Source of the DNA: Tenacibaculum singaporense
GTDB lineage: Bacteria; Bacteroidota; Bacteroidia; Flavobacteriales; Flavobacteriaceae
Direction of reading: 5' to 3'
Length of the DNA: 64,000 nt
Assembly (NCBI RefSeq): GCF_003867015.1
Contig: NZ_CP032548.1
Span: 1,059,001-1,123,000 of the forward strand
The notes under the pieces were generated by a model. It had not been told where the DNA came from and did no database searches. It saw only the letters and a program-made list of their open reading frames with translations. A program made the position numbers and the translations under genes. This document shows, piece after piece, positions 1-64,000 of the stretch (its first letter is position 1; each line of letters opens with the position of its first letter).

Positions 1-657
1 GTAACTCCAGGATTTAGTACAGGAGATGCCATTACTAAAATAAACACATTAGCAGAAAATAATTTACCAGAAGGGTATAGTGTTGCTTATTCAGGAATTA
101 CTAGAGAAGAAATAGCATCATCAGGACAATCTACCATTATTTTTATGATTAGTATTTTGTTTGTTTATTTCTTATTAGCAGCACAATACGAGAGTTACCT
201 ATTACCATTATCAGTAATTTTCTCATTACCAATTGGGGTAGCAGGAGCATATTACACAACGTATTTAGCAGGATTAGAAAACAACATCTATTTCCAAATA
301 GCCTTAATTATGTTATTAGGTCTGTTAGCAAAGAATGCGATTCTTATTGTAGAATTTGCAATACAACGTCGTAAACAAGGAAAAAGCTTATACGATGCGG
401 CCATTGAAGGAGCAAAAGTTCGTTTAAGACCTATTTTAATGACCTCGTTTGCCTTTATTCTTGGATTAATGCCGTTAGTATTAGCAAAAGGAGTAGGAGC
501 TGAAGGAAATAACTCTATCGGAACTGGTGCTGCAGGAGGACTGTTAATAGGTACCTTAATAGGGGTATTCGTTATTCCTGTACTATTTGTAGTATTTCAA
601 TGGCTACAAGAAAAAGTATCAAGCAAACCAGTTGTTATTGAAACTAAAGAAGATTAA
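1..657 (+). CDS. RND multidrug efflux permease, C-terminal part (5' end outside window)
   Basis: The reading frame is open from base 1, so this is the last 218 codons of a longer gene. It is the end of an AcrB/HAE-1-type inner-membrane proton/drug antiporter. The first 40 or so residues are the end of the second periplasmic loop; the rest is a set of hydrophobic helices with the family motif GLLAKNAILIVEFA in the fourth-from-last helix region and the conserved LRPILMTSFAFILG stretch. The short charged tail ends in ETKED. It is followed after 2 bp by an outer-membrane factor and then a TetR regulator, so it is the permease of a tripartite pump operon; the adaptor gene should lie just outside the window. 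Substrate cannot be told from the sequence. Confidence 0.93.
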   Translation, partial: VTPGFSTGDAITKINTLAENNLPEGYSVAYSGITREEIASSGQSTIIFMISILFVYFLLAAQYESYLLPLSVIFSLPIGVAGAYYTTYLAGLENNIYFQIALIMLLGLLAKNAILIVEFAIQRRKQGKSLYDAAIEGAKVRLRPILMTSFAFILGLMPLVLAKGVGAEGNNSIGTGAAGGLLIGTLIGVFVIPVLFVVFQWLQEKVSSKPVVIETKED

Positions 658-659
658 TT

Positions 660-2060
660 ATGAAACGTATACTAAATAAAACCTTGGTTGTAGCTGTAAT
701 GGCTACAACCTTACAAAGTTGTTTTGTTGCTAAGGATTATGCACGTCCTGAGTTAAAAGAAACAGAACATTTGTATAGAACAGATAATTTACCAAAAGAC
801 AGTATCTCGATGGCAGATGTGTCTTGGAAGGATATGTTTACTGATGCTCATTTGAAACAATATATTGATGAAGGGCTTCAAAATAACTTAGATATCCGTG
901 TAGCCATACAACAAATGGCAGCAGCAGAAGCTTATATGAAACAAGGTAAAGCAGGGTATTTACCTAGTATTGGTGTAGGAGCAAAAGCTACACACCAAGA
1001 GTTGGCAAAAAACAGTCAGTTTGGATCTTTTTTCAATGGAAGTTTACAACAATATGAGTTAACAGGAAATCTTTCTTGGGAAGCTGATATTTGGGGTAAA
1101 ATACGTAGTAATAAAAGAGCAGGAAAAGCAGGTTATTTACAAAGTGTAGCGGCACATCAAGCAGTAAAAACTCAATTAGTTTCAGCAATAGCAACTACTT
1201 ATTATCAGTTAGTAGCTTTAGATGCTCAATTGGAAATTACTGAACAAACTATTGAAACAAGAGAGAGTAGTGTAAATACCATTAAAGCTTTAAAAGATGC
1301 AGGTCAGGTAAATCAAGTAGCAGTAGATCAAAATATAGCACAGTATAACAATGCAAAAGCATTGAAAGTAGATTTAGAAGCATCCATCTTTAAAATTGAG
1401 AATACTTTAAATCTATTACTAGGAAGAACATCAGTAGTTGTTGAAAGAAGTAAACTTTCACAGCAACAATTAGATGCAGCTATTAAAGTAGGTGTTCCAG
1501 CTACATTATTAAGAAATAGACCAGATGTTATAGCTGCTGAGTATGGTTTAATTAATGCTTTTGAGATGACAAATGTTGCTAAGAGTAATTTTTATCCATC
1601 GTTAACAGTAACAGCAAGTGGAGGATTTCAAAGTTTAGAGTTAGATGAGTTGTTAAGTACCAACTCCTTATTTGCAAATATTATAGGAGGTTTAACACAG
1701 CCTATTTTCAATCAAAGAAAAATTAAAACACAGCATGAAGTTGCTAAAGCACAACAAGAACAAGCACTGTTGAGCTTTAAAAAGACTTTGTTAACTGCTG
1801 GAAATGAAGTTTCAAATGCACTTTTTGACTATAAAGCAGAAACTGAAAAGTTTGAATATAGAAAAAATGAAGTTGAAGCTTTACGAAGAGCAGAAGCAAA
1901 CTCAGAAGAGTTGTTAAAAAATGGATATGCAAATTATTTAGATTTATTAACAGCAAGAGAAAGAGCATTGAATGCTGAGTTAAATGTTATCAATAACAAA
2001 CTAAATCAGTTATTAAGTGTCGTGAATTTATATGAAGCATTAGGAGGTGGTTGGAAGTAA
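660..2060 (+). CDS. RND efflux outer-membrane factor, TolC/NodT-type lipoprotein
   Basis: 466 residues, starting 2 bp after the permease stop. The N-terminus has a short signal sequence ending in the lipobox LQSC, so the mature protein would be acylated on Cys21. Two repeats of the outer-membrane efflux (OEP) fold follow, with typical alanine- and glutamine-rich coiled-coil helices and the conserved LRNRPDVIAAE motif in the middle. It forms the outer-membrane exit duct of the pump encoded with the preceding permease. Length is normal for the NodT family. The exact drug range is unknown. Confidence 0.92.
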   Translation: MKRILNKTLVVAVMATTLQSCFVAKDYARPELKETEHLYRTDNLPKDSISMADVSWKDMFTDAHLKQYIDEGLQNNLDIRVAIQQMAAAEAYMKQGKAGYLPSIGVGAKATHQELAKNSQFGSFFNGSLQQYELTGNLSWEADIWGKIRSNKRAGKAGYLQSVAAHQAVKTQLVSAIATTYYQLVALDAQLEITEQTIETRESSVNTIKALKDAGQVNQVAVDQNIAQYNNAKALKVDLEASIFKIENTLNLLLGRTSVVVERSKLSQQQLDAAIKVGVPATLLRNRPDVIAAEYGLINAFEMTNVAKSNFYPSLTVTASGGFQSLELDELLSTNSLFANIIGGLTQPIFNQRKIKTQHEVAKAQQEQALLSFKKTLLTAGNEVSNALFDYKAETEKFEYRKNEVEALRRAEANSEELLKNGYANYLDLLTARERALNAELNVINNKLNQLLSVVNLYEALGGGWK

Positions 2061-2064
2061 ATAG

Positions 2065-2640
2065 ATGATAATGGGTAATAGGTCAAAACTTATTAAGGTA
2101 GCCAAAGAAAAATTTATAGCATTTGGCAGTAAGCATACCACAATGGATGAAATAGCTGAGTTACTCGGAATTTCAAAAAAAACTATTTACGCTTGCTTTT
2201 CTTCAAAAGAAGAATTGATAATTGAAAGTATCAAAGAATTAATAAATGAATTCAAAATTGACACAGAACCTATTTTAAAATCTGATAAAACAGCGTTAAA
2301 TAAAGTAATAGAGATATATAAAGTAATTTTTAAGTATGTAGAAAAGTTTAAACCATCATTTATTTTTGGGTTAAAAAAATACTATCCTAATGCTTATGAT
2401 GCTTATAAGGAAATTACTACGGATGTTGTTTCTACAGATATAATGAATTTACTAGAAGAAGCTAAAGAGCAAGGAGAGATCAGACCAGATGTAGACCTTA
2501 AATTGTTTAGTAAATTATATTTAAGCGGACTAGAAAGTCGTTTGTTTGAAGCAGATAATTTGTTTGACAATTACTCAAAAGAAATACTGTTAGAGTATAT
2601 GATTATTAATAATTTAAACTCTCTAAAACCCGCTAAATAA
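2065..2640 (+). CDS. TetR/AcrR-family transcriptional regulator
   Basis: 191 residues. The N-terminal helix-turn-helix (about residues 25-50, TTMDEIAELLGISKKTIYACF) is typical of TetR repressors; the remainder is an all-helical ligand-binding domain with no family-specific motif I recognise. The gene starts 4 bp after the outer-membrane factor, so it is co-transcribed with the pump and is probably its local repressor. An alternative start at the second ATG (2071) would remove only two residues. A strong hairpin terminator follows. Confidence 0.9.
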   Translation: MIMGNRSKLIKVAKEKFIAFGSKHTTMDEIAELLGISKKTIYACFSSKEELIIESIKELINEFKIDTEPILKSDKTALNKVIEIYKVIFKYVEKFKPSFIFGLKKYYPNAYDAYKEITTDVVSTDIMNLLEEAKEQGEIRPDVDLKLFSKLYLSGLESRLFEADNLFDNYSKEILLEYMIINNLNSLKPAK

Positions 2641-2669
2641 GTACACAAATTTTTGTGGTTTTTGATAAG

Positions 2670-2716
2670 AAGTGTCATGTAGTATGTTATCATATCTGCA
2701 GGACACTTTTTGTTTT
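2670..2716 (+). terminator. Rho-independent terminator of the efflux operon
   Basis: An AAGTGTC arm (from 2670) pairs with GACACTT (from 2702), with further imperfect pairing inside the loop, and is followed by a T-rich tract. It sits about 30 bp after the TetR stop. Confidence 0.75.
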
Positions 2717-2738
2717 TTGTATAAAAAGGAATTTAAAC

Positions 2739-3548
2739 TCACCTAAAACTCCAATTTTTATAATTAGCAGAAGCCTCTAGTTGATTTTCAATATTATCAG
2801 GTAATTCAGGGAAGAAATCAATACCTGTTTTTTGTTCTAATTCATCAATAGAAACTACAAAATCAGATAGCGGTTTGTTACTTTCCTTATGGGGAAGTAA
2901 AAAAGCAATGGCTTTAATTTCAGGTTGAGTATAATCTAGTAAAACCTTATAAAAATAATTAGGAACACTTACTTTTTCCTTTCCTATAGTTTTCAAATTA
3001 GGTTCTAAAACACCACCAGTAACAACATACAAATGATTATACTTCTTTGCCCAATAACGAGTTTTTTGTTCTAATTTATTCCAAATTCCAGCATTAAACT
3101 CGTGGTTTTGAGGAGAAATGTTTGAGGTGTAAAAAGTTTCATCATGAGCATTTTTAGAGGCACGTCTATCACCAGCAGGACATAAGTGTCCTTTGTCATA
3201 ACCAGATCTTTTATAATTTCTCCAATCTGCAGATTTTGTCTTCACCTTGGGGTCTACAATAAAAAATGGACGCTTACGATTGGTATAAACAATATCATTT
3301 TTATCTAAAGGATAAGCAACCCATTCGGCTTGTTCGTGTTTTTCGCTATATGATAACTGGTAGCCATTATGTTTTATAATGACTCCAGTTGTTGAGGTAG
3401 GAAAGTAATTGAAGTTATTAGTTTTATTACTGGCTGTTTCAGTTGTAGGTTGAGAAGAACTATTAGCTTCTTCTTTTTGTTGTAACCAATAACCTACAAG
3501 TAAAGCAACAATGGTAATAACAACCTTTATTTTCCTTGAAGTACTCAT
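2739..3548 (-). CDS. DNA/RNA non-specific endonuclease, exported or membrane-anchored
   Basis: 269 residues. The N-terminus has one hydrophobic helix (about residues 8-21, VVITIVALLVGYWLQ), then a serine/threonine/asparagine-rich linker, then a betabetaalpha-Me nuclease domain. The catalytic motif of the NucA/NUC1 family appears as DKGHLCPAGDRR, with the general-base histidine near residue 121 (the family consensus is DRGH). The metal-binding asparagine region NISPQNHEFNAGIWNKLE is also intact. The enzyme probably degrades nucleic acid in the periplasm or outside the cell. It begins 1 bp after the thioesterase stop, so the two genes are one transcript. Confidence 0.9.
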   Translation of the reverse strand: MSTSRKIKVVITIVALLVGYWLQQKEEANSSSQPTTETASNKTNNFNYFPTSTTGVIIKHNGYQLSYSEKHEQAEWVAYPLDKNDIVYTNRKRPFFIVDPKVKTKSADWRNYKRSGYDKGHLCPAGDRRASKNAHDETFYTSNISPQNHEFNAGIWNKLEQKTRYWAKKYNHLYVVTGGVLEPNLKTIGKEKVSVPNYFYKVLLDYTQPEIKAIAFLLPHKESNKPLSDFVVSIDELEQKTGIDFFPELPDNIENQLEASANYKNWSFR

Positions 3549-3992
3549 TTAATTACTTAACACAATTTCTTTAAAATCTTCAGTTTTTTCAACTTCATTA
3601 AAAATCTCTTGAAATTTAACAGGAGGTACAGTTAGTTTACGTTTAACCAAATCTAACCAAGCACCATAAACAGTGATAATTGCAGAGAGTTTACCTGCTT
3701 GATTAAAAACTTCATGTTGAATTTTCCAACGTTCACCTTTTCCGGATAAACCAGTAACTTTTAGGTTTACAGTAATATCTTCACCCATATGTATTTCACG
3801 TAAAAACTTGGTGTTTTCTTCAAATAAAATAGGACCAACTTTTTCCTTAGTAAAATCTTGAACAGTTACATTATGCTCTTTAAAAAAACGTAAACGTAAT
3901 TCAGCAGCATAATCGTTATATGCGGTATGACGCATGTGTATGTTGGCATCAAAATCTGCCCATCGTGTTTTAAACTCAACACTAAAACTCAT
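3549..3992 (-). CDS. Acyl-CoA thioesterase, 4HBT hot-dog family
   Basis: 147 residues with a single hot-dog fold. The N-terminal motif RWADFDANIHMRHTAYNDY corresponds to the 4-hydroxybenzoyl-CoA/YbgC-type active site (W-D-D-N-H-N-Y), although the usual HVNN is replaced by HMRHTAYN. It should hydrolyse acyl-CoA or aryl-CoA thioesters in the cytoplasm; the substrate is unknown. It is immediately followed by the nuclease gene. Confidence 0.85.
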   Translation of the reverse strand: MSFSVEFKTRWADFDANIHMRHTAYNDYAAELRLRFFKEHNVTVQDFTKEKVGPILFEENTKFLREIHMGEDITVNLKVTGLSGKGERWKIQHEVFNQAGKLSAIITVYGAWLDLVKRKLTVPPVKFQEIFNEVEKTEDFKEIVLSN

Positions 3993-4026
3993 ATCAAAAA
4001 AATTTAAGAAAGCGAATTTACAAATT

Positions 4027-5094
4027 TTAAGCTTTCACATCCAAAGCATCACGAAGTGTGTTTCCAATTAACATAAATGCCATTACCAAACTCATAATAG
4101 CAATTCCAGGAATAAGAGCTAAATAAGGTTTTCCAAGAATAATGTAGTTATAATGATTTTTAATCATAGCACCCCAAGAAGGAGTAGGAGGTTGGGCTCC
4201 AATACCTAAAAAACTCAATCCGCTTTCAATTAAAATAGCAGCTGCAAAATTAGCGGCGGAAATTACGATGATAGGCGCTAAAATGTTAGGTAAAATATGT
4301 TTGAAGATAATTCTAAAATCAGAAAAACCTAAAGCTTTGGCAGCTTCTACATATTGCTGCTGTTTGGTAGTAATTACTTGACCACGAACTACACGGGCAA
4401 CTTCTACCCACATAGTTAATCCCACCGCAATAAAAACTTGCCAAAAACCTTTACCCAAAGCCAAAGTGATGGCAATAACAAGTAAGAGAGTTGGAATAGA
4501 CCAAGTGATATTGATAACCCACATAATAAAATCATCTATCTTTCCACCAAAATAACCTGCAATAGCTCCAATAGGAATTCCTATTAAAAGAGAAATAAAT
4601 ACAGCTATAAATCCAATAAAAAACGAAATTCTAGCACCAATCAATAACCTGCTTAATAAGTCACGACCATATTTATCAGTTCCTAAATAAAATGTTTTTT
4701 GCTGAATGTATTGTTCGTAAGAAACAGGAAATTCTTTTGGTAAACCATCGGAGTACTTAATAATTTCTAACTGATTATTTTTAACAGAAAATGATTTTAT
4801 AGGTATTTCTGTTGATGAATTTTGCTTTCCCTCCATAAAAACAGAAAACCACGATTGTTGGTTTTTTATTTCTGAAGGAATGCTTAATAGTTGCACAGAA
4901 AAACCAGGAGGTTTAGAATGAATTTCTAAATGCATTTGATTGGCAGAGTTACTGTTGTCTGGAGCTAAAACATAACAAAAAACAGCAATAAATCCGCATA
5001 AAATAATATACCCAAAACTAAACATGCCTGTTTTACTACGTTTAAATTTTTGGATGGCTATTTGCCATAAAGATGTACCTGTATTATTATTCAC
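4027..5094 (-). CDS. ABC transporter permease, dipeptide/oligopeptide type (DppC/OppC-like)
   Basis: 355 residues. An N-terminal cytoplasmic piece and one transmembrane helix (about residues 23-45) are followed by a large extracytoplasmic insertion, then the binding-protein-dependent transport domain. The EAA-loop motif reads EAAKALGFSDFRIIFKHILPN. The family pattern GTDKYGRDLLSRLLIGARISF precedes the core helices. It is a peptide or nickel importer permease of the DppC type. No ATPase, DppB partner or binding protein is adjacent, so partners must be elsewhere. The start overlaps the mscS-like gene by 8 bp. Confidence 0.9.
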   Translation of the reverse strand: MNNNTGTSLWQIAIQKFKRSKTGMFSFGYIILCGFIAVFCYVLAPDNSNSANQMHLEIHSKPPGFSVQLLSIPSEIKNQQSWFSVFMEGKQNSSTEIPIKSFSVKNNQLEIIKYSDGLPKEFPVSYEQYIQQKTFYLGTDKYGRDLLSRLLIGARISFFIGFIAVFISLLIGIPIGAIAGYFGGKIDDFIMWVINITWSIPTLLLVIAITLALGKGFWQVFIAVGLTMWVEVARVVRGQVITTKQQQYVEAAKALGFSDFRIIFKHILPNILAPIIVISAANFAAAILIESGLSFLGIGAQPPTPSWGAMIKNHYNYIILGKPYLALIPGIAIMSLVMAFMLIGNTLRDALDVKA

Positions 5095-6352
5095 TCTTTT
5101 GTATTTCTTTCAAGTTATTGATATCAATACTTGATGGATTTTGAAAAACTTCCAAATCAAAATATTTTACAGAAGCTAAAATATGATCAAAAATATTAGC
5201 CATAACACGTTCGTAATCTACCCAGTTTTTTTCTCTACTAAAGGCATAAATTTCTAGTGGAATTCCATTAGGAGTAGGTTCTAACTGACGAGACATTAAC
5301 AACATATCTTGATTTATTTTTGGATGATTTTCAATGTATTTATCTAAATAAATTCTGAAAGTTCCAAAATTGGTAAGGTTTCTACCGTTTAGAATTACCG
5401 ATTTATCTACATTGTTTTCTTCGTTGTATTTTTTTACTTCCTTGCTACTTTTTTCAATATAGTCAGAAATTAACTCAATCTTTTTAAAGCGCTCAATATC
5501 TTCATCAGAAAGAAAGTGAATGCTATTTATTTTAATTAAAATTGAGCGCTTTATACGTCTACCACCTGAAGTATTCATTGTTCTCCAGTTCTTAAAAGAA
5601 TCGGATGTTAGGTAATACGTAGGAATGCTAGATATTGTATTATCAAAATTTCTAATAATTACAGAAGTAAGGTTAATTTCAACCACATCACCATCAGCAC
5701 CATATTTTTCCATAGTAATCCAGTCTCCAATTCTAACAGTATCATTTACTGCTACTTGAATACTTGATACAAAACCAAGAATGGTGTCCTTAAAAATTAA
5801 TAATAATACTGCTGAAAAAGCACCTAATGCAGTTAAGAATCTAATTAAAGGTTTTCCTGTTAATACAGAAAAAGATGATATAGCAGCAATAAGCCACATG
5901 ATTACCATGAAAATTTGCACATAGCTTTCTAAAGGTTTGTCTTTAAAAGCATTGGTGGTACGAAGAAAATCTTTAACACTCAGTAAAATACTGCGTATAA
6001 ACCAAACAATAGCAAAAATAATGGCAATAGTGGCTATACGTTCAGCATAAGTAAACAAGTGAGGGAAATCAACTAAAATGTCTTTTAAAAAATTAAAAAC
6101 AATAGTAAGAATAACAATTCTAGAAAGATTTAAAAAAGCTTTGTTTTTAATAAGCATATCATCAAAACTAGTTGATGTTTTTGCAGCCATTTTATTCACT
6201 GTTCTTTTACCAATATACCTAAATATTTTGAATAAGATATAACCTAAAATTCCAAATACAATTAGGTTTGTAAATAAGTTTAGGTAAATGGCAAGCGTTT
6301 CTGAGAATGAAAAATGTTCTTTAAAAATTCTGTAAAAAAACTTGTTAAACAT
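5087..6352 (-). CDS. Mechanosensitive ion channel, MscS family (YbdG/MscM-like)
   Basis: 421 residues. Several N-terminal transmembrane helices (roughly residues 20-190) lead into the pore-lining helix and the beta domain, where RIGDWITMEKYGADGDVVEINLTSVIIRNFDNTISSIP matches the MscS signature. The C-terminal domain is longer than E. coli MscS and has the RTMNTSGGRRIKRS stretch typical of the YbdG branch. It should open under membrane tension and release solutes. Its last 8 bp overlap the DppC-like gene. Confidence 0.9.
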   Translation of the reverse strand: MFNKFFYRIFKEHFSFSETLAIYLNLFTNLIVFGILGYILFKIFRYIGKRTVNKMAAKTSTSFDDMLIKNKAFLNLSRIVILTIVFNFLKDILVDFPHLFTYAERIATIAIIFAIVWFIRSILLSVKDFLRTTNAFKDKPLESYVQIFMVIMWLIAAISSFSVLTGKPLIRFLTALGAFSAVLLLIFKDTILGFVSSIQVAVNDTVRIGDWITMEKYGADGDVVEINLTSVIIRNFDNTISSIPTYYLTSDSFKNWRTMNTSGGRRIKRSILIKINSIHFLSDEDIERFKKIELISDYIEKSSKEVKKYNEENNVDKSVILNGRNLTNFGTFRIYLDKYIENHPKINQDMLLMSRQLEPTPNGIPLEIYAFSREKNWVDYERVMANIFDHILASVKYFDLEVFQNPSSIDINNLKEIQKSE

Positions 6353-6364
6353 AGTAGTGTTAAG

Positions 6365-7054
6365 TTAAAATTCTGTGATTTCTTCTCCTATTTTTAAGCC
6401 GAACTTTTTTCTAAACCAATATACAACAACATACAAAACAGGGGTGTCTAGTGCTGCAATAATGACTTTGAATAAAAAACCGCTAAGTAAAAGGCTACCA
6501 AAAATACTCCAAGGAAGTATTTTAAAAGAACTCAATAAAAATAATACGGTAAAAGTATCTATAAATTGTGACAAAAAGGTAGAAAAATTATTACGAAGCC
6601 ATAAATGTTTTCCTTTAGTTAATCTTTTCCAAAAATGAAAAATACGAATGTCTATAAATTGAGCAGCTAAGTAAGCTAACATAGAAGCTAATACCGCTAA
6701 AGGAGAAAGACCAAAAACTTTGGTAAAGATTTTATTATCAATAGGAGAGCTGTCAATTGCAGGAGCATAATCAGCTACTAAAATAATTAACATAGAAAAA
6801 AAGGAAGCAAAAATTCCTGCTACGACAACTCTATTCGCTTTTTTCTTACCATAAATTTCAGAAAGAATATCTGTAATTAAAAAAGTAATAGGATACGGAA
6901 GTATTCCAACAGATACTTCAAAACGAAATAAATTAAAGGGTTCCCAATAAAAAAACTTCTGAAAAATAAGGTTTGAAGTTACAAGAGAGGCTATAAATAA
7001 CGAAGCTAAAACTAGATAAATAAGTTGTGCTTGAGATTTTTGTTGTACAGTCAT
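6365..7054 (-). CDS. yhhQ: Queuosine precursor transporter, YhhQ/DUF165 family
   Basis: 229 residues, about six transmembrane helices. The motif FPYPITFLITDILSEIYGKKKANRVV is represented here as LPYPITFLITDILSEIYGKK, the signature of the vitamin-uptake/queuosine-precursor (preQ0/preQ1) transporters. It imports the 7-deazaguanine precursor used for tRNA queuosine. It is the promoter-proximal gene of the minus-strand set 7054-2739 and is transcribed away from fabD. Confidence 0.85.
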   Translation of the reverse strand: MTVQQKSQAQLIYLVLASLFIASLVTSNLIFQKFFYWEPFNLFRFEVSVGILPYPITFLITDILSEIYGKKKANRVVVAGIFASFFSMLIILVADYAPAIDSSPIDNKIFTKVFGLSPLAVLASMLAYLAAQFIDIRIFHFWKRLTKGKHLWLRNNFSTFLSQFIDTFTVLFLLSSFKILPWSIFGSLLLSGFLFKVIIAALDTPVLYVVVYWFRKKFGLKIGEEITEF

Positions 7055-7082
7055 AAAACGAAGATAGTAATTTTAAAAGTTG

Positions 7083-7090
7083 TATGTTTG
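7083..7090 (+). promoter_or_regulatory. -7 promoter box TATGTTTG of fabD
   Basis: The sequence matches the Bacteroidota -7 consensus TAnnTTTG. Transcription would begin near 7096, downstream of the ATG at 7084, so it argues for the fabD start at 7120. No clear -33 TTG is seen. Confidence 0.55.
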
Positions 7091-7119
7091 CATGGTTAAA
7101 TAAACAACAAAACAAACAA

Positions 7120-8004
7120 ATGAAAGCGTATATTTTTCCAGGTCAAGGAGCACAATTTACAGGAATGGGGTTAGATTTATATGAAAACTCTCCATTAGCT
7201 CAAGAACTTTTTGAAAAAGCAAATAATATATTAGGATTTAGTATTACCGACGTAATGTTTGAAGGTACTGCTGAAGAATTAAAACAAACTAAAGTAACGC
7301 AACCAGCTATCTTTTTACATTCAGTAATTTTAGCAAAAGTTTTAGGAGATGATTTTAAACCAGAAATGGTTGCTGGTCACTCTTTAGGAGAATTATCAGC
7401 GTTAGTAGCGAATGGTGTATTGTCTTTTGAAGATGGATTAAAATTGGTTTCTAAACGTGCTTTAGCAATGCAAAAAGCATGTGAAATTCAACCGTCTACT
7501 ATGGCAGCAGTGTTAGGATTAGAAGATGCTGTAGTTGAAGAAGTTTGTGCTTCAATTGATGGAGTAGTAGTTGCAGCAAATTATAACTGTCCAGGGCAAT
7601 TAGTAATTTCTGGTGAAATTGAAGCTGTAGAAAAAGCATGTGAAGTATTAAAAGAAAAAGGAGCAAAGAGAGCGTTACTTTTACCAGTAGGAGGAGCATT
7701 TCATTCACCAATGATGGAGCCAGCTCGTGAAGAATTAGCTGCAGCTATTGAAGAAACTACATTTAATGAGCCTATGTGTCCAGTATACCAAAATGTGGTA
7801 GCGAAAGCAGTAACAAATCCTGCTGAAATTAAAGAAAACTTAATAGCGCAATTAACAGCGCCAGTAAGATGGACGCAATGTGTGCAAGCAATGATTACTG
7901 ATGGTGGTGCTGAGTTTGTTGAAGTTGGTCCAGGTAAAGTATTACAAGGATTAATGCGTAAAATTGATAGAAGTGTAGCTGCTAGTGGTGCTTCTTTAGC
8001 ATAA
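7120..8004 (+). CDS. fabD: Malonyl-CoA:ACP transacylase (FabD)
   Basis: 294 residues when started at 7120 (MKAYIFPGQGAQ), which is the usual N-terminus. A longer frame from 7084 is rejected because its ATG lies upstream of the predicted transcription start and adds asparagine/glutamine-rich sequence absent from the family. The nucleophile serine is in GHSLGE (Ser88) and the catalytic histidine in GAFHSPMM (His195). It loads malonyl groups onto acyl carrier protein for fatty-acid synthesis. It stands alone here, without other fab genes, and ends before a strong bidirectional hairpin. Confidence 0.96.
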   Translation: MKAYIFPGQGAQFTGMGLDLYENSPLAQELFEKANNILGFSITDVMFEGTAEELKQTKVTQPAIFLHSVILAKVLGDDFKPEMVAGHSLGELSALVANGVLSFEDGLKLVSKRALAMQKACEIQPSTMAAVLGLEDAVVEEVCASIDGVVVAANYNCPGQLVISGEIEAVEKACEVLKEKGAKRALLLPVGGAFHSPMMEPAREELAAAIEETTFNEPMCPVYQNVVAKAVTNPAEIKENLIAQLTAPVRWTQCVQAMITDGGAEFVEVGPGKVLQGLMRKIDRSVAASGASLA

Positions 8005-8026
8005 ATAGTAAAAACATATAGTATAG

Positions 8027-8055
8027 AAAATCCCGTTCCAAAAGAACGGGATTTT
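8027..8055. terminator. Bidirectional terminator between fabD and a small convergent gene
   Basis: A 12-bp perfect stem (AAAATCCCGTTC / GAACGGGATTTT) with a 5-base loop has A-rich and T-rich flanks, so it can stop transcripts from both sides. It sits between the stop of fabD and the stop of the small gene on the other strand. Confidence 0.88.
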
Positions 8056-8077
8056 TGCTTTTGTGAAAAGAAAATTG

Positions 8078-8272
8078 TTACTTAGCTAAGACACAGTCTT
8101 TACAATCTTTAACTTCACCATAATAGGTTTCTCTGTATTTGTGTACCGTTTCAAGCGGTATAATATTTAAAAACATTTTTTTAATGTAGGTAACGTTAGT
8201 ATGAAGTTTACCCATTTTTCTTGAAAATCGTTTTTCTAAACGTGTTTCTCTTTTAATTTTAATCAATTTCAT
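8078..8272 (-). CDS. Small basic protein with CKDC motif, function unknown
   Basis: 64 residues, rich in lysine and arginine at the N-terminus and ending in VKDCKDCVLAK, a CxxC pair that could bind metal or be redox active. I do not recognise a named family. I consider it real because a good promoter lies just upstream (a TTG at 8329-8327, 20 bp, then TAGCTTTG at 8306-8299) and because it shares the convergent terminator with fabD. Confidence 0.7.
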   Translation of the reverse strand: MKLIKIKRETRLEKRFSRKMGKLHTNVTYIKKMFLNIIPLETVHKYRETYYGEVKDCKDCVLAK

Positions 8273-8298
8273 TATTCTAGTATCATTTAATTAGGGTA

Positions 8299-8329
8299 CA
8301 AAGCTAAAAAGCTTAAAGCGTGATGTCAA
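8299..8329 (-). promoter_or_regulatory. Promoter of the 64-residue gene
   Basis: On the minus strand, TTGACA begins at 8329 and, after 20 bp counted from its TTG, TAGCTTTG lies at 8306-8299. This matches the flavobacterial TTG / TAnnTTTG arrangement and is one of the best-formed promoters in the window. The expected start of transcription is about 20-30 bp before the ATG at 8272. Confidence 0.65.
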
Positions 8330-8376
8330 TTAATAATCGTTAAAACATTAAAAATCAACTAATAAATATGTGTTCT

Positions 8377-8525
8377 TAAATTTGGAGTGTACTATTTTAA
8401 GAATATGATAATAGGAAACAGAAACAATTCACAAATTAGAGGTGTAAAAAAGCTGTTTTTTGCTAAAATGAATAAAAAATCACTCAAAATTGATTGAAAA
8501 TAATCAAAAATGAGTGATTTTTGTC
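8377..8525 (+). ncRNA. Possible short transcript (small RNA or 30-residue peptide)
   Basis: A perfect -7 box TAAATTTG lies at 8377-8384 and a large nested hairpin with a T-rich end (AAAAATCACTCA at 8475, TGAGTGATTTTT at 8511) closes the interval, which would give a transcript of about 130 nt. Inside it an open frame 8405-8497 could encode a 30-residue basic peptide starting MIIGNRNN, but its stop falls inside the hairpin and no clear ribosome-binding site is seen. The hairpin may equally serve as the terminator of the 8543-8944 gene. Low certainty. Confidence 0.3.
8475..8522. terminator. Nested hairpin terminator
   Basis: Outer stem AAAAATCACTCA / TGAGTGATTTTT with an inner TTGATT / AATCAA pairing. 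It lies just beyond the stop of the minus-strand membrane-protein gene at 8543 and could terminate transcripts from either direction. Confidence 0.7.
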
Positions 8526-8542
8526 TTTTTATATAAGAAGTC

Positions 8543-8944
8543 TTAGCTTCTGATATCTAAGGTTTGGAATATTTGTGCTTTTTTTGGAGCTAAAAGAATT
8601 AAATAAATTAATAAGATTACTCCTAACAATAAAAAATCAGGTTTTAAAATTAAAATCAAAAAGCAAGCACCTTCAATAATAGCCCATCTAGCTATAGAAG
8701 CAGACTGATAAATCGCAAGTTTCTCTTCATTACTAGCATCTTTTTGAATGTTTCTCAACATGTTTTTAAAGATGAAGTTACTAGCAACATAAGCAATTGC
8801 TGGAATAAAAGCATATAATAACGATGAGTTATCAATCACCATATCAAATATAGTTTTAAAATTACCCAGAATTGTAAAAGCAAGAGCAACTCCAGCAACT
8901 AAAGCAAGGTGAATAACTTTTAAGGTTTTAATTTTTTGATCCAT
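8543..8944 (-). CDS. Small membrane protein, function unknown
   Basis: 133 residues with about four hydrophobic segments (roughly residues 9-27, 38-57, 84-100 and 103-122) and a short loop with charged residues between the second and third. No catalytic motif is visible. It follows the aminotransferase after 16 bp on the same strand, so it is probably on the same transcript. Conserved proteins of this size and topology occur in Flavobacteriaceae, but I cannot name a function. Confidence 0.75.
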   Translation of the reverse strand: MDQKIKTLKVIHLALVAGVALAFTILGNFKTIFDMVIDNSSLLYAFIPAIAYVASNFIFKNMLRNIQKDASNEEKLAIYQSASIARWAIIEGACFLILILKPDFLLLGVILLIYLILLAPKKAQIFQTLDIRS

Positions 8945-8960
8945 AAGATTTCAGTCCAAA

Positions 8961-10088
8961 TTATTGAATAAAGTCATTCACAGTTTTAGTAATAAGCGCT
9001 AGTTGTTCTTCATCTAATTCTGTATGCATTGGTAACGAAATAACTTCATCAATCAACTGGTTAGTTACTGTAAAGTCATCTTCATTATATCTATCATCTT
9101 GATATGCTTTTTGAGCATGTAACGGAACAGGATAATAAATAGCATTTGGAATTCCGTTATCTAATAAATGTTGATGTAACTCATTACGCTTTCCGTTAGT
9201 AATTCTCAATGTATACTGATGGAAAACATGCGTTGTAAAATCACTTATAGTTGGTGTGATAATATTTGGATTGTTAGCAAAAGCGTTTGAATAATATTCC
9301 GCAGCTTTTCTACGAGCATCGCAATAACTATCCAATAAAGGTAATTTAGCTTTTAATACAGCAGCCTGAATAGAATCTAAACGAGAATTCACTCCAACAA
9401 CATCGTGGTAGTAGCGCTTATACATTCCATGATTAACCATTCCGCGAAGTGTATGTGCTAATTCATCATCATTAGTAAAAATAGCTCCACCATCACCATA
9501 GCAACCTAAGTTTTTAGAAGGGAAGAAAGAGGTAGTTCCTACATTTCCAATAGTTCCAGCTTTTTTCTTCGTTCCGTTAGAAAAAGTATAATCTGCTCCA
9601 ATGGCTTGGGCATTATCTTCTATTACAAATAAGTTATGTTCTTTAGCAACTTCTAAAATAGCTTCCATGTTAGCACATTGTCCGAATAAATGAACAGGGA
9701 CAATAGCTTTTGTTTTAGGAGTAATTGCTTTTTTTAAAGCTTCAATGTCAATATTAAAAGTATCAGGTTCAACATCAACTAAAACAGGAGTTAATTTTAA
9801 TAAACCGATAACCTCAACAGTTGCAGCAAATGTGAAATCAGCAGTAATTACCTCGTCTCCTGGCTCTAACCCTAAGCCCATCATGGCTATTTGTAGAGCA
9901 TCAGTACCATTAGCACACGGAATTACATGTTTAACACCTAAATAATTCTCTAAATCTGCTTGGAATCCATGAACATAGGGTCCGTTAATATATGCTGAAG
10001 AATTTAAAACTTCTTGAATAGAAGCATCAACTGTATCTTTTATTTTTTGATATTGACTTTGTAAGTCAACCATTTGAATTTTTCTCAT
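8961..10088 (-). CDS. DegT/DnrJ/EryC1/StrS family PLP-dependent aminotransferase
   Basis: 375 residues of the fold-type-I sugar aminotransferase family. The PLP-binding lysine is in FFPSKNLGCYGDGG (Lys192), preceded by the VIEDNAQAIGADY motif that holds the cofactor ring. Enzymes of this family transfer an amino group to a nucleotide-linked keto-sugar in surface-polysaccharide synthesis. No other sugar or glycosyltransferase gene is nearby, so the exact product is open. A small membrane protein follows in the same direction. Confidence 0.93.
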   Translation of the reverse strand: MRKIQMVDLQSQYQKIKDTVDASIQEVLNSSAYINGPYVHGFQADLENYLGVKHVIPCANGTDALQIAMMGLGLEPGDEVITADFTFAATVEVIGLLKLTPVLVDVEPDTFNIDIEALKKAITPKTKAIVPVHLFGQCANMEAILEVAKEHNLFVIEDNAQAIGADYTFSNGTKKKAGTIGNVGTTSFFPSKNLGCYGDGGAIFTNDDELAHTLRGMVNHGMYKRYYHDVVGVNSRLDSIQAAVLKAKLPLLDSYCDARRKAAEYYSNAFANNPNIITPTISDFTTHVFHQYTLRITNGKRNELHQHLLDNGIPNAIYYPVPLHAQKAYQDDRYNEDDFTVTNQLIDEVISLPMHTELDEEQLALITKTVNDFIQ

Positions 10089-10283
10089 TTTGACATGATT
10101 TTATAAACATCAAAAATACAAACTATCTTTCATTGTTACGAGGTCTTTACAGAAAATAATAAAAGGAATAACAGTATGTTTTGTATAAGATTGTACAATA
10201 TGTTTAATAAATAAAATATAGAGCAACAAAGGCTGAATATTGGCGTTTTGTAGAGAGGAGAAACTAAGATTAAGTATCACTAA

Positions 10284-12707
10284 ATGAAAACATCTAAACG
10301 TAAAATAGCTTTTAAAGTTTTAATAGGTTATGCCACTCTTGCGGTTTTAGCTGTTATTTCAGGAATCTTGTTGTTTTCTGAAATAAAAACTTACATAGAA
10401 ATACAAAAGCAAGGTGTTTCTGATAGAAGTAATATTATACAGACAGGAGGCTTAATTGCCGATATATATGAAAATGAAAATTTAGGGAGAGCAGCAATTC
10501 AATTGAATTCTTATAAGCGATATAATGAGTATGTAACGGAAAATAAATCGTTATTAAAAAAGATTGACTCACTTAATTTCCTTACAAAAGATGTGTCAAA
10601 AAAAACGATTTTAGATAGTGTTAAGTTGGTTTTAAATAAAAAGCGAAAAAACATAACTAGTTTAAGAAGGTTAAATCAAAGAAATGCTTCAGAAAAATCA
10701 ATAAACGAAGCTATAGATAAGTTAGGGTCTATAGATTCATTGCTAGGGAAAGGTTCAGTAAAAGACCTTGTTGATGATGCCGAGGTTTTTAATAAAAAAA
10801 CAGGATTGAGTTTAGAAAGATACCTTAAATTATTTGATAGAGAAGATGAAGAAAAACCCGTTAATGTTGAAGAACAAAAACAAATAGACTCCCTAGTTTC
10901 AGCTTCAAAAGAAATACTTCAAAAAGCCCAAAGAGAAACAACTATTAAACGAAGGTTTTTACGAATAAAAGAAAGAGAGTTAATAGAAAACGATATTACA
11001 ATTTCAAGAAAGTTACGAGAGGTTTTAAGTGTATTAGAAAGGGATGTTATTTTTAATGCAAACCAAGCTCATAAAAAGCATGAAGAAACGCTAGGACGTA
11101 GCAAGAATATAATTCTTTTAGCCACAGGAGTTGGTTTTGTGATCATTGTACTTTTTTCAATAATAATTTTAAATGATTTTTGGAGAAGTCAGCATTACAG
11201 ACAAGAATTGGAAAGTGCAAATGCAGTAACCTCATCACTTTTAAAAAGTAGAGAGCAGTTAATATCTATGGTAAGTCATGATTTGAGAACTCCTTTAAGT
11301 ACTATTACTGGATTTAGTGAGTTGTTGCAAAAATCAATAACTAACAGGAAGGAGAAAAATTACATAGTGCATATACAAAATGCATCGGTTTACATGGGAC
11401 AACTTGTTGGTGATCTTTTAGAGTTTTCAAAATTAGAAAATAGTAAAATAACTATCGAGGCAATTCCTTTTGATTTAAAAAAAAATATAGAAGAAGTAGC
11501 TGATAGTGCTAAGAATTTAGTTCAGAACAAACCTATTTCAGTAGAAGTAAAGCATGATGAAAAAATAAACTCATTAATTATTAGTGACCCTTTTAGAATA
11601 AAGCAAATACTATATAATTTAGTAACCAATGCCTGTAAGTTTACAAAAGAAGGTTCAATAATAATAAAGAGTAAGTTAAGAAGTGTAAAAGAACAAAGCT
11701 ATATAGAAATTATAGTAATTGATACAGGAGTTGGGATAGATAAAGATAAGCAAGACAAAGTGTTTAAAGAATTTACACAGGTGCATGAAAAAGAGAATGG
11801 TCAGAATGGATTTGGGCTAGGTTTGACTATCTCTAGAAGGTTAGCAGAGCTTTTAGGAGGGTCGTTAACTTTGCAAAGTAGCTTAGGAAAAGGAAGTAAA
11901 TTTTCATTGTTTGTACCAGTTACATTTGCCGAAGAAAAACCAAAAGAGAAAGAAATAGAATCTCAACAGGAAATAATTAGTATTCATGCTGTAATAGTAG
12001 AAGATGATGCTTCTTTGAGATCACTGTTAAAGAATGTTTTAGAGGAATTAGGAATGATGGTAACCTCTTTTGGGAATGCTCAAGAAGCACTAAAAGAAAT
12101 AGATAATATTACTTGCGATTTGGTTTTAACTGATATACAGCTTCCTAAAATGAATGGTATCCATTTTATGGAGACCTTAAAGAAACATAAATCTTATAAA
12201 GGTCAGCCCATTGTGGCAATGACAGGGAGAGCGAATTTATCGGAAAGTGAATATATTAAAAATGGTTTTTCAGACGCATTGATTAAACCTTTTCACTCTA
12301 AAAGGTTAAAAGAAATTTTACAACGGTTCTTTGATTTTAAAATTAAAGATGATAATATATTTGATAATCAGTGTGATAATAAGAAAGCAAATAGTTTTGA
12401 TATTACTTCCTTGAAAACATTTTTAAATAATGATGAGGAAGAGATAAAAAAAACATTAGAATCTTTTTTAAAAGATACTGAAGAGAACTTATTGTTATTA
12501 AAGAGGTTTGTAGACAAGAATAACTTAGAAGAGTTTAATAATATCAGCCATAAAATGTTGGGAATGTCAAAACAATTAAAAGCAACTAAATTAATCGCTT
12601 TTTTAGAAGAGTTTGAGGTTAGTAACGAGATAGATAAAACCTCATGGAGGAACTTTAAAAAAGAGGTAGAGACCTTTTTAATTGAACTAAAATCTTATCT
12701 TAACTAA
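10284..12707 (+). CDS. Hybrid sensor histidine kinase with receiver and Hpt domains
   Basis: 807 residues. Two transmembrane helices (about 10-32 and 275-297) enclose a mostly helical, CHASE3-like periplasmic sensor. Then come a HisKA domain (MVSHDLRTPLST, phospho-accepting His332), a HATPase domain (N box NLVTNACKFT, G box DTGVGI, GFGLGLTI), a receiver domain with acceptor Asp617 in LTDIQLPKMNG, and a C-terminal Hpt domain with His756 in NNISHKMLG. It should relay phosphate internally and out to a separate regulator. The neighbouring convergent NtrC-type regulator, with which it overlaps by 8 bp, is the likely partner. Confidence 0.95.
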   Translation: MKTSKRKIAFKVLIGYATLAVLAVISGILLFSEIKTYIEIQKQGVSDRSNIIQTGGLIADIYENENLGRAAIQLNSYKRYNEYVTENKSLLKKIDSLNFLTKDVSKKTILDSVKLVLNKKRKNITSLRRLNQRNASEKSINEAIDKLGSIDSLLGKGSVKDLVDDAEVFNKKTGLSLERYLKLFDREDEEKPVNVEEQKQIDSLVSASKEILQKAQRETTIKRRFLRIKERELIENDITISRKLREVLSVLERDVIFNANQAHKKHEETLGRSKNIILLATGVGFVIIVLFSIIILNDFWRSQHYRQELESANAVTSSLLKSREQLISMVSHDLRTPLSTITGFSELLQKSITNRKEKNYIVHIQNASVYMGQLVGDLLEFSKLENSKITIEAIPFDLKKNIEEVADSAKNLVQNKPISVEVKHDEKINSLIISDPFRIKQILYNLVTNACKFTKEGSIIIKSKLRSVKEQSYIEIIVIDTGVGIDKDKQDKVFKEFTQVHEKENGQNGFGLGLTISRRLAELLGGSLTLQSSLGKGSKFSLFVPVTFAEEKPKEKEIESQQEIISIHAVIVEDDASLRSLLKNVLEELGMMVTSFGNAQEALKEIDNITCDLVLTDIQLPKMNGIHFMETLKKHKSYKGQPIVAMTGRANLSESEYIKNGFSDALIKPFHSKRLKEILQRFFDFKIKDDNIFDNQCDNKKANSFDITSLKTFLNNDEEEIKKTLESFLKDTEENLLLLKRFVDKNNLEEFNNISHKMLGMSKQLKATKLIAFLEEFEVSNEIDKTSWRNFKKEVETFLIELKSYLN

Positions 12708-14037
12708 TCTTGTGTTCTTTTAATTTATTATACAGGGTTTTTCTAGTAATATTTAAAAGTTTTGCAGCTTTAGTTTTGTTATTTTTAGCTTCATGTAAAG
12801 CTCTAATAATAAGTTTTTTTTCATTTTCTTTGGTAGAAAAATCATTAGGTAAACTGTATTGACCTTCAGTGTTTTTTAATTCTTCAGGTAAAACTTCTTT
12901 TTCTATAATTTCAGTTTGAGATAAAAGCGTAGCTCTTTTTATAACATTAGATAACTCTCGTAAGTTTCCAGGCCAATTATATTGTTGAAATAAAGCTAGA
13001 ACTTCTTGAGAAAACCCAGCAATTGACTTGTTAAGTTGTTTGTTAGCCTTTTCTAAGAAGAAATCAGCGTATAGAATTAAATCATCTTTTCTATCTTTTA
13101 AACTAGGAACCTTAATAGAGAACTCATTTAAACGATGGTATAAATCTTCTCTAAAGTTACCTTTTTCAACAGCTAATAATAAATCTTCATTGGTAGCTGT
13201 AATCAAACGAATATCTACCATAATTTCTTTACTACTTCCAACAGGTTTAATCTTTCTTTCTTGTAAAGCGCGTAACAATTGTACCTGACTTTCGTAATTT
13301 AAGTTTCCAACTTCATCTAAAAAAAGAGTTCCTCCATTTGCAGTTTCAAAGTGTCCAATTTTATCATTTATAGCTCCAGTAAAAGATCCTTTTTGGTGTC
13401 CAAAAAATTCACTTGAAGCAATTTCTTTAGGAATAGCTCCACAGTCTACTGCAATAAATGGTTTGTCTTTGCGTAAACTTTGGGTATGAATGGTGTTTGC
13501 AACAACCTCTTTACCTGTACCACTTTCACCTGTAATAAGAACAGACATATCAGTTGGAGCTACTAAGTGAATATGCTCGTATAAGCTTTTAGAAGCTGAA
13601 CTTATACCAGAAACAATATTAGAACTTGAGCTGGAAACTTTATTGTCTTCCTTTTTTGTTTGGGTAACTTCTTCAGGTTTAACCTCAAGAGCATTACTAA
13701 TTACTTCTAAAACTTCATCAGGATTAAAAGGCTTAGAAATATAATCAAAAGCACCTTGTTTCATTGCTTGTACTGCCGTGGAAACTTCAGCATAACTCGT
13801 CATTAAAACAACAGGAATATCACTGTCTGTATTTTTACTCTGTTTCAATAAATCAATACCATTACCATCAGGAAGGCGTAAATCAGTAAAAATTAAATTA
13901 TAAGAATGCTTTTTTAAGAGAGCAGAAGCATTTTTAATAGTATAGCTAACCTCTACTGAATACTGATGTCGCTCTAAAAAATGCTTTAACATATTAGAAA
14001 AAGTAACATCGTCCTCTACCAATAAAATCTTTTTCAT
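12700..14037 (-). CDS. Sigma-54-dependent response regulator, NtrC family
   Basis: 445 residues: receiver domain (phospho-acceptor Asp52 in FTDLRLPDGNG), AAA+ domain with Walker A GESGTGKE, and a Fis-type helix-turn-helix at the C-terminus (NKTKAAKLLNITRKTLYNKL). The sigma-54 contact loop reads GSFTGA rather than the classic GAFTGA, a variant that is usually still functional. It activates sigma-54 promoters when phosphorylated. It converges on the hybrid kinase gene with an 8-bp overlap of the two coding ends, and the pair probably forms one signalling system; targets are unknown. Confidence 0.94.
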   Translation of the reverse strand: MKKILLVEDDVTFSNMLKHFLERHQYSVEVSYTIKNASALLKKHSYNLIFTDLRLPDGNGIDLLKQSKNTDSDIPVVLMTSYAEVSTAVQAMKQGAFDYISKPFNPDEVLEVISNALEVKPEEVTQTKKEDNKVSSSSSNIVSGISSASKSLYEHIHLVAPTDMSVLITGESGTGKEVVANTIHTQSLRKDKPFIAVDCGAIPKEIASSEFFGHQKGSFTGAINDKIGHFETANGGTLFLDEVGNLNYESQVQLLRALQERKIKPVGSSKEIMVDIRLITATNEDLLLAVEKGNFREDLYHRLNEFSIKVPSLKDRKDDLILYADFFLEKANKQLNKSIAGFSQEVLALFQQYNWPGNLRELSNVIKRATLLSQTEIIEKEVLPEELKNTEGQYSLPNDFSTKENEKKLIIRALHEAKNNKTKAAKLLNITRKTLYNKLKEHKIS

Positions 14038-14089
14038 AAAAAATGTTTATTCTAAATTGTTTGTATAATATAACTTTTTGTAAAAATAA

Positions 14090-14120
14090 AAAGAGCGTTT
14101 TACATGAAAACGCTCTTTCT
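14090..14120 (-). terminator. Terminator after the first PepSY-like gene
   Basis: AAGAGCGTTTT and AAAACGCTCTT form a stem with a short loop; read on the minus strand it is followed by CTTTTTATTTTTA. It closes the small exported-protein pair. Confidence 0.8.
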
Positions 14121-14150
14121 TCAATAAAATTGAGGAGGGAAATAAAAAAA

Positions 14151-14471
14151 TTACTTTTTTGAATTGCTAACTTCTTTTTCGTCTAATAAGTTACCTTCTT
14201 TATCAGTATAAATAGTTTTGGTTGTGTTATTTACACTAATTTCTAATTTGTACTGCTCTTTTTCGTTAACAAAAGCTTTACTTAAGGTAGCTTTAGGGAA
14301 GCTTTCCTTAATAGAGTTTACTAATGTTGCTGGTAACTTGTCTAAAGAGACTTCTTGGAATCCATCTGCTACAACTGTATGAACAGGGTTTATAGGGGAA
14401 ATAGTGTTGTTAACTGTTGCATAAGTTGATACACCTGCTAAGATTGCTACTGCTAAGATTAATTTTTTCAT
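14151..14471 (-). CDS. Exported PepSY-like (DUF2874-type) small protein, copy 1
   Basis: 106 residues with a Sec signal peptide (MKKLILAVAILAGVSTYA, cleavage after about residue 18). The mature part has the pattern LPATLVNSIKESFPKATLSKAF...YKLEISV...YTDKEGNLLDEKE, which resembles the PepSY-like/BLIP-like small periplasmic domains of Bacteroidota. Role unknown; such domains are often thought to bind or inhibit proteases. It is a close paralogue of the next gene upstream (14535-14843), from which it is separated by 63 bp. Confidence 0.8.
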   Translation of the reverse strand: MKKLILAVAILAGVSTYATVNNTISPINPVHTVVADGFQEVSLDKLPATLVNSIKESFPKATLSKAFVNEKEQYKLEISVNNTTKTIYTDKEGNLLDEKEVSNSKK

Positions 14472-14534
14472 GACATTAAGTTTATAAGTTATAATTATTT
14501 AATATTGTAATACAATAAGGGAAATTTGTATGGG

Positions 14535-14843
14535 TTATTTTACTTCTTTAGCGTCTAACCAATTTCCTTCCTTGTCAGCAAAAAGAGTTTTGCTTTCGCT
14601 TTCTAAACTAATTTCTAATTTGTATTGCTCTTTTTCATTTACAAAAGCCTTACTTAATTTACCTTTAGGAAAGCTCTCTTTTACAGATTTTACAACAGCT
14701 GCCGGTAACTTGTCTAAAGAAACCTCTTTAAAACCATTTTCTACAACCGTGTGAACTGGAGTGATTGGAGAAATAGTGTTGTTTGTTGTTGCGTAGGTTG
14801 AAGCTCCTGCTAAAATTGCTGCTGCTAAAATTAAATTTTTCAT
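14535..14843 (-). CDS. Exported PepSY-like (DUF2874-type) small protein, copy 2
   Basis: 102 residues, signal peptide MKNLILAAAILAGASTYA followed by a mature domain that is about three-quarters identical to copy 1, including the identical run LSKAFVNEKEQYKLEIS. The two genes are a tandem duplication in the same orientation. Copy 2 ends shortly after DAKEVK, whereas copy 1 carries a serine/lysine tail. Function unknown, as for copy 1. Confidence 0.8.
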   Translation of the reverse strand: MKNLILAAAILAGASTYATTNNTISPITPVHTVVENGFKEVSLDKLPAAVVKSVKESFPKGKLSKAFVNEKEQYKLEISLESESKTLFADKEGNWLDAKEVK

Positions 14844-15094
14844 GATATTAAGTTTTTAAGTTATTTACTGTTTGCTTGTTGTATTGAAATAAATATGCCA
14901 TCAACTTTGAGTTAAATGATAAAAACTGTTAATGCATTGTTTTTTAGTTGTTTATTGTTTTTGTTTGTTTTGATGGGGAATATTTTTATGTGTAAAAAGT
15001 GTGTAAATACTTAAGAAGACTGTGTAAAAAATACACGATTCGCCTAGAGAAGGGCAATAAATAATTCTGTTATCTTTGAAGAAAATCATCCCTA
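14844..15094. other. Divergent intergenic region (251 bp)
   Basis: It separates the PepSY-like pair (minus) from the acylase gene (plus). A -7 box TATCTTTG at 15071-15078 would give an acylase transcript starting about 10 bp before its ATG. The rest is A/T-rich with no hairpin or open frame I would support. Confidence 0.5.
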
Positions 15095-17479
15095 ATGAAA
15101 TTATTAAAAAAATCTTTAAAAATTGTTCTATTACTTTTAGTGCTATTAAGTATTGGTGTTTGGTTATTTACAAAAACTTTACACCCAACGTATAAAGGAG
15201 AGTTAGCATTAGCTGATATTTCAGATAAAGTTACCGTGTATTATGATAAAGTTGGAGTGCCGCATATAAATGCGCAAAATCAACAAGATGCTTATACTGC
15301 TTTAGGGTATGTACATGCACAAGACCGATTGTGGCAAATGGAACTCATCAGAAGAATTGCTGCTGGAAGGTTAGCAGAAGTTTTTGGAAAAGACTTGGTT
15401 AGAGTAGATAAGTTTTTCTCTGGATTAGGAATTGAAGAAGCTGCTGAAAAAACAATTGAAGAATTAGATAAAAATTCAGAAGCCTATAAATTAACAGAAG
15501 CGTATTTAAACGGAATCAATCAGTTTATTGAAGAAGGAGCAACGCCCTTAGAGTTTTATTTAGTAGGATTGGATAAAGAAAATTATACAATTAAAGATGT
15601 GTATAATGTTTTTGGTTATATGGCATTTAGTTTTGCGATTGCTCATAAAACAGATCCGTTACTAACAGAAGTAAAAGAAAAATTAGGAGAACCGTATGTA
15701 AATGAATTGCTAAACTCATTCAATGAAAATTTAACCCTGAACAAAACGACCAATACAAAAGAAATCAAAGCAGAATTGTCTTTAGCGGTGAGTGAAATTA
15801 TGGATCAATTACCTGTAGCTCCTTTTATAGGAAGTAACTCATGGGTAATTGCGCCGTCTAAAACAAAAAACGGTAAGGTGATTTTTGCAAATGATCCGCA
15901 TATTAATTTTTCTCAACCATCGGTTTGGTATCAGAATCATATTAAAACCCCTGATTTTGAAATCTACGGATTTAATCTGGCTTTGATGCCATTTCCGTTG
16001 TTAGGACACAATAAAGAGTATGCTTACGGGTTAACGATGTTGGCAAATGATGATTTGAATTTTTATGAAGAAAAAAATAATCCAGAGAATTCAATGGAGT
16101 ACAAAACTCCTCAAGGATACCAGAAATATGAGTTGTGGGATAAGCATATAAAGGTTAAGGATGGAAAAGATACTACGTATCAAGTTAAAGTTAGTAAACA
16201 TGGTCCGATTATGAACGGATTAATAGAACATGTAACAGATGAAAGACCAATTGCAATGAACTGGATTTATACGCAGTTGCCTAATCAATTGTTAGAAGCG
16301 TCACACAAAATGTCGCATGCAAACTCGTTAGAAGATTTTAAAACAGGAACCGCTAAAATTCATGCACCAGGATTAAATGTAATGTATGGAGATGCGAAAG
16401 GGAATGTAGGTTGGTTTGCATCGGCTAAATTATATGAATTAAGAGGTAGTTTGTCTTCTAAAATGTACTTAAATGGAGCTTCTGGTAAGGATGAAATTAT
16501 AGAGTATTTAGATTTTGAAGAAAATCCGCAAGCGGAAAATCCTAGTTGGAATTATGTGTATTCTGCCAATAATCAACCTGATTCGGTAAGAGGAAAATTA
16601 TATCCTGGATACTATCAGCCTGAAGATAGAGCGAAGAGAATTGTTCAGTTATTAGAACCTAAAAATGATTTTACGAAAGAGGATGTGGCTGAAATGATTT
16701 ACGATGTTACTTCACTTGTTGTTCCAGAAATAGGAAGAGAGTTGTTAGCAAGTGTAGATAAGTCGTCACTATCTCCTTCGGCTAAAAAAGCATATTCGGT
16801 GTTAGAAAAGTGGAATGGAGAATATTTAAAAACTAATGTAGCTCCGACTATTTATAATCGATTTTTGTATGAATTCTTAACTGCTACTTATAAAGATGAG
16901 TTAGGAGATAGCTTTCAGTTGTTTATTGATACGCAATTACAAGATCAAGTATTAGCACAACAAGCTAAAAGAGAGCAATCGGTTTGGTGGGATGATATTT
17001 CAACAACAAATAAAGTTGAAACTAGAAATGAAATAATTACCACAGCTTTTCAAAAATCCATCACATTTTTACAAAATCAATTAGGAGAGAATGTAGAAAA
17101 TTGGACGTGGAATCGCGTAATTTCTGTGGAGTATGAACACGCTATTGGTAAAGCAGGTGGTTTGTTACGTAAGTTCTTTAATGTAGGTCCGTTTGAAACC
17201 ATTGGAGGAAATGAAGTGATAAACAATCAGATTTTTAAATTGGATAGTACAGGGGTGTATAAAATTCACGGAGGACCTTCAACACGTAGGGTTATAGACT
17301 TTTCTGATGTAGAAAATAGCATTGCGATTTTGCCCACAGGGCAATCAGGAAATGTGTTTAGTCCGTATTACAAAGACCAAGCACAAAAATATGTAGATGG
17401 TGAGTTTGTGAAAATGATCCTAAATGAAGCAGTTATAAAGAAGAGTAAAAATAAATTGGTGTTTTTACCGAAACAGTAA
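15095..17479 (+). CDS. Penicillin acylase family (Ntn-hydrolase) protein
   Basis: 794 residues. A short N-terminal hydrophobic helix (residues 8-26) is a signal or anchor. The precursor chain contains the alpha-subunit motif YVHAQDRLWQMELIRRIAAGRLAE, and the beta-subunit would begin at Ser247 in GSNSWV, the autocatalytic nucleophile of this family. Downstream motifs include NDPH and the C-terminal GPSTRRVIDF stretch. Enzymes of the group cleave amide bonds in beta-lactams or acyl-homoserine lactones; which of these applies cannot be decided here. It is monocistronic, followed by a degenerate dispersed repeat. Confidence 0.9.
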   Translation: MKLLKKSLKIVLLLLVLLSIGVWLFTKTLHPTYKGELALADISDKVTVYYDKVGVPHINAQNQQDAYTALGYVHAQDRLWQMELIRRIAAGRLAEVFGKDLVRVDKFFSGLGIEEAAEKTIEELDKNSEAYKLTEAYLNGINQFIEEGATPLEFYLVGLDKENYTIKDVYNVFGYMAFSFAIAHKTDPLLTEVKEKLGEPYVNELLNSFNENLTLNKTTNTKEIKAELSLAVSEIMDQLPVAPFIGSNSWVIAPSKTKNGKVIFANDPHINFSQPSVWYQNHIKTPDFEIYGFNLALMPFPLLGHNKEYAYGLTMLANDDLNFYEEKNNPENSMEYKTPQGYQKYELWDKHIKVKDGKDTTYQVKVSKHGPIMNGLIEHVTDERPIAMNWIYTQLPNQLLEASHKMSHANSLEDFKTGTAKIHAPGLNVMYGDAKGNVGWFASAKLYELRGSLSSKMYLNGASGKDEIIEYLDFEENPQAENPSWNYVYSANNQPDSVRGKLYPGYYQPEDRAKRIVQLLEPKNDFTKEDVAEMIYDVTSLVVPEIGRELLASVDKSSLSPSAKKAYSVLEKWNGEYLKTNVAPTIYNRFLYEFLTATYKDELGDSFQLFIDTQLQDQVLAQQAKREQSVWWDDISTTNKVETRNEIITTAFQKSITFLQNQLGENVENWTWNRVISVEYEHAIGKAGGLLRKFFNVGPFETIGGNEVINNQIFKLDSTGVYKIHGGPSTRRVIDFSDVENSIAILPTGQSGNVFSPYYKDQAQKYVDGEFVKMILNEAVIKKSKNKLVFLPKQ

Positions 17480-17487
17480 TAAGTTAA

Positions 17488-17516
17488 ATATGTCATTTCG
17501 ACCAGAGGGAGAAATC
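17488..17516. repeat. Fragment resembling a dispersed flavobacterial intergenic repeat
   Basis: The stretch starting TATGTCATTTCGACC and ending GGAGAAATCTTAC is very similar to a short element I know from intergenic regions of many Flavobacteriia (TCATTTCGACCGAAGGGAG form). Only one copy is seen in this window, so assignment rests on recollection rather than on a comparison. Confidence 0.4.
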
Positions 17517-17587
17517 TTACTAAAGTAACAGATTACTTCAGTTGTATCTCCTTTGTAATGATTAGTTCTTTGTGAATATGTCTTAAT

Positions 17588-18076
17588 TTATATTTTAGAT
17601 TTTAAAAGATTTAGGAGATGAATATCTACTTTTTTATTTTGATTTAGAGCTTGACATATTTCGGCAAGATCTGAGTACTTCCATTCTTTAAATTTGTTAA
17701 TTCTGTATGATGAAGAAGGGGTGTGTAATTTTAAAAAATACTTAACTCTACCACTACGAGAACCTTGAGATTTTATTTCGATAGAAATATCTTTTAATTC
17801 ATGAGTTTTTTCCCATTCTTTATTGAAAGTTGTTCCTTTTATGAAAACCTGAGCATTGTTAATTTGTATTTCTTTAATATAATTTTGGGTTAAAAAAAGA
17901 GACATAATACCCCAAACTATTGAGTATCCCAAAGTAATGGTAATAGAAGAGTCTATGGAAAATCTTTTAAGAGGTGTTAAGGAAAGTAAGAATATGAAAA
18001 AAACAGAAGGGAAAAATAGAGACATAAATCTGTGCCAATATTTTTTTTGTTTTATAGGTTTATAAATTTTATCCAT
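17588..18076 (-). CDS. Membrane protein of unknown function
   Basis: 162 residues. Two hydrophobic helices (about residues 17-35 and 44-62) are followed by a soluble beta-rich domain of about 95 residues ending in LLNLLKSKI, a layout like bacterial PH-type membrane proteins. No catalytic residues are evident. It starts 3 bp after the nitroreductase stop and probably shares its transcript. Confidence 0.7.
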   Translation of the reverse strand: MDKIYKPIKQKKYWHRFMSLFFPSVFFIFLLSLTPLKRFSIDSSITITLGYSIVWGIMSLFLTQNYIKEIQINNAQVFIKGTTFNKEWEKTHELKDISIEIKSQGSRSGRVKYFLKLHTPSSSYRINKFKEWKYSDLAEICQALNQNKKVDIHLLNLLKSKI

Positions 18077-18079
18077 TAA

Positions 18080-18814
18080 TTATACTTCTTTATAAACCTC
18101 CTCAAAAGGAATTCTAAAACGATCCCCATACACTCCTTCAGGTTTACGGATTCCGCAAGAAACAATCATATTAATTTCTGTACCAAAAGGTAACCCCAGC
18201 AAACGTTTTACACGCCAAGTATCAGAACCTTCCATAGGGCAAGTGTCGTAACCTTCAGCAGCCATTGAGAGGATGAATGTTTGTGCTGCTAATCCACAGG
18301 TTTTATGTGTCACTACACGCATATCACTATTGCGAACTTCACGATAAATAGGTCGGAAAAGTCCGACAACAAGAATCATTAAGTATTTAAGATAGCCAAA
18401 AATCCCAAAAACATCAAAGTAGGTAAACGGAATCAATTTTCCGTAGTAGTTACGTGCTACTTTTTCTCGACTTCGTTGTTCCGATTTCGGATTGTTTTTT
18501 CCAAAAACTCTATCCATAAAAGCTAAGTTAGCTTTAGCGCGTTTACGCCATAAATCTTTACGAACCACAAAAACTACTAGTTGTTGTGCGGTTTTAGCAG
18601 CATTTTGATTAAAACATAAAGGAGCTATTTTGTCGATTGTTTCTTTTGAGGTGATATGATAAAATTCCCATAGTTGCATGTTGCTACTGGTAGGAGCTAA
18701 ACTAGCTTGTTCTAAACATTTTTTTACAACAGTAGTGTCTATAGGTTTTTCAGGATCATATACTCTTACTGAACGACGGTAGTTAACTGCTTCTGATACT
18801 GTTTTTTCACTCAT
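18080..18814 (-). CDS. Nitroreductase-family flavoprotein
   Basis: 244 residues. The N-terminal motif NYRRSVRVYDPEKPI contains the FMN-phosphate-binding RRS, and APTSSNMQLWEF is the usual second FMN-contact segment; the C-terminal CPMEG motif is also present. The enzyme reduces quinones, nitro compounds or related substrates with NAD(P)H. It has an extra hydrophobic stretch (YFDVFGIFGYLKYLMILVV) that could attach it to a membrane surface. It lies between the ALDH gene and the small membrane-protein gene on the same strand. Confidence 0.88.
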   Translation of the reverse strand: MSEKTVSEAVNYRRSVRVYDPEKPIDTTVVKKCLEQASLAPTSSNMQLWEFYHITSKETIDKIAPLCFNQNAAKTAQQLVVFVVRKDLWRKRAKANLAFMDRVFGKNNPKSEQRSREKVARNYYGKLIPFTYFDVFGIFGYLKYLMILVVGLFRPIYREVRNSDMRVVTHKTCGLAAQTFILSMAAEGYDTCPMEGSDTWRVKRLLGLPFGTEINMIVSCGIRKPEGVYGDRFRIPFEEVYKEV

Positions 18815-18864
18815 TTATTATGGTGTCTTGATTCTTGTGTCTGATTGTCTTTTGTCTAACAAAA

Positions 18865-20238
18865 CTATCCCAGTTTCATTAAGGTTTTTAATTGTTGTAG
18901 TTTTCCTTTGTATGGGGCATATCGAGTAGGAACATCCAGCCAAGTACCGCGAGAAACCACTCCTTTATGATGAGAAAACGTATCAAAAGTTTTCTTTCCA
19001 TGATAAGCACCTATACCACTTTCACCTACACCACCAAAAGGCAGTCTGTGATTGGCAAAATGAACCGTGGTGTCGTTTATGGTTCCGCCTCCAAATGAAA
19101 AGCGTTGCATCATTTTTTTAGCAAATGAGTTTCGATTGGTAAATACATATAAAGCCAAAGGTTTGTCGTATTTAGCAGTGATTTTTTCAATATCTACTTC
19201 GTTTTCGTAAGAAATTAGCGGGAAAATAGGCCCAAAAATCTCACCTTTCATAACTTCACTATCCAAATTAGGTTCGTCAATTAATGTAGGAGCAATGTAG
19301 CGACCGTCTCTATCAGTTTGTCCGCCAATCACACACTTTTCATTTTCTAGCATCAAAGCTAGCCTATCAAAGTTCTTAGTGTTTACTATGCGTGAGAAAT
19401 CAGGAGAGTTTTGAGGGTTTTCTCCGTAAGCTCTAAAAATCTCTTCTTTAAACTGTTGTATAAATTGTTCTTTAATTGAGGTGTGAATAAGTAAATAATC
19501 AGGAGCAATACAAGTTTGTCCGCCGTTGATAAATTTTCCCCAAACCAAACGTTTTGCTGCCAATTTAATATTGGCTGTTTCATCAATAATACATGGACTT
19601 TTTCCTCCTAATTCTAAGGTAACAGGAGTTAAATGATTGGCAGCAGCTTTGGCAACAATTTTACCTACAGGAACACTACCTGTAAAGAAAATATAATCCC
19701 AACGTTGCGCTAGCAATTCTGTAGAAACGTCAACACCACCTTCTACCACAGCTACGTGATTTTTATCAAATACAACTTCAATAATTTCTTTGGTAATTTT
19801 ACTTGTATGCGGTGTCAACTCTGAAGGTTTTAAAACAACTGTATTTCCTGCTGCAATAGCACCTAATAATGGTGCGAATGCTAGTTGATACGGGTAATTC
19901 CAAGGAGCGATGATAAGTACAGTTCCGTAAGGTTCTTTATAAATTTTTGCAGAGGACGGAAAATTTAGTAACGACGGTAATACACGTTGAGGTTTGCTCC
20001 AAGAGTGTATATTTTTTATAGCCATTTTTAATTCCGCTAACACAATAGAAGTTTCGGTCATTACTGCTTCGTATTCCGGTTTTTTAAAGTCATCGTGTAG
20101 TGCTTTTATGATGTCTTTTTCTCTTGTAATAAGCTCTTTTTGTAATCTTTTTAAGGCACTTTTTCTAAAAGAAATATCTTTGGTTTGTTGAGTAGCAAAA
20201 TAGTTTTTTTGCGACTGAACCAATTCGGGAATATTCAT
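18865..20238 (-). CDS. Aldehyde dehydrogenase (fatty/aryl aldehyde type)
   Basis: 457 residues of the ALDH superfamily, in the short-form class that includes membrane-associated fatty-aldehyde enzymes. The catalytic cysteine is in GGQTCIAPDY (Cys243), the base in TLELGGKSP, and the NAD-site motif APWNYPYQLAFAPL is intact. It oxidises an aldehyde to the acid. It starts 3 bp after the AlkB-type monooxygenase stop, so the two act in sequence on one transcript, a natural pair for terminal alkane or fatty-chain oxidation. No alcohol dehydrogenase is nearby. Confidence 0.92.
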   Translation of the reverse strand: MNIPELVQSQKNYFATQQTKDISFRKSALKRLQKELITREKDIIKALHDDFKKPEYEAVMTETSIVLAELKMAIKNIHSWSKPQRVLPSLLNFPSSAKIYKEPYGTVLIIAPWNYPYQLAFAPLLGAIAAGNTVVLKPSELTPHTSKITKEIIEVVFDKNHVAVVEGGVDVSTELLAQRWDYIFFTGSVPVGKIVAKAAANHLTPVTLELGGKSPCIIDETANIKLAAKRLVWGKFINGGQTCIAPDYLLIHTSIKEQFIQQFKEEIFRAYGENPQNSPDFSRIVNTKNFDRLALMLENEKCVIGGQTDRDGRYIAPTLIDEPNLDSEVMKGEIFGPIFPLISYENEVDIEKITAKYDKPLALYVFTNRNSFAKKMMQRFSFGGGTINDTTVHFANHRLPFGGVGESGIGAYHGKKTFDTFSHHKGVVSRGTWLDVPTRYAPYKGKLQQLKTLMKLG

Positions 20239-20241
20239 AAG

Positions 20242-21273
20242 CTATAAGTCTTGTATTTTTTTATTCATTATTGAAAACCATAATGGAGGAACCAAGGCAA
20301 CCAGCATCATACCTGGGTATCCTGTTGGTATTTGCGGACTTTCAGGCAGGGATTTTAAGAGCTGGTAATGTTTACTTCCGTTATAGTGATGGTCAGAGTG
20401 ACGAGATAAATTAAACAACATTAACATGCCAATTCTGTGATCAGAATTCCACGAATGAGTTCTTTTTACACGTTCATAACGACCTTTTTCGTTTTGTTTA
20501 CGTAGTAGTCCGTAATGTTCTATATAGTTTACAGTTTCAAGTAATAAAATTCCAAAAACAGCAGCGGCGATAAAAGCTAGTAATGTTTTTAATCCAAATA
20601 AAAAGAAAATACCTGCTAACAACAGTATGTTACAAAGTGTGTAGATGAGCATTCTGTTTTGTAGATGAAACCAACTTCTTCCAGAATTTTTTAAACGTAT
20701 ATTTTCTGCTTCCCAAGCTTGATAATAACTTTGAAAATGAGAACGAATCCAAAATAGGTAAACAATCTCATTTTTTCTGGCAGTCGCGGCATCTTTTGGA
20801 GTGGCTACATTCAAATGATGTCCTGCATTATGGTAGGGTAGAAAGTGAGTGTCCAATGAAGTTAATAATAAAATTTCTCCTAAAAGCTCATCAAAACGAT
20901 TGTTACGATGTCCCAATTCATGTCCAACATTAATACCAATAACGCCACATAGCAAGCCCATAGCTGAGATTTTTCCTATATATTCTAAGGTAGTTAATTG
21001 TGCATCTTTCATCATCCATAAAAACCATCCTAGGAAAACTAATTGGACAGGTACTGTCGCATATAAAATATAGGTGTAGAGCTTGTTTTCTTTTTCTTGC
21101 TCTTCTTGTTCTTTGTTAAAATTATTTTTATCTGGTTTAAAAAGTAATTCGAGAAGAGGAACTAAGCCGAAGAAAACAAGTAAAGGTAAGAGTGTTAACC
21201 ATCCCACATTTGTAAACGAAATGTAAACAGTGATTGGAAGTGTTAAAATTGCTAAAAATTTAAGAGCTTTCAT
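20242..21273 (-). CDS. alkB: Alkane 1-monooxygenase (AlkB-type membrane di-iron hydroxylase)
   Basis: 343 residues from the ATG at 21273 (MKALKFLAIL). A longer frame to 21321 would overlap the upstream gene and precede the first helix with an atypical sequence, so I reject it. About six transmembrane helices frame the histidine boxes HELGH, HNAGHH and RHSDHH; the segment NYIEHYGLLR is the signature that separates AlkB from fatty-acid desaturases. The enzyme hydroxylates the terminal carbon of alkanes. It needs rubredoxin and its reductase, which are not in the window. ALDH follows 3 bp later. Confidence 0.88.
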   Translation of the reverse strand: MKALKFLAILTLPITVYISFTNVGWLTLLPLLVFFGLVPLLELLFKPDKNNFNKEQEEQEKENKLYTYILYATVPVQLVFLGWFLWMMKDAQLTTLEYIGKISAMGLLCGVIGINVGHELGHRNNRFDELLGEILLLTSLDTHFLPYHNAGHHLNVATPKDAATARKNEIVYLFWIRSHFQSYYQAWEAENIRLKNSGRSWFHLQNRMLIYTLCNILLLAGIFFLFGLKTLLAFIAAAVFGILLLETVNYIEHYGLLRKQNEKGRYERVKRTHSWNSDHRIGMLMLFNLSRHSDHHYNGSKHYQLLKSLPESPQIPTGYPGMMLVALVPPLWFSIMNKKIQDL

Positions 21274-21302
21274 CTTGGGTGAAATTTGTCTAAATATACA
21301 AA

Positions 21303-21989
21303 TTACAAACAAGCATCCCAAACGGGGTCAGAAGGAGTTGGGGCAGTGATTTTAATAAGTTCTTTACTAACAGGATGCGTAAATTGAATTTTTCGAGCAT
21401 GTAAATGAATGCTTCCGTCTTTATTGCTTCTTTTAGCACCGTATTTTAAATCTCCTTTTATAATAGAGCCAATGTTAGAAAGCTGTACGCGAATTTGATG
21501 GTGACGTCCAGTTTCCAAGTCGACTTCTAATAATGAATAATTATCTAAATTTTTAAGTGTTTTGTAGTGAAGTATGGCTTTTTTACTTCCGTTAACTTCT
21601 TTAGTGTAAGCGGTCGATTTGTTATTTTTTGGATTCTTTTTTAAGTAATTTGTTAAGGTGTCGGTTGTTTTTTTAGGTTGCTGTTGAACCACTGCCCAGT
21701 ATGTTTTTTTAATGGTTTTGTCACGTAACATTTTGTTTAGTCGTTCTAAAGCTTTTGAAGTACGTGCGTAGATAACAATACCTGTAGTTGGACGGTCTAA
21801 TCGATGAACGGTTCCTAAAAATACGTTTCCGGGTTTGTTGTATTTATCCTTAATGTATTCTTTAACAACATCTAAAAGTGGTTTGTCGCCTGTTTTGTCA
21901 CCTTGCACTATATCACCTGCACGCTTATTAACCACTATAATGTGATTGTCTTCATGTAGAACTTGTAAGTTTTCTTTTGTAGAGTGCAT
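21303..21989 (-). CDS. RluA-family RNA pseudouridine synthase
   Basis: 228 residues. The signature HRLDRPTTGIVIYARTSKA carries the catalytic aspartate of the RluA/RluC/RluD branch. There is no N-terminal S4 domain, so it is of the short RluA type acting on rRNA or tRNA; the target uridine is not predictable. The conserved GRHHQIRVQLSNIG motif is also present. It lies between alkB and engB on the same strand. Confidence 0.92.
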   Translation of the reverse strand: MHSTKENLQVLHEDNHIIVVNKRAGDIVQGDKTGDKPLLDVVKEYIKDKYNKPGNVFLGTVHRLDRPTTGIVIYARTSKALERLNKMLRDKTIKKTYWAVVQQQPKKTTDTLTNYLKKNPKNNKSTAYTKEVNGSKKAILHYKTLKNLDNYSLLEVDLETGRHHQIRVQLSNIGSIIKGDLKYGAKRSNKDGSIHLHARKIQFTHPVSKELIKITAPTPSDPVWDACL

Positions 21990-22020
21990 TATTAATACTT
22001 CCCTTAAGGTATGGTGAAAA

Positions 22021-22632
22021 TTATTTAAAATTCTCCGCTACATCTTCGTTAACTTGATCAATAAAGTTTAAAAACTCATCTCGCCCCATTCCTGTAGAAG
22101 ACGAGGTAACAAAAGAAATTGGTAACTCCTCCCAGTAATTTAATAACTTCTTTTTGTAAGCGGTAATTTGTTTGTTGAGCTTAGAACTCCCTAGTTTGTC
22201 AGCTTTGGTAAAAACAATACAAAACGGAATGCGGTTTTCACCTAAAAACTGCATGAACTCCAAATCTATTTTCTGTGGATCGTGGCGAGAATCGATTAAA
22301 ACAAAAGTACAAACCAGCTGTTCACGTTCTTTAAAATAGTTTTCAATAAAAAATTGAAAAATTTGACGTTTCTTTTTAGAAACCTGTGCATAACCATATC
22401 CAGGAAGATCTACTAAAAACCATTCGTCATTAATTTTAAAATGGTTAATAAGTTGTGTTTTTCCTGGTTTACCAGAGGTTTTTGCCAAATCTTTACGCTC
22501 CATCAACATATTGATTAATGAAGATTTTCCGACATTTGAGCGGCCTATAAAAGCATACTCAGGTATTCTGTCTTTAGGAGCCTTGGTAACATTGCTGTTA
22601 CTCATTACAAATTCAGCAGATTTTATTTTCAT
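22021..22632 (-). CDS. engB: Ribosome biogenesis GTPase EngB/YihA (YsxC)
   Basis: 203 residues, one G domain. Walker A GRSNVGKSS, the G3 motif DLPGYGYAQVSK characteristic of this family, and TKAD (G4) are all intact. It acts in late assembly of the 50S subunit. It starts 24 bp after the alpha/beta hydrolase gene stop on the same strand; the same set lies in front of the dcw cluster in many Flavobacteriaceae. Confidence 0.96.
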   Translation of the reverse strand: MKIKSAEFVMSNSNVTKAPKDRIPEYAFIGRSNVGKSSLINMLMERKDLAKTSGKPGKTQLINHFKINDEWFLVDLPGYGYAQVSKKKRQIFQFFIENYFKEREQLVCTFVLIDSRHDPQKIDLEFMQFLGENRIPFCIVFTKADKLGSSKLNKQITAYKKKLLNYWEELPISFVTSSSTGMGRDEFLNFIDQVNEDVAENFK

Positions 22633-22656
22633 ACTATAATTAAGCTAGTTTAGCTG

Positions 22657-23421
22657 TTATATTTCGCGTTTAGAAAGCCACTCTTCTAAAATTTCATTAA
22701 ACTCTTCTGGTGTTTCCATCATAGCTGCATGTCCGCATTTGTCAATCCAGAATAAATCGGCATCAGGTAAAAGCTTTTTGAAATCTTCAGCAACTTCTGG
22801 TGGAGTAACGCTGTCTTGTTTTCCCCAAATTAAACAAGTAGGTTGTTTCATGTTGGGTAAATCTTTAGCCATGTTATGACGAATGGCGCTTTTAGCAATA
22901 GCTAATGTTCTAATCAAGGTGTTTCTGTCGTTAATAACTTCATATACTTGATCAACAAGTTCGTCTGTAGCAATAGCTTTATCGTAAAAAACATCTTGCG
23001 CTTTTTTTCTAACAAACTCTTTGTCTCCTCTCTTAGGGTAGCTATCACCCATTGAGTTTTCGTACAAACCTGAGCTACCAGTTAAAACTAATGCTTTAAC
23101 ATCTTCAGAATAGTGTTTTGTATAGTATAAAGCTATATGTCCGCCTAAAGAATTTCCTAATAGAGTAACATTTTTAAGTCCTTTGTACTCTATGAAATCA
23201 TGTAAAAATTTGGCTAAATTTTTTACGTTAGTTTTAAGGAGAGGTAATGTATATAAGGGTAATTCTGGAATAAAAACTTGATATCCTTTTTGTGAAAGAT
23301 GATTAAAAGTGGAGTCAAAATTACTTAAAGCACCCATTAGTCCATGAAGGATGATAATTGGGCTTCCTTCTCCTGCTTCAGCGTATGTAAATTTGTCTTC
23401 TTTCTTTAAAAATTCAGTCAT
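22657..23421 (-). CDS. Alpha/beta hydrolase
   Basis: 254 residues from the ATG at 23421 (MTEFLKKEDKFTY). The longer frame to 23448 starts within the -7 box TACATTTG at 23453-23446, so its ATG would lie upstream of the transcript. The nucleophile elbow is GNSLGGH, the oxyanion region HGLMGALSNF, and the catalytic histidine is in DKCGHAAMMETP. It belongs to the BioH/MhpC-like esterase group. Substrate unknown. The neighbouring mraZ is transcribed divergently. Confidence 0.88.
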   Translation of the reverse strand: MTEFLKKEDKFTYAEAGEGSPIIILHGLMGALSNFDSTFNHLSQKGYQVFIPELPLYTLPLLKTNVKNLAKFLHDFIEYKGLKNVTLLGNSLGGHIALYYTKHYSEDVKALVLTGSSGLYENSMGDSYPKRGDKEFVRKKAQDVFYDKAIATDELVDQVYEVINDRNTLIRTLAIAKSAIRHNMAKDLPNMKQPTCLIWGKQDSVTPPEVAEDFKKLLPDADLFWIDKCGHAAMMETPEEFNEILEEWLSKREI

Positions 23422-23445
23422 TATGTTTCTGATTTGACTTAACCA

Positions 23446-23453
23446 CAAATGTA
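23446..23453 (-). promoter_or_regulatory. -7 box TACATTTG of the alpha/beta hydrolase-engB operon
   Basis: A full match to TAnnTTTG on the minus strand. It fixes the hydrolase start to 23421 rather than 23448. Confidence 0.6.
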
Positions 23454-23556
23454 GTTCTTTTTTATTACTTTTTCATTTTTATTATTTCATCTGTGGTAGC
23501 GGTATAGAAGTCTTTTAGTATCAGTTTTTTAGCTTGAAAACCAAAACTTATTAACA

Positions 23557-23586
23557 ATGTGGTAAAAAGTGGTAAAAAGTGGTAAA
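23557..23586 (+). promoter_or_regulatory. Triple MraZ-type operator in front of the dcw cluster
   Basis: The tetramer GTGG occurs three times with an exact 10-bp period (23559, 23569, 23579) in the context GTGGTAAAAA. Direct repeats of this kind (AAAGTGG-like, one helical turn apart) are known operators of MraZ, whose gene starts 38 bp downstream. They end 8 bp before the -7 box, which places them over the -33 region and suggests autorepression. Confidence 0.75.
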
Positions 23587-23593
23587 TATTTTT

Positions 23594-23601
23594 TATTTTT
23601 G
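23594..23601 (+). promoter_or_regulatory. -7 box TATTTTTG of the mraZ/dcw promoter
   Basis: A full TAnnTTTG match just downstream of the GTGG repeats and 22 bp before the mraZ ATG. Confidence 0.6.
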
Positions 23602-23623
23602 ATGCAAACTATAGTTTCTTTAC

Positions 23624-24091
23624 ATGATAAATTTAATTGGAACATATGAGTGTAAGGTAGATGCTAAAGGAAGGTTGATGATGTCATCGGCGTTCAAGAA
23701 GCAGTTGTCTTCTGTGTTGCAAGAAGGTTTTGTGATTAAACGCTCTGTTTTTCAGTCTTGTCTGGAGTTGTATCCAATGCAAGAGTGGAATTTGATGATG
23801 GCAAAAATCAATAAACTAAATCGATTTGTAAAGAAAAATAATGATTTTATCAGAAGGTTTACAGCTGGTGTAAAGATGGTAGATGTAGATGCTTCAGGGA
23901 GGATATTGATTCCGAAAGATTTATGTCAGTTTGCGGGAATAGAAAAGCAGGTGGTGCTTTCTTCTGCTGTGAATATTATTGAAATTTGGGATAAGGATAA
24001 GTACGAAAAAGTAATTGATGATGCTGTTGTTGATTTTGCTGAATTAGCAGAAGAAGTAATGGGTAATACGGAAGCAGATGAGTTATCATAA
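23624..24091 (+). CDS. mraZ: Transcriptional regulator MraZ
   Basis: 155 residues with two SpoVT-AbrB beta-barrel repeats; each has the DxKGR/DASGR pattern (CKVDAKGRLMM and VDVDASGRILIP). It is the first gene of the dcw cluster and represses its own operon by binding repeated GTGG boxes, three of which are present upstream. It overlaps rsmH by 14 bp. Confidence 0.96.
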   Translation: MINLIGTYECKVDAKGRLMMSSAFKKQLSSVLQEGFVIKRSVFQSCLELYPMQEWNLMMAKINKLNRFVKKNNDFIRRFTAGVKMVDVDASGRILIPKDLCQFAGIEKQVVLSSAVNIIEIWDKDKYEKVIDDAVVDFAELAEEVMGNTEADELS

Positions 24092-24974
24092 TCCAGTTTT
24101 ATTGAAAGAAAGTGTGGATGCACTTAATATAAAGGAAGATGGGATTTATGTGGATGTTACCTTCGGAGGAGGGGGGCATTCTAGAGAAATATTAAGACGA
24201 TTAGGGGAAGAAGGAAAATTGTTTGCCTTTGATCAAGATCCAGATGCGCAACAAAATAAGATTGACGATCCGCGTTTTGTGTTGATTGGTGAGAATTTTC
24301 GATTCATATCGAGGTTTTTGCGTTTTTATGGTATTAGGAAAGTAGATGGGGTGTTGGCTGATTTAGGAGTGTCTTCGCATCAGTTTGATGAAGCAGAAAG
24401 AGGTTTTTCAACTCGTTTTGATGCAGATTTGGATATGCGAATGGATCAGAAATCTGAATTATCAGGAAAAAAAATAATCAATACCTATAGTGAGGAAGAT
24501 TTGGCGGATGTGTTGTTTTTGTATGGAGAATTACGAAATGCAAGAGCCTTAGCAAAAACCATTGTGGAGGCGAGAATTGATAGGGAGATTAAAACAAGTT
24601 TTGAGTTGAAAGAGGTGTTGCAAAGATTTTTGCCAAAGGCGAAAGAGCATAAAATATTGGCGCAAATTTTTCAAGCAATACGAATAGAGGTAAATCAAGA
24701 GTTGGAGGTGTTGAAAGAATTTTTACAGCAAATCCCAGACTTGTTGAATGAAGAAGGACGATTGAGTGTGATTTCGTATCACTCGTTAGAAGATAGGTTG
24801 GTGAAGCGATTTATAAGAACGGGTCTGTTTAGTGGTGAGCCAGAAAAAGACTTTTATGGTAATACCAGTGAGCCACTTAAAAAAGTTGGAAAAATGATTG
24901 TGCCAACAAAAGAAGAAATAAAAGAAAATAATAGAGCACGTAGTGCAAAACTAAGAATAGCAACATTAAAGTAA
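24078..24974 (+). CDS. rsmH: 16S rRNA (cytosine-1402-N4)-methyltransferase RsmH
   Basis: 298 residues. The S-adenosylmethionine site DVTFGGGGHSREIL and the motif VLADLGVSSHQFDEAERGFS are diagnostic. It methylates C1402 in the ribosomal P site. Its start overlaps mraZ and its stop overlaps the ftsL-like start by one base, so translation is coupled along the operon. Confidence 0.97.
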   Translation: MSYHNPVLLKESVDALNIKEDGIYVDVTFGGGGHSREILRRLGEEGKLFAFDQDPDAQQNKIDDPRFVLIGENFRFISRFLRFYGIRKVDGVLADLGVSSHQFDEAERGFSTRFDADLDMRMDQKSELSGKKIINTYSEEDLADVLFLYGELRNARALAKTIVEARIDREIKTSFELKEVLQRFLPKAKEHKILAQIFQAIRIEVNQELEVLKEFLQQIPDLLNEEGRLSVISYHSLEDRLVKRFIRTGLFSGEPEKDFYGNTSEPLKKVGKMIVPTKEEIKENNRARSAKLRIATLK

Positions 24975-25303
24975 TGTCTAAAGTCAGGAAGAATATATAC
25001 GATCTTTTAAGAGGAAGTTTTCTTACGGACGAAAGTTCATTTAAAAATTGGCGGATCTTAATTTTTGTTGTGGCGCTGTTGTTAATAATGATTTATAGCT
25101 CGCATAGTGCAGATGCAAAAGTAGTACAAATAGCTACACTTAATAAAAAGAAAAGAGAGTTGCGGGCTGAAGATGTAGATACGAGTACTGAGCTAATGAG
25201 AATGAAGTTAGAGAGCAGTATTCGAGATAAAGTAAAAAGTAAAGGGTTGTACCCTGCAAAAAAACCGCCCCAAAAAATAAAAGTAACATATAATAAAGAG
25301 TAA
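24974..25303 (+). CDS. ftsL: FtsL-like division protein
   Basis: 109 residues: a short cytoplasmic part, one transmembrane helix (about residues 27-43, ILIFVVALLLIMIYSS) and an extracytoplasmic helical segment that would form a coiled coil. Sequence identity to proteobacterial FtsL is low, and the call rests on topology, length and its position between rsmH and ftsI. It should bridge FtsB/FtsQ and FtsI/FtsW. Confidence 0.88.
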   Translation: MSKVRKNIYDLLRGSFLTDESSFKNWRILIFVVALLLIMIYSSHSADAKVVQIATLNKKKRELRAEDVDTSTELMRMKLESSIRDKVKSKGLYPAKKPPQKIKVTYNKE

Positions 25304-25309
25304 TATAAA

Positions 25310-27322
25310 ATGGTAGTAAAAAAAGGCATATTAAACAAACTCTACGTGGTTGTTGTTTTAATGACGCTTTTCTTTGTAGTTATCATTTTTAGACTTTTTA
25401 AGCTTCAATATGTAGAAGGGGATAAGTATAGAAAACTTTCTGAAGAAAAAACAGTTAAAAACGATACTATTTTTGCGAATAGAGGTAATGTGTATGCGGC
25501 AGACGGAAATTTGTTAGCAACTTCAATGTCAAAATTTACCATTCGTATGGATGTGGTAGCGGTGGATTCGGAAGTTTTTGAAAAAAATATCCGAGCACTT
25601 TCTGAGTCACTTTCTGGATTGTTAGGGAAACCAGCTAGTTATTATCAAAAAAGGTTACGTAATGCAAAAAAACGTAGAAACCGATATTTATTAATAGCTC
25701 GTAACGTAGGGTATAATGACTATGTAAAAATGAAAAGCTTCCCGATTTTTAATAGAGGAGTATATAGAGGAGGTTTTATAGCGGAGCAAAAAACAGTACG
25801 AGTACATCCTATAGGGAAAATTGCAGAACGTACTATTGGTTATGATGATTACAGAGGTGGTGCAGGAATTGAAGGTGCTTTCGCAGATTATATGCAAGGT
25901 GAAAATGGTTGGCGTTTAAAGCAAAAAATAGCTAAAGGACAATGGAAACCTATTAATGATGTAAATGAGAAGGAACCTGTAGATGGAAGTGATGTAATTA
26001 CTACAATAGATGTAAATATTCAGGACATTACACATCATGCTTTGTTAAGGCAGATGGAATATTTTGAAGCGGATCATGGTTGTGCTGTAGTGATGGAAGT
26101 AGAAACAGGTGAGATTAAAGCAATATCTAATTTAGGAAGAACTTCTAAAGGTAAATATTACGAAAAAAGAAACTACGCTGTTTGGGAAAGTCACGAGCCT
26201 GGATCAACTTTTAAGTTAGCTAGCTTAATGGTAGCACTAGAAGATAAAGTTGCAGATACTTCAACTGTGGTAGATTGTGAAAAGGGAAGGATTTACATTA
26301 ATAACCGAAAAGTAGAAGATAGTAAAAGAGGAGGGTACGGGAAAATATCATTAGGAAGAGTATTCGAGGTTTCTTCAAACGTAGGAATTGTAAAAACAAT
26401 ACAAAAACACTACGATAAAAACCCTAAAAAATTCACGGATAAGATCAAATCTTTTGGTTTAGATCAATTAACAGGTGTAAAAATAAAAGGAGAAGGAAAA
26501 CCTTATATACCAGAACCAACAGAAAAAAGTTGGAGTCCAATTTCATTAGAGTGGATGGCTTGGGGTTATGGAGTATCTCTTACACCATTACAAACATTAG
26601 CGTTTTATAATGCGGTAGCAAATAATGGAAAATTGGTAAAACCATACTTTGTTAAAGAGTTAAGAGTTGGAGGAAAAGTAGAAGAAAGCTTTGGTACAGA
26701 AGTGATAAAAGAAAAAATAGCATCACAAGAAACCTTAGATAAAGTCCGAAAAGTGATGGAGAATACTATAAAGTACGGAACAGGTAAAGGGATTTATTCA
26801 CCAAACTTTTCTATGGCAGGAAAAACAGGAACGGCCAAAAAATATATTCCAAGAACTAAAAATGCAAAGGGAGAGTACGAAGGAGGGTATTATTCAAATC
26901 AAAAATATGTAGCTTCTTTTGCAGGCTTTTTTCCGGCAGATGAACCAAAATACTCTTGCATTGTAGTAGTTCATAGTCCTAAAAAAGAAAAAGGATATTA
27001 CGGGGCTACGGTAGCTGCTCCTATATTTAAAGAAATAGCTCAAAAGATTTATACTTCAACAGCAATTAATAATCAGTTTGTTTCTGATGAAATTTCAGAG
27101 GAAGCCCTAGATAATGAATATCAAGAGTACTATCAAAAATTAAGGAAGTATAAAACAATTATGCCCAAAGTGATTGGTATGAGTGGAATGGATGCAGTTG
27201 CCTTGTTAGAGAATATGGGATTGAAAGTTAAATTTTCAGGAGTAGGAAAAGTAACAGAACAATCTGTAGAAAGAGGAGAGAAAGTCTCGAAAAGTACAAC
27301 GATATATTTAAAATTATCATAG
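25310..27322 (+). CDS. ftsI: Penicillin-binding protein 3 (FtsI) with C-terminal PASTA domain
   Basis: 670 residues. One transmembrane helix (about 10-30), a PBP dimerisation domain, then a transpeptidase domain with the active-site serine in GSTFK (Ser299), the SSN triad in VSSNVGIV, and KTGT (Lys505). A single PASTA domain (about residues 612-670, MPKVIGMSGMDAVALLENMG) ends the protein. It cross-links septal peptidoglycan. Its stop codon is directly followed by the TTG start of murE. Confidence 0.97.
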   Translation: MVVKKGILNKLYVVVVLMTLFFVVIIFRLFKLQYVEGDKYRKLSEEKTVKNDTIFANRGNVYAADGNLLATSMSKFTIRMDVVAVDSEVFEKNIRALSESLSGLLGKPASYYQKRLRNAKKRRNRYLLIARNVGYNDYVKMKSFPIFNRGVYRGGFIAEQKTVRVHPIGKIAERTIGYDDYRGGAGIEGAFADYMQGENGWRLKQKIAKGQWKPINDVNEKEPVDGSDVITTIDVNIQDITHHALLRQMEYFEADHGCAVVMEVETGEIKAISNLGRTSKGKYYEKRNYAVWESHEPGSTFKLASLMVALEDKVADTSTVVDCEKGRIYINNRKVEDSKRGGYGKISLGRVFEVSSNVGIVKTIQKHYDKNPKKFTDKIKSFGLDQLTGVKIKGEGKPYIPEPTEKSWSPISLEWMAWGYGVSLTPLQTLAFYNAVANNGKLVKPYFVKELRVGGKVEESFGTEVIKEKIASQETLDKVRKVMENTIKYGTGKGIYSPNFSMAGKTGTAKKYIPRTKNAKGEYEGGYYSNQKYVASFAGFFPADEPKYSCIVVVHSPKKEKGYYGATVAAPIFKEIAQKIYTSTAINNQFVSDEISEEALDNEYQEYYQKLRKYKTIMPKVIGMSGMDAVALLENMGLKVKFSGVGKVTEQSVERGEKVSKSTTIYLKLS

Positions 27323-28789
27323 TTGAAGAAATTAAAAGACATATTATATAAGGTAGCTGTAAAAGAAGTTTACGGGAACACTGATATTGATATAAGCAAT
27401 ATTCAGTTTGATAGTAGACAAGTGCAGGAAGAGGATGTTTTTGTAGCTCAAAAAGGAGCGACAGTAGATGGGCATCAGTTTATAGCGAAAGCAGTATCGT
27501 TAGGTGCTAAGACTGTTGTCTGTGAGTCTTTACCAGACAATAAGAATGAAGAGGTTACCTATATTAAAGTAGAAGATTCTAATGCGGCATTAGCAATAAT
27601 AGCAGCAAATTATTATAACAACCCGTCAAAAAGCTTGCAGTTAGTAGGAGTAACAGGAACAAATGGAAAGACTACAATTGCAAGCTTATTGTATCAACTG
27701 TTTAAAAAAGTAGGATATAAAGTAGGGTTGTTGTCAACTGTGCGAGTGATGGTTGATGATGAAGAATATAAGGCAACACACACAACACCAAACTCGGTAG
27801 CGATAAATAACTATTTGTCAAAAATGGTAGAGGCTGGAGTTGATTATTGTTTTATGGAGGTGAGCTCTCATGGAATTCATCAAAAACGTACTGAAGGCCT
27901 TGAGTTTGCAGGAGGAGTGTTTACAAACTTATCGCATGATCATTTAGACTACCATGAAACCTTTGCAGAGTATCGTGATGTTAAAAAATCGTTTTTTGAT
28001 TCGTTACCAAAAACAGCATTTGCTTTAGTAAATATTGATGATAAGAACGGGCAAATAATGTTACAAAACACAAAGGCGAATAAACAAACTTATGCGCTTA
28101 AAACAATCGGAGATTTTAAAGCAAAAGTGTTAGAAAAACGTCTTTCAGGAACCTTGTTAATAATCAATGGAGTAGAAGTTTGGACGAAGTTAATAGGGGA
28201 ATTTAATGCGTATAACTTGTTAGCTATTTATGGAGTAGCAAAGTTGTTGGGACTAGAGAAAATAGAAATTTTACGTATTGTAAGTGAGTTAGAAAGTGTG
28301 AGTGGAAGGTTTCAATACACGGTTTCTGACGAGGGGGTTACAGCAATAGTAGATTATGCACATACACCAGATGCGCTAAAAAATGTATTACAAACTATTA
28401 ACGACATCCGAACAGGGAATGAAACAGTGATTACAGTTGTAGGTTGTGGTGGAGATAGAGATACAACAAAGCGCCCAAAAATGGCGTTAATTGCTTCTCA
28501 ATTAAGTGATCAAGTTGTTTTTACTTCAGATAATCCTAGAACAGAAGACCCTCAATCGATAATTGATGAAATGGAAACTGGAGTTGCGGCAGAAAACTAT
28601 AAAAAAACACTATCAATTGTAGACCGAAGACAGGCTATAAAAACAGCTTGTAAGCTAGCAACTTCAGGAGATATTGTACTTATTGCAGGAAAAGGTCATG
28701 AAACCTACCAGGAAATAAATGGTGTTAGGCATCATTTTGATGATTTAGAAGAAGTAACCAACTATTTTAATCAACTAAAAAAACACTAA
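27323..28789 (+). CDS. murE: UDP-MurNAc-tripeptide ligase MurE (meso-DAP adding), TTG start
   Basis: 488 residues. It begins with TTG immediately after the ftsI stop, with no ATG nearby in the right place. The ATP site is GTNGKTT and the specificity motif reads DNPRTEDP, which is the form that binds meso-diaminopimelate. It therefore shows that this organism has Gram-negative-type peptidoglycan. Confidence 0.97.
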   Translation: MKKLKDILYKVAVKEVYGNTDIDISNIQFDSRQVQEEDVFVAQKGATVDGHQFIAKAVSLGAKTVVCESLPDNKNEEVTYIKVEDSNAALAIIAANYYNNPSKSLQLVGVTGTNGKTTIASLLYQLFKKVGYKVGLLSTVRVMVDDEEYKATHTTPNSVAINNYLSKMVEAGVDYCFMEVSSHGIHQKRTEGLEFAGGVFTNLSHDHLDYHETFAEYRDVKKSFFDSLPKTAFALVNIDDKNGQIMLQNTKANKQTYALKTIGDFKAKVLEKRLSGTLLIINGVEVWTKLIGEFNAYNLLAIYGVAKLLGLEKIEILRIVSELESVSGRFQYTVSDEGVTAIVDYAHTPDALKNVLQTINDIRTGNETVITVVGCGGDRDTTKRPKMALIASQLSDQVVFTSDNPRTEDPQSIIDEMETGVAAENYKKTLSIVDRRQAIKTACKLATSGDIVLIAGKGHETYQEINGVRHHFDDLEEVTNYFNQLKKH

Positions 28790-28792
28790 CGA

Positions 28793-30019
28793 ATGCTGTA
28801 TTATTTATTTCAATATTTAGAAAGTGAATTTAGCTTAACAGGAGCAAGTGTGTTTCAATTTATCACATTTCGATCTGCAATGGCATTCATATTGTCTCTG
28901 TTGATTTCAACCATTTTTGGTAAAAAAATTATCAATTACTTAAGAAGACAGCAAGTAGGTGAAACTGTAAGGGATTTAGGTTTAGATGGTCAACTACAAA
29001 AAGCAGGAACACCAACTATGGGAGGTGTAATTATAATCCTTGCAACATTAATTCCTGTACTGTTCTTAGCGAAGCTAGAAAATATATATATCATCATTTT
29101 ATTGATTACAACTGTTTGGATGGGGCTTATTGGTTTTGCTGATGATTACATAAAAGTGTTTAAAAAAGATAAAGCGGGATTAAAAGGAAAGTTTAAGGTT
29201 TTAGGACAAGTAGGATTAGGTATAATCGTAGGTTCTATGCTGTATTTTCACCAAGATGTAACCATCAAAGAGCAACTGCCAACTTCAGAACAAGTTGTGC
29301 AAGTAGATGGTAAAAAGAAGGTGTTTGGAGAAGCACATAAATCGACAAAAACAACAGTTCCTTTTTTAAAGAATAACGAGTTAGATTATGCAAAAGCATT
29401 AAGCTTCTTAGGAGATGGATATGAAAAATATGGATGGATAATCTTCATTTTTGTTACCGTTTTTATCGTTACAGGAGTTTCAAACGGCGCAAATTTAACA
29501 GATGGTATTGATGGATTAGCAGCAGGTTCATCAGCAATTATGGTAATAACGCTGGCAATTTTTGCATGGGTGTCTGGTAACATCATTTTTGCAGATTATT
29601 TAGACGTAATGTATATCCCAAAGTCTGGAGAAATGACTGTGTTTATTTTAGCGTTTGCAGGAGCTTTAATCGGTTTTCTATGGTATAATACTTATCCAGC
29701 ACAAGTGTTTATGGGCGATACTGGAAGTTTAACTATTGGAGGTATCATAGCGGTAATAGCAATTGCCATAAGAAAAGAATTGTTACTGCCAGTTTTAGCA
29801 GGAATATTTGTGGTCGAGAATTTATCAGTAATACTACAAGTTTCATGGTTTAAGTACACAAAGAAGAAGTTTGGAGAAGGAAGACGAATTTTTAAAATGT
29901 CTCCTCTACATCATCATTATCAAAAATTAAACTATCATGAAAGTAAAATTGTAGTACGCTTTTGGATTGTAGGAATTTTGTTAGCGGTATTTACTATAGT
30001 AACATTGAAGTTAAGATAA
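28793..30019 (+). CDS. mraY: Phospho-MurNAc-pentapeptide transferase MraY
   Basis: 408 residues, about ten transmembrane helices. The motifs [18 protein letters not shown] and MSPLHHHYQ are intact. An extra hydrophilic loop of about 55 residues between the third and fourth core segments (with [18 protein letters not shown]) makes it longer than E. coli MraY and is a common feature in Bacteroidota. It makes lipid I. Confidence 0.97.
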
Positions 30020-30057
30020 AGGAGATTTTGGAGTTGTGATTTAAGATATAAGATTGA

Positions 30058-30435
30058 ATGAAAGAACAGATTAAAAATAGAACTAAACAATTTGCTATTG
30101 ATTGTTGGAGGTTATGTAAAGAATACCCTAAAACAAGAGAGTTTGATGCATATTGTAGACAATTGATAAGATGTTCTAGTTCGGTTGGGGCTAATTATAG
30201 AGCTGCTTGTAGAGCAAAATCTTCAGCTGACTTTATTCACAAATTAAAAATTGTTGAAGAAGAAGTAGATGAAAGTATGTTTTTTTTAGAGGTTTTTATG
30301 TCAATCCATGAAAATAATCAAGAAGAATTGAAAAGATTGCATAATGAGGCAAACGAGTTGACTTCAATTATTGTAGCTTCTATAAAAACAGTTAAAAGTA
30401 AATCATCAATCAATAAATCTAAAATCATTAATTAA
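30058..30435 (+). CDS. Four-helix-bundle protein (23S rRNA intervening-sequence/S23 family)
   Basis: 125 residues, all helical. The pattern YPKTREFDAYCRQLIRCSSSVGANYRAACRAKSSADFIHKLKIVEEEVDESMFFLE matches the S23/IVS four-helix-bundle family, with the signature SVGANYREA-type segment. Relatives are encoded in intervening sequences of 23S rRNA genes but many stand alone. Function unknown, possibly RNA binding. It lies between mraY (39 bp) and murD (2 bp) in the same direction and must be co-transcribed with the cell-division operon, which is an unusual place. Confidence 0.88.
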   Translation: MKEQIKNRTKQFAIDCWRLCKEYPKTREFDAYCRQLIRCSSSVGANYRAACRAKSSADFIHKLKIVEEEVDESMFFLEVFMSIHENNQEELKRLHNEANELTSIIVASIKTVKSKSSINKSKIIN

Positions 30436-30437
30436 AA

Positions 30438-31772
30438 ATGAAAAGATTAGTTGTGCTTGGTGGAGGAGAAAGTGGTGTAGGAACAGCGCTTTTGGGAAAA
30501 CAAAAAGGATATGAAGTTTTTGTTTCAGATAAAGGAAGTATAGCAGAGCGGTATAAGAAAGTTCTTTTACATAATTCAATCGATTTTGAAGAAAATCAGC
30601 ATACAGAAGATAAAATTTTAAATGCTGATGTAGTAATGAAAAGCCCTGGAATTCCAGAGAAAGTTACACTTGTGCAAAAGTTGATTTCAAAAGGAGTTAA
30701 AGTGATTTCAGAAATAGAATTCGCTGCTCAGTTTACAGAAGCAACTATTGTGGGAATTACAGGTTCAAACGGAAAAACAACCACAACCATGCTAGTACAT
30801 TATGTGTTAAAAAAAGCAGGTTTAAATGTGGGAGTTGGAGGGAATATAGGTGATAGTTTCGCTGAACAAGTGGTTGAAGATAAGTATGACGAATATGTGT
30901 TGGAATTAAGCAGTTTTCAGTTAGATGGAATTGAAAAATTTAAACCACATATCGCAATAATAACAAACATAACACCAGATCATTTAGATCGATATGAATA
31001 TGAATTTGATAACTATATAAACTCAAAATTCAGAATAACAAAAAATCAAACAAAAGATGATTTTTTAATATATGATGCCGATGACGAAGCAATTCAAAAT
31101 TGGTTAAAAAATAATAAAACAGAAGCAACGCTAGTGCCATTTTCAATGGAAAAAGAATCAGAGTACGGGGCTTTTTTAAGACAAGACACGATAATAATGA
31201 AATTTAATACAGAAGAAAAATTAATGAAGGTTTCTGAGCTAACATTACAAGGAAAGCATAACACTAAAAATGCAATGGCTACATCAATGGCTGCAAGGTT
31301 ATTGAAAGTAAGAAAAGAAACAATTGCAGAAAGTTTGTCTGATTTTGAAGGAGTAGAACATCGTTTAGAAAAAGTGCAAAAAGTAAATGGAATTGAATTC
31401 ATTAACGATAGTAAGGCTACCAATGTCAACGCAGCTTTTTATGCATTAGAGTGTATGGACAATCCAACAGTTTGGATTGTAGGGGGTGTTGATAAAGGAA
31501 ATGATTATACAGATTTATTACCTTTAGTAAGAGAAAAAGTAAAAGCAATAGTTTGTTTAGGGTTAGATAACCAAAAAATCATAGACACTTTTGCGAATGT
31601 AGTAGATGTTATGGTGGAAACTGCTGGTGCAGAAGAAGCAGTAAAAGTAGCTTATAAAATAGCACAAAAAGGAGATACAGTATTGTTGTCACCAGCATGT
31701 GCAAGTTTTGATTTATTTGATAGTTATGAAGATAGAGGAAGAAAATTTAAAGAAGCTGTAAGAAATATATAA
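30438..31772 (+). CDS. murD: UDP-MurNAc-L-alanine:D-glutamate ligase MurD
   Basis: 444 residues. Walker-type ATP site GSNGKTTTT, plus the conserved FINDSKATNVNA motif. It adds D-glutamate to the growing nucleotide precursor. It follows the four-helix-bundle gene after 2 bp and precedes ftsW by 16 bp. Confidence 0.97.
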   Translation: MKRLVVLGGGESGVGTALLGKQKGYEVFVSDKGSIAERYKKVLLHNSIDFEENQHTEDKILNADVVMKSPGIPEKVTLVQKLISKGVKVISEIEFAAQFTEATIVGITGSNGKTTTTMLVHYVLKKAGLNVGVGGNIGDSFAEQVVEDKYDEYVLELSSFQLDGIEKFKPHIAIITNITPDHLDRYEYEFDNYINSKFRITKNQTKDDFLIYDADDEAIQNWLKNNKTEATLVPFSMEKESEYGAFLRQDTIIMKFNTEEKLMKVSELTLQGKHNTKNAMATSMAARLLKVRKETIAESLSDFEGVEHRLEKVQKVNGIEFINDSKATNVNAAFYALECMDNPTVWIVGGVDKGNDYTDLLPLVREKVKAIVCLGLDNQKIIDTFANVVDVMVETAGAEEAVKVAYKIAQKGDTVLLSPACASFDLFDSYEDRGRKFKEAVRNI

Positions 31773-31788
31773 AGTACACTAAAGATTG

Positions 31789-32979
31789 ATGAAAAACATC
31801 TTTCGACATATTAAAGGAGATCGAGCCATTTGGGCTATAGTTGCGATGTTGGCAATATTTTCATTTATGCCAATATACAGTGCAAGTACCAATTTGGTAT
31901 ACGTAGTAGGAAATGGATCTACCTTAGGGCATTTGGTAAAACATATTGTATTATTAATTACAGGGTTTGCAGTCATTTATGGAGTGCATAAAATTCCATA
32001 TAGATATTTTAGCGGAGGTTCAGTATTAATGCTACCTGTAGTTGTTTTACTGTTGGTTTTTACCTTGGCGCAAGGAACCACAATTGGAGGGGCTAATGCA
32101 AGTAGATGGATCCGTATTCCTTTTGTAGGTATTGGATTTCAAACATCTACATTGGCAGGTTTGGTATTGATGGTATATGTTGCGCGTTACTTGGCAAAAA
32201 ATAAAGAAAAAGTAATTTCTTTTAAGGAAAGCTTGTTGCAGTTATGGCTTCCAGTAGGTTTAGTATTGGTGTTAATATTACCAGCTAACTTTTCAACTAC
32301 AGCCATGGTGTTCTTTATGATTTTAATGGTCTCGTTTATTGGAGGATATCCACTAAAATATATAGGATATATATTAGGAATAGGGCTTTTTGCTTTTCTG
32401 TTTTTTATCTTAGTAGCTAAAGCATTTCCAGATGCAATGCCCAATCGTGTAAACACATGGAAAAGTAGAATTGAAAGCTTTTCTCAGCCAGATGGAGAAG
32501 AAGATTACCAAGTAGAAAAAGCCAAAATAGCAATTGCAACAGGAGGAGTAATAGGAAAAGGACCAGGGAAAAGTGTACAGAAAAACTTTTTACCGCAGTC
32601 TTCATCCGATTTTATCTATGCAATTATAGTTGAAGAATACGGTTTTGCAGGAGCGATAGTGGTAATATTTATTTATTTCTTGTTGCTTTTCAGAATCTTA
32701 ATAACCGCCAAAAAAGCTACTACCATATTTGCAACTTTATTAGTTGTGGGTGTGGGAATTCCCATTGTTTTTCAAGCAATGATTAACATGGCAGTAGCAG
32801 TGAATATTTTACCAGTAACAGGACAAACACTCCCGCTAATTAGTAGTGGAGGTACCTCTATTTGGATGACATGTTTCGCATTAGGAATGATTTTAAGTGT
32901 AAGTGCTTCTAAAAACGAAACTGAAGAAACAATTTTAGATGATAACCCTTTAGATATTTTACATGAAACAATCGATTAA
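31789..32979 (+). CDS. ftsW: FtsW-type lipid II polymerase (SEDS family)
   Basis: 396 residues from the ATG at 31789; a TTG directly before it (31786) could also serve but adds only one residue. About ten transmembrane helices, with the SEDS motifs [12 protein letters not shown] and [13 protein letters not shown] near the C-terminus. It polymerises septal glycan with FtsI. The end overlaps murG by 17 bp. Confidence 0.95.
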
Positions 32980-34054
32980 TATCATAATAAGTGGTGGAGG
33001 TACAGGAGGTCATATTTATCCTGCAATAGCAATTGCTAACGAAGTAAAAGTTCGTTACCCAGAGGCTAATATCTTGTTCGTTGGAGCAAAAGATAAAATG
33101 GAAATGGAAAAAGTTCCACAAGCAGGATATGAAATTAAAGGACTCTGGATTTCAGGAATCCAAAGAAAACTAACTTTAAAGAACTTAATGTTTCCTTTTA
33201 AACTGTTAAGTAGTTTATGGAAGGCATATAGAATTATACGAAAATTTAAACCAGATGTTGCTGTGGGTACTGGAGGCTTTGCAAGTGGACCAACGTTAAT
33301 GGTTGCTAATAGAAGAGGGATACCGACCTTAATTCAAGAACAAAACTCGTACCCAGGAATAACAAATAGATTGTTAGGAAAAAAAGCGCAGAAAATTTGT
33401 GTTGCATATGATAATTTAGAGCGTTTTTTCTCTGAAGATAAAATAATAAAAACAGGAAATCCAGTTCGTCAAGATTTACTATTTATTCATACGAAAATAG
33501 AAGAAGGGAAAGAGTTTTTTGAATTAGATACATCAAAAAAGACAATTTTAATATTAGGAGGAAGTCTTGGTGCTCGTAAGATAAATCAGTTGGTAGAAGA
33601 AAATTTAGGTTTCTTCAAAAAACAAGGAGTTCAATTAATATGGCAATGTGGTAAGCTGTATTATGAAGAATATAAAAAGTATGATGAATTAGAAAATGTT
33701 CAAGTACATCAGTTTTTGAATAGAATGGATTTAGCCTATGCGGCTGCAGATTTCATCGTATCGAGAGCAGGAGCAAGTTCAGTATCGGAATTATGTATAG
33801 TAGGGAAGCCAACTATTTTTATTCCATCACCAAATGTGGCAGAAGATCATCAAACAAAAAATGCAAAATCTATTGCCGATAAACATGGAGCTCTAGTAGT
33901 TAAAGAGAGTGAATTAGACACTTTTCCTGTCGTATTAGAAACCTTATTAAAAGATAAAGGAAAACAAGAAAGTTTAAGTGAAAACATTAACGAGTTAGCG
34001 TTGCCAAATGCAACAAGTAATATCGTTAACGAAATAGAAAAATTAATTAGTTAG
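32963..34054 (+). CDS. murG: UDP-GlcNAc transferase MurG
   Basis: 363 residues, GT-B fold. The first glycine motif [10 protein letters not shown] and the [10 protein letters not shown] and GRAGASS-type ([11 protein letters not shown]) motifs are all present. It makes lipid II on the inner membrane. Its TAG stop shares the final G with the GTG start of murC. Confidence 0.97.
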
Positions 34055-35400
34055 TGAATTTAAAAACGATACATAACGTTTATTTTATTGGTATTGGCGG
34101 AATAGGAATGAGTGCCATAGCTCGCTATTTCTCTGTCAATGGGAAAGTAGTTGCAGGCTACGATAAAACACCAACACCTATCACTAAAAGTTTAGAAGAA
34201 ATAGGAATTGAAGTAAGTTTTGAAGATGCTGTAAAAAACATTCCAATTTCATTCTTACATAAAGAAAAAACATTGGTGGTATATACACCAGCAGTTCCTA
34301 AAAATCATGTACAATTAAATTATTTCAAAAACAACGGATATGCCGTCTTGAAAAGAGCAGAAGTGCTGGGAGAAATCACAAAGAATACTTTTTGTTTGGC
34401 TGTAGCGGGAACACATGGAAAAACAACAACTTCTTCAATTTTAGGACACATTATGCAGCCTGAAAAAGCAACTTCGTTTTTAGGAGGTATTGCAGAAAAT
34501 TATAATTCTAATTTAATTTTAGGAGAAGATAAAGTTTCTGTTGTTGAAGCCGATGAATTTGACCGTTCGTTTTTAAAATTATCACCTAATATTGCTTGTG
34601 TAACCTCTATGGATGCCGATCATCTAGATATCTATGGAGAAAACGAATTCTTACAACAATCATTTAGAGATTTTGCAAGCAAAGTTTCTGATACCTTAAT
34701 TGTAGCAAAAGGATTACCCTTAAAAGGTTTAACATATGCTGTTAATGAAGAAGCAGATTACAAAGCTTATAATGTAAGAATAGAAGAAGGTAAATATGTT
34801 TTTGATGTAAAAACACCAACATCAGAAATAAAAAATATAGCATTTCATTTACCAGGGAACCATAATATGATGAATGCTTTGGCAGCATTAGCTATTGCAG
34901 ATGTATATGGAGTGCCTTTAGAGAAAGTTAAAAGGCAATTAGGAAGTTTTAAAGGGGTACAACGTAGGTTTTCGTATAAGATAAAAACAGAAGATGTTGT
35001 GCTAATTGACGATTATGCGCATCATCCTACTGAAATAAAAGCGGTAGCGCAATCTGTTAGAGAAATGTATCCAAAAGAAAAAGTGTTGGCTGTATTTCAA
35101 CCACACTTATTTAGTAGAACAAGAGATTTTGCAGATGACTTTGCAGGAGCATTATCATTGTTTAATGAAGTGTTGTTACTGGATATTTACCCAGCAAGAG
35201 AATTACCGATAAAAGGAGTTACCTCAAGTTGGTTGTTAGAGAAAATTACCATTAATACTAAAAAGTTAGTGTCTAAGGAAAAACTAAGTGACGAAATTAT
35301 AAAATCAGAGTCAAAAATAGTAGCAATGTTAGGTGCAGGAGATATTGGTTTATTAGTTGATGAAGTAAAAAATAAATTAGAGGAAAAACACAAAAAATAG
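34054..35400 (+). CDS. murC: UDP-MurNAc:L-alanine ligase MurC, GTG start
   Basis: 448 residues. It begins with GTG at the last base of the murG stop, so the two are translationally coupled. ATP site GTHGKTTTSS, and the DYAHHPTEI motif typical for MurC. It attaches L-alanine to UDP-MurNAc. The ftsQ gene starts 1 bp later. Confidence 0.97.
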   Translation: MNLKTIHNVYFIGIGGIGMSAIARYFSVNGKVVAGYDKTPTPITKSLEEIGIEVSFEDAVKNIPISFLHKEKTLVVYTPAVPKNHVQLNYFKNNGYAVLKRAEVLGEITKNTFCLAVAGTHGKTTTSSILGHIMQPEKATSFLGGIAENYNSNLILGEDKVSVVEADEFDRSFLKLSPNIACVTSMDADHLDIYGENEFLQQSFRDFASKVSDTLIVAKGLPLKGLTYAVNEEADYKAYNVRIEEGKYVFDVKTPTSEIKNIAFHLPGNHNMMNALAALAIADVYGVPLEKVKRQLGSFKGVQRRFSYKIKTEDVVLIDDYAHHPTEIKAVAQSVREMYPKEKVLAVFQPHLFSRTRDFADDFAGALSLFNEVLLLDIYPARELPIKGVTSSWLLEKITINTKKLVSKEKLSDEIIKSESKIVAMLGAGDIGLLVDEVKNKLEEKHKK

Positions 35401-35401
35401 A

Positions 35402-36142
35402 ATGAAAAAATTAGCAACATATCTATCTTTTTTCTTGCTGTTGATGTTTTTGGTGTTTTTATATGGTTTTACAACCAATAGAAATGGAGCAAAAAAGGTA
35501 AAAAACACGGTGGTAGAGTTTGCTGCTGGTGACAATAACTTTTTGACACACAGTATGGTTGATAAATTGTTAATACAAAATAATGAATTTGTTAAAAACC
35601 AACCAAAAAGATTGGTAGATTTACACTTTCTAGAGGCTAATGTTTCGGCGAACCCGTATGTTGAAAAAACAGCTGTGTTTTTAACCGTAGATGGGGTGTT
35701 AAAAACTACCATAAAACAACGAACACCGATAGCTCGAATTGTTGATAAAGATAAATCTTTTTATGTTGATAAGTATGGGGTGAAAATTCCGTTATCAACA
35801 AATTTTTCAGCAAGAGTACCATTAGTTTTAGGAGTAAGGGAGCCAGAAGAAATCAAAGAATTAACAACGTTAATAAAGACCATAAATAGCAACAGTTTTT
35901 TCGCTAAAGAAATTGTTGCTATTCAAAGAGACGCCCAAAACGAATATACATTTACAGTTCGTAGTGGCGATTATAAGATAATTTTTGGAGAGTTTATAGA
36001 TGTTCCAATGAAGTTTAAAAAGCTAACAGCTTTTTATAACAAAGCATTTACAGACAAAACCATTAATAACTATAAAGCGATAAATGTAAAATACCACAAC
36101 CAAGTTGTGTGCACAAAACAAAATCAAGATGGAAAACAATAA
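35402..36142 (+). CDS. ftsQ: Cell-division protein FtsQ
   Basis: 246 residues with one N-terminal transmembrane helix (about residues 5-22) followed by a POTRA-like domain and a beta domain with the segment YVEKTAVFLTVDGVLKTTIKQRTPIARI. Identification rests on topology and on the position between murC and ftsA. The end overlaps ftsA by 14 bp. Confidence 0.93.
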   Translation: MKKLATYLSFFLLLMFLVFLYGFTTNRNGAKKVKNTVVEFAAGDNNFLTHSMVDKLLIQNNEFVKNQPKRLVDLHFLEANVSANPYVEKTAVFLTVDGVLKTTIKQRTPIARIVDKDKSFYVDKYGVKIPLSTNFSARVPLVLGVREPEEIKELTTLIKTINSNSFFAKEIVAIQRDAQNEYTFTVRSGDYKIIFGEFIDVPMKFKKLTAFYNKAFTDKTINNYKAINVKYHNQVVCTKQNQDGKQ

Positions 36143-37469
36143 AATTGCAGTTGGTTTAGATATTGGTACAACCAAGATTGTTGCCATGATTGGTCGTAAA
36201 AATGAATACGGTAAGCTTGAAGTTTTAGGTATTGGTAAAGCGAAAAGTTTAGGTGTAAAACGTGGGGTAGTTAATAACATTACGCAAACTATTCAATCTA
36301 TTCAGCAAGCAGCTGAAGAAGCAGAAAGTATTTCGGGTTACAAGATAGAAAATGTTGTGGTAGGTATTGCTGGTCAGCACATACGTAGCTTACATCATAG
36401 TGACTATATAACAAGAGAAAAGTCTGAAGAAGTTATAGATGCAACAGATATAGAAAATTTAGTGAGTCAGGTACATAAACTGGTTATGCTACCTGGTGAG
36501 GAAATTATTCATGTATTACCACAAGAGTTTAAAGTAGATAGCCAGCCAGATATTAAAGAGCCTATTGGAATGTATGGTGGAAGATTAGAAGCTAACTTTC
36601 ACGTAGTCGTAGGTCAAGTATCTTCTATTCGAAATGTAGGCAGGTGTATCAAAAGTGCTGGGTTAAACCTTTCTGATATTACTCTTGAACCTTTAGCTTC
36701 AGCATCAGCAGTATTAAGTCAAGAAGAAAAAGAAGCAGGTGTAGCATTGATTGATATAGGTGGTGGTACTACAGATTTAGCGATATTCAAAGACGGGATT
36801 ATTCGTCATACAGCAGTCATTCCTTTTGGAGGAAATGTAATTACTGAAGATATTAAAGAAGGTTGTTCAATAATAGAAAAACAAGCAGAATTATTAAAAA
36901 TTAAGTTCGGTTCAGCATGGCCAGGAGAAAATAAAGAAACAGAAATTGTTTCTATTCCAGGATTAAGAGGAAGAGAGCCTAAAGAAATTACGCTTAAAAA
37001 CTTATCAAAAATAATTCATGCCAGAGTTCAAGAAATTATTGAACATGTATACCTAGAAATTAAGAACTATGGGCACGAAACCCAAAAAGGAAAACTAATC
37101 GCAGGTATTGTATTAACTGGGGGTGGAGCTCAATTAAAACATTTACGTCAGTTAGTAGAATATATTACTGGAATGGACGTTCGTATTGGGTATCCAAATG
37201 AGCACCTAGCAGGAGACTCTGATGAAGCATTATCAAGTCCAGCATTTGCAACAGCTGTAGGGTTGTTAATGGAAGGTTTACAAAAAGAAGTAGAAGAAAA
37301 AGTAGTTGTAGAAGAAGCGCCAGAAGCGTTAGTAGAAGAAACTATTGAGGAAGAAAAAGAAGTTATAGAAGAAGTTCAAGAAGAGAAGGAACACAAAGCG
37401 AAAAAATCTAAATCGTTTTTTGATAAGTTTACTGAGCGATTCAAAGAGTTTTTAGATAACGCAGAGTAA
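36129..37469 (+). CDS. ftsA: Cell-division actin FtsA
   Basis: 446 residues from the ATG at 36129 (MENNKIAVGLDIGTTKIV); a GTG at 36105 in the same frame would add eight residues not seen in the family. The actin-fold phosphate loops are LDIGTTKI and LIDIGGGTTDLAIF. The C-terminus has a long acidic stretch (EEKVVVEEAPEALVEETIEEE) before the amphipathic helix FFDKFTERFKEFLDN, which anchors FtsZ filaments to the membrane. Confidence 0.97.
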   Translation: MENNKIAVGLDIGTTKIVAMIGRKNEYGKLEVLGIGKAKSLGVKRGVVNNITQTIQSIQQAAEEAESISGYKIENVVVGIAGQHIRSLHHSDYITREKSEEVIDATDIENLVSQVHKLVMLPGEEIIHVLPQEFKVDSQPDIKEPIGMYGGRLEANFHVVVGQVSSIRNVGRCIKSAGLNLSDITLEPLASASAVLSQEEKEAGVALIDIGGGTTDLAIFKDGIIRHTAVIPFGGNVITEDIKEGCSIIEKQAELLKIKFGSAWPGENKETEIVSIPGLRGREPKEITLKNLSKIIHARVQEIIEHVYLEIKNYGHETQKGKLIAGIVLTGGGAQLKHLRQLVEYITGMDVRIGYPNEHLAGDSDEALSSPAFATAVGLLMEGLQKEVEEKVVVEEAPEALVEETIEEEKEVIEEVQEEKEHKAKKSKSFFDKFTERFKEFLDNAE

Positions 37470-37486
37470 TTAGTATATATAAGAAT

Positions 37487-37514
37487 ACTCCTGATTAATC
37501 CCCTAAAAAGGAGT
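37487..37514 (+). promoter_or_regulatory. Small hairpin between ftsA and ftsZ
   Basis: ACTCCT at 37487 and AGGAGT at 37509 form a 6-bp stem with a 16-base A/T-rich loop. There is no T-run, so it is not a strong terminator; it could be a processing or attenuation point in the ftsA-ftsZ message. Confidence 0.35.
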
Positions 37515-37553
37515 GTAAAATTGAATAAGAATTAATAAAAAAGAAAAGTTATT

Positions 37554-39419
37554 ATGAGCGCAGAATTTGATAACATTTCATTCGACATGCCAAAAACACA
37601 ATCGAATGCCATTAAAGTAATTGGTGTTGGTGGGGGAGGAAGCAACGCAGTAAACCACATGTATAGTAAACAAATTCACGGAGTAGATTTCGTAATTTGT
37701 AATACAGACGCACAAGCATTAGAAAACAGTCCGATACCTAATAAAGTTCAATTAGGGGCACACTTAACTTCTGGGTTAGGTGCGGGTGCCAATCCAGAAA
37801 TTGGAGCACAAGCAGCGGCTGAAAGTATGCAGGAAATTCAACAAATGTTGAGTACACATACCAAAATGGTATTTATTACCGCAGGTATGGGAGGAGGAAC
37901 CGGTACAGGAGCAGCTCCAATCATTGCTAAAATTGCTAAAGATATGGACATTTTAACGGTAGGTATCGTTACTATGCCATTTCAATTTGAAGGAAGAATG
38001 CGCTCAAAACAAGCTCAAAAAGGAATTGATGAGCTACGTAATAATGTAGATTCACTAATTGTTATCAATAATAATAAACTGCGCGAAGTTTATGGTAACT
38101 TAGGGTTTAAAGCAGGGTTCTCTAAAGCAGATGAAGTATTAGCAACAGCGGCGAAAGGTATAGCAGAGGTAATTACACATCACTACAAACAAAATATCGA
38201 TTTACATGATGCAAAAACGGTATTATCAAATAGTGGTACAGCAATTATGGGTTCTGCAAAAGAAACAGGAGCCAACAGAGCTAAAAATGCTATTGTAAAA
38301 GCATTAGATTCACCATTGTTAAACGATAATAAAATTACAGGAGCTAAAAACGTGTTATTATTAATCGTTTCTGGTGGTAATGAAGTTACCCTAGATGAAA
38401 TAGGTGAAATTAATGACTACATCCAAGATGAAGCAGGTTATGATGCCAACATTATTATGGGTATTGGAGAAGATGAGTCGTTAGAAGATGGCATAGCTGT
38501 AACGGTTGTAGCTACGGGTTTCGCTGCTGATCAGCAAGGAAATATTACCAATACAGAGGTGAAAAAAATAGTTCATACTTTAGAAGATGAGCAAAAGGCA
38601 ACTTATAACTTTGGAGATCAACAAGTACAAACATCTCCAGTAATTGATGAGCCTATAAGAAATACACCATCAAATAAAGTTGTTCATGTTTTAGAGGAAG
38701 AAAAGCCTGAACCAAAGTCAGACATAATTCCTACAACAGAAGCAATAAAAAATATTGATGTAGTATATGATGAGATTGAAATAGAAACCGTTTCTGAAGA
38801 CGATTTTATCATCACAAATATAGCTGAACCTAAAGTAGAAGAAAGAGAAGAAGTAAAAGAACAACCAACTCAGCAAGACTTATTGTTTGACTTACCATTA
38901 AATTCTTACGAAGAAATAAAACCAGCTTCTCATTTAGTTGAAACAACTAACGAGATAAAAAATATTGAAGTAAAAGCAGAAGAAGTAAAGTATCATAAAG
39001 TTGAAAAGCGTTATGTACTAGATGATTTTAGTGCACAACCAACCATTGGTAAAAGCTCTACCCCAACAATTAAAGAAGAGGTAGAAGAGGAATTACAATT
39101 TGAGGTAAAATCTAAAACGCAACAAGAAATTAATAACATAGATATTTCCAGTGAGGAAGTTTCTCCTTTAGACTTAACAATTTCTGAGTTACAAAAAAGA
39201 GCACAAGAGAGACGTGAAAAGATGAAAGGTTTTAACTACAAGTTTAATGATCAAGTTAGTAAAAACATAGACGAAATTGAGCGTCAACCAGCTTATAAAA
39301 GATTAGGGGTTGATATTGAAGCAGGATCAGACATTAGTAAGTCAGATACAGCATTAAATACAGATAACAACGATTTATTGCGTTCAAATAACTCGTTTTT
39401 ACACGATAATGTAGATTAA
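37554..39419 (+). CDS. ftsZ: Cell-division tubulin FtsZ
   Basis: 621 residues. The GTPase core (about residues 20-330) has GGGGSNAVNHM and the tubulin signature GMGGGTGTGAAP. A long, acidic, disordered tail of about 290 residues follows, rich in glutamate, valine and proline, before a C-terminal section with RQPAYKRLGVDI. The tail is much longer than in E. coli (383 residues in total) but long tails are usual in Flavobacteriia. It ends in a strong terminator. Confidence 0.97.
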   Translation: MSAEFDNISFDMPKTQSNAIKVIGVGGGGSNAVNHMYSKQIHGVDFVICNTDAQALENSPIPNKVQLGAHLTSGLGAGANPEIGAQAAAESMQEIQQMLSTHTKMVFITAGMGGGTGTGAAPIIAKIAKDMDILTVGIVTMPFQFEGRMRSKQAQKGIDELRNNVDSLIVINNNKLREVYGNLGFKAGFSKADEVLATAAKGIAEVITHHYKQNIDLHDAKTVLSNSGTAIMGSAKETGANRAKNAIVKALDSPLLNDNKITGAKNVLLLIVSGGNEVTLDEIGEINDYIQDEAGYDANIIMGIGEDESLEDGIAVTVVATGFAADQQGNITNTEVKKIVHTLEDEQKATYNFGDQQVQTSPVIDEPIRNTPSNKVVHVLEEEKPEPKSDIIPTTEAIKNIDVVYDEIEIETVSEDDFIITNIAEPKVEEREEVKEQPTQQDLLFDLPLNSYEEIKPASHLVETTNEIKNIEVKAEEVKYHKVEKRYVLDDFSAQPTIGKSSTPTIKEEVEEELQFEVKSKTQQEINNIDISSEEVSPLDLTISELQKRAQERREKMKGFNYKFNDQVSKNIDEIERQPAYKRLGVDIEAGSDISKSDTALNTDNNDLLRSNNSFLHDNVD

Positions 39420-39441
39420 TAAAAGAATAACACTTATTTTT

Positions 39442-39467
39442 AAAATCCCGATTTATCGGGATTTTTT
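39442..39467 (+). terminator. Terminator of the dcw cluster
   Basis: AAAATCCCGA / TCGGGATTTT stem with a 4-base loop followed by T residues, about 22 bp after the ftsZ stop. Confidence 0.88.
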
Positions 39468-39489
39468 AATACTTTAAAAATATAAAATT

Positions 39490-39936
39490 ATGAGTTTGCA
39501 AAAACAGGTAATGGATAAAATGAAAGAAGCTATGAAGTCTAAAGATACAGTAGCTTTAACCGCATTAAGAGCATTAAAGTCAGCTTTTATGCTAGCAAAT
39601 ACCGAAGCGGGAGCAGGAGAGCTTACAGAAGCAGAAGAATTAAAAATTATTCAAAAGCAGGTAAAACAACGTAAAGACAGTGCTACTGTGTTTACAGAAC
39701 AAGGACGTAACGATTTAGCGGAACCAGAATTAGCTGAAGCAGCTGTTTTAGAGCAATTTTTGCCTGAAGCTTTAAGCGAAGAGGAAATTGGAAATATTGT
39801 AGAGAAAACTATTGCAGATGTTGGAGCTGAAGGAATGAAAGACATGGGGAAAGTAATGGGAATTGTATCGAAGCAATTAGCAGGACAAGCAGACGGAAAA
39901 ACAATTTCAGCAATTGTAAAAGCTAAATTAGCATAA
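39490..39936 (+). CDS. GatB/YqeY domain protein
   Basis: 148 residues, the size and pattern of YqeY (MSLQKQVMDKMKEAMKSKDTVALTALRALKSAF ... GKVMGIVSKQLAGQADGKTISAIVKAKL). The domain is related to the tRNA-binding tail of the amidotransferase subunit GatB, but the stand-alone protein has no defined reaction. It is often found next to ftsZ in Bacteroidota. Confidence 0.92.
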   Translation: MSLQKQVMDKMKEAMKSKDTVALTALRALKSAFMLANTEAGAGELTEAEELKIIQKQVKQRKDSATVFTEQGRNDLAEPELAEAAVLEQFLPEALSEEEIGNIVEKTIADVGAEGMKDMGKVMGIVSKQLAGQADGKTISAIVKAKLA

Positions 39937-39949
39937 TAATTATTTTAAA

Positions 39950-40023
39950 GACTCAGTAGTTCAACTGGATAGAACATCAGATTTCGGCTCTGAGGGTTGG
40001 GGGTTCGAGTCCTCTCTGGGTCG
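39950..40023 (+). tRNA. tRNA-Arg, anticodon TCG
   Basis: A full cloverleaf folds: acceptor GACTCAG / CTGGGTC, D-stem GTTC / GAAC, anticodon stem TCAGA / TCTGA with loop TTTCGGC (anticodon TCG at 39984-39986), and T-loop TTCGAGT. Discriminator base G; the genome then reads CA, so only part of the CCA end is encoded. It reads CGN arginine codons. Confidence 0.95.
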
Positions 40024-40030
40024 CAAAAAG

Positions 40031-40064
40031 AAAACAGCAGAAAATATATTTTCTGCTGTTTTTA
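40031..40064 (+). terminator. Terminator of tRNA-Arg
   Basis: AACAGCAGAAAA / TTTTCTGCTGTT stem followed by TTT, starting 8 bp after the tRNA. Confidence 0.85.
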
Positions 40065-40133
40065 TTTAAGGAAATATTGGGGGAATTAGTTGTTTAACTG
40101 AGAGCAATATTACAAAACATAAATATGAGCTTG

Positions 40134-40149
40134 TGTAACTTAAGTTACA
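40134..40149. promoter_or_regulatory. Crp/Fnr-type palindrome upstream of the MtfA-like gene
   Basis: TGTAACTTAAGTTACA is a perfect 16-bp palindrome. An identical copy lies upstream of the thioredoxin-cydAB genes (61260) and a near copy upstream of the TolC gene (58367). Here it ends 5 bp before a -7 box (TATATTTG, 40155-40162), overlapping the -33 region, so repression is more likely than activation at this gene. Confidence 0.7.
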
Positions 40150-40154
40150 TAAAC

Positions 40155-40162
40155 TATATTTG
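40155..40162 (+). promoter_or_regulatory. -7 box TATATTTG of the MtfA-like gene
   Basis: Full match to TAnnTTTG, 15 bp before the ATG at 40178. Confidence 0.65.
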
Positions 40163-40177
40163 ATTTTTTAAATTGAT

Positions 40178-40975
40178 ATGAAACCTGTTTTTCTTATAAA
40201 ATATACCGCTTTCCTTCTAGGCTTTATAGGAGTCGGAGTTAATGTTGTAGAGTCTATTTATGTGTACATATTTAACAGACCTATTTTTGTGCATTTTTAT
40301 CTTGTAAAGAAGAAGTTACCAAAGAAGAAAAAAGAGTTTTTAGTTGAAAATGTAAAATTCTATAAAAGACTAGATAAAAAACAACAAGCATATTTTGAGC
40401 ATCGATTAACCAAGTTTATCAGAACCTATGACTTTGTTGAAAGAGATAATTTTGAGTTAACTCCAGAAGTAAAAGTTTTAATAGCTTCATCATATATAAA
40501 GCTTACTTTTGGTATGCGAAAGTACTTAACTACTACGTTTGATAAAATTATAATATATCCTACCAGTTTTTATTCAACTATAACCAAACAATATCATAAA
40601 GGAGAGTTTAACCCAGGGTTAAAATCTATTGTGTTTTCTTGGGAAGATTTTTTACTGGGAGATATTGTTTTAAACGATAATTTAAACTTAGGTATTCATG
40701 AGTTTTCGCATGCCTTAACCTTTCACGGAAGAAAATCAAAAGACGTAAGTGCACGCATTTATTACAGATTGTTTGAAGAAATAACAAGTTTCATGAAAGA
40801 TGAAGCGAATGTAGAAAGAATTAAATCATCAGGTTATTTTAGAGCATATGCATTAACAAATAAATTGGAATTTGTTGCTGTAATTATGGAGCACTTTTTT
40901 GAAACTCCAGAAGATTTACAGCAACAATTTCCACAATTGTATAAAAAGATTCAACTCATGTTAAATTTTAAATAA
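40178..40975 (+). CDS. MtfA-like zinc metallopeptidase (M90 family)
   Basis: 265 residues. The zinc-binding site HEFSH has His174 and His178 with Glu175, in the context NLGIHEFSHALTFHGRK, which is that of MtfA/M90 peptidases. An N-terminal hydrophobic helix (about residues 8-30) probably anchors it. The last 37 codons are duplicated at 52337-52446. The native end was probably NFSAA, as in the second copy; here the C-terminus is NFK. It has a Crp/Fnr-type palindrome at its promoter and is convergent with the island's first gene. Confidence 0.85.
   Translation: MKPVFLIKYTAFLLGFIGVGVNVVESIYVYIFNRPIFVHFYLVKKKLPKKKKEFLVENVKFYKRLDKKQQAYFEHRLTKFIRTYDFVERDNFELTPEVKVLIASSYIKLTFGMRKYLTTTFDKIIIYPTSFYSTITKQYHKGEFNPGLKSIVFSWEDFLLGDIVLNDNLNLGIHEFSHALTFHGRKSKDVSARIYYRLFEEITSFMKDEANVERIKSSGYFRAYALTNKLEFVAVIMEHFFETPEDLQQQFPQLYKKIQLMLNFK
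40860..40969 (+). repeat. Direct repeat, left copy (3' end of MtfA-like gene)
   Basis: 107 of 110 bases match 52337-52446 in the same orientation. The three differences (40909, 40939, 40963) are all synonymous third-codon changes. It marks the left edge of the 11.4-kb segment. Confidence 0.95.
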
Positions 40976-40979
40976 CAGT

Positions 40980-42062
40980 TTACTCTACAACTCTAACAGC
41001 ATTGTTGCTTGGATCAGCAACGTATAGTTTATTAGAAACATTGTTATAATTCAATTTATAAGGACCTTTAAATTGTGCTGTAGAAGCACCTCCATTTACA
41101 AAACCATAGCCGTTACCGATTACAGTTGTTACTTCTAGAGTACGCATATTAATAGCCCTAATTCCATAATTACCACCAAGAGAGCCTATATATAAAAAGG
41201 TTTCATGAGGGCTAAAAGTTAAGCTTTTTGCCGATGTAAAACGTGCAGCCTCACCAACACCATTGGTTGTACCACTTTCGGTGTCAGAACCTGCTATAAT
41301 AGTAGCATTGTTTGTTTGTAAGTTTATTTTTAATATGGTTCGCCAATTTGCAACATATAGATGTTCATCTTTACTATCTATCACAATTCCTTGAGGGTAA
41401 AAAGTTGTTGGTAAATTCGTTAAGTTTAAAGTAGATACTTGTTTGTTTGCTATATTAATTTTTCTAATTCTTCCTGTACTAACAATTCCATTTTCACTTT
41501 CCAGAACATATAAAACAGTTCCATTGGTGTTTGTTATAATATGAGAAGGATGCTTAAATTGAGCATTTTCACCTATCCCATCTGTACTTCCATAACTACC
41601 GTTACCAGCAATAGTACTTACTTCTTTGGTATTTATATTTATAGCTCTAATTTTAATTTGAGTAGCTACATATAATGTTTTGTAGTCTTTGCTAAAGGTT
41701 AAAGTTAGCGGACTTTGAAAAGAAGCGGTTGTACCCACACCGTCATTACTATTTGATGAACCATCTCCTGCAATTGTTGTTATATGGTAGTTTCCACTAG
41801 TATTGATAGTGATTTTTTTGATGCTGTTATCACCAGTATCAGCTACATAAATGTCACCATTTTGATCTACTACAACATCTGAAGGGAATGAGAATGCAGA
41901 TAAGGCCACCAAATCGGGTTGTGAGCCAATACTAGTTACATTTCCTTTTAAAATATCATCTATAATTTCTGCTGGACTTTTAATTATAGAAGAATCATCA
42001 CTACAAGAAATTAGTTGTAGCGCTATGTACATTAATAATATTCCTTTTTTTAATAATTTCAT
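40980..42062 (-). CDS. NHL/beta-propeller repeat lipoprotein
   Basis: 360 residues. Signal with lipobox LISCS (acylated Cys about residue 20). The mature protein is a series of NHL-type beta-propeller repeats, for example FSFPSDVVVDQNGDIYVADTGDNSIKKI and FKGPYKLNYNNVSNKLYVADPSNNAVRVVE, plus several SVTIAGNGSYGSTDGIGENAQFKHPS-like units. It is probably a surface-exposed binding protein; no catalytic residues are seen. Its signal peptide is nearly the same as that of the cadherin-LRR lipoprotein gene 3 kb away. Confidence 0.85.
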   Translation of the reverse strand: MKLLKKGILLMYIALQLISCSDDSSIIKSPAEIIDDILKGNVTSIGSQPDLVALSAFSFPSDVVVDQNGDIYVADTGDNSIKKITINTSGNYHITTIAGDGSSNSNDGVGTTASFQSPLTLTFSKDYKTLYVATQIKIRAININTKEVSTIAGNGSYGSTDGIGENAQFKHPSHIITNTNGTVLYVLESENGIVSTGRIRKINIANKQVSTLNLTNLPTTFYPQGIVIDSKDEHLYVANWRTILKINLQTNNATIIAGSDTESGTTNGVGEAARFTSAKSLTFSPHETFLYIGSLGGNYGIRAINMRTLEVTTVIGNGYGFVNGGASTAQFKGPYKLNYNNVSNKLYVADPSNNAVRVVE

Positions 42063-42120
42063 TTGCTCTTTTGTTTAAATGTTGTTGTACGTTCGTTATT
42101 TTTTATTCTAAAACTGTTCT

Positions 42121-43248
42121 CTATTTTTTAGTACCTATGTTTTTTCGTTTGTCTATCTCAGAAGCCGTTTTATTGAAAAAAATTACTAACTCTTTCATAA
42201 AACTCTCTAATGTTGGATACCTGTCTCTATTGTTATCATATCTTTCTAGTTCTTTGACTAACTCATGAGTCCATAAAAAACCGTTATTTAACTGTTCATT
42301 CAATTCCTTTTTGATTGTTTTTTTATCAAAGTTATGGTCCTTCATATATTTAATAACAGTCGCTCTAACCAAAGCTTCATCATACATAGTTTTCCAATTA
42401 CTATATGCTTGTTTATTCATTTCATCTTTAACATTATCAAAGATGATTGTTCCACTTTCTTGTAGTTCAGAGTGGTGTTTTTCTATAACATGATTTACAA
42501 AGGAATGATTGAATTCATGTAAAATAGTTGGGAAATAATCTTTCATTTCATATTTGGGTATACCTAAGTTATCAACACTCCACGTTCCCATTATGGCATA
42601 GACCACTTCATTTCCATTCGGATAAATTATTTTTGGACCATAGCTTGCTCCTCCATTTCCCAAGGCATTTATAATTTTAAATTCTCCTTTTGGGTCTTCT
42701 CCATAAAATTTTTGATACCATTCTAGGTCTAAATTTTGATAAACTTTTTTAAATCTATTTGATGCAGCTTTGTAGAGTTCTTTATTGTTATTAAAAAAAG
42801 TTTCACAGTCGGCATCAGTATAAAATTCATTTAACAGTTTTAAAAACTGTGTAGAGTTTTTTTTAGTCCACGATTTCTCAAGTGATTTATTTGAAAAAGG
42901 CACTATCAAAGCTTTTATATTTGGAGGTTCAGTTATATGTATAGCCATACTCATAACTGAACTAAAACCAATTCCTTTTTCATGTAATTCACTTTTTACA
43001 TACTTAATTAAATCGTGATTTTTAAATTTCTCAAAATGATTTTGAATGTTTTCAACATACTTAGGAAAAAGATTTTGACTGTATTCATGGTTATCTGCAA
43101 GCCTAAAAACAATGCTTAATAACTCTATGCGTTTATCTACTTTTGGTTCTTTTAGTATTGTTTCTTTTTGTTCGCTTACTTTTTTTCTATCTTGAGAACA
43201 AGCGCTTAAAGTGATTAAAATCAGGAATATTCCTATTATTTGTTTCAT
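42121..43248 (-). CDS. Lipoprotein with zinc-peptidase-like HExxH (DUF4932-like)
   Basis: 375 residues with lipobox LSACS (Cys17). The C-terminal half contains HEFNH (His244, Glu245, His248) in FPTILHEFNHSFVNHVIEKH, followed by a region resembling DUF4932, a predicted metallopeptidase family of Bacteroidota. I infer a surface peptidase; activity is not proven. It lies 58 bp upstream of the NHL gene and carries no visible LytTR operator of its own. Confidence 0.78.
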   Translation of the reverse strand: MKQIIGIFLILITLSACSQDRKKVSEQKETILKEPKVDKRIELLSIVFRLADNHEYSQNLFPKYVENIQNHFEKFKNHDLIKYVKSELHEKGIGFSSVMSMAIHITEPPNIKALIVPFSNKSLEKSWTKKNSTQFLKLLNEFYTDADCETFFNNNKELYKAASNRFKKVYQNLDLEWYQKFYGEDPKGEFKIINALGNGGASYGPKIIYPNGNEVVYAIMGTWSVDNLGIPKYEMKDYFPTILHEFNHSFVNHVIEKHHSELQESGTIIFDNVKDEMNKQAYSNWKTMYDEALVRATVIKYMKDHNFDKKTIKKELNEQLNNGFLWTHELVKELERYDNNRDRYPTLESFMKELVIFFNKTASEIDKRKNIGTKK

Positions 43249-43361
43249 TTAATAGATCTTTTTGGACTATTTCTAATGGCACACAATTTCTTATGAAGGC
43301 CATTAAAAGTTATTTGATAAACAGCAGGTAGAAATTATAAAGAAGCTTAGGTGCTGTAAAA

Positions 43362-43391
43362 AAGGTCAAAACAAGTGTATGTTTTGACCTT
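43362..43391 (-). terminator. Terminator after the cadherin-LRR lipoprotein gene
   Basis: AAGGTCAAAACA / TGTTTTGACCTT stem with a 6-base loop, followed on the minus strand by TTTTT. Confidence 0.82.
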
Positions 43392-43409
43392 CTTCTAATA
43401 GCATGATTT

Positions 43410-45203
43410 TTAAGGGCAAGAAGTATTATAGCTAGCAGTACTATCTTTTGTCCAAGTGCTTGGTGGGGTAAAACCAGTATCTATTTTTATACAAGTTAAA
43501 TCTGGATTAGATGATGCATCCATATAAGTCATATTAGTATTGTTGCCATTAGCTACATTTAAACTTGTTAAGTTATTATTAAAAGCTATAAAACTCTCTA
43601 AATTTATATTGTTACTTAAATCAATGCTAGATAAGTTATTAATATGGACTTGTAATTGTCTTAATTTTACAAGTTTACTCACATCTAAACTTGAGAGTTT
43701 GTTTCTATTAATGTTGAAGTCTTTAATTTCAGTTAAACTACCCAAATTTATTGAAGTAATTTGATTTTCACTACAGAATAAATTAATTAAAGAAGAATTA
43801 TTTTGTAGGTTTAAACTACTTAATTTGTTATTTGTAATATATAATCCTTCCAGTAAAATATTTTGAGTAAGATCTATATTTGAGAGATTGTTGTAAGAAC
43901 ATCTTAGGGTTTCTAGTTTTATATTTTTAGAAACGTCAAGAGAGGTTAATTGATTATTATAAATATTTATGATTTTTAGTTTAGTATTATTACTTAAATT
44001 TATATTAGAAATTTGATTTGAAGCTAGTAATAATGCATTTAAATTAATAAATTCCTCAATACCCGTTACATCAGAAATATTTTTATTATTTGCCTTAAGA
44101 GTTCCTGTAAAGTTATTAGCTTCAGTTACTTGTATTTCGTTATCTCCATTCGTATTTATAGCAGTATTTGCTACTAAAACTGCTTTAAAGTTAGCGTCTG
44201 GTATGTTTACAACGTTGCCTCCGGTTTCAACTACATCAGAAACATTAATTCGTATTTGTTTATCTACATTGTGTACACCATCAGAAATTCTTATTGTTAA
44301 AATGTGATACGTAGAGGTTTCGTAATCTAAACTTTTACCTGTAATTAATGATATTTTACCATTATTGGCATCAATTTCAAATAAGTTTCCTGTTGTGCTC
44401 AACCCTGGCAAACTATAACTAATGTTGTCGCCTTCTGCATCAGTAGCTTGTATTTGCCCAATAATTAAGGTATCATTAATATCTTCAGGAACGCCAAAGG
44501 GACCAAATGCAGTAAAAGTAGGTGCAACATCGTTTATATTCGTTACATTTATAGTAACAGTAGCGTTGTCTGAACTACCATTACTGTCACTTACTTTTAT
44601 ATTTAATGTATGCGTAGTATTATTTTCATAATCTAATGTTTTACCAGATGCAAGTCGTAATTCTCCTGTATTGCTAAGAACAAATAAATTAGTAGCATCT
44701 CCACTTTCTATTGAAAAACTTGATAGATCACCATCAGTATCGTTAATCGCCAACGTTCCTATCAAATCTGCATCTGTAATATCTTCAGAAACAGTAAAAC
44801 TTTGATCGTTAATGGTAATAGGACTATTTTCGTTTACATCGGTAACGTTAATGGTTATTACTGCTGAGGTTTTGTCTTTACCATCACTTACTTCAACCGT
44901 AATTTCGTGTTTGGTCTGGGTTTCATAGTCTAAACTTTTGTTAGCAGCAATGCTTAATTCTCCAGCAACATTAACAGCAAACAGATTGTTGTCGTTTTTT
45001 GTGACTTTAAAAGTTAGGTCGTCTTTATTAACATCGGTAGCAGTAATAACTCCTATTTTGGTGTTGGCAGCTTTGTCTTCTGCTACCGTAAAACTTTGTG
45101 CTTTAATAACAGGAGGTGTGTTTTGTGGTTCGTCGTCTTTACTACAAGAAATTAGTTGTAGTGCAATAAAGCCTAGTAATATTCCTTTTTTAAATAATTT
45201 CAT
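43410..45203 (-). CDS. Cadherin-like and leucine-rich-repeat lipoprotein
   Basis: 597 residues. Lipobox LISCS at Cys20. Three cadherin-type repeats follow (about residues 33-120, 130-225, 232-320), each with the pattern AxxFTVxED...DxDGDLSSF...LDYE...H.L.I.VSDG. Then comes a BspA-type leucine-rich repeat domain (about 340-570: LNALLLASNQISNINLSNN, LETLRCSYNNLSNIDL and so on), and a cysteine-containing end PDLTCIKIDTG...YNTSCP. Such proteins act in surface adhesion. A LytTR-type operator and -7 box lie just upstream. Confidence 0.9.
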   Translation of the reverse strand: MKLFKKGILLGFIALQLISCSKDDEPQNTPPVIKAQSFTVAEDKAANTKIGVITATDVNKDDLTFKVTKNDNNLFAVNVAGELSIAANKSLDYETQTKHEITVEVSDGKDKTSAVITINVTDVNENSPITINDQSFTVSEDITDADLIGTLAINDTDGDLSSFSIESGDATNLFVLSNTGELRLASGKTLDYENNTTHTLNIKVSDSNGSSDNATVTINVTNINDVAPTFTAFGPFGVPEDINDTLIIGQIQATDAEGDNISYSLPGLSTTGNLFEIDANNGKISLITGKSLDYETSTYHILTIRISDGVHNVDKQIRINVSDVVETGGNVVNIPDANFKAVLVANTAINTNGDNEIQVTEANNFTGTLKANNKNISDVTGIEEFINLNALLLASNQISNINLSNNTKLKIINIYNNQLTSLDVSKNIKLETLRCSYNNLSNIDLTQNILLEGLYITNNKLSSLNLQNNSSLINLFCSENQITSINLGSLTEIKDFNINRNKLSSLDVSKLVKLRQLQVHINNLSSIDLSNNINLESFIAFNNNLTSLNVANGNNTNMTYMDASSNPDLTCIKIDTGFTPPSTWTKDSTASYNTSCP

Positions 45204-45228
45204 TTTGATCTTTTTTTAATTAATAGTA

Positions 45229-45236
45229 CAAGAGTA
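45229..45236 (-). promoter_or_regulatory. -7 box (TACTCTTG) of the cadherin-LRR gene
   Basis: Read on the minus strand, one mismatch to TAnnTTTG. It lies 28 bp downstream of the tandem LytTR-type sites at 45265-45293. Confidence 0.6.
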
Positions 45237-45264
45237 CTTTTATATGTAGATATTTTAAAAAACA

Positions 45265-45293
45265 GTTTACGAAGAGTAAATTGAGTTTGTAAA
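45265..45293 (-). promoter_or_regulatory. LytTR-type tandem operator A
   Basis: Half-sites GTTTACGAA (45265) and GTTTGTAAA (45285), 20 bp apart centre to centre. The half-site order is given as read on the plus strand. The same arrangement occurs at 48478 and 52268, and in part at 45895. Confidence 0.72.
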
Positions 45294-45324
45294 TTGAAAA
45301 TGTAAATTCAAGATAAACCATGAA

Positions 45325-45354
45325 CCCCCTAAAAATCAATTAAATTTTAGGGGG
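45325..45354 (-). terminator. Hairpin after the 151-residue exported-protein gene
   Basis: CCCCCTAAAA / TTTTAGGGGG stem with a 10-base loop, 23 bp after the stop at 45377. It lacks a good T-run, so termination strength is uncertain. Confidence 0.65.
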
Positions 45355-45376
45355 CATGTTTTATGAAAGACGATTA

Positions 45377-45832
45377 CTAATTTGCTATTTCTACAATAAA
45401 CTCTTTAATTTTTTTCTGAGACATTGCCTTTACCTTTGTGCTATTTTTACTGTAAAAATTACTGTATGCAAAGTTAGTCCAATCTGCATCTTGCTTATTG
45501 GCTGCCATTACCATAACAAAACTTTCTTTATCATATGAAATTAAAAAAAGACCAATATTATTATAAAAAACTGGCCTGTTCAGCTCTTTACTTTCTGCTT
45601 CTTGATATTTGTAAATTGCAGGGATACATTTTTTACAAGCAGCTACGGCTACTGTTTTTGTAGTACCTAATAAGCTATATTGAAAAAACTTAGTTTTGGT
45701 TTGCTTATTTCCAACAGTTCTTTCTCCTTCAAGTAAATGATAAAGACCATTAATATTTTTAGTAGGTACTTCATTTTGAGCATAGACTGTAAAAGGTAAT
45801 ATAAATACGAAAATATATTTAAAAATTTTCAT
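45377..45832 (-). CDS. Small exported protein, function unknown
   Basis: 151 residues with a cleavable signal peptide (MKIFKYIFVFILPFTVYAQ). A CKKC motif (AVAACKKCIPAIYK) could bind metal or form a disulfide. No known domain. It has its own promoter with the shared operator core upstream (45895-45914) and lies between the two lipoprotein clusters of the island. Confidence 0.72.
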   Translation of the reverse strand: MKIFKYIFVFILPFTVYAQNEVPTKNINGLYHLLEGERTVGNKQTKTKFFQYSLLGTTKTVAVAACKKCIPAIYKYQEAESKELNRPVFYNNIGLFLISYDKESFVMVMAANKQDADWTNFAYSNFYSKNSTKVKAMSQKKIKEFIVEIAN

Positions 45833-45857
45833 TTGTCTTTTTTTATAATCAATAATA

Positions 45858-45865
45858 TAAGAGTA
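45858..45865 (-). promoter_or_regulatory. -7 box (TACTCTTA) of the 151-residue protein gene
   Basis: A two-mismatch relative of TAnnTTTG in the same sequence context as the one at 45229, 29 bp downstream of operator B. Confidence 0.5.
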
Positions 45866-45894
45866 CTTTTAATATATAGTTTTATAAAAAACGT

Positions 45895-45923
45895 TTTTAC
45901 GAAGAGTAAATTGAAATAGTTTG
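45895..45923 (-). promoter_or_regulatory. LytTR-type operator B (second half-site degenerate)
   Basis: TTTTACGAA at 45895, then the 18-base core shared with operator A (TTTACGAAGAGTAAATTG). The second half-site is not at +20 but a GTTTGTTAT lies 4 bp further. It may bind more weakly or use another register. Confidence 0.55.
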
Positions 45924-45946
45924 TTATGACGCTATATTTGTTGTAT

Positions 45947-45985
45947 AAAATACCTCAATATTAATTTATAACGTTGAGGTATTTT
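45947..45985 (-). terminator. Hairpin after the 182-residue lipoprotein gene
   Basis: AAAATACCTCAA / TTGAGGTATTTT stem with a 15-base loop just beyond the stop at 45999. Confidence 0.75.
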
Positions 45986-45998
45986 GCAGTTGGTTTTA

Positions 45999-46547
45999 TT
46001 AAGGGGCGTCGTAATTTAGAATTGGTATACTTCCTTTGTAGTACCCTATAACATTGGTTCCGTTTTTATCTACTAAGGTAATTGTAATGGTGTATTCGTT
46101 GGTATTAGAAGTAACAGTAATACTTCCTGATTTTATATCAATATTACCTGTTTGATTATCTCCTAAAGAAGCATCAAAGCCTATAAAGTGAAATCCTTTT
46201 TCAATAATAAAACTACTATTGCTTTGGTTGTTAACAGTATAGGTCCCTTCGGTTAACTTTGTTTGTTCATCAGCATTAATTTGAAAGGCTAAAATATCCC
46301 CACTGCCTTGTGGATCTTCACTAGCATCAATAGTAAGTCCTGAGCTAGAGAGATATAGTGTAAAATAGGTAATATCATTATGTGTTCCTTTTTTAATAAG
46401 TACTGAGTTTTTAATTTCAAAACTTTTTGCTCCTATTTTAATTTCATTTAATTTTTTAGGAATAGTATCATCGTCACTATTACAAGCGGTAAAAAAGAAT
46501 GTACTTAGTGTAAGTAAGATTACACTGAAAATTTTGAATAGTTTCAT
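45999..46547 (-). CDS. Lipoprotein of unknown function
   Basis: 182 residues, lipobox FTACN (Cys22), then a beta-rich mature domain with no motif I know. It starts 25 bp after the 334-residue gene ends, in the same direction, so the three genes 48414-45999 look like one operon driven by operator C. Confidence 0.72.
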   Translation of the reverse strand: MKLFKIFSVILLTLSTFFFTACNSDDDTIPKKLNEIKIGAKSFEIKNSVLIKKGTHNDITYFTLYLSSSGLTIDASEDPQGSGDILAFQINADEQTKLTEGTYTVNNQSNSSFIIEKGFHFIGFDASLGDNQTGNIDIKSGSITVTSNTNEYTITITLVDKNGTNVIGYYKGSIPILNYDAP

Positions 46548-46572
46548 AAAAAATATTTGTTGTTAATTGTTT

Positions 46573-47577
46573 TTATTTAATTGTTACACTAGCATTGCAT
46601 CCGCTATTGGCACTGTAGCAATGAGATTTGTTAGAAGAGTTAGGATTGAAATTGTAGTAATAATTTTTAGTACATGGTACTTTTATTGAATTAGCATGAC
46701 CAACTCTACTACCATTTCTTGAACCTTCTTCAAAAACATAAATATCTTTACCTGTTCGGTTTATAATAGTAACAATAGTTGACGCTTTTTCTTCATCTAT
46801 AGAGGCTACAAATGCTTGGTATTCTTTAAGTCTTTTATATTCTGGAGTAGCTTTAACTGAATCGTTGTAACGTTTTATTTCATCAGCATCCATTTTTTTT
46901 GCTTTTTTAATAGCTTCTATTTTAGCATTGTCTTTTGCTGTTAAAGGAATTGCTTGTTTTAGCTTCATAGCAGCGATATAATCATTAAACTTTTTATCAA
47001 GGTTTAAAGAAGTAAGGTATTTGTAAGTAGGTGAAGAAGGTACTGATGAGTTTCTGGCTGATTTAATTTTAGCTTTCATTCGAGATAGAAAACCTCCTTT
47101 TTTCTTTTTTGGGGCTTTAGTTGTAGCTTTTCTGTCTTTTTCAAGCACATAAACCGAAGCTACATTTTCCATACTAGGAAAACTTCCGTCGTATATTTTA
47201 TCTAACCGGAATAGTAAATCATCAATTACCACATAGCCTTCTTTTGTGTACCTATGTTTTATACTAATAGGATGGATGTAGTTATCTATTGTGCCATAAT
47301 CGCTTAATTCAGTTTCACGAAAAGCACGCTTATCTTCACTGATAAATCTAGCTTCAAAACCAACAGGAATACCCGATGGGGTGCGCTCTAATTCAATTTT
47401 AACAGGGAGATAATCTGTTTTAAAATTATAAGTTCCATCGCCTTTAGCTACCAAAGCACCAAAACCATGATAGGTAGCTCCATCACCATTATTTTCTAAG
47501 GCTTCAAAAAGATTTTGTTGTGCTTGTATTGTTATTGCTAACAAAGTTAATACACTTAGTAAGAATATTTTTTTCAT
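46573..47577 (-). CDS. Exported protein of unknown function
   Basis: 334 residues with a Sec signal peptide (MKKIFLLSVLTLLAITIQAQ). The middle part is strongly basic (KDRKATTKAPKKKKGGFLSRMKAKIKSARNS), and the C-terminus holds three cysteines (VPCTKNYYYNF...SHCYSANSGCN). There is no recognised domain. It starts 3 bp after the 277-residue lipoprotein stops. Confidence 0.72.
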   Translation of the reverse strand: MKKIFLLSVLTLLAITIQAQQNLFEALENNGDGATYHGFGALVAKGDGTYNFKTDYLPVKIELERTPSGIPVGFEARFISEDKRAFRETELSDYGTIDNYIHPISIKHRYTKEGYVVIDDLLFRLDKIYDGSFPSMENVASVYVLEKDRKATTKAPKKKKGGFLSRMKAKIKSARNSSVPSSPTYKYLTSLNLDKKFNDYIAAMKLKQAIPLTAKDNAKIEAIKKAKKMDADEIKRYNDSVKATPEYKRLKEYQAFVASIDEEKASTIVTIINRTGKDIYVFEEGSRNGSRVGHANSIKVPCTKNYYYNFNPNSSNKSHCYSANSGCNASVTIK

Positions 47578-47580
47578 CTA

Positions 47581-48414
47581 TTATTTTATTATATTGATTT
47601 TCTGATAAGGACTGTATCTTAATTCACCTGTTGTAAAACCTTTTAATCTTAAAAAGTAATTCCCTGTACTTGGAATATAGGTTGAAAAATTTGAAGTAAT
47701 AAAAGAGTATGCCCAAGTGTTTCCTGATAAGAAACGAGTAGTAGAAACTTCTCCTAATTTATTTAAACTTAAATCATATATTTCCATACTTATAGTCAAG
47801 TTGTTGGCAATAGCAGAAGCTGCGGATGATCCAAAGTGAAAATCGAATCTTTGACGAGTAGGTAAGTCTAATTCAGTTAAAATTGTAGCACTTGAAATTC
47901 TATCATTTAGGAAAAAGAAGTGATATAAAAAATCATCTTCATCTCCATCAACCATAATATAAGGTCTGTTAGGTGAAGTAGGAGGTATGCTTATTTCTAA
48001 TTCTGTGTTACTTTCTTTTTCTACAATAAAAGCTTTGTAAATGTCTGTTTTAGCTTTAAAATGTTCTTTTATAAAATTTAAGACATTGATATTTGCATTA
48101 GTGTCATCAACTTTTGAAAATTCTAGAGGTAATGTATATTCTTGTTTTAATACATCTCCTTTAATTTTTATTTCATAATTGTAATCACTATTATATCCCT
48201 CAACCGAAACTTCTGGAACCCAAAAATTATTAATTACATCTCCTAAATCATAAATGAAATAGGTGTCTTTGAAGTTAGCAAACGTTTTTGTGAAATAGGC
48301 TTTTGTGATACTTTTGTTTTTAGGAGTATCAACTACATTGTCATCATTATTTCCACATGATATTAATTGTAGTCCAATCATTAAAATAAATAATCTTTCT
48401 TTTAAACTTTTCAT
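47581..48414 (-). CDS. Lipoprotein of unknown function
   Basis: 277 residues, lipobox LISCG with Cys21 and a signal sequence (GLQLISC) akin to the two other island lipoproteins. The mature part is beta-rich, ending in a short YSPYQKINIIK. No known domain. It is the first gene of a three-gene operon and is preceded by LytTR-type operator C. Confidence 0.72.
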   Translation of the reverse strand: MKSLKERLFILMIGLQLISCGNNDDNVVDTPKNKSITKAYFTKTFANFKDTYFIYDLGDVINNFWVPEVSVEGYNSDYNYEIKIKGDVLKQEYTLPLEFSKVDDTNANINVLNFIKEHFKAKTDIYKAFIVEKESNTELEISIPPTSPNRPYIMVDGDEDDFLYHFFFLNDRISSATILTELDLPTRQRFDFHFGSSAASAIANNLTISMEIYDLSLNKLGEVSTTRFLSGNTWAYSFITSNFSTYIPSTGNYFLRLKGFTTGELRYSPYQKINIIK

Positions 48415-48440
48415 TTTTACTATTTTTAGTATTTGATATG

Positions 48441-48448
48441 CAATAGTA
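48441..48448 (-). promoter_or_regulatory. -7 box (TACTATTG) of the three-gene operon
   Basis: One mismatch to TAnnTTTG on the minus strand, 29 bp downstream of operator C. Confidence 0.6.
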
Positions 48449-48477
48449 GTTGTAAAGGGTTATTTTGTAAGAAAATG

Positions 48478-48506
48478 TTTTGTGAACAGTAAAAAGAGTT
48501 TATGAA
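48478..48506 (-). promoter_or_regulatory. LytTR-type tandem operator C
   Basis: Half-sites TTTTGTGAA (48478) and GTTTATGAA (48498), exactly 20 bp apart. 19 of 24 bases match operator A over the central segment. Confidence 0.72.
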
Positions 48507-48541
48507 TAGTTTTTTGCAAGCAAATAAAAAGCGATGTTAAT

Positions 48542-51499
48542 TTAGAATAAATACTTAAAAGGCATGGTTACAATTACTCTTGTGCCATTAGGATTGTTGT
48601 TTTTATAAATATCTTCAATAACAAAACCTATTTTAGTAACATATTGTTTTTGAAAAATTTCTAAACGTTTTTTTATGGAGTTTAAAGCAAAAGATTCATG
48701 ACGGTTTCCTTGGCGGAGATTAATTTCTTTACTTTTCTTTCTTCCAATACCGTTATCAGTAATAATACATTGTAAGGTGTTTTCTGATAGATTGAAGGTG
48801 ATGTCTAGTTTTTTTTCTCCTTCTTTATGTAGTAAACCATGTACTAAAGCATTTTCAATAAAAGGTTGAATTAGTAAAGAAGGAACCTCCAATTCTTCAT
48901 GAGCATCGTAGGTAATTGTATAGGTGAAATCATCACCAAAACGAAGTTTTTCTAGTTGTAGATATACATTTAAAAACTCTAACTCTTTTTCTATAGGAAT
49001 AAAATCTTGATTTGTATAGCTTAAGGTGCTTCGTATAAGTTTAGCAAATAATACAATATAGTCGTAGGAAGCATCAGTATCTTGTTGTAATACCAAATCT
49101 TGAATAGAATTTAACGCATTAAAAATAAAATGCGGATTCATTTGTGAACGCAAAGCAGTTAAATTAATAGCGATCAGTTCTTTTTCTAAAGATATCTTTT
49201 CAAGTTGGGCAATGCGCTCTTTTTCCTTTTTTAGCATTGCTTGTTTAAAGTATAAAATAGTAGCTCCTAAAATAAGAGAAACAATTAATAAGATAAACCA
49301 TAACGTTTTCCAAAATGGTTTTTTAATAAAAAAGTGTAGCTCTTTTATTTCATAGTTAGTACTTGTACTATTTAAAAATGGGTGTACTTGAAAGGTGTAT
49401 TCACCCGCGGGTAAACTATTGTATTTTATTGAGTTTTCACCAATAGCTGTAGTTAACCAAGCATCGTTATATCCTTTTAAACGATATTTATACGTTCCTT
49501 TTTGGTTAAACAAAAAACCATTAACATTAAAATTTATTCTTATTGCGTTTTGATTATACCTTAAGGTATAATTTGAAGTAATTAGGGTGTCTTTTTCATT
49601 AATTTCTACAGCACTAAAATATACTTTAGGATGTAATGTTTTAAAAGCATTGTTTTTATCAATGGAAAATAACCCTTTGTCAGATGAGAAATAGATTTTG
49701 TTACCAATTATTTCAATACCAGAAATATTGTATGATTTAATACCATCTCGTTTGGTGAGTGTTTTAAATTTATGAGTGAGAATATCGAGCTTTTGAATAC
49801 TGTTTACACCTACAATCCATAGCTTATTTTGGTCGGCTTTAATTTTTTCAATAATATTTGAGGTCAAGCCATTTTGTGTGGTATAATGTCTAATTACCTT
49901 GCCATTTTTAATTCCTAAAAGGCCATTTTTAAATGTGGCAACCCAAACAATACCATTAGCGGTTTGAGTTATAGATTTACTATAGATGGGTTTTTTATTG
50001 TTTACAATTATCTGTTTGTTCCAAAGGCTGTCATATACAGCTAATTCGTCGACAAATGAAACATAAACTTGATGTTTTATTTTGTCATAAAAAGAATCGT
50101 AAGTTCTTTTATTTGTTGAAATAAATTTTTCTTTACCGTGGTAATTAGCGTTTTTTAATAAAACAACTTTGTTATGGTTGGTGTAAAGTAAATCGTTGTG
50201 AGCTAAGAATGAAAAACTTTTTGCAGCATCAAAAAATCTAGTTTTTTCAAGGGTTAAATTTCTATAATCTAAAATATAATTTCTAAATCCTTTACTAAGG
50301 TAAATTTTTTGCTGATTAGGATTATACTTTAGTTTAGATAATTTTCCTTCGTTAACAGGTAAATTAATAGTTTTAGAAGTATGAGAATTGATGTTATAAA
50401 AAATAACATTTCCACGGTTGCTTCCCATAACTAAGGTACTATCGTTTATTTTGTCTAATGTTTTTATATTTTCCTCTTTTAGAGGAATATTACAGGTTTC
50501 TATATGAATATTTGGAATAATATAAACACCATTATTTAAACTAGTAAGCCAATAATTATTGTCTTTATCTCTAATGATTTTGGTAATGTGTTTGTCTGTT
50601 AAAAATCTTTTTTTTAGTTGAAAAGCAGCGTTTTTGAAAGTAAAAACCCATACTCCTTGATTTGTTGCTATCCAAGTTTCATCGTTATGCTCAAAAATAG
50701 TATAGAGCTTTATTTTTTCAAGAGGCTCTAGCCCTTTTACAAGTTCTAACTTTTTTTGTGGGAAGTTTAATTTATAAAAGCTGTTTTTTTTGTTTCTTAT
50801 TTGAGAGTATATATAAATTGAATCCGTTTTAAAGATAATAGACTTTCCCAAACTTATAGCGTTACCTTTTTTTCCTATATGAGGAAGTTTAGTTTCTATT
50901 ATAGAAGTTATCCTGTTGTCTTTGTTTATTGAAATAATAGAATCGATGGCTCCTGAATAAATAGTATTGTTAAAAGAAAACGGAGTTCCAAAACTTTTTG
51001 TAGTAGTATGTTGTTGTATTATTTGTTTGGTTTTTAAATCTATTTTGTAGATCGTTTTTACAGTAAAAACCCATAAAAAATCATTTCGTATTACAAAATC
51101 ACCCAGTTCACCATTTAAATAATCACTTAAGTCTTTAAATAAATGTAGCTTATCGTTTTGGATATAGAAAAACTGACCAGAAATATTATTGCACCAAATC
51201 CGTCCTAAGTTATCTTCTTGAGTATTAAATACAGAAGCTCCGCGTTGTAAAGGATTACTATAGTTTTTAAAGGTTTTACCATCATATCTATACAGTCCTT
51301 TGTTTGCACATAGCCATATAAAACCTTTACGATCTTCATGAATGTTATAGAATTCATTATCGGGAAGTTTATTTTTTTCAGATAATTGTATAAATACAGG
51401 GTCTTGTGCTTTTGTTGCTATTGAAGCACAAAGAATAAGTAATAAAAGAGAATACTTTATTAAAAGAAACGATGGTTTATGACTAGATACTATTTTCAA
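48542..51499 (-). CDS. Propeller-type sensor histidine kinase (LytS-like output)
   Basis: 985 residues. A signal peptide (about residues 12-31) leads to a long periplasmic part built of two-component-regulator propeller repeats (for example NIHEDRKGFIWLCANKGLYRYDG) and a Y_Y_Y domain (about 640-720). One transmembrane helix (about 731-751) is followed by a His_kinase domain with NPHFIFNALN (His790) and a HATPase domain (N box IENALVHG, DNGIGR). This is the architecture of polysaccharide- or ligand-sensing one-membrane kinases that pair with LytTR regulators. Its start overlaps the regulator gene by 17 bp. Confidence 0.93.
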   Translation of the reverse strand: MKIVSSHKPSFLLIKYSLLLLILCASIATKAQDPVFIQLSEKNKLPDNEFYNIHEDRKGFIWLCANKGLYRYDGKTFKNYSNPLQRGASVFNTQEDNLGRIWCNNISGQFFYIQNDKLHLFKDLSDYLNGELGDFVIRNDFLWVFTVKTIYKIDLKTKQIIQQHTTTKSFGTPFSFNNTIYSGAIDSIISINKDNRITSIIETKLPHIGKKGNAISLGKSIIFKTDSIYIYSQIRNKKNSFYKLNFPQKKLELVKGLEPLEKIKLYTIFEHNDETWIATNQGVWVFTFKNAAFQLKKRFLTDKHITKIIRDKDNNYWLTSLNNGVYIIPNIHIETCNIPLKEENIKTLDKINDSTLVMGSNRGNVIFYNINSHTSKTINLPVNEGKLSKLKYNPNQQKIYLSKGFRNYILDYRNLTLEKTRFFDAAKSFSFLAHNDLLYTNHNKVVLLKNANYHGKEKFISTNKRTYDSFYDKIKHQVYVSFVDELAVYDSLWNKQIIVNNKKPIYSKSITQTANGIVWVATFKNGLLGIKNGKVIRHYTTQNGLTSNIIEKIKADQNKLWIVGVNSIQKLDILTHKFKTLTKRDGIKSYNISGIEIIGNKIYFSSDKGLFSIDKNNAFKTLHPKVYFSAVEINEKDTLITSNYTLRYNQNAIRINFNVNGFLFNQKGTYKYRLKGYNDAWLTTAIGENSIKYNSLPAGEYTFQVHPFLNSTSTNYEIKELHFFIKKPFWKTLWFILLIVSLILGATILYFKQAMLKKEKERIAQLEKISLEKELIAINLTALRSQMNPHFIFNALNSIQDLVLQQDTDASYDYIVLFAKLIRSTLSYTNQDFIPIEKELEFLNVYLQLEKLRFGDDFTYTITYDAHEELEVPSLLIQPFIENALVHGLLHKEGEKKLDITFNLSENTLQCIITDNGIGRKKSKEINLRQGNRHESFALNSIKKRLEIFQKQYVTKIGFVIEDIYKNNNPNGTRVIVTMPFKYLF

Positions 51500-52226
51500 A
51501 GCTACTTATTCTTGATCTAGAAATTTTTGCTGTAATAGTTCCATTATCTAGAGTGAGGTTTAAAGTTGTTTTGTTTAAAAACTCAATATAAGTTAAATTA
51601 ACAATCCACGCTCTATGAGAACGGAAGAAAGAAGGCTCCTCAGACAGTGTGTTTTCGAAAAATTTTAAATTTTTACTAGCGATAATAGTTGCTTTATTCA
51701 CAACGTGTATTTTACTATAAGCTCCGTCAGCTTCAATAGCAACAATGTCTGTTAAATTGAGAATGTGCCTATTCCCTAATTCAGGAATAACAATTTTTTT
51801 GTAGTTTTTATCTTTTATGGTTTTAAGTAGGGAGTGATAATCAACTAATGAAGCTTGTTGGTGTAGCTTATGCTCTAGTTTTTTAAGAGCTATATCTAGT
51901 TTATTTCTGTCAATAGGTTTTACTAAATAATCAATAGCATTTAACTCAAAAGCTTTAATGGCATAGTGATCATATGCAGTAACAAAGATAATTTCAAATG
52001 ATATAACATCAAAAAACCTTGCGATTTCATAGCCTGCATAATTAGGCATCTGTACATCTAAAAACACCACATCGGGCTGTTGTTCTTTTATTTTTTGAAC
52101 ACCAGACTCTAAGTTATTACAAGAATCAAGAACATTAATATTGGTAGATGCTCTTTCTAGTAAATTAGATAAAACATTTCTCGCACTTTGTTCATCATCA
52201 ATAAGGATTGCTTTGATTTCATCCAT
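51483..52226 (-). CDS. LytTR-family response regulator
   Basis: 247 residues: receiver domain with phospho-acceptor Asp57 in VFLDVQMP, and a C-terminal LytTR DNA-binding domain (about 142-247, with the HRAWIVNLTYIEF signature). It should bind paired repeats about two helical turns apart, which is what the tandem operators A, C and D show. One operator lies in front of this gene, so it probably regulates itself. The predicted start of transcription lies almost on the ATG, so the message may be nearly leaderless. Confidence 0.94.
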   Translation of the reverse strand: MDEIKAILIDDEQSARNVLSNLLERASTNINVLDSCNNLESGVQKIKEQQPDVVFLDVQMPNYAGYEIARFFDVISFEIIFVTAYDHYAIKAFELNAIDYLVKPIDRNKLDIALKKLEHKLHQQASLVDYHSLLKTIKDKNYKKIVIPELGNRHILNLTDIVAIEADGAYSKIHVVNKATIIASKNLKFFENTLSEEPSFFRSHRAWIVNLTYIEFLNKTTLNLTLDNGTITAKISRSRISSFENSI

Positions 52227-52231
52227 AAAAA

Positions 52232-52239
52232 CAAATATA
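52232..52239 (-). promoter_or_regulatory. -7 box TATATTTG of the LytTR-kinase operon
   Basis: Perfect TAnnTTTG match on the minus strand, 28 bp downstream of operator D and only 5 bp before the regulator ATG. Confidence 0.7.
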
Positions 52240-52267
52240 GGGATAGTGTTTTATAAAGTTATTAAGA

Positions 52268-52296
52268 TTTTACGAAAGGAAAATTGCGTTTATGAG
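52268..52296 (-). promoter_or_regulatory. LytTR-type tandem operator D
   Basis: Half-sites TTTTACGAA (52268) and GTTTATGAG (52288), 20 bp apart. It lies upstream of the regulator's own gene. Confidence 0.72.
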
Positions 52297-52329
52297 AAAG
52301 AATTAAACAAGAAAGAAGAGGGTTGGTAA

Positions 52330-52458
52330 CTAAATTATAAATTGGAATTTGTTGCTGTAATTATGGAGCACTTTTTTGAAACTCCTGAAGATTTACAGCA
52401 ACAATTTCCACAATTATATAAAAAGATTCAACTCATGTTGAATTTTTCCGCAGCATAA
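52330..52458 (+). pseudogene. 3' remnant of an MtfA-like gene
   Basis: An open frame of 42 codons with an upstream stop (52327) and no start codon ends in NFSAA-stop. From codon 3 on it encodes the same residues as the C-terminus of the intact gene at 40178-40975. Three third-position changes separate them, which means both copies were once under coding selection. It ends 4 bp from the DUF2892 stop, the arrangement expected for the original gene end. Confidence 0.85.
52337..52446 (+). repeat. Direct repeat, right copy (3' end of MtfA-like gene)
   Basis: Matches 40860-40969 at 107 of 110 positions. After 52446 the two copies diverge abruptly. Confidence 0.95.
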
Positions 52459-52462
52459 ATCG

Positions 52463-52651
52463 CTACTCTTTTACTTTAAAAACCTTGGTTAAAATATCAT
52501 CCATCAAACACCATTTGGTTAAAGATGATTGTAATAAGTTGGCTCCTACAAAGGCAGTAAACCATAACCAATTGTTATTTACTTTGGTTGCTAGGATTAA
52601 ACTGATAAGTATAAAAGTTCCAGCAATACCACGTACAATTCTATTTTTCAT
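52463..52651 (-). CDS. DUF2892-type small membrane protein
   Basis: 62 residues from the ATG at 52651 (MKNRIVRGIAG), which lies just outside the preceding efflux gene; a longer frame to 52675 would overlap it. Two hydrophobic helices, and the segment NNWLWFTAFVGANLLQSSLTKWC fits DUF2892 (YgaP-type) proteins. These often sit with rhodanese, thioredoxin and Crp/Fnr genes. It is the last gene of the efflux operon. Confidence 0.85.
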   Translation of the reverse strand: MKNRIVRGIAGTFILISLILATKVNNNWLWFTAFVGANLLQSSLTKWCLMDDILTKVFKVKE

Positions 52652-52652
52652 G

Positions 52653-55600
52653 TTACTTATAATTTTTACGTTCAATTAAATAATATATCAAAGGAACTAC
52701 TAATAAGGTAAGTACTGTAGCCGTAATAGTTCCTCCCATTAAAGAGATGGCCAACCCTTGAAAAATAGGGTCAAATAAAATTACAAATGCACCAATAACT
52801 ACTGTACCTGCGGTTAATAGGATAGGAGTGGTACGTACAGCACCAGCTTCAATCACGGCTTGTTTTAATGGAATTCCTTCTGCTAAACGTAAATTAACGA
52901 AGTCAATCAATAAGACAGAATTTCTAACCATAATTCCTGCGAGGGCAATCATTCCAATAAATGAAGTTGCAGTAAAGTAAGCACCCATCATCCAGTGTCC
53001 TAAAATAATTCCTACCATTGATAATGGAATTGCAACCATCATTACAATTGGAGCTTTAAAGTTTTGGAACCATCCTACAATTAACATGTAAATGATGATG
53101 ATGACTCCTAAAAAGGCAATTCCTAAGTCTCTAAAAACTTCTAACGTAATTTGCCATTCACCATCCCATTTTACGGTGTAATCATCTTCAAAATCGGGTT
53201 GTTTAATGTATAATTCATTTAACTCATACCCTTGCGGAAGTGGAATTTCTTTTAATTTCTCTTCCATTCCTAAAATAGCATAAGCAGGACTTTCCAATTC
53301 GCCAGCCATATCAGCCATCACATAAACTACACGCTTTTGATTTTTTCGATAAATACTTTTCGCGCTGTTCTTTTCTTCAACAGAAATTAAATCACTTATA
53401 GAAACTAGGTTCCCGTGTTGCGATTTTATTTGTAACTGAGCAATATCTTGAACAGAAGATTTCTCTTTTTCATCTAAGGCAAACACAATTCCTACTTGAT
53501 TAGAGGCATCTTCATCATATAAGGTTGAAACCGCTCTGTTAGATAGTGCCATATTTAATGTGTAAGCAATTTGTTGAGGTGCCACACCATAAAGCATTGC
53601 TTTTTCCTTATCGATTACAAACTCATATTCAGTTTGATTGTCTTCAACCATCCAATCAATATCTACTACATCGCTAGTATTATGTAAGATGTTTTGAACT
53701 TCATTGGCAATTTCAATTTGTTTGTCGTAATCTGGTCCGTATACTTCTGCAACAATAGTAGATAATACAGGAGGTCCTGGTGGAACTTCTACTAATTTTA
53801 CATTGGCTTTGAACTTTTTAGCAATATTTTGAATATCTGCTCGCATCAATTTAGCTATATCGTGACTCTGTATGCTTCGGTCGTGTTTGTCAACCAAGTT
53901 TACCTGAATATCCGCCATGTTACTACCACCACGTAAATCGTAGTGACGTACCAATCCGTTAAAGGTAATTGGGGCAGAAGTACCTACATAACTTTGGTAG
54001 TTTACTACTTCTGGTCGTGTAGCTAAATACTGTGCAATTTCTTTGGTTACTGCATCGGTACGCTCCAATGTGGTACCTTCAGGCATATCAATTACTATCT
54101 GGAATTCGTTTTTATTATCAAAAGGCAACATCTTTACAGCGACCGATTTGGTAAAAAACAACGACATAGAACCTAGTAATAAAACAATAGTGATTCCTAA
54201 GAATGTCCAACGCTTGGTTTTATTTTCAATCAACGGACGCTCGAATCGTTCATACAATTTATAGATTAGCGTACTTTGCATTGCTTTGGTTTCGTCTGCT
54301 TCAAAGGTTTCTTCAGTACCGTGCTTGTCTTTTTCACGTAAGAAGATGTATCCTAAATACGGAGTAATCGTTAATGCAACAAATAATGATAAAATCATAG
54401 CGATAGAAGCTCCAATAGGCATCGGACTCATATAAGGCCCCATTAATCCAGATACGAATGCCATTGGTAATACCGAAGCAATTACGGTAAAGGTGGCTAA
54501 TATAGTTGGGTTTCCTACTTCGTTAATAGCGTACAAGGCAGCTTGTTTAAATGGCAGTCGTTTCATTTTAAAATGCCTGTGCATATTTTCGGCAATAATA
54601 ATGGAATCATCTACCACAATACCTGTTACAAATACTAAAGCAAATAAGGTAATTCGGTTTAAGGTATAATCTAACATATAGTAACTTAACAAGGTAAGCG
54701 CAAAAGTGATTGGAACTGATAAAAATACCACTAATCCACCGCGCCAACCCATGGCTAACATTACGACTAAAGTTACGGCGATAATTGCACCGATTAAGTG
54801 TAATAATAATTCCGATACTTTTTGTGAGGCTGTTTCACCGTAGTTACGAGTAACTTCAACATGCACATCATCGGGAATTAAGTTGGTACGTAAATGATCA
54901 ACCTTAGCTAAAATTACATCGGCAATTTGCATGGCATCTGCACCTTTTCGTTTAGCTACCGAAATGGTTACTGCTGGGTATTCTGATTGATACGTTGAAG
55001 CATTACTACTTGCTTGTCCATAACCAAAACTTACATAGTTTTTAGGAATTTCTGGTCCGTCTATTACGTTCGCGATTTGTTTTAAATAAATCGGTTGATT
55101 TTGTTGTACTCCAACCACTAAGTTTTTAACATCTTCAGCAGATTGTAAAAACTTTCCTGTAGTTACTAAAAACTCGGTATCGTTTTTATCATAACTCCCC
55201 GCACTTAGTTGCTGATTGCTGGATTTTAACATTTCAGTAACCGATAGAAAGTCTAATCCACTTGCAGCTAATTTATCTTTGTCTACTACCACACGAACCT
55301 CACGATTTCTACCTCCAATTTTTTGAGTGATCGCAACGTCATTTACTTTTTCAATTTCATTGGTAAGCTCTTGTGCTATTTGTTTCAATTGATAATCGTC
55401 GTAGTTTTCACTCCATAATGTCAACCCTAACATAGGTACATCGTCAATCGCGCGTGTTTTTACCAAAGGCATCGTAACACCTTTCGGCATTTGATCCATA
55501 TGTTTGTTAATCTCATTGTATAGTTTTACGAACGAACGCTCGATGTCTTCTCCAACATAAAACTGAACAATCACCATTCCTTGTTCTTTCATTGAAGTAG

Positions 55601-55859
55601 AGTATACGTACTCTATTCCTTTGATGTTCGAAAGTATTTTTTCTAAGGGTTTGATAACTCTCGATTCTACTTCTGTAGGGCTCGCACCTGGATATCCTAC
55701 AAAGATGTCAGCCATAGGCACATCAATCTGTGGTTCTTCTTCTCTCGGAATTAAAAAAGAGCTGTACACACCAATTACCATAAACATTACCATTAATAAT
55801 ATGGTAAGTTTAGAGCCTATAAACCCTTTGGCTATTTTTCCTGCTAAACCTTCTTTCAT
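52653..55859 (-). CDS. RND efflux transporter permease
   Basis: 1068 residues with twelve transmembrane helices and two large periplasmic loops; the N-terminal motif SFLIPREEEPQIDVPMADIFVGYPGASPTEVES and the fourth-helix DD pair (TGIVVDDSIIIAENM) are typical. It belongs to the HAE-1-related class common in Bacteroidota. It forms a tripartite pump with the upstream adaptor (64 bp away) and TolC-like gene. Substrate unknown. Confidence 0.93.
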   Translation of the reverse strand: MKEGLAGKIAKGFIGSKLTILLMVMFMVIGVYSSFLIPREEEPQIDVPMADIFVGYPGASPTEVESRVIKPLEKILSNIKGIEYVYSTSMKEQGMVIVQFYVGEDIERSFVKLYNEINKHMDQMPKGVTMPLVKTRAIDDVPMLGLTLWSENYDDYQLKQIAQELTNEIEKVNDVAITQKIGGRNREVRVVVDKDKLAASGLDFLSVTEMLKSSNQQLSAGSYDKNDTEFLVTTGKFLQSAEDVKNLVVGVQQNQPIYLKQIANVIDGPEIPKNYVSFGYGQASSNASTYQSEYPAVTISVAKRKGADAMQIADVILAKVDHLRTNLIPDDVHVEVTRNYGETASQKVSELLLHLIGAIIAVTLVVMLAMGWRGGLVVFLSVPITFALTLLSYYMLDYTLNRITLFALVFVTGIVVDDSIIIAENMHRHFKMKRLPFKQAALYAINEVGNPTILATFTVIASVLPMAFVSGLMGPYMSPMPIGASIAMILSLFVALTITPYLGYIFLREKDKHGTEETFEADETKAMQSTLIYKLYERFERPLIENKTKRWTFLGITIVLLLGSMSLFFTKSVAVKMLPFDNKNEFQIVIDMPEGTTLERTDAVTKEIAQYLATRPEVVNYQSYVGTSAPITFNGLVRHYDLRGGSNMADIQVNLVDKHDRSIQSHDIAKLMRADIQNIAKKFKANVKLVEVPPGPPVLSTIVAEVYGPDYDKQIEIANEVQNILHNTSDVVDIDWMVEDNQTEYEFVIDKEKAMLYGVAPQQIAYTLNMALSNRAVSTLYDEDASNQVGIVFALDEKEKSSVQDIAQLQIKSQHGNLVSISDLISVEEKNSAKSIYRKNQKRVVYVMADMAGELESPAYAILGMEEKLKEIPLPQGYELNELYIKQPDFEDDYTVKWDGEWQITLEVFRDLGIAFLGVIIIIYMLIVGWFQNFKAPIVMMVAIPLSMVGIILGHWMMGAYFTATSFIGMIALAGIMVRNSVLLIDFVNLRLAEGIPLKQAVIEAGAVRTTPILLTAGTVVIGAFVILFDPIFQGLAISLMGGTITATVLTLLVVPLIYYLIERKNYK

Positions 55860-55922
55860 TTTATATAATTTGAAAATTTGTTGATTTGAAAATGGGGTGA
55901 TTGGTTCATTTTCAAATTGATT

Positions 55923-56996
55923 TTATTGAATTGTAATGTTTGCTCCGTTGTAAAGTTTACCTTCAGAAGAAACGATATAGCTTTCATCGGCTGATAAACC
56001 TGATAATACTTCTACTTGATTTCCAAAAGATCTTCCTAAGAGTAACCAACGTAACACAGCAGTATTACTTTGACTTACCGTATAAATTCCTGATAGTTGT
56101 CCTTTGTGTACCAAAGCTTCTGACGGAATTAAAACCATGTCAGTACTTTTTTGTGTTCTTTCAACAGGAAACTGAACTGTTGCAAACATTCCTGATAACA
56201 AGTTGAAACCCGTTTTATCTAAGTTGATTTTAACTAAGTATTGTCCACCCGTATTTTTTGCTGAGGTACTTACTTCTGATACGTTACCTGTAACTGTTTT
56301 GTTGATTGATTTAACAGTAACATTGACCTTTGCATCTTTTTTAATTTGAGAAATTTCACTTTCAGGTACTAATGCAGTTACTTCAAATCCGCCTTTACCT
56401 TCTACAGAAATTAAAGGCATTCCAGGATTCGCCATTGCACCTTTATCGATAAATTTATTAGTTACTACTCCTGAAAAAGGAGCTCTGATATTCGTATAGG
56501 CAAACTGAGAATTGATTTCGTTTCTCATTTGTTTTGCTGCTTCTAAATTCGCTTTGGCAACATTGTAATGAACAATGATATCATCAAACTCTTTTTGAGA
56601 AGCGCTATTTTGTTCAAATAAGTTTTTAAAGCGATTGTAATCTTTTTCAGCGCTTGAAAATCCTGCTTGTGCTTTAATTACATTAGCTTCTACTTGTGCT
56701 TTTTTAGCTTGTAAATCGCTGTTATTGATTGATACTAATAATTGACCTTTATTTACCTTATCACCAACTTTTACATGTATGTTGGTTACATAACCCATCA
56801 TACGAGTACTTAATTCAGCACTGTTGGTAGCTGCTACTTTTCCGCTTGCTGTTATAAACGGATTGTTATCATTAGCCGTTACTTTAGCAACTTTTACAGC
56901 TACTGTTGGTTTGTTGTTATTGTTTGTTGTTTCTTTTTTACCACAGCTTAATGCTAAAAGTGATGCGGCAAGAGCGATTGTATATATAGTTTTCAT
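55923..56996 (-). CDS. RND periplasmic adaptor (MFP) lipoprotein
   Basis: 357 residues. Lipobox LALSCG (Cys18). The lipoyl/barrel-sandwich fold shows in KVGDKVNKGQLLVSINNSDL and FAYTNIRAPFSGVVTNKFI, and a hairpin coiled coil lies between. It links the permease to the outer-membrane channel. It starts 7 bp after the TolC-like gene stops. Confidence 0.92.
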   Translation of the reverse strand: MKTIYTIALAASLLALSCGKKETTNNNNKPTVAVKVAKVTANDNNPFITASGKVAATNSAELSTRMMGYVTNIHVKVGDKVNKGQLLVSINNSDLQAKKAQVEANVIKAQAGFSSAEKDYNRFKNLFEQNSASQKEFDDIIVHYNVAKANLEAAKQMRNEINSQFAYTNIRAPFSGVVTNKFIDKGAMANPGMPLISVEGKGGFEVTALVPESEISQIKKDAKVNVTVKSINKTVTGNVSEVSTSAKNTGGQYLVKINLDKTGFNLLSGMFATVQFPVERTQKSTDMVLIPSEALVHKGQLSGIYTVSQSNTAVLRWLLLGRSFGNQVEVLSGLSADESYIVSSEGKLYNGANITIQ

Positions 56997-57003
56997 TTGT
57001 TGA

Positions 57004-58317
57004 TTATTCTTTAGTTAAAAAATCTAAATAAGCTTTGGTATAGTTATATTGATATACGGTTTGGTAATATTCTAATTGTTTTTGAGCGTATTGAGTTTCT
57101 GCCATTAATAAATCGGATGTTTTTTCTAGTCCTTCTTTAAATCTGTTTTTTCTGATTCGTAAGGCTTCTTCCGATTGCTGTAAGGCTAATTCGGTTAGTT
57201 TTAATTGTTCCTCAGCATCAGTTAACAATCGTTTAGTCTTATTTAACTCTAATTGACTTTTAGACTTATACTGCTCGTATTCTAATCTTGATTTTTCATA
57301 CTGAGCTTTGCTTTTTTGTGCTTTTCCGTAGCGTTTAGAACCTTTGAAAATATCCCAAGTTAATTGTGCTCCTACTACGTAACCACTTGCATCAACATTG
57401 AAAATTTTATCATCGTACAATTCGTAACTACCAAAAGCATTTAAGCGTGGAAGAAAATCCATTTTATCCGCTTTGTGCATTTTTTGATAAGCCTCAGAAG
57501 CTAATTCCATTGCTTTAATATCTGAACGATTTTCAGAAATAGTAATGTCAGCAACTTGATTCGTTAAGTGTACTTGTAAACTATCTGAGGGTTCATAAAT
57601 GTTGTTTTGTTTTTCATTCATTAAAAAAGACAAGTAGTTAGAAACATTTAGTACATTGCTTTTTGCTGTTTGTAATTGATTTTTTACTTCGGTAACTCGA
57701 ACTTCAACGGCTAATACATCAGCACGTTGTAAATAACCTTGCTTAAAGCTATTTTCTGCCATTTGTTGATTAGCTTCCGTAGCTTTTAAGGCTTTTTCTA
57801 ATACCGAAACTCCCTTGTGAGCTAATTGCAATTGCATATAGGCTTTTTCAACTTCTAACAATAAATATTCTTGAGTACGTTGCGTCTGCAAGTTGGTTGC
57901 TTCCATTTTAGTTTTAGCGGCTTTACGTTGGTAAATACCGTCTAAATTCACCAAAGGTTGCTGAACTTCGATTTTAGTAGCAAAGTTTTGTGTTCGTTTC
58001 GGATTGTTTAATAATTCAGGATTGAAATCTGCCTGTGTTAAAATTTCTTGATTCAATTTACTGCCAAATGCCATTAGTGGATTCGTAGTTACAATTCCTG
58101 TATGAGAAGCAGTAATATTTGGCAAGAACATAGCGTTGGTTTGCTTGTAATCGGCACGTGCTTGCTGATAGTTTTGTTCAGCTATTTTTAAAGAGGTATT
58201 ATTTTCCTGAACTCTTTTCAAAACCTCACTTTTGGAAATTGAAATTTTAGTTTGAGCTAGGGTAGTAGCAGTTATAAAAAGTGCTAGCGTAAATAAACGA
58301 ATATATGATGTTTTCAT
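57004..58317 (-). CDS. TolC-like outer-membrane efflux protein
   Basis: 437 residues, signal peptide (about residues 1-21, ending TTLAQ). Two OEP repeats with long coiled-coil helices. It is the first gene of the TolC-MFP-RND-DUF2892 operon. The palindrome GTAACTTTAGTTAC at 58367 lies 22 bp upstream of its -7 box (TAAATTTG, 58344-58337). Confidence 0.91.
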   Translation of the reverse strand: MKTSYIRLFTLALFITATTLAQTKISISKSEVLKRVQENNTSLKIAEQNYQQARADYKQTNAMFLPNITASHTGIVTTNPLMAFGSKLNQEILTQADFNPELLNNPKRTQNFATKIEVQQPLVNLDGIYQRKAAKTKMEATNLQTQRTQEYLLLEVEKAYMQLQLAHKGVSVLEKALKATEANQQMAENSFKQGYLQRADVLAVEVRVTEVKNQLQTAKSNVLNVSNYLSFLMNEKQNNIYEPSDSLQVHLTNQVADITISENRSDIKAMELASEAYQKMHKADKMDFLPRLNAFGSYELYDDKIFNVDASGYVVGAQLTWDIFKGSKRYGKAQKSKAQYEKSRLEYEQYKSKSQLELNKTKRLLTDAEEQLKLTELALQQSEEALRIRKNRFKEGLEKTSDLLMAETQYAQKQLEYYQTVYQYNYTKAYLDFLTKE

Positions 58318-58336
58318 TTTTACTGTTTTATAACAG

Positions 58337-58344
58337 CAAATTTA
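58337..58344 (-). promoter_or_regulatory. -7 box TAAATTTG of the TolC operon
   Basis: Perfect match to TAnnTTTG on the minus strand, 20 bp before the ATG. Confidence 0.65.
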
Positions 58345-58366
58345 GTGGCAACATATACGGTAGTCA

Positions 58367-58380
58367 GTAACTTTAGTTAC
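58367..58380. promoter_or_regulatory. Crp/Fnr-type palindrome upstream of the TolC operon
   Basis: GTAACTTTAGTTAC, a near-perfect palindrome that differs from the other two copies only at the centre. Taken as a 16-mer site, it leaves 21 bp before the -7 box, exactly the spacing seen at the thioredoxin-cydAB promoter; this fits class-II activation. Confidence 0.72.
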
Positions 58381-58434
58381 ACAGGGTATGTTTTTTAGTA
58401 AAGAGGATATGTAGAATATACAAAAGAGAATATG

Positions 58435-59511
58435 CTAATGTTCACCATAGTCTACATCATCCATTTTTCCTTTAAAAACTTTATACTGAATAACAAAATA
58501 AACAACTACTAGGATTGCAGCTATAAAAAACCAATTTAAACCTACGGACAAACCATACTCGTTAGCAGCTACATTATAAATTGTTAAATCGGGATTTATG
58601 TTATTGGTAGAGGGCAAAACTTTAGGGAAAATTGAAGCGACTGTAGTTGCCAAACCTCCTAATAAAAACAAAGAAGAATATAAAAACCCAGTGATGTGTT
58701 TTTTGTGTTGTTTTACGTTGAATAAACCAAACAAGCCTACAAACGTTAGTAAAGGAAATATCCAAAGGAAAGGATGTTCTATAAAATTATGAAATGGTTT
58801 AGGTTCTATAATATGCCAAGCGAATAATGAAATAATTACTAAGCCTAATAAAACAAAAGAAAGAGTAAAAACAACCTTTTTTAGTTGGTTGTTAATACTA
58901 GCATTAGTTTTGAAAATAACCCAATTGGCACCATGGATAGTTAGTGATACCACTGTAATAATTCCCAGAAGTAAAGTAAACCAGTCAATAACACCAAGTG
59001 TTTCAGAATGAGGAGAGAATTCCGAATTCCATAAAGGGAGGAAAAAGTAATGTGCTTCATGAGTAGAAACACCATCTACTACATTTCCTAGATTAACACC
59101 ACGTACCACATTTCCTAGTGCCACCCCAAAAAATAATGCAAGAAGTAAGCTGGCAACTCCAAAAGCTTTATCCCAAATACTTTCCCATATTCTATTGTGT
59201 ATTTGTCCGCGAAGCTCTAAACCAATAGCTCTAAAAATTAGTAACCATAAAACCATCATTAAAGGAAGATAAAAACCACTAAATGAAGAAGCATATAAAG
59301 TAGGGAAAGCAAAAAATAAGACACCGCCCGCAGCGATTAACCATACTTCGTTCGCATCCCAAAAAGGACCTATTGCTTTTACGACTTTCTTTTTATCTTC
59401 TTCTTTTTTAGCAAAGAATAAGTGAATAATTCCTGCTCCAAAATCATAACCATCTAAAATAACATAAATGGCTAACATCGTAACTAATACTATATACCAA
59501 AAAAGTTCCAT
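58435..59511 (-). CDS. cydB: Cytochrome bd ubiquinol oxidase subunit II (CydB)
   Basis: 358 residues, about eight or nine transmembrane helices. N-terminal motif LDGYDFGAGIIHLF and GPFWDANEVWLI are diagnostic. It forms the high-affinity terminal oxidase with CydA. It starts 3 bp after cydA. No separate CydX-type subunit is visible. Confidence 0.95.
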   Translation of the reverse strand: MELFWYIVLVTMLAIYVILDGYDFGAGIIHLFFAKKEEDKKKVVKAIGPFWDANEVWLIAAGGVLFFAFPTLYASSFSGFYLPLMMVLWLLIFRAIGLELRGQIHNRIWESIWDKAFGVASLLLALFFGVALGNVVRGVNLGNVVDGVSTHEAHYFFLPLWNSEFSPHSETLGVIDWFTLLLGIITVVSLTIHGANWVIFKTNASINNQLKKVVFTLSFVLLGLVIISLFAWHIIEPKPFHNFIEHPFLWIFPLLTFVGLFGLFNVKQHKKHITGFLYSSLFLLGGLATTVASIFPKVLPSTNNINPDLTIYNVAANEYGLSVGLNWFFIAAILVVVYFVIQYKVFKGKMDDVDYGEH

Positions 59512-59514
59512 AAT

Positions 59515-60843
59515 TTAATGTGTTGTTTGAGGTCCTTTGTTAATGATTTTTCCTACTAAAATCAGAAATAACATTCCTAATAATAAGTATAAACCTATAA
59601 ACCCTAAAAGAGTAAATAAAGTGTTTCCTGAGGATACTGTAGGAGATGCTCCAGCAGATGTTCGTAATAAGTTATAAACTAACCAAGGTTGACGTCCTAA
59701 TTCAGCGGTATACCAGCCGGTAGTGTTGGCAATATATGGAAATGGAATCATGAAGAGTAAAGACCATAAAATCCATTTTGTTTGATATAATTTTTTTCTG
59801 AATAATTGTACAATGCTAGCTAACATTAATGCAATAAAAATAGTTCCTAAACCAACCATTATATGATATGCATAATACAAACCCGGTATGTTTGTTGGGT
59901 AGTTTTTTTCATCAAATTCATTGAGTCCTTTAATCTCAGCATTCCATTCTTGATAAGTTAAAAAGCTTAAGATGTTAGGGACGGCTATTTTATTGTCTAA
60001 TTTTTTCTCCAGCATATTTGGTTGTCCAATTAGCACTATTTCAGAGCCTCCTTTTTCTGTTTCAAATATACCCTCCATAGCAGCAAAGGTTATAGGTTGA
60101 TATTTGACAACATTTTTAGCAGCTAAATCGCCAGTAGGGAAAGCAACCAAAATAGATGCTATAACTCCAAAAACAACTCCCGTTTTTAAAAATAATTTTC
60201 CAAATTCTACGTGTTTTTTATTTAAAAGATAAAGAGCTCCAATACCAGCGACTACGAAAGAACTCGTTACCAAGGAAGCAGCCTGATTGTGTAAATATGA
60301 AGGCCATAACCAAGGATTAGAGAAAAGAGCAGAAAAATTATTTAAAACAAACTTACCATTGGCTAGTATTTCATATCCTACAGGATTTTGCATCCAAGAA
60401 TGTGTAGCTATAATTAGAAAACCACTTGCCCAAGAGCCTAAAAAGACAAGGAATCCAGTTAAAAAGTGAAGTTTGTGTCCTAGTTTTTTCTCTCCAAATA
60501 AAAACAGCCCTAAAAAGGAAGATTCTAAAAAGAAAGAAAACATTCCTTCCATAGCTAATGTTTGACCTATAATACCACCAGTAAGCTCGGAGAATTTTGC
60601 CCAGTTAGTTCCAAATTGAAATTCCATAGGGATTCCAGTGACAACTCCCATAGCAAAGTTTAAAGCAAAGATTTTCATCCAAAACTTTGCTGCATCATTG
60701 TATTTTTCAATTTTAGTCCTTAAAAACTTCCATTTGAAGAAAACTATCATCAACGATAGTCCCATGGTTAATTGTGGAAATAAGTAGTGAAAAGTTATTG
60801 TGAAAGCAAACTGCATTCTATCATAAAAGAGCATGTCTTCCAT
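59515..60843 (-). CDS. cydA: Cytochrome bd ubiquinol oxidase subunit I (CydA)
   Basis: 442 residues, shorter than E. coli CydA (522) because the quinol-binding Q-loop is of the short type. The motif ELGRQPWLVYN, the early DRMQFAFTITFHYLFPQ with a haem-ligand histidine, and GMEGMFSFFLESSFLGLF-type helix (AMEGMFSFFLESSFLGLFLFG) are intact. It reduces oxygen at low concentration without pumping protons. Expression is probably low-oxygen or redox controlled through the Crp/Fnr site upstream of thioredoxin. Confidence 0.95.
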   Translation of the reverse strand: MEDMLFYDRMQFAFTITFHYLFPQLTMGLSLMIVFFKWKFLRTKIEKYNDAAKFWMKIFALNFAMGVVTGIPMEFQFGTNWAKFSELTGGIIGQTLAMEGMFSFFLESSFLGLFLFGEKKLGHKLHFLTGFLVFLGSWASGFLIIATHSWMQNPVGYEILANGKFVLNNFSALFSNPWLWPSYLHNQAASLVTSSFVVAGIGALYLLNKKHVEFGKLFLKTGVVFGVIASILVAFPTGDLAAKNVVKYQPITFAAMEGIFETEKGGSEIVLIGQPNMLEKKLDNKIAVPNILSFLTYQEWNAEIKGLNEFDEKNYPTNIPGLYYAYHIMVGLGTIFIALMLASIVQLFRKKLYQTKWILWSLLFMIPFPYIANTTGWYTAELGRQPWLVYNLLRTSAGASPTVSSGNTLFTLLGFIGLYLLLGMLFLILVGKIINKGPQTTH

Positions 60844-60918
60844 ACTAAAGATAGTTTAGGAGGTTATTAAATAAGAACGTTTTTTTAGTAGCAATAAGGT
60901 GGAATAAAAATAATGATA

Positions 60919-61218
60919 TTATTTCACATGACTATTAATAATTTGAATCAAATCATCCTTATGTAACATTCCAGATTGTCGCCATAATAATTTGCCTTCT
61001 TTGAAGAGTATAAATGTAGGAACTCCCTTAATTTGGTAGGTGTTTGCTATTTTGGGGTTTTTATCAATGTTTATTTTTAAGATAACAGCCTTATCTCCTA
61101 AATCTTCTTTCACTTCTTTTAAAATAGGAGTCATCATTTTACATGGACCGCACCATTCGGCAAAGAAATCAATCAAAACAGGTTTGTTGCCTTTAATTAT
61201 TTCAGAAAATTTACCCAT
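60919..61218 (-). CDS. Thioredoxin
   Basis: 99 residues, active site WCGPCK and cis-proline in KGVPTFILF. It reduces disulfides in the cytoplasm. It lies 75 bp upstream of cydA in the same direction and its promoter carries the perfect Crp/Fnr palindrome; the -7 box is TACCTTTA (61238-61231). Confidence 0.93.
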
Positions 61219-61230
61219 CGTTTTTTACTA

Positions 61231-61238
61231 TAAAGGTA
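61231..61238 (-). promoter_or_regulatory. -7 box (TACCTTTA) of thioredoxin-cydAB
   Basis: One mismatch to TAnnTTTG. It lies 21 bp from the palindrome, as at the TolC promoter. Confidence 0.5.
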
Positions 61239-61259
61239 AAATGATTCTCTTGTAGTAAA

Positions 61260-61275
61260 TGTAACTTAAGTTACA
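61260..61275. promoter_or_regulatory. Crp/Fnr-type palindrome upstream of thioredoxin-cydAB
   Basis: TGTAACTTAAGTTACA, identical to the 40134-40149 copy. It lies between the thioredoxin start and the stop of the Crp/Fnr gene. Confidence 0.75.
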
Positions 61276-61278
61276 GGG

Positions 61279-61911
61279 TTAAAGTTCTAGCACTTTAACT
61301 TGATTTCTATTTAGTTCTATTTTATCTTGTTTTTCTAGGGCTTTTAAAAGTCTTGAAATAACCACTCTTGAAGTGTGTAAATCGTTAGCTATTTGTTGAT
61401 GTGTTACGCTAATTGTTTCATTTTGATTTACTAAGGCTTTGTCTTTTAGGTATTTTAATAAACGTTCATCCATGTTTAGAAAAGCAATAGTATCAATAGC
61501 ATCAATAAACTCTTGTAATCTGCTGTGATAACTATGTAAGATGAATTCTTGCCAGCTTTTATATTTACTAAGCCATTCACTCATTTTTTGTTTAGGGATC
61601 ATTAATAGCTTTACATCAGTTTCAGCCACAGCTTTAATTTTACTTTTAGTCTGTCCCATACAACATGAAAGTGTCATAGCACAAGTATCACCTTTTTCAA
61701 TATAATATAAGACTAAGTCGTCTCCCTCTTTATCTTCACGCAAAATTTTTATTGCACCACTTAATAACAAAGGAATAGAAGTAATGTAGCTTCCAATATC
61801 AATAATAACTTCATTGGATTTAAATTCTTTAGCTATTGCAACATCAGTTATTTCTTTTAATAATGCTTCCTCAAATAAATAACCGTAGTATTTCTGTAAA
61901 TCTTCTATCAA
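61279..61911 (-). CDS. Crp/Fnr-family transcriptional regulator
   Basis: 210 residues. Cyclic-nucleotide-binding-type domain (about 20-130) with the cysteine pattern GDTCAMTLSCCMGQ, which may sense redox or a small thiol-reactive signal, then a winged HTH (about 160-200, ISVTHQQIANDLHTSRVVISRLLKALEKQ). It is the obvious candidate to bind the TGTAAC-AGTTACA palindromes nearby. No palindrome lies in front of its own gene. Confidence 0.92.
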   Translation of the reverse strand: MIEDLQKYYGYLFEEALLKEITDVAIAKEFKSNEVIIDIGSYITSIPLLLSGAIKILREDKEGDDLVLYYIEKGDTCAMTLSCCMGQTKSKIKAVAETDVKLLMIPKQKMSEWLSKYKSWQEFILHSYHSRLQEFIDAIDTIAFLNMDERLLKYLKDKALVNQNETISVTHQQIANDLHTSRVVISRLLKALEKQDKIELNRNQVKVLEL

Positions 61912-62053
61912 GATAAAATGTTTTTGTAAAAATAGTTAAATAATTACATTTTAGATAGAAATAAAATAGATGATAATCTATGATTTTAATCAGGTTTATA
62001 CTTGTTTTTATTACTGAAATTTGAAATAGATAATAACACAAAATCTTACAAAA

Positions 62054-62473
62054 ATGAAAAAAAGAACACCAGTTTCAGTTATAATGACTAAAGATGTAAT
62101 TACATTAAGTAGTACTGATGATTTAATGACAGCAGAAAAAATATTTAAAAAAGAACATATAAGACATATTCCGGTAGTTAGCGGAAATGAAATAAAAGGA
62201 ATGTTAAGTTATACAGATTTATTAAGAATAAGTTTTGCAGATGCAGTTGATGAAAATGAAACAGACGTTGATACTGTGGTGTATAATATGTTTACAATAG
62301 ACCAAGTGATGGCAAAAAACTTAGAAACGGTAGATTCTAGTACGACAATTAAGGAGGTTGCAGAAATTCTAGCTAAAAAAGAGTTTCACGCTTTACCAGT
62401 TGTTGATGATAATGAATTAGTTGGGATTGTAACTACCACGGACTTAATTTATTACTTATTAGAGCAGTTTTAG
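62054..62473 (+). CDS. CBS-domain-pair protein
   Basis: 139 residues consisting of two CBS domains (about 5-63 and 76-137), no further module. CBS pairs bind adenosyl ligands and control partner proteins. It is divergent to the Crp/Fnr gene, from which it is separated by 142 bp. Target unknown. Confidence 0.93.
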   Translation: MKKRTPVSVIMTKDVITLSSTDDLMTAEKIFKKEHIRHIPVVSGNEIKGMLSYTDLLRISFADAVDENETDVDTVVYNMFTIDQVMAKNLETVDSSTTIKEVAEILAKKEFHALPVVDDNELVGIVTTTDLIYYLLEQF

Positions 62474-62518
62474 TTCTTTCTTTAACATAAGTGGGTATGA
62501 AAAGTTAAAGTTTATGGT

Positions 62519-62547
62519 AAAACCATACTTTTATTATGGTTTTTTTT
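62519..62547 (+). terminator. Terminator after the CBS-domain gene
   Basis: AAAACCATA / TATGGTTTT stem, 7-base loop, then a T-run. It separates the CBS gene from the peptide gene. Confidence 0.85.
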
Positions 62548-62570
62548 GAGTTAAATTGTTTTGTAGAATT

Positions 62571-62578
62571 TATTTTTG
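62571..62578 (+). promoter_or_regulatory. -7 box TATTTTTG of the double-glycine peptide gene
   Basis: Perfect TAnnTTTG match 21 bp before the ATG at 62600. A TTG at 62547-62549, 21 bp upstream, could be the -33 element. Confidence 0.6.
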
Positions 62579-62599
62579 AGAAACTCAAAATACTTTACC

Positions 62600-62752
62600 A
62601 TGTTAAAAAACATTTCAAATTTAGGTTCAGTTTTGAATAAATCAGAACAAAAAACTATTCAGGGAGGATGGACATATGTAATGTGTACTAAGTGTGAACC
62701 TCTTCCTCCAGGTTATATTTGTATGAATGAAGTATATTGTGGAGGAGAGTAA
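62600..62752 (+). CDS. Double-glycine-leader peptide (bacteriocin/RiPP-like precursor)
   Basis: 50 residues. The leader (residues 1-23) starts MLKNISNLGSVLNKSEQKT and ends in IQGG, the double-glycine processing site of Bacteroidota peptide precursors. The core of 27 residues starts WTYVMC and contains four cysteines (29, 32, 41, 47), with CTKC, a PLPPG stretch and C-terminal VYCGGE. A peptidase-containing ABC transporter (PCAT) would be needed to cut and export it; none is in the window. Its own promoter and flanking terminators support it as a real gene. Confidence 0.72.
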   Translation: MLKNISNLGSVLNKSEQKTIQGGWTYVMCTKCEPLPPGYICMNEVYCGGE

Positions 62753-62833
62753 ATTTACTCTAAACAAGATTACATTAATATTTACTATTCATATTTAGTA
62801 ACCCTTTTAGGGATTATAGGGCTGTTAAACCAT

Positions 62834-62865
62834 AAGCGTATTTAGATTTGTTTCTAAATACGCTT
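62834..62865 (+). terminator. Hairpin between the peptide gene and rpe
   Basis: AAGCGTATTTAG / CTAAATACGCTT stem with an 8-base loop; the T-richer side follows on the plus strand. It could stop both converging transcripts. Confidence 0.7.
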
Positions 62866-62871
62866 TGACTT

Positions 62872-63528
62872 TTAATTTATAATAGTTTTTAAATTTTCAA
62901 TTGTTTCGGTTGGGTTGTCACTTTTGAAAACAAAACTACCAGCAACTAATACATTAGCACCAACTTCTACAAGTTTATTAGCGTTTTGATCAGTTACTCC
63001 TCCATCAATTTCAATTAGGGTAGAAGCTTCACTGAATTCAATTAAGTTCTTTAGCTGTTGAATTTTTTTGTACGTATTTTCGATGAATGATTGTCCTCCA
63101 AATCCAGGATTAACACTCATAATACACACTAAGTCTAAATCTTTGATAATATCTTCTAAAACAGCTATTGGTGTATGTGGGTTTAAAGCAACACCTGCTT
63201 TCATACCAGCTGCTTTTATTGCTTGAACAGTTCTGTGTAAATGTGTACAAGCTTCGTAGTGTACTGTTAAAATGTCGGCGCCTAAATCAGCAAAAGTTTG
63301 AATGTAACGATCAGGATCTACAATCATTAAGTGCACATCAATAGTTTTATTGGCATGTTTTGTAATTGATTTTAAAACAGGCATTCCAAAAGAAATATTT
63401 GGTACAAAAACACCGTCCATAATGTCAATATGAAACCAATCTGCTTTACTATCATTTACCATTTCAACATCGCGTTGAAGATTTCCAAAATCAGCCGCTA
63501 AAATTGATGGGGCTACAAGTTTTTCCAT
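62872..63528 (-). CDS. rpe: Ribulose-phosphate 3-epimerase
   Basis: 218 residues from the ATG at 63528 (MEKLVAPSILAADFGNL); the longer frame to 63609 runs back through the sigma-factor terminator and is rejected. Active-site motifs: HIDIMDGVFVPNISFG, VHLMI, MSVNPGFGGQSF and EIDGG. It links pentose phosphates in the Calvin-type/pentose shuffle. A perfect -7 box lies at 63568-63561. Confidence 0.95.
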   Translation of the reverse strand: MEKLVAPSILAADFGNLQRDVEMVNDSKADWFHIDIMDGVFVPNISFGMPVLKSITKHANKTIDVHLMIVDPDRYIQTFADLGADILTVHYEACTHLHRTVQAIKAAGMKAGVALNPHTPIAVLEDIIKDLDLVCIMSVNPGFGGQSFIENTYKKIQQLKNLIEFSEASTLIEIDGGVTDQNANKLVEVGANVLVAGSFVFKSDNPTETIENLKTIIN

Positions 63529-63560
63529 TAATATATAAGTTGTTGTGTTGTTATTATGTG

Positions 63561-63568
63561 CAAATATA
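63561..63568 (-). promoter_or_regulatory. -7 box TATATTTG of rpe
   Basis: Perfect TAnnTTTG match on the minus strand, giving a leader of about 25 bases before the ATG at 63528. Confidence 0.65.
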
Positions 63569-63593
63569 GTTAAAACTAAGGGCATTAAAATCA

Positions 63594-63623
63594 AAAAGAA
63601 AGCTCTCAAATTTGAGAGCTTTC
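63594..63623 (-). terminator. Terminator of the sigma-factor gene
   Basis: GAAAGCTCTCAAA / TTTGAGAGCTTTC form a long perfect palindrome followed on the minus strand by a T-run. Confidence 0.88.
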
Positions 63624-63678
63624 ATTCATTAATCAAAAAACGAATAGTTACGATAACTATTTGTTGTTGTTTGTATTA

Positions 63679-64000
63679 TTAACCTAAGTAAGTCATTAAA
63701 ATCTTACTACGAGATGTGTGTTTTAATCTTCTGATGGCTTTTTCTTTGATTTGACGTACACGTTCACGAGTTAAATCAAATGTTTCACCTATTTCTTCTA
63801 AAGTCATTGGTTGGTGCTCTCCTAAACCAAAGTATAATTTTACAACATCAGCCTCACGTGGAGTTAATGTTTCTAGTGCACGATTAATTTCAATACGTAA
63901 AGATTCGTGTAATAATGTTTTGTCAGGGTTTGGTGATTCACCTGAGTTTAATACATCATATAAATTAGAATCTTCACCCTCAATTAAAGGAGCATCCATT
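63679..64000 (-). CDS. rpoD: RNA polymerase primary sigma factor, C-terminal part
   Basis: 106 residues to the stop; the gene continues past the window end. Contains the end of region 3 and the region-4 helix-turn-helix MTLEEIGETFDLTRERVRQIKEKAIRRLKH, ending KILMTYLG, which is typical of the housekeeping sigma of Flavobacteriaceae (SigA/RpoD). This factor recognises the TTG / TAnnTTTG promoters found throughout the window. Confidence 0.95.
   Translation of the reverse strand, partial: MDAPLIEGEDSNLYDVLNSGESPNPDKTLLHESLRIEINRALETLTPREADVVKLYFGLGEHQPMTLEEIGETFDLTRERVRQIKEKAIRRLKHTSRSKILMTYLG

Follow-up and report, generated by a model that had tools for sequence, protein, structure and literature searches.

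Direct repeats recur ahead of several genes around a LytTR response regulator and its sensor kinase in Tenacibaculum singaporense, and the question arises whether they are operators of that regulator and which genes would be controlled through them. The window, that is, the whole 64-kb stretch of DNA that was analyzed, contains the following features, listed in the direction of transcription.

52268–52296, minus strand: operator O1, CTCATAAAC-GCAATTTTCCT-TTCGTAAAA on the minus strand, preceding the response-regulator gene; profile score 23.1, rank 2 in the window
52232–52239, minus strand: -7 box of the regulator promoter, TATATTTG, 5 nt before the ATG; predicted leaderless mRNA
51483–52226, minus strand: LytTR response regulator, 247 aa, with Response_reg and LytTR domains
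48542–51499, minus strand: sensor histidine kinase, 985 aa, with signal/TM, Reg_prop propeller, Y_Y_Y, TM at about 730 and His_kinase
48478–48506, minus strand: operator O2, TTCATAAAC-TCTTTTTACTG-TTCACAAAA; profile score 21.0, rank 3 in the window
48441–48448, minus strand: -7 box of O2, TACTATTG, 29 bp after O2 and 26 nt before the ATG
47581–48414, minus strand: lipoprotein, 277 aa; loci L053 and L054 have members of this family behind operators
46573–47577, minus strand: secreted protein, 334 aa; no other target family is shared as widely
45999–46547, minus strand: lipoprotein, 182 aa, last gene of the O2 unit; among the compared loci, in this genome only
45947–45985, minus strand: inverted repeat with 17-nt arms, probable terminator separating the O2 unit from the promoter that follows
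45895–45927, minus strand: degenerate operator O3', with intact proximal half-site and spacer; distal half-site shifted 4 bp (ATTT)
45858–45865, minus strand: -7 box of O3', TACTCTTA, 29 bp after O3'
45377–45832, minus strand: secreted protein, 151 aa, from a conserved family of targets with 48–86% identity in four other loci
45325–45354, minus strand: inverted repeat CCCCCTAAAA..TTTTAGGGGG, probable terminator ahead of the O4 promoter
45265–45293, minus strand: operator O4, the best site, TTTACAAAC-TCAATTTACTC-TTCGTAAAC; profile score 31.2, rank 1 in the window
45229–45236, minus strand: -7 box of O4, TACTCTTG, 28 bp after O4 and 25 nt before the ATG
43410–45203, minus strand: surface lipoprotein, 597 aa, with cadherin repeats and internalin-like LRR
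43359–43394, minus strand: inverted repeat with 15-nt arms, probable terminator after the O4 unit

Repeat elements and transcription units in the window

Three intact 29-bp direct-repeat elements with a 9-11-9 layout and a period of 20 are present in the window. Their half-sites are GTTTACGAA/GTTTGTAAA at 45265/45285, TTTTGTGAA/GTTTATGAA at 48478/48498 and TTTTACGAA/GTTTATGAG at 52268/52288, each pair 20 bp apart, in agreement with the coordinates and spacing given in a first-pass annotation of this DNA. That annotation had counted four elements, each with a -7 box 28–29 bp away on the minus strand. The gaps are indeed 28 bp (45265), 29 bp (45895), 29 bp (48478) and 28 bp (52268), all on the minus strand. 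The element at 45895, the second half-site of which the annotation already gave as out of register, is a degenerate copy with a 4-bp insert. Its proximal half-site and spacer have a profile score of 17.1, compared to 17.8 at 45265; the whole site scores 1.2 ungapped and 20.9 when the ATTT insert is skipped. The accurate count is three intact operators and one relic or weak site.

The profile was built out of sample from 42 operators in 12 loci of other genomes, with the window and its nearest relative left out. It ranks the three intact sites first to third in the 64-kb window, at the scores listed above, and the next site scores 5.8; the maximum in 20 Markov sequences of the same size was 16.0. 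With one locus left out at a time, each of the 42 operators (12 loci) ranked first within its own locus. The scores of O1 and O2 (23 and 21) are below those of most operators of relatives. The three intact sites are also the only matches in the window with 0–1 mismatch to the degenerate pattern. They are not due to chance.

A search of the genome for the motif, suggested at the time of the first annotation, had a divided outcome. With at most one mismatch, the whole 3.51-Mb genome yielded four matches, namely the three intact sites and one elsewhere. The latter, G000:1159868, was rejected as a further operator, as it lies inside the open reading frame of a DPP-IV-type peptidase. With three mismatches, a loose IUPAC pattern gave 8 matches in the window vs. 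7.1 expected, and 403 in the whole genome vs. 428 in a reversed control. This pattern is at chance level genome-wide and was therefore excluded from target calls; weaker distant targets are possible. The peptidase coding stretch (TTTACAAAAGCAAATTCTTCTTCRTAAA), which is conserved in many genomes of the genus, mimics the operator and produces false matches in motif scans.

The regulator has the receiver with a phospho-acceptor Asp (Response_reg, 76 bits) and the C-terminal LytTR domain (57.6 bits; cut-off 22.6) that define a LytTR response regulator, and residues D10, D11, D57, T83 and K103 are invariant across 14 orthologues. The kinase carries the NPHFIFN and ENALVHG/DNGIG motifs, with H, N and G1 boxes intact. 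The kinase and regulator genes have 17 bp in common, so the kinase would be controlled through the promoter at 52268, if this is the promoter of the operon.

Sigma-70 and terminator scans are uninformative for the phylum, and inverted repeats were used in their place; these are probable terminators separating the units. The one at 43359–43394 argues for placing 42121–43248 outside the O4 unit. Both 42121–43248 and 40980–42062 were rejected as targets because they have no operator ahead of them and lie beyond this probable terminator. The NHL-repeat lipoprotein encoded at 40980–42062, with no operator upstream, has a signal peptide nearly that of the cadherin/LRR lipoprotein (MKLLKKGILLMYIALQLISC / MKLFKKGILLGFIALQLISC). 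The 334-aa and 151-aa secreted families recur behind the operator across genera. Neither had a match in Pfam or NCBIfam, and structure models (pLDDT 79 and 67, respectively) gave no significant fold match. In the 334-aa family the stretch KRYNDS(I/V)(K/R)ATP is conserved, and the C-terminal part forms a beta domain.

Promoter geometry and the sign of regulation

Of 49 operators, 43 are followed after 28–29 bp by a -7 box (TANNTTTG within 1 mismatch), the box by which Bacteroidota primary-sigma promoters are defined, and 19 by a TTG, as in the -33 element, after 4 bp. The operator is wholly upstream of the -33 region and overlaps neither the -7 box nor the start. The site said to lie ahead of the response-regulator gene is there, and it is found likewise in orthologous loci: the position of O1 is matched in 13 loci, the window included, and across these it ends 28 bp ahead of the -7 box.

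The regulator promoter differs from those of the targets. From the box to the ATG there are 4–5 nt in 13/13 regulator loci, and 18–35 nt in those targets that have a clear start. The distance from box to start site in F. johnsoniae, the source of the -7 consensus, is also 4–5 nt (PMC6847099), and because the two gaps are equal, the regulator mRNA is predicted to be leaderless in every orthologue. Leaderless transcripts make up 5.5% of the mRNAs of F. psychrophilum (PMC9723704). A perfect -7 box is present in 12/14 regulator promoters vs. 3/34 target promoters; at -8, 14/14 vs. 12/34 have the usual T, a contrast between regulator promoters orthologous to one another and a mixed target set, the sequences being non-independent. 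The degraded -7 boxes of the targets suggest that these depend on an activator, and the regulator would be expressed basally.

The regulator encoded at 51483–52226 very probably binds the elements as operators and activates its own gene, the kinase gene and the adjacent genes for surface and exported proteins. In the proposed mechanism, the periplasm-facing propeller/Y_Y_Y kinase would phosphorylate the regulator at D57. The direct repeat TTCAYAAAS-YCAAWTTGCYA-TTCATAAA would then be occupied by two LytTR domains, two turns apart on one face of the DNA. Because the operator ends 28–29 bp before the first -7 base, the bound regulator would adjoin the -33 region on its upstream side and would activate RNA polymerase from there. 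O1 would serve the regulator's own gene and the kinase, and the neighboring genes for surface and exported proteins would be controlled through O2, O4 and perhaps O3', the degenerate copy. With its consensus -7 box and predicted leaderless mRNA, the regulator could be made at a low basal level, and the targets, most of which have non-consensus -7 boxes, should need the activator.

It is conceivable that the same regulator represses from the same sites until the kinase signal releases it. The evidence for the binding sites favors neither sign, and many response regulators repress their own genes. Repression is nevertheless unlikely, given that the operator never lies over the -7 box or start, that the target -7 boxes are degraded, like those of activator-dependent promoters, and that characterized LytTR repeats in this position activate; those of S. 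mutans lie just upstream of -35 and mediate positive autoregulation (PMC6193735).

Occurrence of the operator with the regulator

Orthologous LytTR loci with the same operator are present in Polaribacter, Tenacibaculum, Lutibacter, Lacinutrix and Aquimarina. In these loci the operator lies 41–43 bp ahead of the regulator ATG and also ahead of one to four secreted or lipoprotein genes. Regulator orthologues were found in 7/98 genomes of the genus, leaving 91 without one at the cut-off used, and in 4/397 genomes sampled from the family, its own genome included. A tighter operator pattern, with at most one mismatch, matched all 7 carriers in the genus and 1/91 non-carriers (Fisher p 6e-10). The non-carrier match, in G090, was rejected as an operator; it overlaps an open reading frame on the opposite strand, and no gene lies downstream in the right direction.

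These results bear on the idea that the element belongs to another factor, either a different LytTR protein or a general promoter element, and stands before the regulator by coincidence. The genome encodes 22 LytTR domains, and LytTR half-sites are AT-rich and alike. A profile scan of the other 19 LytTR regulator loci of this genome (1.5 kb on each side) found no operator, the best score being 11.4, and a search for analogous repeats at the same 19 loci gave a few weak candidates only. The element is confined to genomes with this regulator clade and precedes the regulator at a constant position in 13 loci, which makes another factor improbable. Since there are so many LytTR domains in the genome, yet the operator tracks this clade only, it appears to be specific to the clade rather than to LytTR proteins in general. 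Least probable is that recent promoter duplication, and not selection for operators, has given rise to the sites: 45265 and 45895 do have a near-identical 18–19-base core in common, and L059 has two near-identical tandem copies ahead of duplicated genes, but O1, O2 and O4 precede unrelated genes with differing flanks, and across genera the element is kept and the flanking sequence is not.

Control by the LytTR regulator of its own gene, the kinase and the exported genes, as first proposed, is thus the reading supported by four predictions of a shared operator: the element is conserved with the regulator, has a fixed promoter geometry, is absent without the regulator, and is local. In the more distant orthologous loci L072–L074 (about 50% identity), a direct repeat is kept in the same place with a period of 21 and other letters (CGATGATTTGGGAAA occurs twice as the repeat in L072), and the -7 box is again 4–5 nt before the ATG. 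Changed letters at a kept place are as expected from co-evolution of regulator and operator. Scans of L061, L062 and L072–L074 with the repeat of their own regulator revealed no clear second copy, and when 65 LytTR genes of still greater divergence were analyzed together for direct repeats, no common repeat emerged at a fixed place.

Mobility, cargo and relation to known systems

With L059 (G118), which belongs to another genus, the regulator-kinase DNA shares 89.6% identity, compared to 77.7% for the rpoB region; this indicates that the regulator-kinase block has been transferred horizontally. The likeness to L059 ends at 52309, just upstream of the regulator promoter, and between the two, identity is about 75% for the linked target genes. 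In a genome of the same genus, rpoB is 89.3% identical but the regulator-kinase block only 69.0%.

In relatives, the operators stand ahead of genes for homologues of the two small secreted proteins (334 and 151 aa) and for large proteins of the internalin-like LRR, lectin-like or beta-helix kind. The large proteins carry type IX sorting domains of type A or B, and a PorP/SprF gene follows in some; TIGR04183/TIGR04131 are above cut-off in five targets of L053, L056, L065 and L069. No type IX sorting domain was found in the window target 43410–45203, a lipoprotein. Internalin-like LRR proteins and surface proteins of type IX secretion make up most of the cargo. We tentatively picture a plug-in surface-display cassette of marine flavobacteria, a reading slightly more likely to be wrong than right, in which the kinase-regulator block would move from genus to genus, any gene with the 29-bp operator at a fixed distance from a weak -7 box would join the regulon, a consensus -7 box and a leaderless mRNA would keep the regulator primed, and internalin-like/T9SS cargo would be freely exchanged.

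Propeller and Y_Y_Y sensors are familiar from the hybrid two-component systems of gut Bacteroides, in which they and the kinase are fused to AraC, and paired direct repeats are known for AgrA of Staphylococcus aureus. The sensor architecture found here (Reg_prop, Y_Y_Y, His_kinase) resembles that of the hybrids; however, kinase and regulator are here encoded by separate genes and do not form one chain, the output is a LytTR protein, and the targets are not polysaccharide-utilization genes. AgrA is likewise a protein with a receiver and a LytTR DNA-binding domain (PMC4227749), but its half-site and signal differ, and it has none of the T9SS/LRR cargo.

The operators of studied LytTR proteins consist of 9–11 nt repeats with 11–13 nt spacers (PMC4847170), and the 9-11-9 layout at the three sites and in the orthologous loci falls within this definition; the element would accordingly belong to an already known kind of LytTR direct-repeat operator. 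YpdA/YpdB of E. coli, a LytS-type kinase with a LytTR regulator (PMC4847170), is similar in having direct repeats of ~10 bp, a spacer of the 11-nt class, and TTCAT in the half-site. The YpdB repeat is GGCATTTCAT, in contrast to TTCAYAAA here, and here control of the regulator itself and of a linked surface-protein cassette from Bacteroidota -33/-7 promoters is predicted. HdrRM/BrsRM of Streptococcus mutans share the 9-bp direct repeats, 11–12 bp apart and upstream of the promoter, as well as autoregulation and linked targets (PMC6193735). In those systems a membrane inhibitor protein replaces the histidine kinase, whereas the partner here is a His_kinase with H, N and G1 boxes, and the receiver has the conserved D57.

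In the library of papers searched, no description of a LytTR operator from Bacteroidota turned up. The present loci, about 14 in number, provide a predicted operator whose position, cognate regulator and cargo are known, together with a testable rule, that the operator ends 28–29 bp before the -7 box. They may also offer a clean case of regulator-operator co-evolution combined with horizontal transfer, with surface LRR and T9SS cargo. The less expected features are the predicted leaderless regulator mRNA, the split in -7 box strength and the apparently mobile LRR/T9SS cargo. Two more operators, at 6629 and 12341 of L154 (contig 136 of genome G004), lie ahead of large type IX-type proteins, so that the putative regulon of G004 extends beyond the contig of its regulator, probably as a result of an assembly break.
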